Positions 1 to 43,515 of a stretch of 43,515 nucleotides of DNA are shown here, piece by piece. Position numbers and translations under genes: made by a program. The notes below the pieces were generated by a model. The model had not been told where the DNA came from and searched no databases. It worked only from the letters and a program-made list of their open reading frames with translations. Where the stretch lies: the IMG/VR virus record IMGVR_UViG_3300031566_000108, positions 1-43,515 of that record; one strand, written 5' to 3'. Numbering within the stretch: position 1 is the first letter of the stretch; the number at the start of each line of letters is the position of its first letter. Origin of the DNA: a virus.

Positions 1-138
1 TGTTTCCACCACCGGCGTCTCCGGCGACATCTCCGGCTGGGTCCTGCCGGCCACCCTGGTGACTTTCTATGTTTCCACCACCGGCGTCTCCGGCGACATC
101 TCCGGCTGGGTCCTGCCGGCCACTCTGAGGTATTTCTA
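1..138 (+). repeat. 69-bp tandem repeat (two copies, third degenerate)
   Basis: Bases 1-54 recur exactly at 70-123, a period of 69 bp (23 codons); a third copy starts at 139 and diverges after about 12 bases. The array encodes the LRR-like units of the partial fibre gene and may continue to the left of the window. The absence of synonymous differences in the first 54 bases points to recent duplication. Confidence 0.85.
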
Positions 139-538
139 TGTTTCCACCACCTCAGTTTCATATAAGTCGCCGGGCGGGGCTTTTACTAATGTCACCAATA
201 CCCTAACGAAGATTGATTTTGATGCCTGTGCCCTCTCCAGCCAGCAGGTAGATAATGTCCTGGCCGATTTAGTGGCGAGTGGTTCCATTGGCAATGAACT
301 TGATTTAGCTGGCACAGGGGCAACTGCTAATAAGCCACCGACGATTGAAGGTCTGAAGAATAAAATCATATTAGTCAATCGCGGGTGGACGGTGGTTATC
401 ACAGCGGGAAGGTCCGTATATGCCTCTCGCCCGATGTTCAGCCGCAAACGGCCCGAGCTATGGGCGGCAGCGACGGCGGCAGAAGAGGAGCAATGGCTAA
501 CAACGATGGCAAGCGATGTATGCGTGACTATTGGGTGA
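2..538 (+). CDS. Leucine-rich-repeat-like fibre protein, 3' end (partial)
   Basis: The frame is open to the left edge, so the real start is outside the window; the GTG at 59 is only an internal codon. The visible 178 residues start with two near-identical 23-residue repeats (S-T-T-G-V-S-G-D-I-S-G-W-V-L-P-A-T-L) and a third degenerate one, a leucine-rich-repeat-like pattern. A capping segment follows (IDF-x-A-C...QVDNVLAD...GLKNK-I-LVNRGW) which recurs in the next gene around residues 475-520. The last 45 or so residues are not repetitive and are unlike the next gene. Such repeats are common in phage and bacterial surface adhesins; a fibre or decoration role is inferred. It ends 8 bases before the next gene, so both are probably co-transcribed. 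Confidence 0.75.
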   Translation, partial: VSTTGVSGDISGWVLPATLVTFYVSTTGVSGDISGWVLPATLRYFYVSTTSVSYKSPGGAFTNVTNTLTKIDFDACALSSQQVDNVLADLVASGSIGNELDLAGTGATANKPPTIEGLKNKIILVNRGWTVVITAGRSVYASRPMFSRKRPELWAAATAAEEEQWLTTMASDVCVTIG

Positions 539-546
539 GCTGTTAA

Positions 547-3500
547 ATGGGTCTCCAAGAATATACATCCGGTGCGAATAACTTCACGGCCCAGGTGACG
601 GGCGACCATACCATTATCCTCATCGGCGGGGGTGGCGGCGGCGGTGGCGGCTCAACGGCTACGAATGGTGCTGGTGGTGGCGGCGGCGGTGGCGGCGGTT
701 GCTGCATCAAAGTCGTATCGCTTACAAAAGACCAGACGTATGCCTATGCTGTAGGTGCTGCTGGTGAAGGGGGCATACAGGGAGTACCTGGTACAGGTGG
801 AGGTAATACTACCTTCGTTGTCGGTGCAACAACCTATACGGCGGGCGGAGGTGGCGGTGGTGCTGAGAACGCAGCCAAATCTACCGGCGGAGCAGGCGGA
901 ACATCCACAAATGGTGACACGAACCGCACAGGGGGTGACGGCGGTACGGGAGCGACGGGTTCGGCAGGTGGCGGCTCTGGCGCTGGCACAACCGCTAACG
1001 GCAATGCAGGTGTCATTACGGCGGGCGGTGCAGCCGTCAGCCTCTACGGTGGCAAGGGTGGCGATGGCAAGATCGGCAACAACCTAACAGGAGATGCAGG
1101 TGAATCACGTGGCGGTGGTGGCGGAGGTGGAACGGGCAAGACAGGCGATGGGAATGTAGGCTATGCCGGATATGTCCGCATTACATGGGGGTCCGTTTAT
1201 ACCGAGACGGTTAATAATTCCATCGGGATCAGCGACAACAGAACGTTGCTTCGCAATGTCCATCGCACGATCTCCGATCCGTTGGGTCTAACCGATAGCA
1301 GAACAGTTATACCTACTATTATCACTTTTTATGGCACAACCGGCGTAACGGCCGTAACGCCATTATTTACATTTTCTTCTGGAACAGTCAAGGTCTATGT
1401 TGAAGGTGAGTATGTCGAAGACCTGACCAGTGGAGTTGCTGGCAACATAGCTTTAACGGAGGATGAGAAACTTGAATATGTGATTAGCGATTGGGATGCC
1501 ATCACAAGGATTGACATCAATGGGGATAAAGTTTCCGGCAACGTCAGTGGGTGGGTAATACCAACCACTATAATATCACTGAAATTAAATTCTACTTCTG
1601 TTTCTGGTGATATTTCTGGGTGGGTATTCCCCAATACTCTTGAGCAGTTGAATTTATCTGGTACTTCTGTTTCTGGTGATATTTCTGGGTGGGTATTCCC
1701 TGAAGGTGTAGTTACTGTCAATTTTTATTTACACTACACTTCCCTGACAGGCGACATTTCCGGGTGGACGTTACCATCTCTTTGTCAGGATTTGTATTTG
1801 CATCATACTTCTGTTTCGGGTGATATTTCCGGGTGGGTATTACCTACAGATTTTATGCTTCTTTATATAAATGATACGGCAATAGATTATGATTCATCGG
1901 GTGGTGCACTTGCAGACTATCCGATGGACCTCTCTCAGATCAACTTTAGTAGTTGTTTGTTGACTCAATCTCAGGTCGATAATGTTTTAGCTGATTGCGT
2001 GACCGGTGCTTCAACAAACAGAACACTTTGGATAGCGGGTACGAATGCCGAGCCTTCGGCCACTGGCCTGTCCAACAAAGCAATTTTGGTATCGAGGGGA
2101 TGGACTGTTGAGACTACAGGTGTTAACGAGTACATAAAAACAATCAACGATTCATTGGGCGTGACGGACGCAAGGACACTTATCAGAAACGTCTTGTGCA
2201 CGTTCGATGAGTCGATGGGGGTCGCGGATGACCGCAGCCCTGTCAATGCGACACTGCGCTTGGTGGCAGAGGCATTGGGTCTGACGGATGCTACAATCAG
2301 CACAAAAGGGATTCTGCGAATAATGGAAGAATCGCTGGGCTTGACCGATGCCAATGCAAAAAACGAAGGCAAATCTCTGTTAGACGGTCTGGGCATTGAA
2401 GATTCAATGTCACGCACTTACGTAGGTCTCAGAACGATAGCCGAATCGCTGGGCATAACGGACGATGCTGATTTTGCCGCTGTGTTTTTGCGAGCGTTAT
2501 CTGAATCCATCGGCTTGACCGATTCACGCTCAATAGTCAAGGGCCTTAACCGTACCGTCGCCGATACTCTGGGGCTGGCAGATGAGACGGTTCGTCTCTC
2601 TATCATGTTGAGAATCGTCTCTGAATCGCTTGGCATTACGGATGCTACATCGAGAGTTGTTGAGTCGAATAGGATGCTTGGCGACACGCTGGGCTTGAGC
2701 GACAGTCCTATGGTCTATGAGACGCTCGTCGCCATAGCCGAATCTTTAGGTGTCCTTGATGCAACGGCAAAGGGCGAAGGCAAAACACTTGCTGACGCCC
2801 TGGGGATGGCTGACGAGACGACAAGGGTTTCCGTTGTTGTGAGAGTCCTCACTGAGTCTTTGGGGTTGACTGATAGCACGTCAAAAGTATGGGTGGCTCT
2901 CAGAGTCCTCGCTGACGATCTCGGCCTTACGGATATCATGTCCGAGGTCTTCGTCCCAGCAGGCGCCGAACAATTCGAGCGAACGGTGAATGATGCGTTG
3001 GGACTTACGGACAGCAGCTCCAAAATTCACGTTGCGCTGCGGATACTGTCCGAGAGCCTCGGCCTGACGGATTCTATTGCCAGACTCTTCATCGTCAGCC
3101 GGCTCATTAGTGACAGCGAAGGTCTGACCGACGGGCGGGTTCTCGGTAGAGTTGTGGCGATGACCGACAGCCTGGGTCTGACAGATAGCCTCACAAAAGT
3201 GATGGTCATTCTCCGCACGCAGAACGACCCCCTGGCGTTGAGCGATTCGCTGACTTCGCTGCTCTCGATTCTGAGGACGGCCATGGATGCGATGGCCATA
3301 TCAGATACAGTATCCAAGGGTGAAGGCAAAACTTTGGCTGATTCCATCGGGATTACTGATTCGGCGACCCATGTTTACGGATGCCTGAAAACGATAGCGG
3401 ATTCTCTCGGCCTGGCTGACGACATTGGGCTGGTATGGGCAGTCATCAGGGAAGTCGCCGATGGATTAGGGCTCACAGACGCGATCGAGACGGACGGCGT

Positions 3501-4929
3501 TGGTGTTTATTTCAGGGTTATAAATGATGCTCTCGGCCTGAGCGATATCACAACAAGAAATTTCGTCGTCCTGCGTATTCTGTCGGAAAGTTTATCTGTA
3601 AGCGATTCAGTAATAAGCCTGTTTGCGATCAGCAAACTCATAAGCGATAGCGAGGGAATTACGGACGGCCTTACCTTGCGTAGGGTTTTGTCTATCACGG
3701 ACGCATTGGGGCTGACAGATGATTTCACGAAGCAATTGTCTATCGTCAAAACGCAGAGCGATGAGGTTGCCTTGACCGATGCTCTGGGTTCATTGCTTCT
3801 GATGCTTCGGACAGTACAAGAGAACATTGGAATTACAGATTCGACTTCTAAGGACGAACACAAATCGCTCTCAGAGTCAATCGGATTGACCGACTCAACT
3901 TCCCGCGTCTATGTCGCGTTGAGAACGATAGCCAATTCGCTCGGCATGACCGATGACATGACCCGCGTGTGGACAGTACTCAGGACTGTCAGTAACGCCC
4001 TGGGTATTACAGACCTGATGGATTACGAGGGCGTTGGCAACTTCGTCAAAACGATCAACAACACCGTGGGATTGACGGACGATACCTTGAAAGTCTGCGT
4101 TGTTCTCAGGGTGCTTTCTGAGACTCTCGGTCTGACTGACTCCATAGCCACGCTGTTTGCGATGAGCCGTTTCATCAGCGATAGCGAGGGTATCACGGAC
4201 GGCACGATCTTGGCCAGAGCGTTGTCGATAACAGACAGTTTCGGCATGACGGACGAGTTCAGCAGATTGTTGACTGTCGTGAGAACCGAGAATAACGCCG
4301 TTGGCATGAGCGATTCCATGTCACGTTTTATTGGTATCGTTCGAGCCATTATTGACCTGATGGGGTCAACGGATTCAGCTACCAAACTCCACGCCATGAT
4401 GCGGACAGTCTCGGACAGCATCGGCGTGGCTGATAGTTATTCGTCTGTTTGGTCAGTCCTGCGGACTATAGACGAGACAATGGGTCTTTCCGACCTTATG
4501 GACTATGACGCCGCAGGGATTATCGTTCGCATCATCAACGACGTTCTCGGCCTCACCGATGCCCGGTCAAAAGTCCATATCGCCCTCCGGGCGCTTACCG
4601 AATCGCTGAATATATCCGACTCCGTTGCTCGTCTGTTTGCCGTCAGCCGAATTGTCAGCGACTCGCAAGGGCTGACCGACAGCCTCGTTTTGGGCCGGCT
4701 CATCGCCGTGTCGGACACTCTCGGGATCACAGATTCCGTCGTGAAACTGATTGATTATCTGCGGACGCAGACCGATTCCATAGGAACGCTCGATGCCATG
4801 ATTAGAGTAATTCAGGCACTTCGGACGATAGAGGATGGCATGGGTATCTCGGACGTAGAAACGCATCAGTTCGATGCTTTGATTAAGGCGGCATGGGCTT
4901 TCATGGTCACGAGGCAAACGCATAGTTGA
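547..4929 (+). CDS. Giant repeat fibre protein: Gly-rich, LRR-like and ~46 LGLTD repeats
   Basis: 1460 residues, ATG start after a GGGTGA ribosome site. Residues ~20-215 are extremely Gly/Ala-rich, as in phage tail-fibre 'glycine-rich' domains. Residues ~220-255 hold two isolated D-x-L/I-G-I/L-T/S-D repeats. Residues ~330-470 hold four or five LRR-like V-S-G-D-I-S-G-W-V-x-P units homologous to the previous gene, followed by the same cap segment. From residue ~525 to ~1445 an array of about 46 repeats of 19-20 residues (R-T-I-A-D/E-S-L-G-L-T-D-S-x-S-x-V-x-V-x-L) fills the protein. There is no signal peptide or membrane span. I infer a long rod-like virion fibre; the family and fold of the LGLTD repeat are not known to me. 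It lies upstream of the head-tail connector genes, so a head fibre is as possible as a tail fibre. Confidence 0.8.
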   Translation: MGLQEYTSGANNFTAQVTGDHTIILIGGGGGGGGGSTATNGAGGGGGGGGGCCIKVVSLTKDQTYAYAVGAAGEGGIQGVPGTGGGNTTFVVGATTYTAGGGGGGAENAAKSTGGAGGTSTNGDTNRTGGDGGTGATGSAGGGSGAGTTANGNAGVITAGGAAVSLYGGKGGDGKIGNNLTGDAGESRGGGGGGGTGKTGDGNVGYAGYVRITWGSVYTETVNNSIGISDNRTLLRNVHRTISDPLGLTDSRTVIPTIITFYGTTGVTAVTPLFTFSSGTVKVYVEGEYVEDLTSGVAGNIALTEDEKLEYVISDWDAITRIDINGDKVSGNVSGWVIPTTIISLKLNSTSVSGDISGWVFPNTLEQLNLSGTSVSGDISGWVFPEGVVTVNFYLHYTSLTGDISGWTLPSLCQDLYLHHTSVSGDISGWVLPTDFMLLYINDTAIDYDSSGGALADYPMDLSQINFSSCLLTQSQVDNVLADCVTGASTNRTLWIAGTNAEPSATGLSNKAILVSRGWTVETTGVNEYIKTINDSLGVTDARTLIRNVLCTFDESMGVADDRSPVNATLRLVAEALGLTDATISTKGILRIMEESLGLTDANAKNEGKSLLDGLGIEDSMSRTYVGLRTIAESLGITDDADFAAVFLRALSESIGLTDSRSIVKGLNRTVADTLGLADETVRLSIMLRIVSESLGITDATSRVVESNRMLGDTLGLSDSPMVYETLVAIAESLGVLDATAKGEGKTLADALGMADETTRVSVVVRVLTESLGLTDSTSKVWVALRVLADDLGLTDIMSEVFVPAGAEQFERTVNDALGLTDSSSKIHVALRILSESLGLTDSIARLFIVSRLISDSEGLTDGRVLGRVVAMTDSLGLTDSLTKVMVILRTQNDPLALSDSLTSLLSILRTAMDAMAISDTVSKGEGKTLADSIGITDSATHVYGCLKTIADSLGLADDIGLVWAVIREVADGLGLTDAIETDGVGVYFRVINDALGLSDITTRNFVVLRILSESLSVSDSVISLFAISKLISDSEGITDGLTLRRVLSITDALGLTDDFTKQLSIVKTQSDEVALTDALGSLLLMLRTVQENIGITDSTSKDEHKSLSESIGLTDSTSRVYVALRTIANSLGMTDDMTRVWTVLRTVSNALGITDLMDYEGVGNFVKTINNTVGLTDDTLKVCVVLRVLSETLGLTDSIATLFAMSRFISDSEGITDGTILARALSITDSFGMTDEFSRLLTVVRTENNAVGMSDSMSRFIGIVRAIIDLMGSTDSATKLHAMMRTVSDSIGVADSYSSVWSVLRTIDETMGLSDLMDYDAAGIIVRIINDVLGLTDARSKVHIALRALTESLNISDSVARLFAVSRIVSDSQGLTDSLVLGRLIAVSDTLGITDSVVKLIDYLRTQTDSIGTLDAMIRVIQALRTIEDGMGISDVETHQFDALIKAAWAFMVTRQTHS
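2125..4880 (+). repeat. LGLTD repeat array (~46 units, with ~500-bp superrepeat)
   Basis: Units of 57-60 bp encode variants of D/E-S-L-G-L/I/V-T/S-D; I counted about 46 by eye. A higher-order period is visible: the non-repeat spacer with G-A/V-G...V/I-N-D/N...LGLTD recurs at about 2958, 3497, 4030 and 4510, each followed by the same order of sub-repeats, including an S-D-S-E/Q-G-L/I-T-D unit. Copies differ a lot at the DNA level, so the array is old and held by protein selection rather than recent slippage. Confidence 0.85.
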
Positions 4930-4932
4930 AAG

Positions 4933-5403
4933 ATGAAAATTAAGAAAACGAAACTATCGACCGGATATCACTATACCAGCAATGATTGCTGGAAGAAGAT
5001 TCAAGCGGAGGGCCTGCAACCCTATGAAATTCATAAGCAGGCGTTGGTCTCTCTTTTTAGAACACACTGCATTAGAGGCATCTGGCTTTGGGACATGAAA
5101 ATTACCGGTCTGGCTCACAGGGGTTGCATACTCTATCAAATGGCCCACAAGAATACCGTCAATGCAGTTCTTTTGCGTGTGAGATTTGACCGAAAAAAAA
5201 CCTTGCGTGTACCGGGTCATCCCGACGATAGGGTTACTCTTCTTCACTCCGGCCATTTAGAGAACCTTAAATATCATACGGGACAGGAAAAGGCTGTTAT
5301 TGTATGCGAACCTATACCACCGTCACAGATCGAGTTGGTTGAGAAGTACTGTTTACTGGATATCTGGAAACAGAAAGGGAAACGAAAGCGAAGGTCATTG
5401 TGA
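4933..5403 (+). CDS. Hypothetical protein, 156 aa
   Basis: ATG start three bases after the fibre gene stop, so translation is probably coupled. The N-terminus (Y-H-Y-T-S...W-x-x-I-x-x-E-G-L-x-P) resembles the opening strand and helix of small ADP-ribosyltransferase-like or RNA 2'-phosphotransferase-like folds, but I cannot identify the other catalytic residues, so this is only a weak hint. The C-terminus is very basic (K-x-K-G-K-R-K-R-R). No signal peptide or membrane span. Its place after the fibre and before a strong terminator makes it the last gene of that transcription unit. It could be a chaperone for the fibre or an accessory enzyme. Confidence 0.65.
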   Translation: MKIKKTKLSTGYHYTSNDCWKKIQAEGLQPYEIHKQALVSLFRTHCIRGIWLWDMKITGLAHRGCILYQMAHKNTVNAVLLRVRFDRKKTLRVPGHPDDRVTLLHSGHLENLKYHTGQEKAVIVCEPIPPSQIELVEKYCLLDIWKQKGKRKRRSL

Positions 5404-5430
5404 CCATTAACGACTAAGCCAAAAGAAGAG

Positions 5431-5526
5431 CAGGCACAAGCGGAGTAGCTACCGCCGAGTGCTGTAACCACGAAGCCTGTTACAGGGGCTGCGAGGTCGA
5501 AAGACTTTGCAGCCCCTTTTTCTTTT
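5431..5526 (+). terminator. Strong intrinsic terminator preceded by smaller hairpins
   Basis: GGGGCTGC (5485-5492) pairs with GCAGCCCC (5509-5516); the inner bases AGGTC-GAAA-GACTT extend the stem to a GAAA tetraloop, and TTTTTCTTTT follows at once. Upstream, CTGTAAC (5462-5468) can pair with GTTACAG (5479-5485), and GCGG/CCGC (5440-5455) forms another short hairpin. CAGGC at 5431 could also pair with GCCTG at 5475. The whole 5404-5556 gap is therefore structured RNA that ends the fibre transcription unit. Confidence 0.8.
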
Positions 5527-5556
5527 GGCAAAAAAAAAACTGAAAGGATTTATGCA

Positions 5557-6069
5557 ATGCAAGAACAAACAGTGAAAAAAGATGGCGTGTGTTTGAGAGG
5601 CGAGGTCATTGCCGAGTTGAGGGGCAAAGACGGCAGGCTCAAGGAAAGACAGGTGTTTCACAACCTGGTGACGGACCAGGGCGACATTTTCGCCAAGTCA
5701 GCGATCTATACAGCGGCTTACTCGACCTGGGGCATGAAGCTCGGCACAGCGACGACGGAAGCAGCCAAGAACGGGGCGGGTAGCTTTCAAGCTGTTGCCG
5801 ACTATGTGGACGGCTCGGCCAAAGCATTGGATGACAGCACGCCGAAAGAGGGTGCCTCAGCTAACATTTGCCAGTTCCGCAGACTATGGGCAGCGGGTGA
5901 AGGAACCTCCGCGACGATTAACCGCGTGTCCATTGTCGACAACACGACAAATGCCGGCGAAGCCGATGCAACTCACACCTATGCGATTGCCGTCTTCGCT
6001 GCACAGATCGCCAAAGGCGCCGATGATACTTTGACGGTCACATGGAACGTGACGTATCTCGGTGCGTGA
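5557..6069 (+). CDS. Phage structural-type protein, 170 aa
   Basis: ATG with an upstream AAAGGA site. The N-terminal part (G-E-V-I-A-E-L-R-G-K-D-G-R-L-K-E-R-Q-V-F-H-N-L-V-T) and the beta-rich remainder (alternating T/V/I, ending V-T-W-N-V-T-Y-L) look like virion surface or baseplate proteins annotated in many siphophages as hypothetical structural proteins. No catalytic motif, signal peptide or membrane segment. It is the first gene after the strong terminator at 5485, so it needs its own promoter or read-through. Decoration protein or fibre-base component are both possible. Confidence 0.65.
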   Translation: MQEQTVKKDGVCLRGEVIAELRGKDGRLKERQVFHNLVTDQGDIFAKSAIYTAAYSTWGMKLGTATTEAAKNGAGSFQAVADYVDGSAKALDDSTPKEGASANICQFRRLWAAGEGTSATINRVSIVDNTTNAGEADATHTYAIAVFAAQIAKGADDTLTVTWNVTYLGA

Positions 6070-6078
6070 TAAGCACTT

Positions 6079-6717
6079 ATGAACTTTTGTGAATGTGGTT
6101 GCGGTGAGATGACAAAACCTGGCAACAGGTACGTGGCGCAACATCACCATAGAGGTAAGTCGCCTTCTCCAGAATCTAACGAGAAAAGACGGCAAACGCA
6201 GTTAGGCAGAAAGCGCTCTGAGAAACACAAGAAAACAAGGGCGGCCCATAAAGAGAATTGCCAATGTTTCTGCTGTAGGAATAAGAGAGGCGAACTCAAG
6301 GGTGACAATTGCCCCAATTATGGCCGACGACACACTGAAGATCACAAAAGAAAAGTAAGTAAAGTTCTCAGATCGAGAGGTGGGCACCGGTTTGATTGTC
6401 TGTGTCCATTCTGCAAAGCGAAGAAAGGCCAGCATCCTAATTGGCATGGTGGCATTTCGAGAGAAGGATACCCATGCAGATTCAATGAGAAATTGAAAGA
6501 GGATGTCAGAAAACGAGATGGGAATATCTGCCAGGTATGCAACAAGACTCGGGAAGAAAATGGAAGAAAGTTGGATGTTCATCACATCGATTACGACAAA
6601 GAAAATGTTGCGATGAACAATCTCGTTTCTCTCTGTAGAAGCTGTAACGTCAAAGTGAACAAAGACAGGGAACACTGGTCGAATTATTTTCTTCTGCGTT
6701 GGATATTGGTGGCGTAA
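6079..6717 (+). CDS. HNH homing endonuclease with NUMOD3-like motifs
   Basis: 212 residues. The N-terminal half is basic and Cys/His-rich (C-x-C-G-C-G..., C-x-C-F-C-C, C-L-C-P-F-C) with NUMOD3-type motifs (G-R-K-R-S-E-K-H-K-K and G-R-R-H-T-E-D-H-K-R-K) known as DNA-binding modules of phage homing endonucleases. The C-terminal part has an HNH core (C-Q-V-C...L-D-V-H-H-I-D-Y-D-K-E-N...N-N-L-V-S-L-C-R-S-C-N). It has lower GC than its structural neighbours, consistent with a free-standing mobile gene inserted between virion genes. There is no visible intron around it. It would nick or cut an allele lacking the insertion. Confidence 0.9.
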   Translation: MNFCECGCGEMTKPGNRYVAQHHHRGKSPSPESNEKRRQTQLGRKRSEKHKKTRAAHKENCQCFCCRNKRGELKGDNCPNYGRRHTEDHKRKVSKVLRSRGGHRFDCLCPFCKAKKGQHPNWHGGISREGYPCRFNEKLKEDVRKRDGNICQVCNKTREENGRKLDVHHIDYDKENVAMNNLVSLCRSCNVKVNKDREHWSNYFLLRWILVA

Positions 6718-6728
6718 AGGGGCATAAA

Positions 6729-7211
6729 ATGCAGGCTACCTACTCAGGACAGGCCAATGAAGTCGGCCTGCCGATAGTGGCTAAGGCCAGCGGCAATCCG
6801 ATTACAGCGGGGACGATCAACTTCTATCTGCGAGACGTGGATACGGGCGATTGGTTTCAGGGCTCCGACCAGACCTGGCAATCGAGCGAGTCCATTGCTG
6901 GCGCCGGCGGTCATGTCGCGGATGGCCATTGGTCGGTGTCTCTACCGACAGAAGCATGGCTCGACGGGCATCGCTATCGTCTCTATGCAAAAGAATCCGG
7001 CGATCTGCATATCCCCGTGGCCGACAGCATCCTGTGTCTGTTTGCCAATTTACTGCGGATTTCTTCGGCCTGGCTGATGGGAATATGGCGCGATAAACCT
7101 ACCGACTCCACCGTCAAACAGTTGCTCGACCCCGTGGATGGCACGACGGTGATTCTGGAAATCGCACTCAGTGAGACGACGCCGTACAAGACGGTGACAG
7201 TGAAGATATGA
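6729..7211 (+). CDS. Hypothetical virion protein, 160 aa
   Basis: I choose the ATG at 6729, behind an AAGGGG site, over an in-frame TTG at 6699 that would overlap the HNH gene. The protein begins A-T-Y-S-G-Q-A-N-E-V-G-L-P-I-V-A-K-A-S-G-N-P-I-T-A-G-T-I-N-F-Y-L, a beta-strand-rich pattern seen in adhesin or baseplate domains that hold short polymer-like modules. It contains several Trp residues and no enzymatic motif. It overlaps the next gene by ATGA, so the two are translationally coupled and this belongs to the head-tail/tail operon. Confidence 0.65.
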   Translation: MQATYSGQANEVGLPIVAKASGNPITAGTINFYLRDVDTGDWFQGSDQTWQSSESIAGAGGHVADGHWSVSLPTEAWLDGHRYRLYAKESGDLHIPVADSILCLFANLLRISSAWLMGIWRDKPTDSTVKQLLDPVDGTTVILEIALSETTPYKTVTVKI

Positions 7212-7669
7212 GGATACAGGGCAATGACCTGATGGCGTTTTTCACCGGCGGCGTGCTGGAGTCGATTGATACGCCGACGGCGCCGACCGTGTCAGGGACG
7301 GCCACCGAGCTTGATACGGAGATGCTGGAGGCGGTCGATGAGATTATCGCCGAGCTCGGAAAGGTGTTAACCTTTTGGGTGTATCCCACGGAGACCTACA
7401 ACCCGGCCACAGGCAAGAAGACAACCTCTGACGCGACACAATACAACAAAAAGGCCATTCCGCCTTATGAGGTGTCTTTGAAGTACGTTGACGGGGACCT
7501 GGTCAAGGTCGGCGATTTGGCGACGGGCGTGCCAGCGAAGGACATCGAGTTTACTCCAGAGAAGGGCATGAAGGTCAGCATCGACACAGCCATTTGGGTA
7601 ATTACGCGAGTAGCGCCGATATACAGCGGCGAATGGATTTGTCTATATCTGTTGCAACTAAGGAGATAA
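7208..7669 (+). CDS. Probable head-closure (stopper) protein
   Basis: 153 residues; start overlaps the upstream stop as ATGA. The middle and C-terminus (Y-N-P-A-T-G-K-K-T-T...P-P-Y-E-V...D-G-D-L-V-K-V-G-D...F-T-P-E-K-G-M-K-V-S-I-D...I-W-V-I-T-R-V-A-P-I-Y-S-G) follow the usual plan of small SH3/beta-barrel head-closure proteins: a disordered loop, a 'GDL' strand and a final strand describing what the value is measured against. Location directly before the HK97 gp10-like gene fits the standard siphophage order. The assignment rests on pattern and context only. Confidence 0.6.
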   Translation: MRIQGNDLMAFFTGGVLESIDTPTAPTVSGTATELDTEMLEAVDEIIAELGKVLTFWVYPTETYNPATGKKTTSDATQYNKKAIPPYEVSLKYVDGDLVKVGDLATGVPAKDIEFTPEKGMKVSIDTAIWVITRVAPIYSGEWICLYLLQLRR

Positions 7670-7673
7670 CACA

Positions 7674-7736
7674 ATGCCGTGCCATAAGGAAAAAAGAAAA
7701 GGCGGCGGGAAAGGCAAGAAAGGCAAAGGCCGGTGA
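7674..7736 (+). CDS. 20-residue Lys/Gly-rich basic peptide
   Basis: A textbook AAGGAGATAAC site sits just upstream of ATG 7674. The peptide begins M-P-C-H-K-E-K-R-K and continues with G/K repeats to a C-terminal G-R; 12 of 20 residues are basic, counting the His. Its TGA overlaps the GTG start of the gp10-like gene (GTGA), so it may act as a translational relay for that gene, as a nucleic-acid-binding peptide, or both. No family known to me. Confidence 0.5.
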   Translation: MPCHKEKRKGGGKGKKGKGR

Positions 7737-8131
7737 CGGACAACCTCGCTCAATTCAATCGAGAGATCGACGCCTTTGCCCGCAAGGTGCCGGATAGGGC
7801 CGTCACGCTGCACAAGAAAGTCGCGTTCGAGGCCCTACGCCGGCTGGTTTCCAAAACTCCCGTCGATACCGGCAGGGCCCGCGGCGACTGGCAGGTGACC
7901 ATTGGTGACCCGGCCACAGGACAGCTCGATGTGCTCGATGTCAGCGGAAGCCTGACGGTCGCCGCCGGTTTGGCGGCTCTTGCGGGTTTGCCGCCCTATC
8001 AAATCGTCTGGATCAGCAACAACGTCGATTATATCGAACGGCTGGAGCACGGGCACAGCAAGCAGGCGCCCGAGGGAATGCTGGCCGTGACTGTCGAAGA
8101 GTTGCGGGCGATGTTCAGGGAGGCGGCGTAA
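7733..8131 (+). CDS. HK97 gp10-like head-tail connector protein
   Basis: 132 residues from a GTG that overlaps the stop of the basic peptide. The pattern L-A-Q-F-N-R-E-I-D-A-F-A-R-K-V-P...V-A-F-E-A-L-R-R-L-V-S-K-T-P-V-D-T-G-R-A-R-G-D-W, then N-N-V-D-Y-I-E-R-L-E-H-G-H-S-K-Q-A-P-E-G-M, is the hallmark of the HK97 gp10 / neck protein family (long helix, 'TPVDTGRARGxW', 'YxxxxExGxSxQAPxGM'). The family sits at the interface between head-closure and tail terminator, matching its neighbours on both sides. Confidence 0.9.
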   Translation: MTDNLAQFNREIDAFARKVPDRAVTLHKKVAFEALRRLVSKTPVDTGRARGDWQVTIGDPATGQLDVLDVSGSLTVAAGLAALAGLPPYQIVWISNNVDYIERLEHGHSKQAPEGMLAVTVEELRAMFREAA

Positions 8132-8134
8132 CGC

Positions 8135-8542
8135 ATGACAAGCGAAGCCATAGCCAACGCGATCCGTAGCCGGTTCAAAAGCCAGGTGGCCGACGTGCTG
8201 GAGTTGCCGACGCACTACGACAATCACAAGTTCGACAACCCGGACAATGCCAAATGGTGCCGGTTGACGATCAAGACCGGCGAGACGTTTCAAATGTCGA
8301 TCGGCAGTCCAGACGGGCAGCGAGAGCGGACCCACGGCGTGATGATTGCCCAGCTCTTCGGGCCTATTGGCGAAGGGGACGGCGAGTTGCGGGAAATCGC
8401 GGACGCCGTCCGAGCGGCCTTCCGTAGGGTGACAGATACCGGCGTGACGTTTCGGACGCCGTCGGCTCACGAGCAGGGACTGTTCAGCGATTCATGGCAG
8501 ATCAATGTGGTCTGCCCATTCTATGCAGACGATATCGGGTAA
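8135..8542 (+). CDS. Tail terminator protein (DUF4128-like)
   Basis: 135 residues, starting three bases after the gp10-like gene. N-terminal helix (A-I-A-N-A-I-R-S-R-F) followed by strands, a central R-L-T-I-K-T-G segment, a second helix (E-L-R-E-I-A-D-A-V-R-A-A-F-R-R) and a final strand (W-Q-I-N-V-V-C-P-F-Y-A-D) match the alpha/beta fold of siphophage tail terminators of the DUF4128 type, which cap the growing tail tube. Position between gp10-like and tube genes is standard. Confidence 0.8.
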   Translation: MTSEAIANAIRSRFKSQVADVLELPTHYDNHKFDNPDNAKWCRLTIKTGETFQMSIGSPDGQRERTHGVMIAQLFGPIGEGDGELREIADAVRAAFRRVTDTGVTFRTPSAHEQGLFSDSWQINVVCPFYADDIG

Positions 8543-8563
8543 CGATTTTGAAGGGAATACAAA

Positions 8564-10105
8564 ATGACAATTAGTGACATCGCAAGAGAACAATGGGCGT
8601 TTGCTCAGGAGGACAGCTTCGGCGAGCAGATAGCGGGCCGGAACCTGCAAGTCGCACGGATCACCAGCGAATCGCTCAAGCAAATGGCGGACATTACGAG
8701 TTCGAGGGAGATCCGGTCCGACCGGCAGACGGCGGGCGTCGTGCGCACGCGCGTGGCCGTGGCAGGCAATATGGACTTCGAGCTGAGCTATGCGAGCTTT
8801 GACGATCTTCTCGCGGCGGCCCTGATGTCGGCTAACGTGAAGGCCCAGGGGACGTTGACGATGGACACGCTGCCGGCTACCAGCAATACCGTGACCATCG
8901 GCACTACGGTCTATACCTTCAAGGATACGTTGGCGGTAGCAAACGACATCAAAATTACGAGTGGCGATCTGCCGGCTACGAAGGCGAGCTTTGTCGCAAC
9001 CATCAACGGCACGGGCACTGCCGGAGTGGACTATTACGCCGGGACGACGACGCCCCACCCGTTAGTCGAGGCGGCAGCGTTCGTTGTCAATGCGTGCGTT
9101 TTGACGGCGAAAGCATACGGACTCACGGGCAACGCCATTGCCACGACTGAGACCTTTACTCCCGAGACGAATGTGTTTGACCATGACCATCTCGGAACCA
9201 CAAGGGCCGGGGCTGGATGGACGGCGCCCGTGACGGTGACGGCGATTACGATTAGCGCGTCAGATGCCGACAATTCGTTCAACGACTCGGGGAGTGGCTT
9301 CGGGAGCATTGTTCCCGGTGAATGGATCAAAACTTCCGGCTTCACGGCGGCGGCAGACAACGGGTATTTCAAAGTGCTCTCAGCAACGGCCGCTAAAATC
9401 ATTGTCGTGGGTGGGTTGCTCGTTACGGAGAGTGCGGGCCAGTCGCGCACGGTCAAGCAGGGCAGCTCCATTGTGAACGGAGTCACCAAAAACTCATTCA
9501 ATCTGGAGCGAACCTACAGCGATTTGACGACGGAACTGGCGCTCTACGTGGGCTGCATGATTAACCAGCTCGACTTGACCGTGGGGACGAACGCTATAGT
9601 CACGGGGAGCTTGGGCGTCATGGGCAAGATCGAAACGTCCGAGACGGCCAGCGGCGGGGCCGGATACGATGCAGCCAACGGCAACGAGATTCTCAACAGC
9701 ATCGACCACGTGGTGGGGGTGTACGAAAATGCGTTGGCCATTGACATACTCGATTTCAATCTGAGCCTGGTCAACAATCTGCGCGAACGATTGAAAATCG
9801 GTACGCTCGGTGCCTTCGATATCGGCACGGGGCAGGTGCAAGTCACGGGGACGTTTACCGCCTACTATCAGAGCAAGACGTTATACGACAAATTCCTGGA
9901 TTTCGGCAATACGTCTCTGGCCAAAGTCTTCCAGGACACCGCGGGCAACGGGTACGTGATCGACCTTCCGGCGGTGAAAATAACCGACGCTGCGCGTCAC
10001 GCAGGAGCTGGCATGGGCGACGACTTCAAAGTGCCGTGCACTTGGCAGGCGTATCGTGAGTCAACCGAAGACATCACGATCCGCATTGTGCGCTTCGCGG
10101 CATAG
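8564..10105 (+). CDS. Major tail (tube) protein with inserted domains
   Basis: 513 residues, longer than most siphophage tube proteins (roughly 200-350). The N-terminal ~105 and C-terminal ~220 residues look like the tube fold (early Q-W-A-F-A-Q-E-D-S-F-G; S-R-E-I-R-S-D-R-Q; C-terminal A-Y-Y-Q-S-K-T-L-Y-D-K-F-L...V-I-D-L-P-A-V-K-I-T-D). Residues ~105-300 carry Thr/Ala/Gly-rich beta-domain insertions, including T-I-G-T-T-V-Y-T-F-K-D and S-F-N-D-S-G-S-G-F-G motifs common in phage structural add-on domains. These insertions would decorate the outside of the tail. Followed by the chaperone and tape measure genes, as expected. Confidence 0.85.
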   Translation: MTISDIAREQWAFAQEDSFGEQIAGRNLQVARITSESLKQMADITSSREIRSDRQTAGVVRTRVAVAGNMDFELSYASFDDLLAAALMSANVKAQGTLTMDTLPATSNTVTIGTTVYTFKDTLAVANDIKITSGDLPATKASFVATINGTGTAGVDYYAGTTTPHPLVEAAAFVVNACVLTAKAYGLTGNAIATTETFTPETNVFDHDHLGTTRAGAGWTAPVTVTAITISASDADNSFNDSGSGFGSIVPGEWIKTSGFTAAADNGYFKVLSATAAKIIVVGGLLVTESAGQSRTVKQGSSIVNGVTKNSFNLERTYSDLTTELALYVGCMINQLDLTVGTNAIVTGSLGVMGKIETSETASGGAGYDAANGNEILNSIDHVVGVYENALAIDILDFNLSLVNNLRERLKIGTLGAFDIGTGQVQVTGTFTAYYQSKTLYDKFLDFGNTSLAKVFQDTAGNGYVIDLPAVKITDAARHAGAGMGDDFKVPCTWQAYRESTEDITIRIVRFAA

Positions 10106-10157
10106 CGCCAACGGAAGCAATGTAGTTTGTAAACAAACACAACAGGAGAAAGAAACG

Positions 10158-10553
10158 ATGGCAGATATCAAACAACTCAGCCTGGACGCCGACAAGCAAA
10201 ACAAAGGCGTCTGGGTGCCTTACGACCTCGACGTGGAGCTACTGATTGCAGGCACGGGGTCCCCGGAATTTCGCAAGGCGTGTGGCGAGCTGCTGGCTCC
10301 ACACCGGCAGAGGATCAGAACCACGGGCCTGACGTTCGAGGAGCGAGTGGTCATTATCAAGCCCGCGATTGCGGAGCATCTTCTCAAGGGCTGGAAGAAC
10401 CTGACCGAAAACGGCAAGTCTGTCCCGTTCAGTACAAAGAAGGCCATTGAGCTACTGGACGAAATCAAGGACTTGGCCACGTTCGTGCTGGCGTCCGCCG
10501 ACGAGAAGGAGTGGTTTCGCAATGAACTCAAAAAGGACGCAGCAAAAAACTGA
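10158..10553 (+). CDS. Tail assembly chaperone (G-like, 0-frame product)
   Basis: 131 residues. ATG 10158 follows AGGAGAAAG; an upstream in-frame start inside the tube gene is unlikely. Mostly helical and charged (L-A-P-H-R-Q-R-I-R...I-K-P-A-I-A-E-H-L-L-K-G-W...L-L-D-E-I-K-D-L-A-T-F-V-L), and placed between tube and tape measure genes where lambda G / G-T lie. It ends K-D-A-A-K-N at a slippery A-AAA-AAC followed directly by TGA, so part of the ribosomes should shift into the next frame and make a longer fusion. Confidence 0.88.
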   Translation: MADIKQLSLDADKQNKGVWVPYDLDVELLIAGTGSPEFRKACGELLAPHRQRIRTTGLTFEERVVIIKPAIAEHLLKGWKNLTENGKSVPFSTKKAIELLDEIKDLATFVLASADEKEWFRNELKKDAAKN

Positions 10554-10575
10554 CAGAGTGCCTTCGATGGCACTT
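10544..10575 (+). promoter_or_regulatory. Programmed -1 ribosomal frameshift site with stem-loop
   Basis: Canonical slippery heptamer A-AAA-AAC occupies 10544-10550 in the right phase, and the 0-frame stop TGA is the next codon (10551-10553). Six bases after the heptamer a hairpin AGTGCC (10557-10562) / GGCACT (10569-10574) with a 6-base loop could stimulate the shift. The -1 frame is open from 10526 to 10873. This is the arrangement known for lambda G-GT and many other tail chaperones. Confidence 0.9.
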
Positions 10576-10873
10576 GGTCTGGGGTAAAGATGTTGAGTTT
10601 CTTCAAAAGCGAGCAGCCGCCGGCAAGCCGACGCCGGCCCTTGAAAACAGACCCTATGTTTACGAAGACCTCATCGATGTCTGGGACGTTTTTTGTCAAC
10701 TTCAACGCTGCCGTCAATGTGCCTTCGGAATATCACCGCTGGGGTTCAGAGACATCATTGCGGCTATCGAATTTCATGAGTTGCCTGATAAATTGGACGC
10801 TATGGAGCTGATTGTGGCAATGGACCAGGAATGGCTGAAATGGGCCGACGAGCAAAACAGTACGGGCAAGTAG
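10550..10873 (+). CDS. T-domain of the frameshifted tail chaperone (GT fusion)
   Basis: Expressed as the C-terminal part of a fusion running from 10158 through the slip site to 10873. The first codon after the shift is CTG at 10550 and the peptide reads L-T-E-C-L-R-W-H-L-V-W-G-K-D-V-E-F-L without a break, which argues against independent initiation at the TTG at 10574. About 107 residues, helical, ending E-W-L-K-W-A-D-E-Q-N-S-T-G-K and abutting the tape measure ATG. In lambda the T domain binds the tube protein while G coats the tape measure; the same role is inferred here. Confidence 0.85.
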   Translation: MTECLRWHLVWGKDVEFLQKRAAAGKPTPALENRPYVYEDLIDVWDVFCQLQRCRQCAFGISPLGFRDIIAAIEFHELPDKLDAMELIVAMDQEWLKWADEQNSTGK

Positions 10874-13144
10874 ATGGCTGATGTAGCAACCTTACGACTG
10901 AAGATCGACTCCAGCGGCGCACAGGCCGGAGCGATGGGTTTTCAGGCCGCCAGCAGCAGGATACAGCAGGGCGCTCGGTTGGCTATGGTGGCCGTCAGCG
11001 CTTATGCCGGGATATCGGTCAAAGCGTTTGCCAGCTTTGAAGATCAAATGGCCAACGTCAGCACGATGCTGGACCTGCAGACGATGAAGTATATGCCGGG
11101 GTACGGTCGGGCAGTCAAACGGATGGCTATCGACTTCGGCGAAGGCAGCGCCACGCTGAGTACAGGCTTGTATAACATTCTGTCGGCCAGCATTAAGGCC
11201 GAAGATGGGGTGGGGACATTAGAGTCCGCAGTCCGGGCGGCGAAAGCTGGGATTACTGACACGGCGACGGCGACTTACGCGATAACAGGCATCTTAAACG
11301 CCTACGGCCTGTCCGCCGACAAAGCCGGCCGCGTCTCCGATATTCTGTTCTCGACCGTCAAGAAGGGTCAGACGACGTTCGGTCAGCTCGCGCCGGTCGT
11401 GGGACGAGTGACGGCGATTTCGTCCGGGGCGGGCATTGCGCTCGAAGAGGTCTCGGCGGCGCTATCCACGATCACGCGGGGCGGCATCAGCACAGATGAA
11501 GCCATCACTGGACTGCGGCAGGCTATTATCGCCCTGCAAGGTCAACAGGATCAGGCCATTAAGATCGCCAAGCAGCATGGCATTGAATTGTCGAACGATG
11601 CGCTCGCGGCGGAGGGACTTACCGGGATGCTCAAGAAACTCAGCGGGCTATCGGAATCCGTTATCTCGGACATCTTCAAAGAAGTCCGGGCGCGAGTGTC
11701 CCTGAGCGTCTTGCTCAAAGACCAGGCCGGATACGTGAACGACTATCAAGCGGCGCTACACTCCGCCGGCCGGACGCAGGAAGCCTATGGCAAGATGACG
11801 GATACCCTTGGGCATACGTTCCGGCAACTCGGACAGGCCATGAAGATCGGAATGGTGGATCTGATAGAGCCTTTTTCGGGCCAGTTGAAAACTCTGACCG
11901 GGTTGATTTTGGAGCAGACCGCAGCATGGCGCAACTACTGGGAAGCGGCGACCGGCGGCGGCGAGCGGTCGCAAGTCAACAAAGGCTGGCGCAACCTCGG
12001 CTTTGCTTTTACAAGCGGCTTTATGCGCGGCGGCATGTCGGACCCTGCGACGAGGGCTCAGTGGGAGTTGGCAGAAAAGCAATATGAGAGAGAGCAAGGC
12101 AAATGGCAGCAGGTCGGTCCCGGTGGGATGTTCCGCGTGCCTTCCGATACGGAGCGGTTCGAGACGTTGTTTCAGCACTTCCAGTCAGGGGCGCTCACGA
12201 ACCTACCAGAAGGAAAACTCAAGATTTCTCCAGAGATGGAGAAGAAACTTCTGGCAATGACTCAAATGCAGGGCGCCCAGACGCCGTTGAAAGGCAAAGT
12301 CGGCAACATCATTGATATGGAGGGGGCCGAGGTGGCTCTGGGTGGCGACTCTGACTTGGCGCATAAACGCGCCGATATTACCGCGCGCATGTACGAGGAC
12401 ATGCGCAAGTTAGGGACGGGTTACTACGAGGCCCAGAAGGGCTTAGTTGACCTCGAAATGACGGACTACAGCGAGTTCATCGAGGATAAGGTCTTGCTGA
12501 ATGAATGGTACGTTAGCAAGGTTCAACTGTTGGCGGTAGAGTCTTCCGGCTTCTGGCTCGAAACCCGCAACGCCTTACAGGGGACGCAGTCGGCGCTAAG
12601 CGACTTTATGATGGATTTTGCGAGTCTCGAAGGCTTGATTGACAGCATCGGGCAATCCTTCCAGCGGATGTTCGCTAACCTGGCCAGCCAGCTTGCGATG
12701 TCCGGCATTATGAATCTGCTCGTCGGCGGGCCCATGGCGGGAGCCTTGGGTTTTCAGAACCCGCTCGCCGGCGCCGGCAATGCGCAGATGGGTGGGTTGC
12801 TTGGTGAGATTCTGGGCAGCGCCTTCGGCAACGTGTTCCGCAATGGGCGGCTCGTTCCGATGGCCGGCGGGGCTGTCCTCAATAGTCCCACTTATTTCCC
12901 GATGGCCGGCGGCAAGATCGGCATGGCGGGCGAAGCGGGCCCCGAGTTGGGCTTTGTTCCGTTGCGGCGGCACGGGGGACGACTCGGCCTCGATACTCCG
13001 GCACAGCCGCCGATCACCGTGAATCCCACCCCGGTCAAGATCGTTATCGTAGCAGACCGCAAAGCAGCGGCGCTCGAAGCCATGCGGAGCAGCGAAGGCC
13101 AGGCGCAGATCATCGGCACCCTGCGAGAGCACGGGATCATATAA
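10874..13144 (+). CDS. Tape measure protein (TP901 type)
   Basis: 756 residues starting directly after the chaperone stop. N-terminus (R-L-K-I-D-S-S-G-A-Q-A-G...) then the TP901-family core: F-E-D-Q-M-A-N-V-S-T-M-L, A-I-D-F-G-E-G-S-A-T-L-S-T-G-L-Y-N-I-L-S-A, A-T-Y-A-I-T-G-I-L-N-A-Y-G, Q-T-T-F-G-Q-L-A-P-V-V-G-R-V. Hydrophobic Gly/Ala segments lie near residues 30-45 and 610-650. At the usual ~0.15 nm per residue the tail would be near 110 nm (inference). The C-terminal ~100 residues (P-M-A-G-G...G-E-A-G-P-E-L-G-F-V-P-L-R-R) match the conserved tail-tip-proximal end of such proteins. Confidence 0.95.
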   Translation: MADVATLRLKIDSSGAQAGAMGFQAASSRIQQGARLAMVAVSAYAGISVKAFASFEDQMANVSTMLDLQTMKYMPGYGRAVKRMAIDFGEGSATLSTGLYNILSASIKAEDGVGTLESAVRAAKAGITDTATATYAITGILNAYGLSADKAGRVSDILFSTVKKGQTTFGQLAPVVGRVTAISSGAGIALEEVSAALSTITRGGISTDEAITGLRQAIIALQGQQDQAIKIAKQHGIELSNDALAAEGLTGMLKKLSGLSESVISDIFKEVRARVSLSVLLKDQAGYVNDYQAALHSAGRTQEAYGKMTDTLGHTFRQLGQAMKIGMVDLIEPFSGQLKTLTGLILEQTAAWRNYWEAATGGGERSQVNKGWRNLGFAFTSGFMRGGMSDPATRAQWELAEKQYEREQGKWQQVGPGGMFRVPSDTERFETLFQHFQSGALTNLPEGKLKISPEMEKKLLAMTQMQGAQTPLKGKVGNIIDMEGAEVALGGDSDLAHKRADITARMYEDMRKLGTGYYEAQKGLVDLEMTDYSEFIEDKVLLNEWYVSKVQLLAVESSGFWLETRNALQGTQSALSDFMMDFASLEGLIDSIGQSFQRMFANLASQLAMSGIMNLLVGGPMAGALGFQNPLAGAGNAQMGGLLGEILGSAFGNVFRNGRLVPMAGGAVLNSPTYFPMAGGKIGMAGEAGPELGFVPLRRHGGRLGLDTPAQPPITVNPTPVKIVIVADRKAAALEAMRSSEGQAQIIGTLREHGII

Positions 13145-13156
13145 AGGCGAGTCACT

Positions 13157-14437
13157 ATGGCATGGAAAACAGGCAAGGCACAGGGACATAAGGAATTGCT
13201 GCTGGCGCTCAAGGGATTTCTGACCAGCGACAAGAAGGCGTACAACTGCCAAGCAGGGGCCAACACGGGGACGGGTTACGTCTCGGCCGAACGGGCCTCC
13301 ACGTCGCCGGTCGATGAGACCTGGACGTTGACCGCGACCAGCGCGACCAACTTTACCGTGACGGGTTCGGTGTCGGGCGCACAAGCGGCCGCCACAGTAG
13401 GCACGCCCTACGATAACGGCATTGTCGCCTTTACGATTGTCGCCGGTAGCACGGCGTTCGAGGCCGACGACGAGTTCACCTTCGACGTGGCGGACGGCTT
13501 AGGCGCGACCGAAGCTTATACTGCGACGCGATGGAACCCGGATTACGACGGCGCCGGCGGTTACGAGTTGATTCTTATGGGTCCGGGCACTGCTGGCGAT
13601 GATGAGATTTATTCCGCCATACAAACCGTCGAATCGGTAGGCAATGATTACTACAACTGGCGCATAGCGGGCATGACGGGCTACAGTGATGTGCAACTCC
13701 AGTACATGCCCGGATTGACACAGGGCAGAATGGCGAGGATGCTCTTGTGGCAGAATCAAATCAGCTATTGGTTTGCGGCCAACGGCCGGCGCTATATCGT
13801 CGTGGCGAAAGTCTCTACGGTCTATGAAGCCTGCTATCTGGGCTTCGCGCTGCCCTATGGGCTACCGACGCAGTTTCCCTATCCGATGGTGGTCGGTGGG
13901 GCGGCATGTCCCGATACCACGGTGGCGTATAATCGCTACAGCTCCACGCAAATCCAGCACCGTGGCTTTCCGAACCCCTATGCCGATGCGGCGGCCGTGT
14001 GCACCGCGAGCGTCTTTGATACGGCGTCCGATTATTCGACGTTGAAGGTCTTGCGGGGGACATCGTGGATAAAGATCAGAAGCAAGTTCGGAACGGGGTC
14101 ATCGATTGACAGGGTGAATCATACATGGCCTTACGTGGTGTCGGCATCCGATGAATCCCAGTCGCCTGGGGAATTGTGGAGCATCTCTTCAAGTCCGGGC
14201 TATTACGGCATTATCAGAGAAAATCTCGATGGCTCCTATCCTGTCTTCCCCGTGACCGTGATGATTTCAAATCCCAGCAAGCATATATTCGGGGAATTGC
14301 AGGGCGTCTTTGCGGTTCCCGGTTTTGGCGGCATAGCGGCCGAAGATACCTTTGCGAAGAACGGTGACACGTATGTCGGTTTCCCTATTATTCCCAACGC
14401 CGACGGGACGGACTTTTGGGCGCTGAAACTGGAGTAG
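13157..14437 (+). CDS. Distal tail protein A (paralogue of the next gene)
   Basis: 426 residues. Starts W-K-T-G-K-A-Q-G-H-K-E-L-L-L-A-L-K-G-F-L-T-S-D, nearly the same layout as the next protein (Y-E-T-G-T-S-T-G-A-N-D-L-I-D-K-L-R-V-F-L-L-A-D). An extra ~100-residue Thr/Val-rich domain follows the first 35 residues (T-W-T-L-T-A-T-S-A-T-N-F-T-V-T-G-S), then an aromatic-rich beta domain (Q-N-Q-I-S-Y-W-F-A-A-N-G-R-R-Y-I-V-V-A-K-V-S). Position between tape measure and the Dit-like gene indicates a tail-tip or receptor-proximal component. I do not know a named family. Confidence 0.75.
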   Translation: MAWKTGKAQGHKELLLALKGFLTSDKKAYNCQAGANTGTGYVSAERASTSPVDETWTLTATSATNFTVTGSVSGAQAAATVGTPYDNGIVAFTIVAGSTAFEADDEFTFDVADGLGATEAYTATRWNPDYDGAGGYELILMGPGTAGDDEIYSAIQTVESVGNDYYNWRIAGMTGYSDVQLQYMPGLTQGRMARMLLWQNQISYWFAANGRRYIVVAKVSTVYEACYLGFALPYGLPTQFPYPMVVGGAACPDTTVAYNRYSSTQIQHRGFPNPYADAAAVCTASVFDTASDYSTLKVLRGTSWIKIRSKFGTGSSIDRVNHTWPYVVSASDESQSPGELWSISSSPGYYGIIRENLDGSYPVFPVTVMISNPSKHIFGELQGVFAVPGFGGIAAEDTFAKNGDTYVGFPIIPNADGTDFWALKLE

Positions 14438-14440
14438 ATT

Positions 14441-15469
14441 ATGTCTTACGAAACGGGCACAAGTACTGGGGCAAATGACCTCATCGACAAACTCAGGGTC
14501 TTCCTGCTGGCCGATAGCTGGACGGTGAATCTCTGGGCCGATGATGGGACGGGCAAACGCCTGCATGTGCAAAAGACGGCCGGGGACTCGACCGTTATGT
14601 ACTTCAATTTTCGCTCGGCAGTCAACGAGAAAGGCTCTACGATAACGGGTGATAACGTCAATTCGGAGGGCTATGGCAACGTAACGGGCATTTTGGTCAA
14701 TGGCTCAACGGGCTACGACGTGGGCGAATCCTGGGACAAACAGCCCGGATACGGTCAAAACGCCGCGAGTCAATCTTACGCCTGCGCGATCTCGCCGGTG
14801 TCCCTGACCGCCATTCCGTCCTATTACTTCTTTAGCGTCAATGACACAGTGAGCATTGTCGTTGAAATCACATCGGGCAAATTCCAGTTTATGTCCTTCG
14901 GATTGCTGGAGAAGCAGGGGACGTTTACGGGCGGGCAATTCTTTACGGCCTCGATGAGCAGCGGCGAGCCGGCCAAAGATTGGACGGGGTATGACTATAA
15001 GAATCAATACGTACCGAGATACTTGTCATTGAGCGGATACGCGGGGTATGATTTGGTGCAGGGGGCGGTTTATGTAAACGCCGACAGCGTGGCAAGCTGG
15101 AGGCGGTGCAGTGAAACCGCCGAATATCCGATTGCGTTTTCCTGCGTGTCGGGTCAACGCGCAACGCCGAACACATCCTTCGGCACCTATAGCAAACGGG
15201 CGTTTTGCTCGATGTTTTATGCCAAGTCGCCCAGTGCGTACAATGCGATGGCAGCGATGGCGCCGGCCTATGTATTTTTGAAGCGAACCGATTTGAACTA
15301 TTCGCTCATCGGCTGGCCGTCCGGCGTGCGGTGCTTGAACGTCACGCAATACGACCCCGGGCAAGAGCTGACTTACGGCGACGAAACATGGCTTGTGTTT
15401 CACAACAACGGAATCAATGACACGCCGGTGAATCTATACGCCGGATTTGCGTTTAAGAAGGTCGTGTGA
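14441..15469 (+). CDS. Distal tail protein B (paralogue of the previous gene)
   Basis: 342 residues, three bases after the previous stop. Shares with it the N-terminal M-x-Y/W-x-T-G...L-R-V-F-L pattern, a central V-S-I-V-V-E-I-T-S-G-K-F-Q-F-M-S-F-G-L (compare R-Y-I-V-V-A-K-V-S-T-V-Y-E-A-C-Y-L-G-F-A) and a C-terminal 'G-F' strand, but lacks the extra N-terminal domain. Rich in Tyr, Ser and Gly, as in adhesive tip proteins. Its stop overlaps the next start (TGATG). Confidence 0.75.
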   Translation: MSYETGTSTGANDLIDKLRVFLLADSWTVNLWADDGTGKRLHVQKTAGDSTVMYFNFRSAVNEKGSTITGDNVNSEGYGNVTGILVNGSTGYDVGESWDKQPGYGQNAASQSYACAISPVSLTAIPSYYFFSVNDTVSIVVEITSGKFQFMSFGLLEKQGTFTGGQFFTASMSSGEPAKDWTGYDYKNQYVPRYLSLSGYAGYDLVQGAVYVNADSVASWRRCSETAEYPIAFSCVSGQRATPNTSFGTYSKRAFCSMFYAKSPSAYNAMAAMAPAYVFLKRTDLNYSLIGWPSGVRCLNVTQYDPGQELTYGDETWLVFHNNGINDTPVNLYAGFAFKKVV

Positions 15470-17148
15470 TGACGGCTTATAACTGTATCCTTCAGCCCAG
15501 CATGTTTGTCGAAGATACGCTTCGCTGCTCGGCGACGATTGCCGACAATACCGAGGTCAGTCCCGTCGATATCTGCGCCTTAGAATCCGTCCTTCCTCTC
15601 GGCGAGAGCGAGTGGGACAATCAACTTCCCATAGCACGAATCGAATACGGGTATGTGGGTATCAAGGTACTTACGTTCGTTGACGATTACTACTATCGCA
15701 TTCACGTGGACCCCATGCGATTGAATTTCGGCGCCATTATCTCTCCGCTCCAGGAAGAGCTCTTAGTCTGGAACGCCTATTTCGTCCCGAAGACCTGTGC
15801 GGAGATCATCGAGTTTAACGGCGACGAGTGGGAGCTGAGCGGCGAGACGCCGCCTTTTGAGCTGGCTCCGCTCGGCCATACGATCTTCACGCTGGACTTA
15901 CCGCTCCAGGGCAGCGCGACGTTCGAGGGCAGTATCACCTTCAATTTTGCCGACGCCAACGAGCCCGTCGTCGTGATCTCGGGCACGCGGCTGATTCTGT
16001 TCGCGTGGCGTCCGCAATCGCCGTTGACCGAACACCTAAAATGGCTGACGAATACTCTGCCGAGCAAGGACGGCTCATTGCAGCGTATATGTCTGCGTCA
16101 AGCGCCGCGACAACAATTCAAATTCCCGTTGCTCATCGAGACCGACCAGGAGCAGGCGGCTCTGGACGCCGCGCTGTTCTCCTGGCAGAAGCGGGCATGG
16201 GGATTACCGATATGGTCCGAAATGGTCGTGCATACGGCGACGATCACGGCAGAGGATACCGTGATTAGCGTCGATACGACCAATGCCGATTTTAGGGATG
16301 GGGGTCTGGCCGTCATTTGGCAGTCGTCAACACTGGCCGAAGTGGTACAGGTCGAGACAGTCGCCGCCGATAGTCTTACGCTGTCCTCGCCGGTGCAAAA
16401 CACTTTCACGGGCCGCAAGGTTATCATGCCCTGCAGAACAGCGCAGATGCACGCGCCTGTAACGCGGCAGATTCACAGCAGCGGCCCGGCTATGATCGAG
16501 GCGTTCTTCGCCGTCAAGGATAACATCGAACTGACCGGCTATACGCCGGCCGTCACCTATAAGGGGCTGGCCGTCCTTACTGAGGGTATCCCGGTCGATC
16601 CCACACAGCAGAAAAGCTCCGATGGGGACATGGAAGTTACCGACTATGAGACGGGGGACTTCGAGTATTTCAGCGACAGCGAATTCAATATCCGGCTCCA
16701 GTCCCACCTGTTCTACAACGACACGAAGGCGGCGTGCTGGCAGTTCCGGTTGTTCCTGCACTCACTCTATGGCCGGCAGGGGACGGTCTATATTCCTACG
16801 TACAAGAACGATCTGAGCCTCGCCGAGGGCTTCGGTGCATCCGATACCAGCTTCAACATCGTCAATATCGGGCTTGCGGACAATATGGGTGTCAACGATC
16901 TTCGGACGGACTTGGCGTTTATCTTTCCCGATGGCACGCAGCTCTACCGTGAGATTACTGGCATTGTCGATTCGGGCAGTGAAGAGATTGTCTCGATTGA
17001 CGCCGATCTCGATGTGGCCGTCGAGCCCGGCGACTGCGTGATCTGCTTCCTCGACAAGGTCTGTCTGGCCGCTGACGACGTAGAGTTGGTCTGGACAGCG
17101 GCACATGAGAACCGCTGTCAATTAGACTGGCAGGCGGTGAAAGCATGA
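15469..17148 (+). CDS. Dit-like distal tail / baseplate protein, 559 aa
   Basis: The ATG at 15469 overlaps the previous stop; a GTG three bases earlier is less likely. Multi-domain beta-rich protein: N-terminal ~170 residues with an F-T-L-D-L-P-L-Q-G strand region, then W-x-x-R-x-W-G-L-P-I-W-S-E (residues ~225-260), and a near C-terminal F-R-L-F-L-H-S-L-Y-G-R-Q-G-T-V-Y-I-P-T-Y-K-N segment, which is typical of proteins that ring the tail end in GTA-like and lambda-like tails. It lies just before the DUF2163/BR0599 gene, where the DUF2460-type Dit protein usually lies. Confidence 0.7.
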   Translation: MTAYNCILQPSMFVEDTLRCSATIADNTEVSPVDICALESVLPLGESEWDNQLPIARIEYGYVGIKVLTFVDDYYYRIHVDPMRLNFGAIISPLQEELLVWNAYFVPKTCAEIIEFNGDEWELSGETPPFELAPLGHTIFTLDLPLQGSATFEGSITFNFADANEPVVVISGTRLILFAWRPQSPLTEHLKWLTNTLPSKDGSLQRICLRQAPRQQFKFPLLIETDQEQAALDAALFSWQKRAWGLPIWSEMVVHTATITAEDTVISVDTTNADFRDGGLAVIWQSSTLAEVVQVETVAADSLTLSSPVQNTFTGRKVIMPCRTAQMHAPVTRQIHSSGPAMIEAFFAVKDNIELTGYTPAVTYKGLAVLTEGIPVDPTQQKSSDGDMEVTDYETGDFEYFSDSEFNIRLQSHLFYNDTKAACWQFRLFLHSLYGRQGTVYIPTYKNDLSLAEGFGASDTSFNIVNIGLADNMGVNDLRTDLAFIFPDGTQLYREITGIVDSGSEEIVSIDADLDVAVEPGDCVICFLDKVCLAADDVELVWTAAHENRCQLDWQAVKA

Positions 17149-17282
17149 AGCGAATACTCAATCTGAGCTTGATACTGGCGGGGCTCTTCGGGTGGACCAT
17201 AGCCTTGACGTGGGTGCTTATGATCAGGACGTTCGAAGTCATTGACGAGACGCTGTACAAATTGCGAGGGCCGCGGCAATGA
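17145..17282 (+). CDS. 45-residue single-span membrane peptide
   Basis: ATG 17145 overlaps the previous stop (ATGA) and its own TGA overlaps the next ATG at 17279, so it is wedged in a translationally coupled run. The sequence has a basic start (M-K-R-I-L), one hydrophobic span from about residue 5 to 27 (L-S-L-I-L-A-G-L-F-G-W-T-I-A-L-T-W-V-L-M-I), then a charged tail ending G-P-R-Q. It could be an inner-membrane peptide made late in infection (holin- or spanin-like role) or a tail-tip component. No family recognised. Confidence 0.65.
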   Translation: MKRILNLSLILAGLFGWTIALTWVLMIRTFEVIDETLYKLRGPRQ

Positions 17283-18079
17283 GCTACCTGACGAGCGAAC
17301 AAAGTGTGGCGTCCGGCAGGCCGGTGGAGTTGTACCACTTGGCCGACGATCTGGGGACGCACTGCAGGATCACGTCCGGCGGGCTGGCCGTGACCTATGG
17401 CAGTTATGTTTACACACTGGAACCCTGTAAGCGGTCGGAATTGCGGATCACGGACAATCACAAGAAAAACGATATGACGTTCCAGCTCTCACGCGATAAC
17501 GCCTTTGCGGCCCGGCTCGTCCCTGGACCGATTGAGGGCCGGACATGGGTAACGATCTATCGCGGGCACGAGCCGGATTTTGTCACGTGGTGGTATGGCG
17601 AGTTCACTTCCGTCAAGTTCGATAAGGACGGCGTGCCGACGCTGGTGGCCACGCCGCGGACATCGAGCATATCTCGGGTAGGGCGGCGGCGACAGTGCCA
17701 GCGGCTCTGCGACCATGCCCTCTACGATGCGTGGTGCGGACTTAACTCCACATCATACATGGTCGCAGGCACAGTCGATTCCGTCGTCGGCCTGGTCGTT
17801 ACCAGTACGACGTTCGGGACGAAAACACCCGGATGGTTCAAGGCTGGCAAATTCGTCGGCGGCGGAGCCAAACGGATGATTACGGCGCATACCGGCAACG
17901 ACGTGACGCTGACGCGGACGATTCCAGGACTGACCGCAGGCGACAGCTTTACCGCCTACGCGGGATGCGATCATACACCGGCTACGTGCGTGAGCATCAA
18001 ATTCGCCAATAAAGTCAACTATGGCGGCGACGAGTTCCTGCCGACGAAGAACCCATTTACGGGCAGCCCCCTTATATAG
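17279..18079 (+). CDS. DUF2163 / phage BR0599-type hub protein, likely Fe-S
   Basis: 266 residues. N-terminal half matches DUF2163 (E-L-Y-H-L...Y-T-L-E-P-C-K-R-S-E-L...V-T-I-Y-R-G-H). The C-terminal half is BR0599-like: C-x3-C-D-H-A-L-Y-D-A-W-C-G-L-N, then A-G-C-D-H-T-P-A-T-C, then K-F-A-N-K-V-N-Y-G-G...N-P-F. The conserved Cys set is of the type that binds an iron-sulfur cluster in the hub proteins of gene transfer agents and in lambda gpL; that knowledge is from the family, the cluster itself is inferred here. It would sit at the tail tip between Dit and the large tip protein. Confidence 0.88.
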   Translation: MSYLTSEQSVASGRPVELYHLADDLGTHCRITSGGLAVTYGSYVYTLEPCKRSELRITDNHKKNDMTFQLSRDNAFAARLVPGPIEGRTWVTIYRGHEPDFVTWWYGEFTSVKFDKDGVPTLVATPRTSSISRVGRRRQCQRLCDHALYDAWCGLNSTSYMVAGTVDSVVGLVVTSTTFGTKTPGWFKAGKFVGGGAKRMITAHTGNDVTLTRTIPGLTAGDSFTAYAGCDHTPATCVSIKFANKVNYGGDEFLPTKNPFTGSPLI

Positions 18080-18085
18080 GTTGTT

Positions 18086-20665
18086 ATGGATGCTATTTTA
18101 GCCTATCTGTTCTGGACGATCGTGACGGCGACGGTGAGCTTTGCCTTGGCCGAGGCGATGAAGAAAAAGCCGAAGATTCCCAATGCCAAACCATCGAACC
18201 TTGAGTGGCCTGAAATCGAGGAAGGCCGGCCATACGGGGTGATCTTCGGGACGCCGAAGTTCGTGTCGAATCCGACCGTTGCGTGGTGGGGGGATATTTC
18301 GACCCGAGCGATTCGCAAGAAAGTCGGGGAAAAGTTCGACTGGAAATGGGGCATGGGTGGGCACAAGGGCTCGCATAACCCGATTTATCAGACGGTCGGC
18401 TATCATTATTCGGCAGGGGTGGAATTTAAGCTCTGCCACGGCCCTATAGATGGCGTCAAACAGATTCGCGCGGCCGACAAGGTCGCATGGCCGAACCCGG
18501 ATGATCCGACCGAGTTGGCCGACGATGGCGAGACTTCAATCACTATCGACCTGCCGAACCTGTTCGGTGGCGAGGACGGCGAGGGCGGGATCGTCGGCAG
18601 TATTGATATCGAATACGGCGCTTCAAGCCAAGCCGTCAACGCTTATCTGGCGTCCAAGCTGGGAGCAGACATTAGCGCCGGCCGCGGGCTGGTCAGGGCG
18701 ATTCTCAAGCAGGTCAATATCGGCACGTCCAAATACCCGAAACCGTGGAGCTTTCTGCTGAAGCGCACGGATATCCTCGATGACGGCTCGCCGCAATGGT
18801 ACAAAGACAAAGCGGACATCAGCGGGGACCTGAATGCGGCCCACGTTTTACGCGAGTGCTATACAAACACCAGGTGGGGCTTAGGGTATTCGGACAGTCT
18901 CATCGACAGTACATCATGGCTGGCGGCGGCCGATACGCTGCACACGGAAGGCTTCGGCGTGAGTCGCCATTGGTACGATGCAAACGAGAGCATCGAGGAT
19001 TTGATTCGGGACGTGCTGACGACGATCAACGGTCGAATCTATCAAGACCCCGAAACCGGGCTCTTCGTGTTCAGACTGGCCAGAGAGGTCGTGGGAGAGC
19101 TTGAAAGTTTCGATGAGTCCGACATCGACGCCGTCGAGAATTTCGGCCGCGAGTGTTACGGCGAGATCCCCGACGTTGTGAACGTGCGCATAACGGACGT
19201 GCTCAATAACACGGTCACGGCGATTCCCGATCACGACATTGCGGTCATGGACATCCAGGGCGGCAAGTCGATTCCGCTGGAGCGGGACTTCTTCGCCGTC
19301 ACAAAGCCCGTTCTCGGCGGGCAACTTGCAGCCAGGGAGCGGCAACTTGTAACCTCGATGCTGGCGACGATGACAATCAAAGGCAAACGGACCATGGCGC
19401 ACCTGCGGCCCTTCGATGTGATCAAAATCAGTTCCGCAGCCCACCGCATCGTCCAGCTTGTCGTGCGCGTTATCGACACTAATTTTGGCACGCTCGAAGA
19501 CGGCAAGGTCACGTTGCATTGCGTCGAGGATGTTTTTAGGACACATGATGCTATTTTCTCGGCCCCGCCGGGTACGGGCTGGACGGACCCGGTTTCGGAA
19601 CCGGCGGTGGCCCCGAATCGCTTATTGGTCGAGGCGCCGTTCTGGAGCTTGGTGGTCGAGATAGGCCTGCCAGATCCCGAGATTATCGACGGCGACCAGG
19701 GCTGGCTCATGGTGGCCGCTCAAAAACCGAGCAGCGACGCCCTGGACTACGAAGCGTTCATTCGCCCGTCCGGGTCCGATCCCTTCGTGAGCGACGGGCG
19801 CGGAACCTTCACGCCAACGGCCACGCTGGCCGAGACTATGCCGTTGAATGCGGTGGACCAGATAGTTGACCTAGCCAACATTGTGAACCTGGATCAAGTG
19901 GCCGTGAATACCTATGCGATGGTGGGGAGTGAGATCGTCAAGGTGACGGCCGTCGATACGGCCAACAGCCGCGTGACCTTGGCACGAGGGGTTCTCGATA
20001 CAGTGCCAACCGCGCACTCAATAACCGATCGCATCTGGTTCCTTGGCTCGGCCAATTACATCGGGGCTGAACAGTACGAGGCAACCGACACGCCGGGCGT
20101 CAAGGTCTGCCCGCGCACGGGCAAGGGCCAGCTCGCCGAAGCCTCGGCGCCGATCGACAACGCGACGGCCTTCAACAGCCGGGCCATCCGGCCCTATCCG
20201 CCGGGCAACCTGAAAATCAACACAGTCAGCTATCCTTCGACTTTCACGGGCCAGCCTACGCTGACCTGGACTCACCGCGACCGCACACAGCAGATTACCG
20301 AGCTGGTCGAGCATGACGCCGCCGGCATCGGGCCGGAATCCGGCGTCACCTATACGCTGAAAATCTACGCCGCGGACAATATCCGGGTTCACACAGAGAC
20401 GGGGATCACGGGGACAACTTACGAATACACAGAGGCCCACGAGCTGTCCGACTTTGGCGGGTTGCAAACTCAGCTCCGCTTCGTGCTCTATGCTGTCCGT
20501 GCCGGATATGATTCCTGGCAGCAGTACGACCTTACGGTTCCCCGTGCGTTTGTCATAAACGATTCGGTCGGCCTTACTGATGCAAGAACAGTCGTCAGAA
20601 ATGTCTTCTGCACGTTCAACGATTCGGTCGGCCTTACTGATGAGGCAACGCCGGTTGAAGGCTGA
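18086..20665 (+). CDS. Large tail-tip (hub/attachment) protein with C-terminal LGLTD repeats
   Basis: 859 residues. Hydrophobic N-terminus (residues 1-23) then K-K-K-P-K-I-P-N-A-K-P, followed by R-P-Y-G-V-I-F-G-T-P-K-F-V-S-N-P-T-V-A-W-W-G-D, G-V-E-F-K-L-C-H-G-P-I-D-G-V, and a middle domain with L-I-R-D-V-L-T-T-I-N-G-R-I-Y-Q-D-P-E-T-G-L-F, all typical of 'phage-tail_3'/lambda J-like central tip proteins. Residues ~735-825 look like a fibronectin-III-like domain (L-T-W-T-H-R-D-R-T...T-Y-E-Y-T-E-A-H-E-L). The last ~35 residues are two LGLTD repeats (V-I-N-D-S-V-G-L-T-D-A-R-T-V-V-R-N) of the same kind as in the giant fibre gene. It is the last gene of the virion operon. Confidence 0.85.
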   Translation: MDAILAYLFWTIVTATVSFALAEAMKKKPKIPNAKPSNLEWPEIEEGRPYGVIFGTPKFVSNPTVAWWGDISTRAIRKKVGEKFDWKWGMGGHKGSHNPIYQTVGYHYSAGVEFKLCHGPIDGVKQIRAADKVAWPNPDDPTELADDGETSITIDLPNLFGGEDGEGGIVGSIDIEYGASSQAVNAYLASKLGADISAGRGLVRAILKQVNIGTSKYPKPWSFLLKRTDILDDGSPQWYKDKADISGDLNAAHVLRECYTNTRWGLGYSDSLIDSTSWLAAADTLHTEGFGVSRHWYDANESIEDLIRDVLTTINGRIYQDPETGLFVFRLAREVVGELESFDESDIDAVENFGRECYGEIPDVVNVRITDVLNNTVTAIPDHDIAVMDIQGGKSIPLERDFFAVTKPVLGGQLAARERQLVTSMLATMTIKGKRTMAHLRPFDVIKISSAAHRIVQLVVRVIDTNFGTLEDGKVTLHCVEDVFRTHDAIFSAPPGTGWTDPVSEPAVAPNRLLVEAPFWSLVVEIGLPDPEIIDGDQGWLMVAAQKPSSDALDYEAFIRPSGSDPFVSDGRGTFTPTATLAETMPLNAVDQIVDLANIVNLDQVAVNTYAMVGSEIVKVTAVDTANSRVTLARGVLDTVPTAHSITDRIWFLGSANYIGAEQYEATDTPGVKVCPRTGKGQLAEASAPIDNATAFNSRAIRPYPPGNLKINTVSYPSTFTGQPTLTWTHRDRTQQITELVEHDAAGIGPESGVTYTLKIYAADNIRVHTETGITGTTYEYTEAHELSDFGGLQTQLRFVLYAVRAGYDSWQQYDLTVPRAFVINDSVGLTDARTVVRNVFCTFNDSVGLTDEATPVEG
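20558..20643 (+). repeat. Two LGLTD repeats at the end of the tail-tip gene
   Basis: AACGATTCGGTCGGCCTTAC followed by TGATG occurs twice, 60 bp apart, with no mismatch, while the bases between encode A-R-T-V-V-R-N-V-F-C-T-F. The giant fibre gene has the matching pair R-T-L-I-R-N-V-L-C-T-F at about 2170-2205. The two genes lie 15 kb apart. Confidence 0.85.
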
Positions 20666-20774
20666 CCATTATTCTGCTGTTCGACATCTTCATCGTTTCT
20701 TTCCCATGTGGCAAGGGCGGGAACTGAGGCCCCCCGCCCTCTGCCCTCTGCCCTCTGCCCTAATCACAAATCGA

Positions 20775-20800
20775 GCGTCGCCCCAAAACGACGCCATTTT
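20775..20800 (+). terminator. Candidate weak terminator of the virion operon
   Basis: GCGTCG (20775-20780) pairs with CGACGC (20789-20794) around CCCCAAAA, followed by CATTTT. The stem is only 6 bp and the U-tract is short, so termination may be partial. Confidence 0.4.
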
Positions 20801-20890
20801 ACGCATAGAAAATCTTTCCTGAAAATCCACGTTTTTAGCTCAATACGCGACATTTTCAATTATTTCTGCAAAATCTCAGAAAAAACATAT

Positions 20891-20919
20891 TGACAAACTA
20901 TCGTACAGGCTATACACTT
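20891..20919 (+). promoter_or_regulatory. Sigma-70-type promoter, rightward
   Basis: Perfect -35 TTGACA (20891-20896), 17-base spacer, -10 TACACT (20914-20919), which matches TATAAT at four of six positions. About 60 bases downstream is the first small gene (20980). An overlapping TTGACG at 20919 could be a second -35. It would drive the small-gene run 20980-24317. Confidence 0.7.
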
Positions 20920-20979
20920 GACGATATAGTAGATAACCGATTTATGGTCGCCCGCGAGGGCACAATGAAAGGGTAGAAA

Positions 20980-21120
20980 ATGGAAACGAAACAACAAACC
21001 GAGACAACAAATAATATATGTCGCCGTTGCGAACGAGCCTATCAACGATTATGCACTGCTCGGACGACAAAATCAGCCTGTGACTGCTTCGTCCGACACC
21101 TTCGACCAAAAATTGCATGA
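20980..21120 (+). CDS. 46-residue Cys-rich small protein
   Basis: ATG behind GAAAGGGTAGAAAATG, the same leader used by three later small genes. Contains C-R-R-C-E-R-A-Y-Q-R-L-C and C-D-C-F, a possible zinc-binding knuckle, and many Thr/Gln in the first 11 residues. The C-terminus (F-V-R-H-L-R-P-K-I-A) is basic. Possibly a small nucleic-acid or protein binding regulator. No family recognised. Confidence 0.55.
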   Translation: METKQQTETTNNICRRCERAYQRLCTARTTKSACDCFVRHLRPKIA

Positions 21121-21160
21121 CGTAAACTGTAAATCAAAACTCTAAAGAAAGGGTAGGAAA

Positions 21161-21352
21161 ATGATTAAGGCAGCCGCAGAAATCACGATGGAAGAATACA
21201 AAGATGGTATTTTTATCCTCGAAGATGATGAGCAAATGGTAACGGGCTATTGGCTAATCCCTGATGATTGGTACATCGGCAACCGTATGACAGCATATGC
21301 CCGCTGGTATGCCAGCCGCGAGGGCGCGGAAGAACAGGCACTCGATGACTGA
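21161..21352 (+). CDS. 63-residue acidic small protein
   Basis: ATG behind AAGAAAGGGTAGGAAAATG. Acidic, aromatic-rich (E-Y-K-D-G-I-F-I-L-E-D-D-E-Q-M-V-T-G-Y-W-L-I-P-D-D-W-Y) with a helical C-terminus (A-R-W-Y-A-S-R-E-G-A-E-E-Q). Net negative charge, reminiscent of small phage inhibitors that mimic DNA or bind host enzymes, but that is speculative. Ten bases after its stop a GC-rich hairpin begins. Confidence 0.6.
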   Translation: MIKAAAEITMEEYKDGIFILEDDEQMVTGYWLIPDDWYIGNRMTAYARWYASREGAEEQALDD

Positions 21353-21361
21353 GCATTTTCT

Positions 21362-21397
21362 ACCCGCCCGGTTGGCCGTTGCGCCGCCGGGCCGGGT
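21362..21397 (+). terminator. GC-rich hairpin, copy A
   Basis: ACCCGCCCGG pairs (one bulge) with CCGGGCCGGGT; the loop and 3' arm (21375-21396) are identical over 22 bases to copy B at 21642-21663. A short TGTTA follows rather than a clean U-tract, so this copy may terminate weakly or act as an RNA-stability or cassette-boundary element. Confidence 0.5.
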
Positions 21398-21431
21398 GTT
21401 ATGAAACCAGTGAGAAAGAAAGGGTAGGAAA

Positions 21432-21620
21432 ATGAACGAGTACGAAAAACGACAACAAACCCGATACGAAATCCAACAAGACAATGCCGGGCATTGGCGG
21501 GTTATTCGCACTGGCCCTGATGGTGTTCGCCGGGCATGGGACAATCCTCCATGCAAAACGAGGCATGAGGCTCGGTTGCTAATCGCACAATCCAAAATGG
21601 AAGATGCAACCCTACAATAG
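21432..21620 (+). CDS. 62-residue small protein
   Basis: ATG behind AAGAAAGGGTAGGAAAATG, identical in 19 bases to the leader of the gene at 21161. Beta-strand then helix pattern: R-Y-E-I-Q-Q-D-N-A-G-H-W-R-V-I-R-T-G-P-D-G-V-R-R-A-W, then T-R-H-E-A-R-L-L-I-A-Q-S-K-M. This resembles short double-stranded-RNA- or DNA-binding-like alpha/beta proteins annotated in phages, but no family is certain. Followed by hairpin copy B. Confidence 0.6.
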   Translation: MNEYEKRQQTRYEIQQDNAGHWRVIRTGPDGVRRAWDNPPCKTRHEARLLIAQSKMEDATLQ

Positions 21621-21626
21621 ATTTTT

Positions 21627-21669
21627 AACCCCGCCCGGTGTGCCGTTGCGCCGCCGGGCCGGGGTTTTT
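21627..21669 (+). terminator. Intrinsic terminator, hairpin copy B
   Basis: AACCCCGCCCGG (21627-21638) pairs with CCGGGCCGGGGTT (21654 on) with one bulge, and TTTTT follows. Same 22-base core as copy A. Confidence 0.7.
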
Positions 21670-21678
21670 GGAGCAAGC

Positions 21679-21879
21679 ATGACAAAGATTGATTTTCGCA
21701 AGACGATTCGAACAGCCCTCGACGCCCGCAAGATGAGCGTCCCCAAGCTCGCCGCCCAGGTCGGTTGCGGACAGGTGGCAATCTACAACTTTCTGTCTGG
21801 CCGCACCGAGATGAAGGCTGACTTACTGGCCAGAATTCTGGCCGCTCTAAGCATCGATTTGGCCCGGAAACCATCCTGA
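21679..21879 (+). CDS. XRE/Cro-type helix-turn-helix regulator, 66 aa
   Basis: The ATG at 21679 has a GGAG five bases upstream; an in-frame earlier ATG at 21604 would run through the terminator and is rejected. Residues ~10-60 show the lambda-Cro/XRE pattern: L-D-A-R-K-M-S-V-P-K-L-A-A-Q-V-G-C-G-Q-V-A-I-Y-N-F-L-S-G-R-T-E-M-K-A-D-L-L-A-R-I-L-A-A-L. Small size and lack of an oligomerisation or cleavage domain favour a Cro-like or accessory regulator over a full CI repressor. A 9-bp palindrome lies 270 bases downstream. Confidence 0.85.
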   Translation: MTKIDFRKTIRTALDARKMSVPKLAAQVGCGQVAIYNFLSGRTEMKADLLARILAALSIDLARKPS

Positions 21880-22150
21880 CCATTTTCTCCCTATCCCGAA
21901 TGGCGTTTGGCCAGCCCTGCCCAAGCCAGGGGCCTACGATTTGAAGCTGGCGCGTGGCTAAGACAAACGGTGAACCGCTCATAGAACAGGTCCGCTTATT
22001 TGCAGTCCGTCTAACACAATCACAAACGTTGCCCCTGCCGTCAGATAGCCAAAAAATAATGGGTTTTTGGGCAAAATACTGGCGTTCATAACCCTTGATT
22101 TTACAAAGACTTAGGGTCGGAAAGCACTTATTTTATAGATATTTCATAGA

Positions 22151-22173
22151 ATCTTATGGACAAACCATAAGAT
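22151..22173. promoter_or_regulatory. Perfect palindrome, candidate operator
   Basis: ATCTTATGG-ACAAA-CCATAAGAT, two 9-bp arms around 5 bases, in an AT-rich region and without a U-tract, so it looks like a dimeric repressor site rather than a terminator. Candidate binder: the XRE protein at 21679. Confidence 0.5.
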
Positions 22174-22475
22174 ATAGTCGATAATACATACAGAATAAAT
22201 GATCAATTGAAAAGTTAATAAGACACGGGGCCAAAAGGAAGCAAAGAGGTCAGGTCCGAGTTACGGGTGCCGGTAGGGCAAACGCCATAGCAAAACACGC
22301 TCTGGTGAACCCGAGAAGCGAAACAAATCGCAAGCCTCGAATTCTGAGATGCACGCCACGACGAGCCGAGACCTCGGCTCACGGCGCTGTCATACGGGTC
22401 GGCCACGCTTGAGCCGGCGGACGTTTGATAGCGGGACCGGGACGGCATCGCGGTAAGTGAAAAACAAAACGCATC

Positions 22476-22535
22476 GCTCTGCCGGGAGCTGCTCGACGTT
22501 TGAGCGGCTTGCGGGTTCGACTCCCGCTCAGAGCA
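22476..22535 (+). ncRNA. tRNA-like element lacking a D-arm
   Basis: GCTCTG (22476-22481) pairs with CAGAGC (22529-22534), enclosing a hairpin TGCTC-GACGTTT-GAGCG and a perfect T-arm GCGGG-TTCGACT-CCCGC at canonical spacing from the 3' acceptor strand, with A as the next base. Only 7 bases stand where a D-arm should be, and the base before the would-be anticodon CGT is A instead of U. Total 60 bases. A degenerate tRNA or a tRNA mimic; not a normal tRNA gene. Confidence 0.45.
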
Positions 22536-22570
22536 TTGAGCGATAATGCTCAAATCGAAAGGGTAGCAAA

Positions 22571-22828
22571 ATGAAAGCTAATCGAAATGAACGTATGGTA
22601 ATGTCCGCCACGCCCACCGGGACTATTCTGATCACCTGTACGCAGGTCAACGCGGTGATGGGCGACTTGGCCGACGATGAGATTTGCCGCATTTCCCGCG
22701 CTTGCAGCGACGCTGCGACAGAAGTCCTGCCATTCACCGAGGAAGCATTTAGCGACTTTTGCTCGCGCCATCCCACTGGTCGCCCTGTGCATCCCACTCT
22801 GCGGGCATATCCGTATCCGCGTGAGTGA
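22571..22828 (+). CDS. 85-residue hypothetical protein
   Basis: ATG behind CGAAAGGGTAGCAAAATG, a fourth copy of the leader used upstream. Strand-rich start (M-V-M-S-A-T-P-T-G-T-I-L-I-T-C-T-Q-V) then helices (D-E-I-C-R-I-S-R-A-C-S-D-A-A-T-E-V). Three Cys are scattered, not in pairs. It ends before a hairpin with a tRNA T-arm-like loop. No family recognised. Confidence 0.6.
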   Translation: MKANRNERMVMSATPTGTILITCTQVNAVMGDLADDEICRISRACSDAATEVLPFTEEAFSDFCSRHPTGRPVHPTLRAYPYPRE

Positions 22829-22842
22829 CTAAGCATTTGCCA

Positions 22843-22881
22843 GCCCCGTCCGGCTCGCCGGTTCGACTCCGGCCCGGGGCC
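22843..22881 (+). ncRNA. tRNA acceptor/T-arm-like minihelix hairpin
   Basis: GCCCCG (22843-22848) pairs with CGGGGC (22875-22880) and encloses GCCGG-TTCGACT-CCGGC, a perfect T-arm with the consensus T-loop, one base from the 3' strand as in tRNA. No D- or anticodon arm exists. No U-tract follows, so a simple terminator is less likely. Confidence 0.4.
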
Positions 22882-22961
22882 TTGTGTGACATCACAACCA
22901 CATTACGCCCTCGGCATGGCCGAGAGGCAAATTCCGGCATGGCCGGAGAAAGAGGTGTATC

Positions 22962-23963
22962 ATGTACGTAAAAGTCAATGTATCAGCAGCCGACGCAATC
23001 CGCCGCAACTCGACTACTCACGGACCGCAGGATTTGGAGCTAACCCAAGAGTGGCTCGAATCCCTCACGGAGCAGGAGCGAGCGGTACTCGCGGATGAGC
23101 TGCCCGGTGTGGACGGCCGGGCCCGTTATTTCGCGGGCGGTCACGGCAGTTCGCTCTATGTACCGACGGCGGACCTGGAGGCGGTACGGGCAGTCATCCA
23201 GGCCACCCTGGCGAAGCGGGCGGAGCAGAAGGTCGATGCTGCAGCATACAGGCAGAAGCAGACAGAGCGAGCCGTGACCGGTCTGCGCGAGCGGCGCGTG
23301 AGGAAGGGGCAGCAGTATGTGCAAGCCGTAGGTGGATACGTCAATAATCTGGTCAATCCAGACATGGACGTGGCATATCTGCCGGAGGAGTGCGCCGCCG
23401 AATATGCGGCGTGGACGGCCGAGCTCGAGGCCCAGAATCAGGCTACGATCCAGGCGGTTATCGACCAGCATGCCGAGCGCGAGCGGAAACGAGCCGAGGA
23501 GGAGGCTGCCAAAAAGGAAAGTGAGCGGCTCTACGCTGAGGCGTGTGAGGCGCTGGTGCGAGAGATCGGCACGGAGTCCCAGCTCGGACGGCTGGAGCTG
23601 GGACGGTTGCCGGCGGCCGAAATCAACACCATCGTCCACGATCACGTATTCGCGGCGATGGGCGATCAGGCCCGCTGGCCTCGCTATGACCGACTCCAGG
23701 CCCAGGACATCGACCACGATGAGGATTGTTGCGACCATCGGTCTGTATTCGAGGCCGAATATTGCGACGAGTGGACGGCGGCGGATTATGCCGCTGTGTC
23801 GCGCGCGGAAAAATTGATGCCAGATGCCCAAATCGCAGTGCGGGTGCACAAAGGCCAGTGCGAGGAGTGTGACGCCCAAATCGAGCGCAAGAGCCTGCAA
23901 GTCACGCAGGCGTGGCACGGACGTAATCTGACGCGCGAGTATGCGTGTCGCGTAAGTGAATAG
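22962..23963 (+). CDS. 333-residue coiled-coil protein, unknown
   Basis: ATG behind AGAGGTG. Residues ~25-80 form a charged globular start (L-T-Q-E-W-L-E-S-L-T-E-Q-E-R-A-V-L-A-D-E-L). Residues ~165-200 are a long Glu/Lys/Arg helix (Q-H-A-E-R-E-R-K-R-A-E-E-E-A-A-K-K-E-S-E-R). The C-terminal third holds D-E-D-C-C-D-H, C-E-E-C-D and a final Cys, a possible metal site. Largest gene in this accessory stretch and followed by a terminator. No family recognised; a host-interaction or early function is likely from context. Confidence 0.75.
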   Translation: MYVKVNVSAADAIRRNSTTHGPQDLELTQEWLESLTEQERAVLADELPGVDGRARYFAGGHGSSLYVPTADLEAVRAVIQATLAKRAEQKVDAAAYRQKQTERAVTGLRERRVRKGQQYVQAVGGYVNNLVNPDMDVAYLPEECAAEYAAWTAELEAQNQATIQAVIDQHAERERKRAEEEAAKKESERLYAEACEALVREIGTESQLGRLELGRLPAAEINTIVHDHVFAAMGDQARWPRYDRLQAQDIDHDEDCCDHRSVFEAEYCDEWTAADYAAVSRAEKLMPDAQIAVRVHKGQCEECDAQIERKSLQVTQAWHGRNLTREYACRVSE

Positions 23964-23971
23964 GCTTTCTA

Positions 23972-24013
23972 CCGGCCCCGCCCCCTTGGCGCGTCCCGGG
24001 GGCCGGGGCTTTT
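23972..24013 (+). terminator. Intrinsic terminator
   Basis: CCGGCCCC (23972-23979) pairs with GGGGCCGG (23999-24006); GGCTTTT follows. It separates the 333-residue gene from the next small gene. Confidence 0.65.
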
Positions 24014-24047
24014 AACCGCTTCACCAAAGCGATAAGGAGTTGGTACA

Positions 24048-24317
24048 ATGAAACCCATGCGAACCATTATAGCTAAGCTCAGAAAACAGTGGAACCTCTG
24101 GCGTCGGAGGCGAGCGATTGAGCGAATACGACGCAACCTGGTCTTTTGGGGTGTGGACACAATGAATTACTCAGACTCCGACATCGAGAATATGACCGTC
24201 AACTTCTCCCGTCTGCTTGGCCAATGCGGTATCACCTGCGATCAAGCTACAGAAGCCCTTCACTCTTTGGTCAAGAATGTCAGCACCGTCAGCACCGCCG
24301 GGACCATCAACCCGTAA
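24048..24317 (+). CDS. 89-residue basic hypothetical protein
   Basis: ATG behind AAGGAG. Very basic N-terminal helix (A-K-L-R-K-Q-W-N-L-W-R-R-R-R-A-I-E-R-I-R-R-N-L), then an acidic D-S-D-I-E-N-M-T-V-N-F-S-R-L-L segment and helical C-terminus with two Cys. Its last 58 bases overlap, tail to tail, with the leftward zinc-ribbon gene, marking the meeting point of rightward accessory and leftward lysogeny transcription. Confidence 0.6.
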   Translation: MKPMRTIIAKLRKQWNLWRRRRAIERIRRNLVFWGVDTMNYSDSDIENMTVNFSRLLGQCGITCDQATEALHSLVKNVSTVSTAGTINP

Positions 24318-24499
24318 GGGCCGAGAATCTTGACGGCCGGAATGATAGACAGAATCGCCACGACCATCAGCAAGCTCCGGCCCGCCGACGCCAGCCGCTT
24401 GCTGCGAATCGCCCTGGCGGTAGGGCGTCCGCAATGAGGGCAGACCGTCGCCTTATCACTGACTTGGCCGTCGCAATCTAAACATTTCTGTAGGGCCAT
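24260..24499 (-). CDS. Zinc-ribbon membrane protein, 79 aa
   Basis: ATG at 24499 behind GAGGT. N-terminal zinc ribbon (C-L-D-C...C-P-H-C-G-R-P), then a basic linker (R-A-I-R-S-K-R) and about 40 hydrophobic residues able to form two membrane spans (L-L-M-V-V-A-I-L-S-I-I-P-A-V-K-I-L; L-M-V-P-A-V-L-T-V-L-T-F-L). It begins three bases after the lipoprotein stop, so it is probably expressed together with the lipoprotein and integrase, from the lysogen. An envelope-altering or exclusion role is inferred. Confidence 0.75.
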   Translation of the reverse strand: MALQKCLDCDGQVSDKATVCPHCGRPTARAIRSKRLASAGRSLLMVVAILSIIPAVKILGPYGLMVPAVLTVLTFLTKE

Positions 24500-24502
24500 A
24501 AA

Positions 24503-24952
24503 TTACCTCACTCCCGGACCTGCCTGAGTCTGACCGCCAGACTTCAGCCTGAGCTTGACGTACACATCTTCAATCGTCCACATGGCGCCTGTCGCCGGGT
24601 CCACCACCAGCCAGCCGATCACCCAGCCCGGAACCATCCACACGCCATTGCCGACAAAGTACCAGCCCGTCTCGAAGCCCTGGGCTATGGGGCGCTCGGC
24701 CGTCTCATAGCCCTCTTTCTCCAGACGGATGGTGTAATCGCCGGCCTGGAAGTAGCCTCTGCCCCGCTTGAGGGTGACGTTGGCCGGTGTTCGACCGGCT
24801 TCGATAACCCTCCCGCCTGGCGTGGCGATCTCGAAGTCGGCACCCTGGGGGTCGCTGCTGATGTTCACGGTCTTATGGTCCCCGCAAAAGATGGACGCGC
24901 AGCCTGAGCAGCACGCCAGCAGGAGACACGCGACAATTATTGTTCTGTACAT
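24503..24952 (-). CDS. Lipoprotein with PEGA-like domain
   Basis: 149 residues from the ATG at 24952 (behind AAAGGTG). Signal peptide M-Y-R-T-I-I-V-A-C-L-L-L-A-C-C-S-G-C with lipobox-type Cys at 14, 15 or 18. Then a PEGA-type repeat domain (T-V-N-I-S-S-D-P-Q-G-A-D-F-E-I...G-R-T-P-A-N-V-T-L...G-D-Y-T-I-R-L-E-K-E-G-Y-E), followed by a hydrophobic stretch near residue 105-120 (W-M-V-P-G-W-V-I-G-W-L-V-V). Twenty-three bases downstream of the integrase, on the same strand. Surface lipoproteins next to phage integrases are often lysogenic-conversion or superinfection-exclusion genes; that function is inferred. Confidence 0.8.
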   Translation of the reverse strand: MYRTIIVACLLLACCSGCASIFCGDHKTVNISSDPQGADFEIATPGGRVIEAGRTPANVTLKRGRGYFQAGDYTIRLEKEGYETAERPIAQGFETGWYFVGNGVWMVPGWVIGWLVVDPATGAMWTIEDVYVKLRLKSGGQTQAGPGVR

Positions 24953-24975
24953 AGTAAACACCTTTCCTCTCTAAT

Positions 24976-25989
24976 CTAAAGGGATTCAAGCCACTGCGCG
25001 ACGGGCAATCGCTCAACGGCGGGTGCCAGCAGTGGGTCTGCGTTCGTATAGGTCTTCGCCGTGAGCGCCGGCGAGCTGTGTTCGAGCAGAGTCTGGACGA
25101 CGGACAGCGGCACGTCTCGCGCCTGCAGGGCGGTCGAGAACACGGAGCGCAAGTCGTGGAACCTCAGATCCGGCAGTCCCGCCCGCTGCCGGATTGCCTT
25201 CCATTTCTTGTGCGTATTCGAGTCGCCGGCCAGCAGCCCGACCTGGCCGGCTGGAAACTCGGCCACATAGCGGGCCAGCACCGGGACAATGAAGGAGTGC
25301 AGCGGCCGGGCCGCCATCGCCTTGCGGGTTTTCTTCGACCGCGTAAGGACGGCGTGGTTCTCGAAGTCGATGTCCTGGACGCTGAGGCGGTCGATGTCCT
25401 TGCTTCGAAGCCCGGTGGTTAGGGCCAAGAGGACCCTCACGTACCAGCAGTCGCTGCGGTTCCGGGCGGCAATCAGCAGGTTTCGCACCTGGGCGTCCGT
25501 CAGGCTCATTACCAGCCGGGGCGTGGCCTTGACCTTCTCGACTTCCAAATCGCCGCCGACATACCGGCGTTTCTTGGCCCACCGGAGAAAGGCCCGAAGG
25601 TTCGCAATCTCTTTATTTAGCGTCCATTCACCCACGGCCTCCATACGGGCCAACAGGAAAGCATCAATTATACCCTGCCTAATCTTTTGAGAGCTCACAG
25701 GGCCAACCAGGCTTGCAAAATGCCTCAACGTGAGAGTTCCCTCATATTTGGCCGCGGGCGTCAGTCGCCGGACATCGTAGGTCCGGGCGTACTCCGCAAC
25801 GAGATCCGGCCAAGCCATGTCGATGACGGAGCGAAAGACGCCGCTGTTCAGCTCCGCGTATTTCACCTGGGCGTAATGGTCGGCGAGCTTCTTGTTCGGG
25901 AAGCTTCTTTTGTGTTCCTTGCCGTCCTCTCGCCAACTGACGTGCCAGCCCGGACGATCCGGCCTCTTATAGATGCGTATTCGTTTCAT
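24976..25989 (-). CDS. int: Tyrosine recombinase (phage integrase)
   Basis: 337 residues from the ATG at 25989, behind GGAGGC; a TTG 21 codons upstream is less likely. The N-terminal ~60 residues are an arm-type DNA-binding domain (I-Y-K-R-P-D-R-P-G-W-H-V-S-W-R-E-D-G), then a core-binding SAM-like domain (E-W-T-L-N-K-E-I-A-N-L-R-A-F-L-R-W-A) and the catalytic domain with T-T-G-L-R (Arg I), H-D-L-R (His/Arg II), L-L-E-H-S-S (His III) and T-A-K-T-Y-T-N (Tyr nucleophile). It catalyses site-specific integration and excision, and lies directly beside an attP-like region containing tRNA-Arg sequence. Confidence 0.95.
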   Translation of the reverse strand: MKRIRIYKRPDRPGWHVSWREDGKEHKRSFPNKKLADHYAQVKYAELNSGVFRSVIDMAWPDLVAEYARTYDVRRLTPAAKYEGTLTLRHFASLVGPVSSQKIRQGIIDAFLLARMEAVGEWTLNKEIANLRAFLRWAKKRRYVGGDLEVEKVKATPRLVMSLTDAQVRNLLIAARNRSDCWYVRVLLALTTGLRSKDIDRLSVQDIDFENHAVLTRSKKTRKAMAARPLHSFIVPVLARYVAEFPAGQVGLLAGDSNTHKKWKAIRQRAGLPDLRFHDLRSVFSTALQARDVPLSVVQTLLEHSSPALTAKTYTNADPLLAPAVERLPVAQWLESL

Positions 25990-26007
25990 TCCAAAGTGCC
26001 TCCAAAA

Positions 26008-26218
26008 GCGCCCCAAACGCGACCCATGTTTTACTAAGTCTTTCAACTGCAACTACTTAAAGCCTCAAAATTCGGTTTAGGAAACCGACGCTCTATCCTA
26101 CTGAGCTACGGGCGTAAGCGTAAAAACGCGGTTTTGAGCCAGAATCGCCACTCAGGGTAGCCGGCCAAAGTTGCATACGTCGCATACGTGGACTGCAAAC
26201 GCGCCCCAAACGCGACCC
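26008..26218. other. Phage attachment site (attP) region
   Basis: Lies between the integrase and the unknown leftward gene. The core is the anticodon stem-loop of tRNA-Arg(CCU): an inverted repeat TCGGTTT/AAACCGA around 3 bases (26072-26088). An 18-bp direct repeat GCGCCCCAAACGCGACCC flanks it at 26008-26025 and 26201-26218, and a second repeat GCATACGT occurs at 26173 and 26182; both fit integrase arm-type sites. CTCAAAA/TTTTGAG also brackets the tRNA fragment. Confidence 0.75.
26072..26115 (-). tRNA. 5' portion of tRNA-Arg(CCU) inside attP (not a full tRNA)
   Basis: On the minus strand: acceptor 5' strand ACGCCCG, TA, D-arm GCTC-AGTAGGATA-GAGC, G, anticodon arm TCGGT-TTCCTAA-ACCGA with anticodon CCT. 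The sequence then changes to ATTTTGAGG... with no variable loop, T-arm or matching 3' acceptor (CGGGCGT). It is therefore a partial tRNA carried as the recombination target copy. Unusual in that the 5' part, not the 3' part, is preserved. Confidence 0.8.
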
Positions 26219-26451
26219 GCATGTCACGACCTTCGAAGAGGCGGTTGCTCTCAAGAATAATTTGCCACCATCACCATTACATTTTCCATGTCTGTTGGTA
26301 CATTCATCAAATAGGAGGGCTGGACTACCCAGATAGGAGCCTAGAATGAAAAGTTTTCGCAGTGATCGTTCGGGTCCAGCCACGATTCTACTTTCAGCGA
26401 CCAGAATCAAAACTATGCGGCGCCTGACGGCATTATTGGCCGAGGACGAGA
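26219..26451. other. Gap between attP and the leftward unknown gene
   Basis: No firm gene. It includes an inverted repeat GGCTGGAC / GTCCAGCC about 55 bases apart (near 26320 and 26375) and a short rightward frame starting at 26346 with a TAGGAG site, 68 codons, that runs into the opposite gene. Composition of its translation (many Arg, Thr, Ala) is not convincing. Confidence 0.4.
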
Positions 26452-26820
26452 CTACCTACCTCGTTGCTTTGACGCGGGCCGTTGAGCGGCGGCATAGAAT
26501 TCGGCGAGCTTTGCACTTTCCGGCAAGTGCGCCAGCAGATTTCCCACAATGACTTCATCGACTAACGCCAACAGGTCGGCGGTGGCCTGGTCCTGCAAGT
26601 CGAAGTCCGCGTCGATACTGCTGAAATAGAGTTGATTCTGCTTTTCTTCCGGCAACGCCAGCCAGAGATAGGCCAGTTTTCGGGCTATCGTCTGGTTCAA
26701 CATGCCGCGGTCGCGGCACGGCTCTAAGCGTTCCTGAACATCCCTGGGGACCGGACCCCCGAAGTAGTATTCGTTTTTGGGCTGGCCCGGCTTTTTTTCT
26801 TTTTCAGCCATAAAATTCAT
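26452..26820 (-). CDS. 122-residue hypothetical protein, leftward
   Basis: I choose the ATG at 26820 behind AAAGGG. Charged start (M-A-E-K-E-K-K-P-G-Q-P-K-N-E-Y-Y-F-G-G-P-V-P-R-D-V-Q-E-R-L-E-P-C) then helices (N-Q-T-I-A-R-K-L-A-Y-L-W-L-A-L-P-E-E-K-Q) and an acidic middle. Divergent from the ribbon-helix-helix gene with a shared control region, the classic layout of a repressor or of an antitoxin-like control gene, but no DNA-binding motif is obvious. Expressed in the lysogeny direction. Confidence 0.7.
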   Translation of the reverse strand: MNFMAEKEKKPGQPKNEYYFGGPVPRDVQERLEPCRDRGMLNQTIARKLAYLWLALPEEKQNQLYFSSIDADFDLQDQATADLLALVDEVIVGNLLAHLPESAKLAEFYAAAQRPASKQRGR

Positions 26821-26893
26821 CTTACATAACCCTTTCACCTTCCGCCACTTATGATAGTCCCAAAAAATTCTCTGAAAATTTCATAAAATCCCC

Positions 26894-26933
26894 TTGACAC
26901 AATGGCCGATACACTTTATGATGCGGTCATAAA
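26894..26933 (+). promoter_or_regulatory. Early rightward promoter with overlapping operator
   Basis: TTGACA (26894-26899), 17 bases, TATGAT (26917-26922), a near-perfect sigma-70 promoter. An inverted repeat TTTATGA-N5-TCATAAA (26915-26933) covers the -10 element. More half-sites lie close by: TCATAAA at about 26880, TTTATAA at about 26937 and TTATGA at about 26850, so several repressor dimers could bind. It would start the early operon and is repressible. Confidence 0.8.
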
Positions 26934-26962
26934 ACTTTATAATTTCACTATAGGAGGCCATC

Positions 26963-27175
26963 ATGGCCAAGAAACGACCCAAAAGACCAAAGTTGCAATT
27001 GCTGCAAACCACGCTGAAACCCGATCTTCTGCAACGGCTGTATGCGAGCCCCGAGTACCAGCTCCATGGGAATTTTAGTGCGGCCCTCCGTGCCATTCTC
27101 GACAAGTATCTACCACCCAGACAGAGAAGTCAAGAAGAAAATGCGGCAGAGAGCCTACATTCAGTTGCCGGCTGA
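26963..27175 (+). CDS. Ribbon-helix-helix-type DNA-binding protein, 70 aa
   Basis: ATG behind a perfect TAGGAGG. Basic start (A-K-K-R-P-K-R-P-K) then L-Q-L-L-Q-T-T-L-K-P-D-L-L-Q-R-L-Y-A-S-P-E-Y...N-F-S-A-A-L-R-A-I-L-D-K-Y-L: a strand followed by two helices, the ribbon-helix-helix pattern of Arc/CopG-like repressors. First gene after the early promoter and its TCATAAA operator, so autoregulation is likely. Its last 35 bases overlap the next gene in another frame. Confidence 0.75.
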   Translation: MAKKRPKRPKLQLLQTTLKPDLLQRLYASPEYQLHGNFSAALRAILDKYLPPRQRSQEENAAESLHSVAG

Positions 27176-27362
27176 GATGAACCCCGGGGGCCTGATTACG
27201 GTCAGCAAAGCCGCCCAGGTCACAGGGATTCCGAAAACCACCATTTACGGCTGGCGGCGGCAGCCCGGCAACGGCATCCGGTTCTACAGGCTCGGGCACA
27301 AACTGTTTCTCAAATGTGACGAATTGCTGGGGTGGATCAATGCAAATTTGGAAACGGCGTGA
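27141..27362 (+). CDS. MerR/excisionase-like HTH protein, 73 aa
   Basis: ATG 27141 overlaps the previous gene; a later ATG at 27177 is possible. The protein has G-L-I-T-V-S-K-A-A-Q-V-T-G-I-P-K-T-T-I-Y-G-W, a winged-helix HTH_17 motif, and R-F-Y-R-L-G-H-K-L-F-L-K-C-D-E-L-L-G-W-I as wing and last helix. Such proteins are excisionases (Xis) or small regulators. Place near int/attP and directly in the early operon favours Xis. Confidence 0.8.
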   Translation: MRQRAYIQLPAEMNPGGLITVSKAAQVTGIPKTTIYGWRRQPGNGIRFYRLGHKLFLKCDELLGWINANLETA

Positions 27363-27383
27363 GAGGCAGCCGATACCATTGCT

Positions 27384-27455
27384 CGCGGGTTACAATTCTG
27401 GTGAATTGGGCGGTCTCATAAGCCGATTAGGTCGGTTCGATCCCGGCACCCGCCA
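27384..27455 (+). tRNA. tRNA with anticodon CAU (Met-like)
   Basis: Full cloverleaf of 72 bases: acceptor CGCGGGT/ACCCGCC, D-arm CAAT-TCTGGTGA-ATTG, anticodon arm GCGGT-CTCATAA-GCCGA with anticodon CAT, variable TTAG, T-arm GTCGG-TTCGATC-CCGGC, discriminator A. Base 1 (C) does not pair with base 72 (C), the feature that marks initiator tRNA in bacteria (C1xA72), and the first anticodon stem pair G27-A43 is also a mismatch. It could be elongator Met, initiator-like, or Ile(CAU) needing lysidine. CCA is not encoded. Confidence 0.8.
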
Positions 27456-27485
27456 TATCATCAGCTTTTCATCACCTCCTCCGCA

Positions 27486-27521
27486 GTGGGGTCATGGATG
27501 ACCAAAAGTCTGTGGCCCCAC
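27486..27521 (+). other. GC-rich hairpin before a small gene
   Basis: GTGGGG (27486-27491) pairs with CCCCAC (27516-27521); inside is a GGTCAT/ATGACC palindrome. It lies between the tRNA and the next ribosome site and could be a processing or terminator-like signal. Confidence 0.45.
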
Positions 27522-27542
27522 ATATTTGAAAGGAAAACGAGA

Positions 27543-27752
27543 ATGGATAAATCAATGTACCAATGGGGATATATTTTAGAGGCAACTGAAAAGGCGTACG
27601 CGCAGTTCGGCATACTCATCGGTAGTCCTGCGATTTGTCTGGGCACAGTTGGGCCAGAGACAGTACGTGTCTTGCGTAAAGAACAACGAACGCCTCTGAC
27701 CTACCACTATACATTCTGGTCGTCAACGAATCGGAAAATTCGGCTTCTTTGA
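27543..27752 (+). CDS. 69-residue hypothetical protein
   Basis: ATG behind AAAGGAAAACGAG. Strand-rich and aromatic (M-Y-Q-W-G-Y-I-L-E-A-T-E-K-A-Y-A-Q-F-G...T-Y-H-Y-T-F-W-S-S-T-N-R-K-I-R). No cysteine pairs beyond one Cys and no motif known to me. Member of the early operon of small genes. Confidence 0.55.
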   Translation: MDKSMYQWGYILEATEKAYAQFGILIGSPAICLGTVGPETVRVLRKEQRTPLTYHYTFWSSTNRKIRLL

Positions 27753-27778
27753 CAACCTCATTACGAAAGGGACAGAAC

Positions 27779-28042
27779 ATGATTATTCACAAATGCGACA
27801 AATGTGGAAAGTTGGCAGAACAGAAGGCAGGTCAATCCTCGAATGTGCCCACAGGTTGGGTTCCTCTCACTGTGAACGCAGACGCCTATTCTAGCGCACA
27901 CTTGTATTACGAAATCTGTCGTGAGTGCGCAGATGCTCTGAAAATCCCACAAGAATACCGAGATCGCGTACCTGACATTGGTGCGCGTCTCATCGAGATT
28001 CTCTCTGAGGTCGTGGCCGAGCAAATACCGCAACAATCTTGA
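27779..28042 (+). CDS. Small zinc-ribbon-type protein, 87 aa
   Basis: The ATG at 27779 follows AAAGGGAC; an in-frame TTG ten codons upstream is rejected. I-I-H-K-C-D-K-C-G-K-L-A-E at the start and Y-Y-E-I-C-R-E-C-A-D-A-L at residues ~55-63 form two CxxC knuckles. C-terminal helix I-G-A-R-L-I-E-I-L-S-E-V-V-A. Such proteins are abundant in phage early regions with unknown roles, probably protein or nucleic acid binding. Confidence 0.65.
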   Translation: MIIHKCDKCGKLAEQKAGQSSNVPTGWVPLTVNADAYSSAHLYYEICRECADALKIPQEYRDRVPDIGARLIEILSEVVAEQIPQQS

Positions 28043-28100
28043 TGTTCAGTCCCGGCCCTTGCGCCTCGGCATGGGGGTCTGGGCTTTTGAAAAGTAAATA

Positions 28101-28172
28101 GCCGGGCACGTGACACGGACGAACAGCCGCCTCGAACAGGCTGGCGGGGATGGAGCCCCACGCCCGGCTTTT
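28101..28172 (+). ncRNA. Multi-branched hairpin with short U-tract
   Basis: GCCGGGC (28101-28107) pairs with GCCCGGC (28162-28168), a 7-bp closing stem like a tRNA acceptor. Inside are CAGCC/GGCTG (28124-28143) and GGGG/CCCC (28146-28159) hairpins. TTTT follows and merges with the ribosome site GAAAGGA of the next gene. It could be a partial terminator, a processing signal or a tRNA-like fold; the T-loop consensus is absent. Confidence 0.5.
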
Positions 28173-28184
28173 GAAAGGACGAAA

Positions 28185-28346
28185 ATGAACCTTACCCAAC
28201 GAGAAAAAGACTTAATAACTACGGCTTTGTATCTCTTAGAAATCGCGTGTGTCTCAACGGACTTGGATTATGAATTAGCAGACGATCTCGGTGGAATACC
28301 AGAGCAGCAAGAAGTCAGAGAATTGATGGACAAATTGGAACAATGA
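28185..28346 (+). CDS. 53-residue hypothetical protein
   Basis: ATG 28185 behind GAAAGGAC; an upstream in-frame ATG at 28110 lies inside the branched hairpin and is rejected. Mainly helical and acidic (L-I-T-T-A-L-Y-L-L-E-I-A-C-V-S-T-D-L-D-Y-E-L-A-D-D-L; Q-E-V-R-E-L-M-D-K-L-E). No known motif. Confidence 0.55.
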   Translation: MNLTQREKDLITTALYLLEIACVSTDLDYELADDLGGIPEQQEVRELMDKLEQ

Positions 28347-28387
28347 GCACGGAGCCCCAGCCCGGCCTTTAGAAAAGGAGAAACGAT

Positions 28388-28573
28388 ATGGCAATGAGAG
28401 ACCTTGAACGAGCGATCCTTCAGGAAGCAAGAACGGTAACGGGTAATAAGAAACTTCGGATGAAAGACATCCTGGAATGGAGTACCAGTACGGTCAAGAT
28501 TGCAGAAGATGAGACAGTCTATAATCTCCCTGAACTCAACGTGAACATAGCGATATTGTCAGCAAAGAAATAG
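28388..28573 (+). CDS. 61-residue hypothetical protein
   Basis: ATG behind AAAAGGAGAAACGAT. N-terminal helix (D-L-E-R-A-I-L-Q-E-A-R-T-V) then K-L-R-M-K-D-I-L-E-W-S-T-S and V-Y-N-L-P-E-L-N-V-N-I-A-I-L-S-A. This resembles small phage proteins built as a helix-hairpin with a C-terminal strand; function unknown. The leader GAAAGGAGAAACGA is shared with the next gene. Confidence 0.6.
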   Translation: MAMRDLERAILQEARTVTGNKKLRMKDILEWSTSTVKIAEDETVYNLPELNVNIAILSAKK

Positions 28574-28599
28574 ACCGGGCCATAGAAAGGAGAAACGAA

Positions 28600-28836
28600 A
28601 TGGAGCACAACCACAAAGTCGGCGACACACCCTTCTATTCCGATTGCCCGGCCTGTCGCCTGGAACAAGCCGCCCCGGCCCTGCTCGACGACTGCAAGGC
28701 GGTCCGACAATGTTTAGAACTAATCGACAATGGCGATGGTCGAATCACAAGCGGCTGTGTTTATCAAAAACTGGTCGCCGATATCGACCTGGCCGAGGCG
28801 AAGAAGCTGGGAGTAAACCCATGGGGGACATTATGA
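28600..28836 (+). CDS. 78-residue protein with CxxC knuckle
   Basis: ATG behind GAAAGGAGAAACGAA. N-terminal H-N-H-K-V-G-D-T-P-F-Y-S-D-C-P-A-C is a possible HxH...CxxC metal site; the rest is helical (A-L-L-D-D-C-K-A-V-R-Q-C-L-E-L-I). It ends K-K-L-G-V-N-P-W-G-T-L, whose DNA carries the ribosome site and start of the next small gene. Confidence 0.6.
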   Translation: MEHNHKVGDTPFYSDCPACRLEQAAPALLDDCKAVRQCLELIDNGDGRITSGCVYQKLVADIDLAEAKKLGVNPWGTL

Positions 28837-28922
28837 AACTACTAAAGACAATTTTGGTGATGCTGGCGGCTTTCTTCATGCCACTGGCGTTCGACGGCGA
28901 CGGAAGGGAGATTGAACCATGA
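28821..28922 (+). CDS. 33-residue membrane or signal-like peptide
   Basis: ATG 28821 lies seven bases after GGGAG, inside the end of the previous gene; a second in-frame ATG at 28833 overlaps the previous stop as ATGA. The peptide is M-K-L-L-K-T-I-L-V-M-L-A-A-F-F-M-P-L-A-F plus a charged tail D-G-D-G-R-E-I-E-P: one hydrophobic span with a basic N-terminus. Its stop overlaps the next ATG. Possibly a small membrane effector. Confidence 0.5.
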   Translation: MGDIMKLLKTILVMLAAFFMPLAFDGDGREIEP

Positions 28923-29239
28923 ACAGCGAACTGAATCATCATACATGTGACACGTGCGTTCACGAAGGCGACTCGGGTAGTGAGTATTGTGGTTCATGTG
29001 ATCTCATAGATAACTGGTCCGAATCCGCTTCCGCGATCGAGGAACGCATCGGCAAGAGACAAAGAGAGTTGGAAGCCCTCTGCCGCCAACTGGTCAATCG
29101 GGCAGAGTATCTCGCTGGCATAGCCGAAAGTATCGGTGTATCCGATACCCAGACTATGCGCGATAAATTAGCAAGGGCGATTGGAGGAGTTAACGCCGCC
29201 ATCGCTCTGGCCAAGAAAGGGCTGGGAGTAAACCCATGA
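28919..29239 (+). CDS. 106-residue zinc-knuckle and coiled-coil protein
   Basis: ATGA overlap with the previous gene. C-D-T-C-V-H-E-G-D...Y-C-G-S-C-D near residues 10-27 forms two CxxC pairs, then a long helix (A-I-E-E-R-I-G-K-R-Q-R-E-L-E-A-L-C-R-Q-L-V-N-R-A-E-Y-L) and a helical C-terminus ending K-K-G-L-G-V-N-P, like the protein two genes upstream. Confidence 0.65.
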   Translation: MNSELNHHTCDTCVHEGDSGSEYCGSCDLIDNWSESASAIEERIGKRQRELEALCRQLVNRAEYLAGIAESIGVSDTQTMRDKLARAIGGVNAAIALAKKGLGVNP

Positions 29240-29280
29240 CCGAACCATATCTGCAAGTAAAGATTGCGAGGAGCAGGTGA
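29236..29280 (+). CDS. 14-residue leader-type peptide
   Basis: ATG 29236 overlaps the previous stop and has the same GGGAG-N7-ATG start as the gene at 28821. Ends at 29280, five bases before the next start. Probably a translational relay that exposes the AGGAG site of the following gene; too short to have its own fold. Confidence 0.3.
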   Translation: MTEPYLQVKIARSR

Positions 29281-29284
29281 TGCC

Positions 29285-29614
29285 ATGACTGAAATGGGCG
29301 ACGCATTCCGAGAACACCGCGAATACGTTAGACGGCAGAAAGACCGCAGGCGTCAAATCTCCACCGACACGTTTGAGGAAGCCTCGGACTTGGCCTTCGA
29401 GAACGATATGGAACTGACTGAGAAGGTCGCGCAGACGCACTATCAACTGACCGTCTATCAAAGTCACGAACCCTTGCGCTTCTGGCTCTACAATCTCTAC
29501 CCGATCACGCGGCGCATTTACAGCGATCCTCACCATAAGGGACCGTTTCTGAAAGTCCGAAGATGGACGTTCGTTGACATTGTTAAGGCGGCGATAGAGG
29601 CGAAGAAACCATGA
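29285..29614 (+). CDS. 109-residue hypothetical protein
   Basis: ATG 29285 behind AGGAG. Very charged helical N-terminus (F-R-E-H-R-E-Y-V-R-R-Q-K-D-R-R-R-Q-I-S-T-D-T-F-E-E-A) then an aromatic domain (L-R-F-W-L-Y-N-L-Y-P-I-T-R-R-I-Y-S-D-P) ending W-T-F-V-D-I-V-K-A-A-I-E-A-K-K. Widespread in phage early regions as 'hypothetical'; function unknown. Overlaps the next mini-gene by ATGA. Confidence 0.65.
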   Translation: MTEMGDAFREHREYVRRQKDRRRQISTDTFEEASDLAFENDMELTEKVAQTHYQLTVYQSHEPLRFWLYNLYPITRRIYSDPHHKGPFLKVRRWTFVDIVKAAIEAKKP

Positions 29615-29679
29615 AACGAGAACTCAAGGAACTGTTGATCGGGCTGCTTAGCGTCACGGTGTGGCTCTGGACGGTCTGA
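29611..29679 (+). CDS. 22-residue membrane-type peptide
   Basis: ATGA overlap with the previous gene. M-K-R-E-L-K-E-L-L-I-G-L-L-S-V-T-V-W-L-W-T-V: amphipathic charged start then a hydrophobic span to the end. Followed 14 bases later by the SbcC-like gene. Could be a relay peptide or a tiny membrane protein. Confidence 0.4.
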   Translation: MKRELKELLIGLLSVTVWLWTV

Positions 29680-29693
29680 GAAAGGAGAACACT

Positions 29694-31637
29694 ATGGACA
29701 CACTAACATTACTCAATCTGACGTTGGAAAACTTCAAGGGACTCCGGCGCTTTGAAGTCTCATTGGATGGGCAGAACGCCCGGATTCACGCCGAGAACGG
29801 AATCGGAAAGACAACGCTCTATGATGGCTGGCTCTGGCCGTTATTTGGTAAAGACTCTACTTGGCGCAAGGACTTCGAGGTCAGGCCGCTCGATGAGCAC
29901 AACCATGCGATCAAGGGCCTGGTCGTTATGTCCGAAGCGACGATTGCCGCCAACGGTCAGACGCACACGCTCCGCAAAGAGCAGCACGAGAAGGTCGTCA
30001 AAGACCAGTTCAAGGGCTACGAGACGCTATGCTGGGTCAATGAGGTCCCCATGACGGTCGGCAAATACCAAGCATTCATCGACTCGCTGATTCCCGAGGA
30101 GACGTTCAAGATGCTGGCCGACCTGTCGTACTTCAACTCCAAGCTCCACCACACCGAACGGCGAAGGACGCTGCTGACCTTCGCCGGCACGGTGGCCAAG
30201 CCCCAGGGCTTCGAGAGCCTGCTGGTTTCGGTCAATGGCCGGTCCTACAATGACTACGGGAAGGTTCTGCACGATCGGAAGGTGCGGCATACCAAAGAGC
30301 GGGACGAAATCAACCCGCGCATCGACGAGATCCGCCGTGCCATGAACGGCTACGCCGAGCAGGAGACCTCAAAACTCCAAGTTAAACGCCAGAATATCAC
30401 GCAAACATTTCAGAGTCTCAATAGTGACCGAAACATTCTTCTTGGTCAAGAAAAAGACCGGCAGGCGAGAATGGAGGCCGAGAACCACCTGACTGTTCAG
30501 CGCCTTCACCGCGAGAGCATCGTAAGGGCCGAGCAGGACCCGACGCAGCCCCTCCGTGACGAGAAGGCCAGAATCAATGATGAGCTTGCCGCCAAAGAAG
30601 AGGGGATTAACGCCCTGCATCGGCAGATTAAGTCGATAGAGGCCAGTATCGAAACGGCTCAGCATGAGTTGAATCAGGTTCAGCAGAACCTTGAACGGAC
30701 TCGGGGCGAAATTGACGCCATCGATAAGGTCAACATCGCCTCGGTCTGCTACGCCTGCGGCCAGAAGCTCCCGAAGGCCAAGCTCGAAGACAACAAAGCC
30801 GAACAACAGGCTAAACACGACCAACTCGAAGAGGCTGCTAACAGGTTGAAAGAGACTGTCGAACACCGCTCTGCCGAGATTGACGGTTTCCAATTACAAA
30901 AACGGCAACTCTCGACCAAAGCCGCCGAACTGTACAAGCAATTCCAGGCCGCGTGCGATGCCGGCAGGAAGCGTGTCGCCGAAATTGACGCAGCGATTCT
31001 GAATCGGCCCGAGCCGGATATGACGCAGGATGCCGAGTGGTGCAAACTGACCGAGCAGATCGAGAAGGCTAAAGCCGAAATCGGCGCCCCCGTCACCGAA
31101 CAACTGGATGCTATCGAGAGCCGGAAGAATGAAGCCCAGCGAGAACTCGATAAGGTCAATACAGCTCTCGCCCAAGCCGACCGCGCCAAGGCCGACAAGA
31201 CCCGTATTGCCGAGTTGGAGGCCAAAGAAAAAGACCTTGCACAGAAGATCGCCGACATTGACCGGGAGTTGGCCGAGATCGACCAGTACAAGGCCGCCGA
31301 GAGCCGCCTGATCGAAGAGGCCGTCAACAGCAGGTTCACGCACGTGCAGTTCAAGCTGTTCAACTACAACCTCAACGGCAGTATCGAGGATACGTGCGAG
31401 GCGATGCTCAACGGCGTGCCCTATATGGATATGTCAACGGGCCAGCAGATCCTCGCGGGCGTCGATGTCATCAATGCCCTGTCGGAGCATTACGGTATCA
31501 GCGTACCTTTATGGATTGACCACGCCGAATCGCTGACCCTGCCGTTAGAGGCCCGGTCACAGGTGATCGAATTGTACGCCGAGAAGGGCATGAGCGAATT
31601 GACAATCGAAGTCGCAGAGAAGGTGGTAGCAGCATGA
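29694..31637 (+). CDS. SbcC/Rad50-like ATPase with zinc hook
   Basis: 647 residues; ATG 29694 behind AAAGGAGAACACT. Walker A A-E-N-G-I-G-K-T-T at 33-41, then two long coiled-coil arms (residues ~190-345 and ~365-560) joined by a zinc hook C-Y-A-C at 352-355, then an ABC-type C-terminal lobe with a degenerate signature (M-S-T-G-Q-Q) and Walker B V-P-L-W-I-D-H-A-E-S-L. This is the architecture of SbcC/Rad50 SMC-like DNA repair ATPases, shorter than SbcC itself (over 1000 residues). In phages such ATPases precede the recombinase genes, as here with RecT. No SbcD-like nuclease is adjacent. Confidence 0.88.
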   Translation: MDTLTLLNLTLENFKGLRRFEVSLDGQNARIHAENGIGKTTLYDGWLWPLFGKDSTWRKDFEVRPLDEHNHAIKGLVVMSEATIAANGQTHTLRKEQHEKVVKDQFKGYETLCWVNEVPMTVGKYQAFIDSLIPEETFKMLADLSYFNSKLHHTERRRTLLTFAGTVAKPQGFESLLVSVNGRSYNDYGKVLHDRKVRHTKERDEINPRIDEIRRAMNGYAEQETSKLQVKRQNITQTFQSLNSDRNILLGQEKDRQARMEAENHLTVQRLHRESIVRAEQDPTQPLRDEKARINDELAAKEEGINALHRQIKSIEASIETAQHELNQVQQNLERTRGEIDAIDKVNIASVCYACGQKLPKAKLEDNKAEQQAKHDQLEEAANRLKETVEHRSAEIDGFQLQKRQLSTKAAELYKQFQAACDAGRKRVAEIDAAILNRPEPDMTQDAEWCKLTEQIEKAKAEIGAPVTEQLDAIESRKNEAQRELDKVNTALAQADRAKADKTRIAELEAKEKDLAQKIADIDRELAEIDQYKAAESRLIEEAVNSRFTHVQFKLFNYNLNGSIEDTCEAMLNGVPYMDMSTGQQILAGVDVINALSEHYGISVPLWIDHAESLTLPLEARSQVIELYAEKGMSELTIEVAEKVVAA

Positions 31638-31909
31638 AAGCAACGCGGGCCACGCTGAAGAAAAGACGCGACCGATTGAATTCGTTGTTAGATGATATTC
31701 TGCAATTGCATCTGAAAACCAGTCAGATGTGCAGAAATGCACCGCAATATAGTGCTGAATTCAAAAAATACGATTTCGAGAAGAACTTTGAGTACAAGAC
31801 TACCCTTGAAATTCTCAAGGCGGCAAGTTGGGTTTTTTGGCTGCTCGCAAGAGCAAGAATAAAAGAATACGAAAGGAAGGAAAACCATGACACAGACAGA
31901 GACAGGTGA
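31634..31909 (+). CDS. 91-residue hypothetical protein
   Basis: ATGA overlap with the ATPase gene; its last 23 bases overlap recT in another frame. Basic helical protein (A-T-L-K-K-R-R-D-R-L-N-S-L-L-D-D-I-L-Q-L-H-L-K-T-S) with a hydrophobic patch (A-A-S-W-V-F-W-L-L-A-R-A). Sandwiched between recombination genes; a cofactor role is inferred only. Confidence 0.6.
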   Translation: MKATRATLKKRRDRLNSLLDDILQLHLKTSQMCRNAPQYSAEFKKYDFEKNFEYKTTLEILKAASWVFWLLARARIKEYERKENHDTDRDR

Positions 31910-32972
31910 AATTCAGAAACGACCGGCAGGACCGTTGGGAATTATGAAGGGTTATTTGTCCGACGAGTCGATCAAAAAGCGATTCGAGGACGTATTGGGC
32001 AAGCGGTCCGGGGCGTTCATCAATTCCATTATCAACGTCGTCGGCAGCAGCAAACAACTACTGGAGGTTGCCCGACAGAATCCAGGCAGCGTCTGCCGGG
32101 CGGCGATGCGTGCAGCGACCGTGAATTTAGCCATTGACCCGGCCCTGGGCCATGCGGCGATTGTCCCCTATGGCCAGGAAGCGGTCTTTCAAATCATGTA
32201 TCGCGGGGTCATTCAACTGTGCATACGCTCGGGCCAGTATCAAACCATCCATTGCTCGGAAATCTACCGCGACGAACTCAAGAGCCACAACCCGATCACC
32301 GGTGTTGTGACGTTCAATGACCCGGACACGTTCAAACTACGGTACAGCGACAAGCGCACGGACGGAGATGTCGTCGGACACTACGTGTATTTCAAACTGA
32401 TTACCGGGTTTGAGAAATCCGACTACATGACTCATGCCGAAGTCATGGCCCACGCCCGGCGGTACAGCAAAGCCTATCAGTACGACGTGAGTGCGGGCAA
32501 GAAAGCCTCACCGTGGTCCACGGACCCGATCCCGATGGGCAACAAGACCGTGCTGCTGCGATGCCTGAAGCGCTATGGCGTCATGTCGATTGAAATGCAG
32601 GAGATGATCACCGCCGACCGCGATACGTTTGACGAGGCTTCGACGGACGCCTCCGCGTTCATCGCCGCCGACCTGGGCAGCGACCCGGTCGATGCTAACT
32701 TCGAGAACGGTAAATCTCTGCCGCCAGCAGCGGAAGATAAGAAGCGAACCAGAGGCAAAGGCAAGAAGACGACTACCACTGAGTCGCCAACGACTGAAAT
32801 CCCCAAGTTCAAGTATCTCTGTCGAAACGCCGGGTGCGGACTGACATTCAATGATCCGGCGATGACGGGGCCGAATAACAGCGTAGCGAAATGCCCAGGC
32901 TGTGGCACGCTCCAAATCTGCCTGAATCCAGAGGCTAACGGCGACCAGAACGAGGCCGGGGACTACCGATGA
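31887..32972 (+). CDS. recT: RecT-family single-strand annealing protein
   Basis: 361 residues; ATG behind AAAGGAAGG. Core matches RecT: R-F-E-D-V-L-G-K-R-S-G-A-F-I-N-S-I-I-N-V-V, A-A-T-V-N-L-A-I-D-P-A-L-G-H-A-A-I-V-P-Y-G, A-V-F-Q-I-M-Y-R-G-V-I-Q-L-C-I-R-S-G-Q-Y, M-T-H-A-E-V-M-A-H-A-R-R-Y-S-K, G-N-K-T-V-L-L-R. Residues ~285-305 are a Lys/Thr linker, followed by an added zinc ribbon (Y-L-C-R-N-A-G-C-G...K-C-P-G-C-G), which is not part of typical RecT. It binds single-stranded DNA and anneals complementary strands during phage recombination. Confidence 0.95.
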   Translation: MTQTETGEIQKRPAGPLGIMKGYLSDESIKKRFEDVLGKRSGAFINSIINVVGSSKQLLEVARQNPGSVCRAAMRAATVNLAIDPALGHAAIVPYGQEAVFQIMYRGVIQLCIRSGQYQTIHCSEIYRDELKSHNPITGVVTFNDPDTFKLRYSDKRTDGDVVGHYVYFKLITGFEKSDYMTHAEVMAHARRYSKAYQYDVSAGKKASPWSTDPIPMGNKTVLLRCLKRYGVMSIEMQEMITADRDTFDEASTDASAFIAADLGSDPVDANFENGKSLPPAAEDKKRTRGKGKKTTTTESPTTEIPKFKYLCRNAGCGLTFNDPAMTGPNNSVAKCPGCGTLQICLNPEANGDQNEAGDYR

Positions 32973-33688
32973 CGTTTGAGACCTTCTACTCATCGAGCTC
33001 GGGCAACTTTTACACCGTCACCGCGGCCAACGGGAGGCGGTTGCTCATTGAGTGCGGCGTGACGTGGAAGAAACTCCAGAAGGCCCTCAAGTACGATCTG
33101 ACGGCTATCGACGGTTGCTTGGTCACACACGAACACAAGGACCACAGCCAGGGCGTTGAGAATATCCTAAAGGCTGGGATTGATGTCTATGCGAGCGAAG
33201 GCACATTCCTGGGGATTGAAGAGTCGCTGCACCTGCATCGACGGACGCACACCATCCGAGACGGGGAACGATTTGCCATCAGCGAGACGTTCGAGGTATT
33301 CCCCTTCGCGGTCCACCACGATGCGAAGGAGCCGTTGGGGTTCATCGTCCACGAAAATGCCGGGGATGAGAACCTTTTTTTCGTCACCGACACCTCGCAC
33401 ATCACGCAGCGATTCGGTATCGCGTTCGATATCATTGCCATCTCGGCCAGCTACGACAAAGACGTATTGGCCGGACGCGTGGAGCGACAGGAGATCAACG
33501 AGACGCTGGCCGAGCGACTGCTCGTCTCTCATACCGAATGGCGTGTGGCGAAACGGTACGTGAAGGAGTTTTGTAACCTGAGCCAATGCCGGGAGATCCA
33601 CCTACTGCATTGTTCGTCCGACAACATGGACAAGAAGATGGTGCGCAAGGACATTGAGGAATCGCTGTTTATCAAGACGTTTTTGTAA
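32969..33688 (+). CDS. Metallo-beta-lactamase-fold hydrolase (YycJ-like)
   Basis: 239 residues; ATGA overlap with recT. S-S-S-S-G-N-F-Y at the start, then T-H-E-H-K-D-H at 53-59 (the HxHxDH metal motif), V-H-H-D-A-K-E-P near 110, and V-T-D-T-S-H near 135. This is the phage YycJ/WalJ-like metallo-hydrolase type, often found beside RecT or SSB and thought to act as a nuclease on DNA. With no RecE or lambda-type exonuclease visible here, it is a good candidate for the RecT partner nuclease (inference). Confidence 0.88.
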   Translation: MTFETFYSSSSGNFYTVTAANGRRLLIECGVTWKKLQKALKYDLTAIDGCLVTHEHKDHSQGVENILKAGIDVYASEGTFLGIEESLHLHRRTHTIRDGERFAISETFEVFPFAVHHDAKEPLGFIVHENAGDENLFFVTDTSHITQRFGIAFDIIAISASYDKDVLAGRVERQEINETLAERLLVSHTEWRVAKRYVKEFCNLSQCREIHLLHCSSDNMDKKMVRKDIEESLFIKTFL

Positions 33689-33697
33689 GGCCGTGAC

Positions 33698-33750
33698 AGG
33701 GCCGGGGCTTGATTACTTCGGCAAAAAGGGTCAACCCGGCCCTGATTTTT
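33698..33750 (+). terminator. Long-loop hairpin with U-tract
   Basis: AGGGCCGGG (33698-33706) pairs perfectly with CCCGGCCCT (33735-33743) across 28 bases, followed by GATTTTT. Ends the recombination operon. Confidence 0.6.
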
Positions 33751-33767
33751 CTGACACGTGAATACGA

Positions 33768-33829
33768 CCGGCAGCGAAGAAGTGCGCTGGCCGATACGCG
33801 GGGTAGCGACCCGCGCTGCCGGCTTTTTT
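33768..33829 (+). terminator. Two-level hairpin with six-U tract
   Basis: CCGGCAG (33768-33774) pairs with CTGCCGG (33816-33822), and an inner perfect hairpin CGCGGG-N7-CCCGCG (33797-33815) stacks directly on its 3' strand. CTTTTTT follows. The adjoining 3' bases GAAAGAAAGGA form a ribosome site for a 5-codon frame (M-A-L-K-S, 33852), which may be a decayed start of a gene like the one at 33993. Confidence 0.65.
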
Positions 33830-33952
33830 GAAAGAAAGGAAAACGCGGACGATGGCCTTGAAAAGTTGAGACTGTTATCTCCACATAGCCCCAGCCGGCA
33901 AGTGGGCGGAAAACTCCGGCCTTGAGGTTTTCATAACTCCTTAAACCCGGCG

Positions 33953-33974
33953 CCGCAGCGGGTGATCTGCGGCA
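33953..33974 (+). other. Hairpin just upstream of a ribosome site
   Basis: GCCGCAG (33953-33959) pairs with CTGCGGC (33968-33974). Six bases later comes GAAAGGAG, the site of the gene at 33993. It could protect the 5' end of a processed mRNA. The 33689-33992 gap otherwise holds only the two terminator-like hairpins upstream. Confidence 0.45.
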
Positions 33975-33992
33975 ACCTTTGAAAGGAGTCAA

Positions 33993-34469
33993 ATGGCACT
34001 AAAAAACTACACCAGTCAGGTATCGGCCAGTCGGTCGATAAGCTGGATTGAGGACAAACTGGCGCGTCATGGGGCCAGGCAAATCCTCAAGGAATACACA
34101 GCCGACGGCAGGGTGGCGTCGATTGCCTTTATCATTCACAGCAACGGAATCGAATTGCCGTTTCACCTTCCTGCCCGGATTGCGGCTGCCGAGAAGGTGC
34201 TGCGGGCTGAGGTACGCAGACCGCGCAAGGACACCTACAAACACATTACTCAGCAGGCGGAGCGCACGGCGTGGAAGATTCTGGCGGATTGGGTCGATGC
34301 GCAGATGGCAATGGTGGAACTTGCCCAGGTTGACGTTCTGGAAGTCTTTTTGCCCTACCTGTTCGACCGTGCGCACAAGCAGACATTCTATGAGAGTTTG
34401 CAGGCTCGGGGCTTCCAGAAAGCCCTGCCCGGCTTCTGTAGTGCGACAGAAGAGAAAGGCGGTGACTGA
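33993..34469 (+). CDS. Conserved phage early protein, 158 aa
   Basis: ATG behind GAAAGGAG. Begins A-L-K-N-Y-T-S-Q-V-S-A-S-R-S-I-S-W-I-E-D-K-L-A-R-H-G-A-R-Q-I-L-K-E-Y, then strands (V-A-S-I-A-F-I-I...L-P-F-H-L-P-A-R-I) and a helical part with Q-A-E-R-T-A-W-K-I-L-A-D-W-V-D-A-Q-M-A and E-V-F-L-P-Y-L. This combination recurs in many phage early regions as a conserved protein of unknown function. Its C-terminus ends E-E-K-G-G-D and the stop overlaps the next ATG. Confidence 0.75.
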   Translation: MALKNYTSQVSASRSISWIEDKLARHGARQILKEYTADGRVASIAFIIHSNGIELPFHLPARIAAAEKVLRAEVRRPRKDTYKHITQQAERTAWKILADWVDAQMAMVELAQVDVLEVFLPYLFDRAHKQTFYESLQARGFQKALPGFCSATEEKGGD

Positions 34470-34666
34470 TGGCGAAGGCTCAATACAAATGCCCTGACTG
34501 CGGGGATACTTGTGGTTTTTACACAGTTATTAAAACAACTGACCACCAAATCTATAATTGGGAAGGAGAGGGTGTAGATTCCATTGCGATTAGTACCAAG
34601 GAAGGGAAAAAGCAAAAATGTGTAAACTGCGGGAAAACCGTCAAAATCTCCCTGAAAATTTCATAG
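34469..34666 (+). CDS. Zinc-ribbon protein, 65 aa
   Basis: TGATGG overlap with the previous gene. C-P-D-C-G-D-T-C-G near the start and C-V-N-C-G-K-T near the end form a zinc ribbon of two CxxC pairs separated by about 40 residues. Probably a nucleic-acid or protein binding small factor. Confidence 0.7.
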   Translation: MAKAQYKCPDCGDTCGFYTVIKTTDHQIYNWEGEGVDSIAISTKEGKKQKCVNCGKTVKISLKIS

Positions 34667-34675
34667 GTGACTGAT

Positions 34676-34870
34676 ATGGAAACACCATTCAAAAAAGCAC
34701 ACGACGAGTTTTTTCAGAGTGAACAAGGCCAGTTTTTGTGCAAGGCCAACACCCTCAACTCGAAGCCCTTAGAGGCCAATGACATCTACCTCAAGAATCG
34801 GCTTGAGAGGACCTTCGCCGCCGGTTGGATCGCTTGCGAAGAAAATACCCAGCGGAAGGACGGTGACTGA
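34676..34870 (+). CDS. 64-residue hypothetical protein
   Basis: ATG 34676 behind AGGTGACTGAT; a GTG three codons upstream is possible. Helical with F-K-K-A-H-D-E-F-F-Q-S-E-Q-G-Q-F-L and L-K-N-R-L-E-R-T-F-A-A-G-W-I-A-C. The last pattern is common to small phage proteins of unknown function. C-terminus Q-R-K-D-G-D. Confidence 0.6.
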   Translation: METPFKKAHDEFFQSEQGQFLCKANTLNSKPLEANDIYLKNRLERTFAAGWIACEENTQRKDGD

Positions 34871-34872
34871 TC

Positions 34873-35052
34873 ATGCCGGGTGAGGGCAAAATCATGACGG
34901 AACATACGGCTTGGTGTTCTCGCTGCGCGTTCTGGTTCCAGTGGAGCGAGCCGACGAAGAAATTGTTCGTCCAGATTCTGCGACACGATGGCTGGCGAAA
35001 AATCAAAGGCAAATGGGTATGTCCCGATTGTTCGAGAAAGGACGGTGACTGA
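34873..35052 (+). CDS. Zinc-finger small protein, 59 aa
   Basis: ATG two bases after the previous stop; second in-frame ATG seven codons later. W-C-S-R-C-A-F-W and V-C-P-D-C-S-R-K form a zinc ribbon separated by about 40 residues. Ends R-K-D-G-D, whose DNA is the ribosome site of the following gene, with TGATGG overlap. Confidence 0.6.
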   Translation: MPGEGKIMTEHTAWCSRCAFWFQWSEPTKKLFVQILRHDGWRKIKGKWVCPDCSRKDGD

Positions 35053-35252
35053 TGGCGCGTGAACGAGCGAAACATATCAAACGATTTTCCTATGCTAAAT
35101 GGGCCAAAGGGGTCGCCTCTCAAATACTGGAGTCTGATTTGTCTTGTGGTTTTGCAGTGGCCGACGAAACGCCTGACAGAGAAAAGGCCATTGAGGCCGT
35201 TGTTCATCTAATATGCCAACTGCGCGATGCAAGCGAGAAAGGCGGTGACTGA
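35052..35252 (+). CDS. 66-residue hypothetical protein
   Basis: Overlaps the previous stop (TGATGG). Basic N-terminus (R-E-R-A-K-H-I-K-R-F-S-Y-A-K-W-A-K-G) and helical C-terminus (R-E-K-A-I-E-A-V-V-H-L-I-C-Q-L-R-D-A-S-E-K-G-G-D). No known motif. Confidence 0.55.
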   Translation: MARERAKHIKRFSYAKWAKGVASQILESDLSCGFAVADETPDREKAIEAVVHLICQLRDASEKGGD

Positions 35253-35893
35253 TGGCACGCGAACTGGGATTGAATACTTGTGAGGCAATGGCTCAGGCGT
35301 TTCTCGATAACCGAAAGACGCAGACGCGGCGATTAATTAAACCACAACCGAATTGGGAAGAGCGCAATGGCTTAAAAGCCGCAGGCTGGTCCTGGCGAAC
35401 CAAAAAAGTGCAACTTAATTCATGCACGGCAGAATTTTTGTCCAAAGAAATTGGCAAAGAATCCCGCTATCGGGTCGGGGACCACCTCTATGCTAAAGAG
35501 ACTTGGGCGGCAGACCGTCAATATGATTCCGTACCGCCACGGGCTATTCCTGTCGGCATCAATATCTGGTTCCCCGACCACTTAGGTTGGAAACGCGACA
35601 AGCACATGGGCAGGGTACGTACCGGCCGTTTCATGCCGAAAAAGTTTGCTCGCATTTGGCGGGAAGTCACTGGCGTCCGAGTCGAACGCGTGCAGGACAT
35701 CAGCATCATTGACGCAAGAGCAGAGGGTATCGCTGAGTATAAAGATGGCGATCATGAATATGCGAACCGGACTTCAATAGAGAATTTCGCTATGCTCTGG
35801 GACCGCCTTCATCCGAAGCCCGGCGAGCGATGGGGAGACAACCCCTGGGTGCTGGCTCTCGTCCTTGAGCCTATCGAGAAGCATGAACATTAG
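35252..35893 (+). CDS. ASCH-like phage protein, 213 aa
   Basis: TGATGG overlap with the previous gene. Near the N-terminus A-F-L-D-N-R-K-T-Q-T-R-R-L-I-K-P-Q-P, later Y-R-V-G-D-H-L-Y-A-K-E-T-W-A, then M-P-K-K-F-A-R-I-W-R-E-V-T-G-V-R-V-E-R-V-Q-D-I: the pattern of ASCH/PUA-like-fold proteins found in many phages. ASCH domains bind RNA or modified nucleosides; the specific substrate is unknown. A second, shorter ASCH gene lies at 39491. Confidence 0.75.
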   Translation: MARELGLNTCEAMAQAFLDNRKTQTRRLIKPQPNWEERNGLKAAGWSWRTKKVQLNSCTAEFLSKEIGKESRYRVGDHLYAKETWAADRQYDSVPPRAIPVGINIWFPDHLGWKRDKHMGRVRTGRFMPKKFARIWREVTGVRVERVQDISIIDARAEGIAEYKDGDHEYANRTSIENFAMLWDRLHPKPGERWGDNPWVLALVLEPIEKHEH

Positions 35894-35922
35894 CCGCTCA
35901 CCTATTTTTTTTGGAGATGAAC

Positions 35923-36396
35923 ATGAAGGAGATTAAACTTACACGGGGTAAAGCAACCATCGTTGACGATGCTGACTATGACTGGCTGAGTCGGTGGAAG
36001 TGGCGTGCGTGCAAATCGCATCATACCTGGTATGCCGTGCGAACCACGTCCCGCAAAAAAGGCAAGCGGACACTGATCGCTATGCACCGGGAAATCTTGC
36101 AGCCCCCGTCCGGCTTTGAGACCGACCACAAAGACGGCGATGGTCTGAACAACCGGCGAAATAATCTCCGTTGCGCGACCACGGCACAAAATCACCAGAA
36201 CGGAAGGCCACGAAAAGGAACGTCAAAATTCAAAGGCGTGTCATGGCATTGGGGTGCTGCTAAATGGCGAGCCCGAATCAAGATGAAAGGACGAGAAACC
36301 CTTCTCGGCTACTTCGATTCCGAGACCGAAGCGGCCCAAGCATACGACGCCGCGGCGAAAGAATACTTCGGCGAATTTGCACATACAAACTTTTGA
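35923..36396 (+). CDS. AP2-HNH homing endonuclease
   Basis: 157 residues; ATG 35923 six bases after GGAG (an in-frame TTG and ATG lie just upstream). HNH_3-type core: D-D-A-D-Y-D-W-L-S-R-W-K-W, M-H-R-E-I-L...E-T-D-H-K-D-G-D-G-L-N-N-R-R-N-N-L-R. C-terminal AP2 DNA-binding domain: F-K-G-V-S-W-H...W-R-A-R-I-K...L-G-Y-F-D-S-E-T-E-A-A-Q-A-Y-D-A-A-A. This fusion is a known family of free-standing phage homing endonucleases; probably a mobile gene inserted between the ASCH gene and the next. Confidence 0.9.
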   Translation: MKEIKLTRGKATIVDDADYDWLSRWKWRACKSHHTWYAVRTTSRKKGKRTLIAMHREILQPPSGFETDHKDGDGLNNRRNNLRCATTAQNHQNGRPRKGTSKFKGVSWHWGAAKWRARIKMKGRETLLGYFDSETEAAQAYDAAAKEYFGEFAHTNF

Positions 36397-36413
36397 GGCG
36401 ACTGATTCCAACT

Positions 36414-36653
36414 ATGCGCGACTCAATAAAACAGCTTAATAACCTGGGTGCTGCCCTACGTACTCAAGCGAATCGAGAAAGGAAACTGATGGCTACCGGA
36501 ATTCCTTACACCAATGAACTGCAAGAAATTTCAGAAGGGCTGGAACTATTGTACGAACAGGCGTCAGAGACAGCACCGCCCGAAATCTATGGGGCCATTT
36601 TTGGATGGCATGAGCGTCTGAACAGATTGATTGAGCAAATGAATCTGGAATAA
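36414..36653 (+). CDS. 79-residue helical protein
   Basis: ATG 36414, with GAGGCGACTGAT upstream, a weak variant of the junction seen in the previous run. All-helical charged sequence (I-K-Q-L-N-N-L-G-A-A-L-R-T-Q-A-N-R-E-R-K; L-Q-E-I-S-E-G-L-E-L-L-Y-E-Q-A). A coiled coil is likely; no function known. Confidence 0.5.
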   Translation: MRDSIKQLNNLGAALRTQANRERKLMATGIPYTNELQEISEGLELLYEQASETAPPEIYGAIFGWHERLNRLIEQMNLE

Positions 36654-36676
36654 GTGAGGATTCAGGAGAAAAAGCA

Positions 36677-37150
36677 ATGAAAACGAAAAACAAAGAGAAT
36701 CGAAAGTGCGGTGACTGCTGGCAACATGGAGACGACCATTGTTCTTCGTGCAATCGGTTCTACTGCTACTGGTTTGCAGAAACCAAGCAAGAGACAGCGG
36801 CGTCACATTGTAAAGCCTTCAACCCGCGAAACTCCGAAGACCGCAAACATCGGGACGACAACGCTGAGAAACTCGTGGTAGCCGAAGGCGTATGGAAATT
36901 CTTGCGCGAGGAACTAAAATTGAGCCGCCGCAAAGCATGGGTTATTTTTTATCATTTGCAAGAGCACGCCAACCTCATCACAGATGAGATCGAACTGTGC
37001 GACGCTTGCGGCAAATTGTTTCTGAGTGACCGCGAAGGCGTTATTTGTGCCGCTGAGTCGGGGACTGATTGGCCGGAATTACCGCGCTACTGGCGCCATA
37101 AAATACTGTGCGGAGCGTGTCTGAGCGAAAAGAGTTCCTATGCTTATTAA
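36677..37150 (+). CDS. Multi-zinc-knuckle protein, 157 aa
   Basis: ATG behind CAGGAGAAAAAGCA. N-terminal C-G-D-C...H-C-S-S-C-N-R-F-Y-C-Y-W and later C-D-A-C-G-K-L...I-L-C-G-A-C, with a helix between (W-K-F-L-R-E-E-L-K-L-S-R-R-K-A-W-V-I-F-Y-H-L-Q). At least two zinc sites. Possibly an RNA- or DNA-binding regulator in the early operon. Confidence 0.65.
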   Translation: MKTKNKENRKCGDCWQHGDDHCSSCNRFYCYWFAETKQETAASHCKAFNPRNSEDRKHRDDNAEKLVVAEGVWKFLREELKLSRRKAWVIFYHLQEHANLITDEIELCDACGKLFLSDREGVICAAESGTDWPELPRYWRHKILCGACLSEKSSYAY

Positions 37151-37163
37151 GGAGCAAGCCGAA

Positions 37164-37406
37164 ATGAAACTGGAGTACGAACACGTCGAGTTCAAGGATG
37201 AGGAACTTTACGACAATGAGACGGCGTATCTCGCTTACGCTCAGGAACAGATTGAGGAGCAGTTTTTGGGCCGGGTTCAGTTTAACAAGAAGCGCAAACT
37301 ATGGGAATTTTCGGGACGAAGAATCTACGAAGGATTGGATGCCGGACAGTGCCATGACATCGCCGATTTTCTCGACCGGCTCAACGCCGAGGGCAAGCCG
37401 AAATGA
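37164..37406 (+). CDS. 80-residue acidic protein
   Basis: ATG 37164 behind AAGGAG; an ATG at 37140 lies inside the previous gene. Acidic (E-Y-E-H-V-E-F-K-D-E-E-L-Y-D-N-E-T) then V-Q-F-N-K-K-R-K-L-W-E-F-S-G-R-R-I-Y-E-G and C-H-D-I-A-D-F-L-D-R-L-N-A. Ends E-G-K-P-K with the junction sequence GCAAGCCGAAATGA that also serves the next two starts. Confidence 0.6.
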   Translation: MKLEYEHVEFKDEELYDNETAYLAYAQEQIEEQFLGRVQFNKKRKLWEFSGRRIYEGLDAGQCHDIADFLDRLNAEGKPK

Positions 37407-37639
37407 GCAAAACGGATTATACAATCAAAACCCGGTTAAACGATGAAGTGATCGGCGTTGCGAGTTTGCGGTACGGGTCCCAACTTTGGACTCTCGCCAA
37501 GCTGCGCCGGCGCAAAGGCGAGCCATGTGTATTGTGCGGGACAAAGGTTAAGAGGTATGCCTTCCGGCCGATAACGAATAAAGGCAATCGTGGGCGAAGG
37601 ATATGCCAAAGCTGTGGCGCCGGGGGCAAGCCGAAATGA
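37403..37639 (+). CDS. 78-residue zinc-finger protein
   Basis: ATGA overlap. C-V-L-C-G-T-K-V and I-C-Q-S-C-G-A-G-G form a zinc ribbon about 38 residues apart, with a basic stretch (L-A-K-L-R-R-R-K-G-E). Ends G-G-K-P-K; the stop overlaps ATG 37636. Confidence 0.65.
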   Translation: MSKTDYTIKTRLNDEVIGVASLRYGSQLWTLAKLRRRKGEPCVLCGTKVKRYAFRPITNKGNRGRRICQSCGAGGKPK

Positions 37640-37801
37640 ACCCCTTCCCCCGCAAAAAAACGCGTTCCCAAGGCCCCGCCGACTATCAAGGAGCTCGCAA
37701 AGGCCGCGCAGACGGAGCGCGAGCGCCGAAAGGAACAGGCCGTGCCGCTGAGCGCCTGGGACCGACACGCATTGGCAGATGGTTTGACGAGGGCAAGATG
37801 A
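37636..37801 (+). pseudogene. Frameshifted small gene (A7 tract)
   Basis: ATG 37636 overlaps the previous stop and encodes M-N-P-F-P-R-K-K, then seven A residues (37654-37660) put the frame out. If one A is removed the reading continues R-V-P-K-A-P-P-T-I-K-E-L-A-K-A-A-Q and ends A-L-A-D-G-L-T-R-A-R at a TGA that overlaps the next ATG exactly. The uncorrected frame fuses through the next gene with a low-complexity linker. Either an assembly indel, real decay, or slippage at the A tract. Confidence 0.6.
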
Positions 37802-37959
37802 GCAAACGAGATAGAAGACGAAAGCCTACAAGATGTAATTTCTGCCATAAACACCGCAAGCTGCGGAGAGTTACTTGTTATCCGACATACTACGACGACC
37901 GTGAGGGGCATTATGTTTATGTGTGCTCCGAGTGTGAAGCTAAAATTCCAGAGGTTTGA
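37798..37959 (+). CDS. Zinc-finger protein, 53 aa
   Basis: ATG 37798 overlaps the stop of the frameshifted gene (ATGA). Very basic start (S-K-R-D-R-R-R-K-P-T-R), then C-N-F-C-H-K-H-R-K...V-C-S-E-C-E-A-K, a zinc ribbon. A longer product beginning at 37636 in the same frame is possible only if the upstream A tract is correct. Confidence 0.6.
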   Translation: MSKRDRRRKPTRCNFCHKHRKLRRVTCYPTYYDDREGHYVYVCSECEAKIPEV

Positions 37960-37969
37960 CGAGGCGACG

Positions 37970-38032
37970 ATGAATAAGACGAAGTGCCTACAGTGCGGAG
38001 AGAAAGTCACGGATGACGCCGGAAGAATTTGA
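37970..38032 (+). CDS. 20-residue CxxC peptide
   Basis: ATG 37970 after GAGGCGACG. K-C-L-Q-C-G-E-K-V-T looks like the first knuckle of a zinc ribbon whose second half is missing. It overlaps the methyltransferase start (38013) by 20 bases, so it may be a remnant or a coupling peptide. Confidence 0.3.
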   Translation: MNKTKCLQCGEKVTDDAGRI

Positions 38033-39494
38033 AAACGAGTTCGTCAACAAGATCATCTGTGGGGATTGGGTCGAGACGCTCAAGACCCTGCCATCGGATA
38101 GATTCCACTGCTGTATCACGTCTCCTCCCTACTGGGGTCAGCGCAATTACGGGGTCGAAGGCCAGCTTGGCCTTGAGAGGACGCCCGAGGAGCACATCGA
38201 AAAGCTCGTGGTCGGCTTCCGCGAGGTCCGGCGCGTCCTGCGGCCCGACGGCGTGCTGTGGCTGAATTACGGGGACAAGCTATGGGGCGGCAAAGGTCGA
38301 AGTGCTCACGGTGGTTCGGAAAAACAGAAGGCCCGCTTTGAAAGAAACGAAAGTATCAGCAAGCCCCATCAGGAAATCGGTAAACCCGGCTGGACAGCCC
38401 CTGATGACGCTCGGCATGAAATCTTCAAAGCGAAAGACCTTCTCGGCTTGCCCTGGCGGGTGGCGTTTGCCTTGCAGGCCGATGGCTGGTGGTTGCGCTC
38501 GGATGTCATTTGGGCCAAGGCCCTGTCATTCTGCGAGAAGTACAGCGGCTCGACCATGCCCGAAAGCGTCAACGGCTGGCGGTGGGAGCGGTGCAGGGTG
38601 AAAGTGAAGAAAAGACCATCACGCGACAAACCTAATGGGGCGGGCGATAATATGATTCGTGTCCCAGGTTGTGAAAATGGCAGCACAAGACTTGATATGT
38701 CTCTTAAAGCCGAGTGGCAAGACTGTCCCGGCTGTCCAAAGTGCGAGCCGAACGGCGGCTACGTGCTGCGCAAAGGCTCGTGGCGCTGCACCAAGGCGCA
38801 CGAGTACCTGTTCATGCTGACCAAAAGCCCCCATTATTTCTGCGACATGGAGGCGGTGAAAGAAGAACAAGTCAAGGGAGCGGCCGGAAGTCGTTTTGAT
38901 ACAGGAAAAACGGCCGGACACGAAGAGAATCGCGCACAAGAAGGCTATCGAGAAAACAGCGGCCGCAACCTCCGCGACGTATGGGTTATCAATCCCCAGG
39001 CATACAAGGGCAGCCATTACGCTACCTTCCCGGAGGCCCTGGTCGAACCCTGCATCAAGGTCTCTACTTCCCAGAAGGGCTGCTGCCCGAGCTGCGGCGC
39101 GCCGTGGGCGAGAATCATTAGCAAAGGCGAATTGCGGGAACATCCAGCAAGAGCGAATCGAAATGTGCGTAACAAGGCTGATTATGACGGCACAGATTAC
39201 GCCAGACGCGAAAATACACTTGGATTAGTCGCTGACACCAAGACCCTCGGCTGGCGGCCCACCTGCAACTGTAACGCGGGCGATCCCGTCCCGGCCTTAG
39301 TGCTGGACCCGTTCTTTGGCTCAGGGACGGTGGGTATGGTCGCGGCAAGGCTCGGGCGCAACTACACCGGCATTGAGATCAACGGCAACTACATCACCGA
39401 GCAGGCCCAATGGCGAGTGCTGCAAGGCGAAACGGGAATGACGGCAGACGAGGCCCGGCAGGGCCAGCAGGCTTTGTTTGGAGCAACAAAATGA
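38013..39494 (+). CDS. Beta-class DNA methyltransferase (N4-C or N6-A)
   Basis: 493 residues. Motif IV T-S-P-P-Y-W-G-Q at 36-43 comes first, a long target-recognition region follows, and the AdoMet motif I (L-D-P-F-F-G-S-G-T-V-G-M-V-A-A-R-L-G-R-N-Y) is near residue 432: the beta-class order. SPPYW is most common in N4-cytosine and some N6-adenine enzymes. The middle contains Cys-rich knuckles (C-P-G-C-P-K-C; G-C-C-P-S-C-G-A-P-W). No restriction nuclease partner is nearby, so it likely protects phage DNA or regulates. C-terminus E-A-R-Q-G-Q-Q-A-L-F is shared with the next two proteins. Confidence 0.92.
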   Translation: MTPEEFENEFVNKIICGDWVETLKTLPSDRFHCCITSPPYWGQRNYGVEGQLGLERTPEEHIEKLVVGFREVRRVLRPDGVLWLNYGDKLWGGKGRSAHGGSEKQKARFERNESISKPHQEIGKPGWTAPDDARHEIFKAKDLLGLPWRVAFALQADGWWLRSDVIWAKALSFCEKYSGSTMPESVNGWRWERCRVKVKKRPSRDKPNGAGDNMIRVPGCENGSTRLDMSLKAEWQDCPGCPKCEPNGGYVLRKGSWRCTKAHEYLFMLTKSPHYFCDMEAVKEEQVKGAAGSRFDTGKTAGHEENRAQEGYRENSGRNLRDVWVINPQAYKGSHYATFPEALVEPCIKVSTSQKGCCPSCGAPWARIISKGELREHPARANRNVRNKADYDGTDYARRENTLGLVADTKTLGWRPTCNCNAGDPVPALVLDPFFGSGTVGMVAARLGRNYTGIEINGNYITEQAQWRVLQGETGMTADEARQGQQALFGATK

Positions 39495-40620
39495 AAGCTA
39501 TATCACTTTGGCAGCCCTGGGCTAGCATGATCGCATCGGGTAAAAAAACAATTGAGACGCGGTCATGGCCGACATCCTATCGTGGCGATTTATTGATTTG
39601 CAGCACGAAGAAGCCGCGGGTGGGTAATTTGGCATGTGGCAAGGCCCTCTGCATTGTCACGGTGCGAGCGTGCGTGAAAATGAGCACAATCCACGAGGAA
39701 CGCGCATGCTGTGAGGTTTACCCTGGAGCCTGGGCATGGATTCTCAGCAATGTTCGGCGAATAGATGCTTTCCCCGTCAAGGGTTCGCAGGGATTCTTTG
39801 ATGTTGACTTTCCTGTAGAGGCCCGGCAGGGCCAGAAAGCGTTATGGGAATGAACCAGATACTTTTCGGCAAATCGCTGGAACAGATTGCCATTGAGCGT
39901 TTGCACATGTTTGAGGAATCTGCCTTGAACATGGCTGACGACGGATATTACGTTGCCTATTCTGGGGGGAAAGACTCCGATGTCATTCTTGACCTTGTCC
40001 GGCGTTCTGGGGTGAAATACACAGCCCATCATGCGTTGACAACGGCAGACCCACCGGAGGTTGTACGGCATGTCAAAGAGCAGCCTGATGTGGAGATTCA
40101 CCGGCCCAAGCATACGATGTGGCAACTCATAAAACGAAAGCAGTGCCCACCACGACGCAACTTGCGATACTGTTGTGAGACTCAAAAAGAATCTGGCGGG
40201 CGTGACCATTTGGTTATTACCGGCATCCGATGGGCCGAAAGTTCGGCACGGTCGGCACGGGGCATGGTCGAATCCTGTTACAAGGATATCAGCAAGCGAT
40301 ACCTCAATCTCATCATTGATTGGTCAACCGATGATGTCTGGTCATATATCCGGGGCCATGAAATAAAAGTCTGCTCGTTGTACGCAGAGGGGTTTACCCG
40401 ACTTGGGTGTGTGCTTTGCCCGATGGTCCGCGACGTTGAAAAGCACATACAACGCTGGCCTCAGATAGCAAGGGCCTGGGAACGGGCGATTAAAGCAACC
40501 TATAACCCGGCGAAAGATGTTTACGGTTCCGCTGAGGCATATTGGCAATGGTGGCTGAACAGGGATGCTGTAACCACGAACGAGACGGGCGTTCCGGTGA
40601 AGGAGGCCCGGCAGGGCCAG
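39450..40620 (+). repeat. 18-bp repeat in three gene ends (encodes EARQGQ tail)
   Basis: GAGGCCCGGCAGGGCCAG occurs exactly at 39450-39467, 39818-39835 and 40603-40620, each in frame near the 3' end of a different gene (methyltransferase, ASCH, PP-loop). It contains GGCCC/GGGCC inverted arms, so RNA structure is also possible. Confidence 0.9.
39491..39853 (+). CDS. ASCH-domain protein, 120 aa
   Basis: ATGA overlap with the methyltransferase. M-K-A-I-S-L-W-Q-P-W-A-S-M-I-A-S-G-K-K-T-I-E-T-R-S-W and Y-R-G-D-L-L-I-C-S-T-K are the classic ASCH opening (K-x-x-E-x-R). W-A-W-I-L-S-N-V-R-R-I follows. ASCH proteins bind RNA or hydrolyse modified cytidine (YqfB type); which applies here is unknown. C-terminus V-E-A-R-Q-G-Q-K-A-L-W-E. 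Confidence 0.88.
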   Translation: MKAISLWQPWASMIASGKKTIETRSWPTSYRGDLLICSTKKPRVGNLACGKALCIVTVRACVKMSTIHEERACCEVYPGAWAWILSNVRRIDAFPVKGSQGFFDVDFPVEARQGQKALWE

Positions 40621-40638
40621 AAAGGGTTATGGGAATGA
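39850..40638 (+). CDS. PAPS-reductase/PP-loop family protein
   Basis: 262 residues from ATG 39850, which overlaps the previous stop. The PP-loop S-G-G-K-D-S at 38-43 binds ATP or a nucleotide sulfate; D-W-S-T-D-D-V-W-S-Y-I and R-L-G-C-V-L-C-P-M are typical of the PAPS-reductase-like family, and C-P-P-R-R-N-L-R-Y-C-C is a possible Fe-S or metal site. Relatives act in sulfate assimilation, tRNA thiolation and DndC-type DNA phosphorothioation. No DndA/B/D/E partners are visible. C-terminus K-E-A-R-Q-G-Q-K-G-L-W-E. Confidence 0.88.
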   Translation: MNQILFGKSLEQIAIERLHMFEESALNMADDGYYVAYSGGKDSDVILDLVRRSGVKYTAHHALTTADPPEVVRHVKEQPDVEIHRPKHTMWQLIKRKQCPPRRNLRYCCETQKESGGRDHLVITGIRWAESSARSARGMVESCYKDISKRYLNLIIDWSTDDVWSYIRGHEIKVCSLYAEGFTRLGCVLCPMVRDVEKHIQRWPQIARAWERAIKATYNPAKDVYGSAEAYWQWWLNRDAVTTNETGVPVKEARQGQKGLWE

Positions 40639-41198
40639 ACCAAGACAAAATCATCCTTGATTTGTGTGGCGGAACCGGGGCCTGGTCGAAGCCGTACAGG
40701 GACGCGGGATATGATGTAAGGCTTATCACATTGCCGGAGCACGATGTCAGGCTCTACATCCCACCGAAGAATGTGCATGGGATTCTGGCCGCTCCGCCGT
40801 GTGACCACTTTGCCAGAGTAGGCGCGCGATGGTGGAAAAATAAAGGCCCAAGTGCGCTACTGGATGGTCTGAGTATAGTCGATGCCTGCCTGAGAATTAT
40901 TCATAGATGTAAACCTGCATGGTGGGCTATCGAGAACCCTACTGGGCGACTCAAGGACTATCTGGGAGAGCCTTGCTATAAATTCGATCCCTGGTGGTTT
41001 GGGGACGCCTGGACGAAACGTACCTGGTTATGGGGGAGCTTCACATCACCGCAGTCGGTTGGCATTGCCCACCGTCCCGTTCTTCTCGGTACACCCGGCA
41101 AGCGGGACCGAACAGCGAAGATGTCGAGTAGTTGGAAACTTCAACGCTCGATTACCCCGCCCGGTTTCGCACGGGCTTTTTTCGAAAGCAATCCATGA
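40635..41198 (+). CDS. C5-cytosine methyltransferase-like protein, 187 aa
   Basis: ATGA overlap. Motif I I-L-D-L-C-G-G-T-G-A-W-S at 7-18, a P-P-C motif (A-A-P-P-C-D-H-F-A-R) with the catalytic Cys, and E-N-P-T-G-R-L equivalent to the ENV motif. It is short compared with typical C5 enzymes (over 300 residues) and no target-recognition domain is obvious, so it may act on nucleotides or a limited DNA target, or work with a partner. Ends A-F-F-E-S-N-P without the shared tail. Confidence 0.8.
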   Translation: MNQDKIILDLCGGTGAWSKPYRDAGYDVRLITLPEHDVRLYIPPKNVHGILAAPPCDHFARVGARWWKNKGPSALLDGLSIVDACLRIIHRCKPAWWAIENPTGRLKDYLGEPCYKFDPWWFGDAWTKRTWLWGSFTSPQSVGIAHRPVLLGTPGKRDRTAKMSSSWKLQRSITPPGFARAFFESNP

Positions 41199-41413
41199 TT
41201 GAACTCATCGGCACTATCTCGACCATCCTCGCCATTACAGGGGTGATCCTGAACAACAGGCGGCTCAGGGTGTGTTTTTTAGTGTGGCTGGTATCAAACA
41301 GCCTAACTTTAGTGATCCACGCCCAGACGGGCATCTGGAGCCTCGTGGCGCGTGACGCCATATTCCTGATTCTGGCCGTCGAAGGATGGTTCAAATGGAG
41401 GGCAAAGCCGTGA
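41195..41413 (+). CDS. PnuC-like small membrane protein, 72 aa
   Basis: ATGA overlap with the previous gene. M-I-E-L-I-G-T-I-S-T-I-L-A-I-T-G-V-I-L-N-N-R-R-L-R-V-C-F-L-V-W-L-V-S-N and two more hydrophobic stretches give three membrane helices. The N-N-R and W-L-V-S-N elements are like those of short PnuC-family phage proteins. A nicotinamide-riboside transport role is inferred, not shown. Confidence 0.7.
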   Translation: MIELIGTISTILAITGVILNNRRLRVCFLVWLVSNSLTLVIHAQTGIWSLVARDAIFLILAVEGWFKWRAKP

Positions 41414-43515
41414 ACGAACAAAACGCCATGCAAGCTTTTACACTACGCCCCTATCAGGAAGCGGCTGTCAGTGCCGGTCTCGACGCATTGAATACCCGCA
41501 AAAACGGCATCCTCGTACTGCCGACGGGCAGCGGCAAATCCCTCATCATCAGCGAGATAGCGCAGCGGGCCGGCGGTCGCTCAGTCATTCTCCAGCCCAC
41601 CAAAGAAATCCTCGAACAGAACCTCGCTAAGATGAAGTGCTATGGCGTCCGGGACATCGGCATCTATTCCGCGTCCATGAACAAAAAGACCATAGGCCAA
41701 GTGACCTTCGCCACTATCGGGACGATCATCAAACGCAAGCACGCCTTCGAAGCCTTCGACCGGGTGATTGTGGACGAGTGCCACCGCGTCAACTCCAAAG
41801 GCGGGCAGTACGAAGAGTTTATCTCACACCTGGGCCTGCCGACGATTGGCCTGACGGCTACTCCATACAGGCTTAGAAGCTACCGCGACCAGATGGGTGA
41901 GCCGGTGGCCGAGAGCCGTATCCTCACGCGAACGAGGCCGCGAATCTTCTCGCGTATTGCCCACGTGACGCAACTACCAGAACTCTTCGAGGCTGGCTAT
42001 TTAAGCGCCATCCATTACTCGCTTTGTGTGGACTACGATTCGCGTGAAATCCGGTCGAATAGTACGGGGCAGGGATACGATGACGCTTCCCTTGAGCGAT
42101 ACAACCAGCAGAAAAGTATCCCCGACAAGATCGTCGCCGAAGTCCTGCAAGAGTCCTCGAAGCACATTCTGGCCTTTACGCCGTTTGTGAGCGAATCACA
42201 AGCCGTGGTCGAGAAGCTGAAAGCGCTGGGCGTGCCTTGTCGGACCGTCACTGCTACGACCAGCAAAGACGACCGGGAGAACATTATCTGGCGATTCCGC
42301 AGCGGCCAGATCCGATGTGTGGTCAACGTGGGCGTTTTGTGCCTTGACGGTTTGACTGAAATTCTCACTGATTCTGGATGGGTTGGCAAAGATGCAATGA
42401 CCTACAAGCATAATGTAGCCGCATGGAAAGAGGATGGGACAATTGAATTTTCGCCACCTAAATATATTGTTCGACGGAACCGTAAACCAGACGAGCAAAT
42501 GGTTTTTGCCAAAGGCATGGCAAAAGATTTTCGTGTCACCGCAAATCACCGAATGATTATCGAGCATGGCCGGGCAAAATCTTGGCGAGTGGTTTCCGCC
42601 GAAGAAACGGTAGAACGAGCAATCACCATTCCAATAAGCGGCCATGCGCATCCTCGCCGAATGTCCATCAGCCAGGAAGTAATCACCCCAAATAAACGTC
42701 GCAGACGGGAGGTTGCACTCGCCTACAGCTATCGGAAACGTGGTATGGAATATAAGCAGTCGAATGTGGAGGCTGCTCGTACGGTGTCACGCAATCTTTC
42801 CTTCAAGCCGAAAGCCCCACATGAGGTCACCATGGACGAATGTAGGTTTATAGGGTTTTGGATTGGTGATGGTACTTTGTCTCCACGCTGTGAACTTTCG
42901 CAGTCAATGGCCTACCCGTTCATTATTCGATGGTTCGATAATCTTCTTGCGAAAATAGGATTCGCGCACTCAAGAAACATCCGACCGGGTTCAGCAGATC
43001 AGCGTGACGCCGTCATTTGGAGTATAGCCAGGGGTACAGGGTCTTGTGAGCAGGCACGGGCGAGCGGCTACTATCTCGTTGAGCCGTATTTGGATAAAGC
43101 GGGAAGCCTATTGCTTTGGGGATTCGATACTGAGCAGTTGGGAGCGCTACTTGAGGGATTCTGGATGGCCGACGGGAATCATGGCGACGGCATGAAGCCT
43201 AGTGGGCGAGGCCGGTCTGTAATCGGGGCACAAAAACAACTCTATGACATGTTGCAGGCTATTGGCGTGTGTCGTGGGTTCTCGATGACGATTCATTCAC
43301 GATCACGGACGAGAGAAAACCCGCGGCACGCGAAACAGTATCGGCTTTCGTGGAGAAAGGCGACACGGAGGAAGTTTCTGCGTGAGCGTCCCCGTTTTGA
43401 GGCTGGGTGGAAGCCGGAGGAGGTATGGTGCGTAACGTCCAGTACGGGATATATTGTTACCAGGCGAAACGGGCGAGTTGCCATCGTCGGCAACACGACG
43501 GGTTTTGATTATCCC
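41410..43515 (+). CDS. SF2 helicase with intein (partial at right edge)
   Basis: Start GTG 41410 overlaps the previous stop (GTGA), behind GGAGG; ATG at 41428 is an alternative. 702 codons are visible and the frame is open at the edge. N-extein: L-R-P-Y-Q-E (Q-motif-like), Walker A L-P-T-G-S-G-K-S (37-44), V-D-E-C-H (122 region, DEAD/DEAH box class), L-T-A-T-P-Y-R (motif III), then domain 2. After residue 310 the frame enters an intein; the C-extein begins T-T-G-F-D-Y-P at the edge. Probably unwinds DNA in phage replication or repair. Confidence 0.9.
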   Translation, partial: MNEQNAMQAFTLRPYQEAAVSAGLDALNTRKNGILVLPTGSGKSLIISEIAQRAGGRSVILQPTKEILEQNLAKMKCYGVRDIGIYSASMNKKTIGQVTFATIGTIIKRKHAFEAFDRVIVDECHRVNSKGGQYEEFISHLGLPTIGLTATPYRLRSYRDQMGEPVAESRILTRTRPRIFSRIAHVTQLPELFEAGYLSAIHYSLCVDYDSREIRSNSTGQGYDDASLERYNQQKSIPDKIVAEVLQESSKHILAFTPFVSESQAVVEKLKALGVPCRTVTATTSKDDRENIIWRFRSGQIRCVVNVGVLCLDGLTEILTDSGWVGKDAMTYKHNVAAWKEDGTIEFSPPKYIVRRNRKPDEQMVFAKGMAKDFRVTANHRMIIEHGRAKSWRVVSAEETVERAITIPISGHAHPRRMSISQEVITPNKRRRREVALAYSYRKRGMEYKQSNVEAARTVSRNLSFKPKAPHEVTMDECRFIGFWIGDGTLSPRCELSQSMAYPFIIRWFDNLLAKIGFAHSRNIRPGSADQRDAVIWSIARGTGSCEQARASGYYLVEPYLDKAGSLLLWGFDTEQLGALLEGFWMADGNHGDGMKPSGRGRSVIGAQKQLYDMLQAIGVCRGFSMTIHSRSRTRENPRHAKQYRLSWRKATRRKFLRERPRFEAGWKPEEVWCVTSSTGYIVTRRNGRVAIVGNTTGFDYP
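42340..43494 (+). mobile_element. Intein with LAGLIDADG endonuclease
   Basis: 385 residues inside the helicase, interrupting motif V (V-V-N-V-G-V-L | T-T-G-F-D-Y-P). Starts with Cys (C-L-D-G-L-T-E-I-L), has the block B T-A-N-H at intein residues 67-70, two LAGLIDADG-like motifs (F-I-G-F-W-I-G-D-G near 170; L-L-E-G-F-W-M-A-D-G near 270), and ends V-A-I-V-G-N with Thr as the +1 residue. The usual penultimate His before Asn is Gly here. It would self-splice post-translationally and home into intein-less alleles. Confidence 0.92.

Follow-up and report, generated by a model that had tools for sequence, protein, structure and literature searches.

A 46-unit LGLTD repeat array in an uncultured tailed virus as the probable beta stalk of an adhesion fibre

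What does a viral gene encode when a 20-residue motif runs through it 46 times, end to end? The question is raised by a gene at 547..4929 of the window, which is the whole 43,515-nt stretch of DNA from IMG/VR record IMGVR_UViG_3300031566_000108 (all features given below lie on its plus strand). Repeat stalks bearing adhesion domains are an ordinary idea for phages; what is new here is the repeat family, its likeness to giant archaeal proteins and its presence on a tail hub.

Results

The fibre gene is an open reading frame of 1460 aa and reads, from N to C terminus, as a glycine-rich domain, two LGLTD units, an LRR-like insert, 46 further units and a C-terminal cap. The glycine-rich domain (568..1188) matched PF21722 (Gly_rich_2) over residues 8-214 in the Pfam search, passing the gathering cut-off (27.9 bits versus 24.3), and the PHROG search matched it to the phrog_863 profile, 'tail fiber assembly'. 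It is therefore one of the Gly-rich tail-fibre domains, although in this fibre it precedes the stalk. The LGLTD pair between this domain and the insert (1189..1308, residues 215-254), recovered by a position-specific scan, was overlooked by the original prediction, as was a second pair in the hub gene (20534-20653). The LRR-like insert (1324..2115) consists of roughly 23-residue 'SVSGDISGWVxP' / GDISGW units; its match to Pfam LRR_4 (E = 0.0014) is below the cut-off of that family, and it is 49% identical to the end of the upstream gene, whose 3' portion (2..538) carries LRR-like GDISGW units and runs off the window. The cap (4867..4926), ending in LIKAAWAFMVTRQTHS, is conserved: LIKAAWAFMVxRQTH is common to the window and contigs L012, L035, L050 and L044, with a poorer match in L032. 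Because the cap is kept across relatives although their N-terminal domains differ, the C terminus is the likelier anchoring or assembly end.

The position-specific scan placed 48 units in the fibre, comprising the two early ones and 46 in a continuous array with motif D-x-L-G-[LI]-T-D (2122..4866, residues 526-1440), confirming the original prediction of about 46 units at 2125-4880. The 45 spacings within the array were 20 residues in 32 cases, 18 in eight, 22 in three, and 19 and 26 once each, and this dominant period across 46 contiguous units bears out the long regular rod that had been proposed. Self-identity of residues 525-1444 (mean 8.3%) peaked at lag 178 (25.6%) and lag 20 (23.7%). 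The score cut-off was passed by 47 positions, whereas none of 200 composition shuffles produced more than 2; because the matrix behind these scores had been trained on this very array, the test rules out composition and nothing more. The longer period corresponds to a superrepeat of 178 aa, or 534 bp, occupying 2965..4866, with blocks beginning at 2965, 3499, 4033 and 4513. A full block holds nine units, while those at 4033 and 4513 have eight and six. The expected four blocks of ~500 bp thus hold for the last 32 units but not for the first 14 (2122-2964), which are out of register.

Comparison of superrepeats between viruses indicated that the order of units is old. Blocks 1 and 2 of the window are 71% and 74% identical to blocks 2 and 3 of L012, versus 41-52% to the other blocks of the window; a tree pairs the window and L012 blocks across viruses (support 94/91 and 100/99), and for window block 3 no close counterpart exists in L012. 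For the two viruses compared, dN/dS was about 0.16 over 354 codons, at a dS of 1.17 that brings synonymous sites near saturation. (An alignment built from overlapping array segments was dropped because MAFFT slid it by whole units.) Judged by these comparisons, superrepeats correspond as orthologues across viruses and evolve under purifying selection. The cross-virus pairing together with dN/dS implies that unit order has been maintained and that the array has not been homogenised, and array length appears to change by whole blocks.

To see where else the repeat occurs, we searched DNA with a degenerate pattern encoding a pair of L-G-[LIM]-T-D motifs spaced by 20 residues. Viral contigs gave 37 matching stretches and genome contigs 16, and a protein search added L001 as a further relative. 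With low-complexity frames removed, 34 arrays were left, each having five units or more and together 658: that of the window, those of 24 further viral contigs (two of which contribute two frames), those of L050 and L048, and five in archaeal frames. L050 comes from a Sedimentisphaerales bin, on a contig also bearing a phage capsid gene, and among 294 genomes of its phylum the sole match at E ≤ 1e-15 was its own genome; the L048 array is actinobacterial. Seven contigs that fit the DNA pattern (L013, L015, L026, L034, L051, L054 and L057) had GLTDGETDADG-like low-complexity frames without the unit and were excluded. Searching 50,697 phage records by tblastn with the whole fibre, one superrepeat and four other viral arrays yielded no true relative. 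The only hits, obtained with L014 and with the archaeal L060 as query, were to Mycobacterium phage Aminay gp26; they lay on the strand opposite the gene and were rejected.

Database searches agreed with the earlier view that the repeat has no assignable known fold. Against Pfam, NCBIfam and PDB sequences the array gave only sub-threshold or multi-fragment chance matches, and a profile search of the PDB with the repeat returned no sequence relative. Scattered Pfam matches on arrays (TAF, HTH_50, PEX-2N, Homeodomain and others) were rejected as sums of chance fragments, since no single stretch passes alone. The profile of PHROG 12240 did match, with E = 2.9e-22 in the window (five stretches) and 1.1e-27 in L012; it represents the same repeat family, but is of unknown function and carries no fold or architecture. 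Searching the open-access literature for the motif strings, we found no description of the repeat.

The LGLTD unit is not restricted to phages, and very similar units build long arrays in giant proteins of Nitrososphaeria, which are ammonia-oxidising archaea. With a profile that included two archaeal rows, 50 of 150 sampled Nitrososphaeria genomes matched at E ≤ 0.001, the longest of the open frames reaching 4,736 aa; in L065 a nearly perfect TATRSATVSLTENLGLTDTA repeat scores at 56 positions. These arrays share with the fibre the 20-residue period, the E/D-x-L-G-[LM]-T-D core, the alternation of small residues and the 18-residue variants. They co-occur with an NHL-propeller-like stretch and, unlike the phage fibre, are probably cellular. 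A profile of the window and its close relatives scored L060 at 319 bits (reversed, 163) and L046 at 197 bits (reversed, 90), and the forward score exceeded the reversed one in nearly all listed pairs, the exception being L045 (180 versus 210 bits). Reversed arrays score because the motif is periodic and near-palindromic. The likeness between viral and archaeal repeats is firm; since reversed arrays also score, it may reflect either common ancestry or convergence.

The chemistry of the unit points to beta structure. Among 648 distinct units, D/E/N occupies position -1 in 99% and Asp position +5 in 98%; +3 is hydrophobic in 98% and +1 in 93%, and Gly is found at +2 in 89%, giving one conserved Gly per 20-residue unit. 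Spacings across the 34 arrays were even in 553 cases and odd in 27; the search pattern itself favours 20-residue spacings, but even still exceeded odd once the 20s were set aside (96 versus 24 in viral arrays). Residue classes follow the same parity. Even columns of viral units are 71% S/T/G/A/N and 7% charged, whereas odd columns, reading I, R, I, D, L, L, D, V, R/K, are 49% hydrophobic and 36% charged, and the pattern recurs in archaeal units. Such alternation suggests a beta strand through most of the unit and argues against helices, and we conclude that the unit is probably beta-structured.

Structure prediction of units, proposed as a check on the original prediction, gave all-beta models at low confidence, both for the window superrepeat (AlphaFold mean pLDDT 41.8) and for the all-20 array of L022 (58.3). 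The L022 model has strands of up to 17 residues and three-residue turns at x-L-G. At this pLDDT of 58.3, it resembles parallel beta-helices and solenoids in the PDB, including CsgA, pectate lyases and CAP1 (VIA-align Z 8-12, maximum 12.1, over 100-140 residues), as well as one uncharacterised phage protein in BFVD (TM 0.86). A Foldseek search with the window superrepeat model found no fold match.

Two folds were considered for the rod. A monomeric beta-solenoid, with one unit per coil, a rise of ~4.8 A and a rod of roughly 22 nm, is a plausible if tentative reading: CsgA- and pectate-lyase-type solenoids likewise fit about 20 residues into each coil, and their backbone resembles the predicted one. 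However, they have no sequence match to the repeat, the likeness comes from the low-confidence L022 model and not from that of the window, for which no fold was matched, and such Z values can arise for repeat models without kinship. An intertwined trimeric shaft like the triple beta-spiral of adenovirus fibres, which monomer prediction cannot build, may also be considered, if more hesitantly. Phage fibres are usually trimers, and the adenovirus shaft is likewise fibrous, with short repeats, alternating residues and a turn glycine; the strict alternation, the Gly turn in each unit and the poor monomer model of the window superrepeat are in keeping with it. Set against this, its repeat is about 15 residues compared with a dominant spacing of 20 here (also 18 and 22), similar arrays occur in archaeal cell proteins, and a trimeric state would be a supposition in this case. 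Because low pLDDT could stem from either a shallow alignment or an obligate oligomer, we make no choice between the two folds.

The fibre gene sits in a virion structural module, upstream of genes for Hc1 head closure, neck1/tail completion, tail terminator and tail tube (7208..10105). In L012, too, neck1 and tail terminator genes lie downstream, and a right-handed beta-helix gene adjoins the array gene. Elsewhere the array gene has the major capsid gene on one side and tail genes on the other (L032), follows the capsid gene (L016 and L050) or lies near head protease and terminase genes (L017 and L041), while the neighbour gene tested in L042 had no match; proximity to capsid, neck and tail genes is thus common, not universal. 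The domains joined to the array also vary, with Laminin_G_3 in L044, BNR in L001, a weaker Sortilin/BNR-like match in L033 and Gly_rich_2 in L041 (just under the cut-off in L032).

A second protein of the window carries the repeat. Using the fibre protein to search the window, we found an LGLTD pair (20534..20653) at the very C terminus of an 859-residue tail hub or tail-tip protein (18086..20665; phrog_1101 'tail protein', E = 1.4e-232) whose relatives include proteins of many cultured siphophages. Compared as DNA, a 72-base stretch of this copy aligns to the start of the array (2143-2214). Hub relatives in L077 and L078 (63-71% identity) likewise end in LGLTD units, two in the former and one in the latter, and all three hubs finish TDxATPVEG; the L076 hub is identical in sequence to that of the window and was not counted as independent. 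These terminal units make the tail tip a likely attachment region for the fibre, though they could also be a passive linker.

Discussion

Taken together, we consider it probable that the array forms a beta stalk, conserved in length, within an adhesion fibre of the virion. A 20-residue unit would form a long beta strand followed by a tight turn at D-x-L-G, and stacked units would make a stiff rod; how many units it contains would fix its length, which would be altered over longer time by duplication or loss of nine-unit blocks. The rod may hold adhesion-type domains off the particle, namely the Gly-rich and LRR-like domains here and lectin-like or beta-propeller domains in relatives, with the conserved cap probably serving as the anchoring or assembly end.

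Several lines of evidence argue for an adhesion stalk: the even/odd alternation and all-beta models, the exchangeable heads (Gly_rich_2, Laminin_G_3, BNR and LRR-like), the recurrent capsid, neck and tail gene neighbourhood, the C-terminal hub repeats of the window virus, L077 and L078, and the purifying selection on superrepeats, which indicates that function has been maintained. Against it, neither AlphaFold model is confident, the units ending the hub might serve as a passive linker, and the adhesion-type domain sits at the N terminus, whereas tail fibres usually have the opposite polarity. The original prediction also presupposed that the product is a virion protein; its gene does lie in a phage head, neck and tail module, and we infer its presence on the virion itself, as we do the detailed beta fold, oligomeric state, polarity and docking.

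The same gene order, with array genes upstream of neck genes, fits a head or neck fibre equally well, so that a long appendage on capsid or neck making the first reversible host contact has to be weighed, for which head fibres and T4 fibritin would be models. In several viruses the gene follows that of the major capsid protein or immediately precedes Hc1, neck1 and tail terminator. Some phages, such as 7-7-1, have head fibres for which host binding has been proposed (PMC12796354). Gene order alone cannot place a fibre, however, and the LGLTD unit at the hub C terminus of three related viruses favours the tail end, which leaves the head or neck location rather unlikely in our estimation.

More speculative still, and in our view doubtful, is the idea that the one or two units ending the hub serve as a docking stub, on which the rod of the adhesion fibre stacks edge to edge and continues their repeat, LGLTD being an undescribed beta block of phages and ammonia-oxidising archaea.

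Least probable is the hinge or metal-binding rod of the original prediction, in which Asp ladders would bind calcium or another cation: Asp at +5 (98%) and D/E/N at -1 (99% of the 648 distinct units) would suit it, but no RTX-type or other known metal motif was found, no RTX or calcium beta-roll family is among the Pfam matches, Asp, hydrophobic residues and Arg/Lys follow one another in strict two-residue alternation along the same face of the predicted beta strand, such that internal salt bridges are equally likely, and nothing points to flexibility.

Stalk repeats determine the reach of an adhesin beyond the particle or cell that bears it, and the LGLTD repeat is long, regular and found in many uncultured tailed viruses. 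The hub C-terminal unit offers a concrete, testable idea of how such fibres could attach, and one structure would allow many orphan proteins of viruses and archaea to be annotated. The LGLTD unit looks like a widespread, overlooked building block for molecular stalks.

Genes surrounding the fibre gene

Immediately 3' of the fibre gene lies a small ORF (4933-5403) with the motif HYTSxxCWxKIxxEGLxPY, which matched neither Pfam nor PHROG but has a homologue, L091, at the same position in the contig of L012, a related viral contig with an LGLTD array. A free-standing HNH endonuclease gene (6079-6717) lies in the interval that separates the fibre and head-closure genes.

Repeats and a hub-like frame in other sequences

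The gp26 protein of Mycobacterium phage Aminay (L064:5340-6749), in which a 20-21-residue GLSVTPTLSVAG repeat is followed by a Gly-rich C-terminal domain, is similar in architecture to the window fibre, but its repeat is different and apparently unrelated. In a Nitrososphaeria genome, G007:C1:61728-65768 contains a run of tandem units of ~270 bp, with repeated TGA codons within the matching frame, mostly five per match. At L079:3001-3075, an isolated open frame of 24 residues nearly duplicates a stretch of the tail-hub protein close to its end (GYDSWQQYDITV); neither the remaining hub gene nor the repeats accompany it.

Apparent insertions in other genes

The 513-residue tail tube protein (8564-10105) appears to carry a large insert, because its ~250 matched Phage_tube_2 positions are scattered across residues 12-483. 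The DEAD/ResIII helicase reading frame (41386-43515), truncated by the window end, contains an intein-like insert that begins CLDGLTEILTDSGW and terminates with VGN preceding T. For the N6_N4 DNA methylase (38013-39494), the Pfam match is split into two stretches (residues 32-355, ~180 profile positions), which suggests that this protein contains an internal insert.
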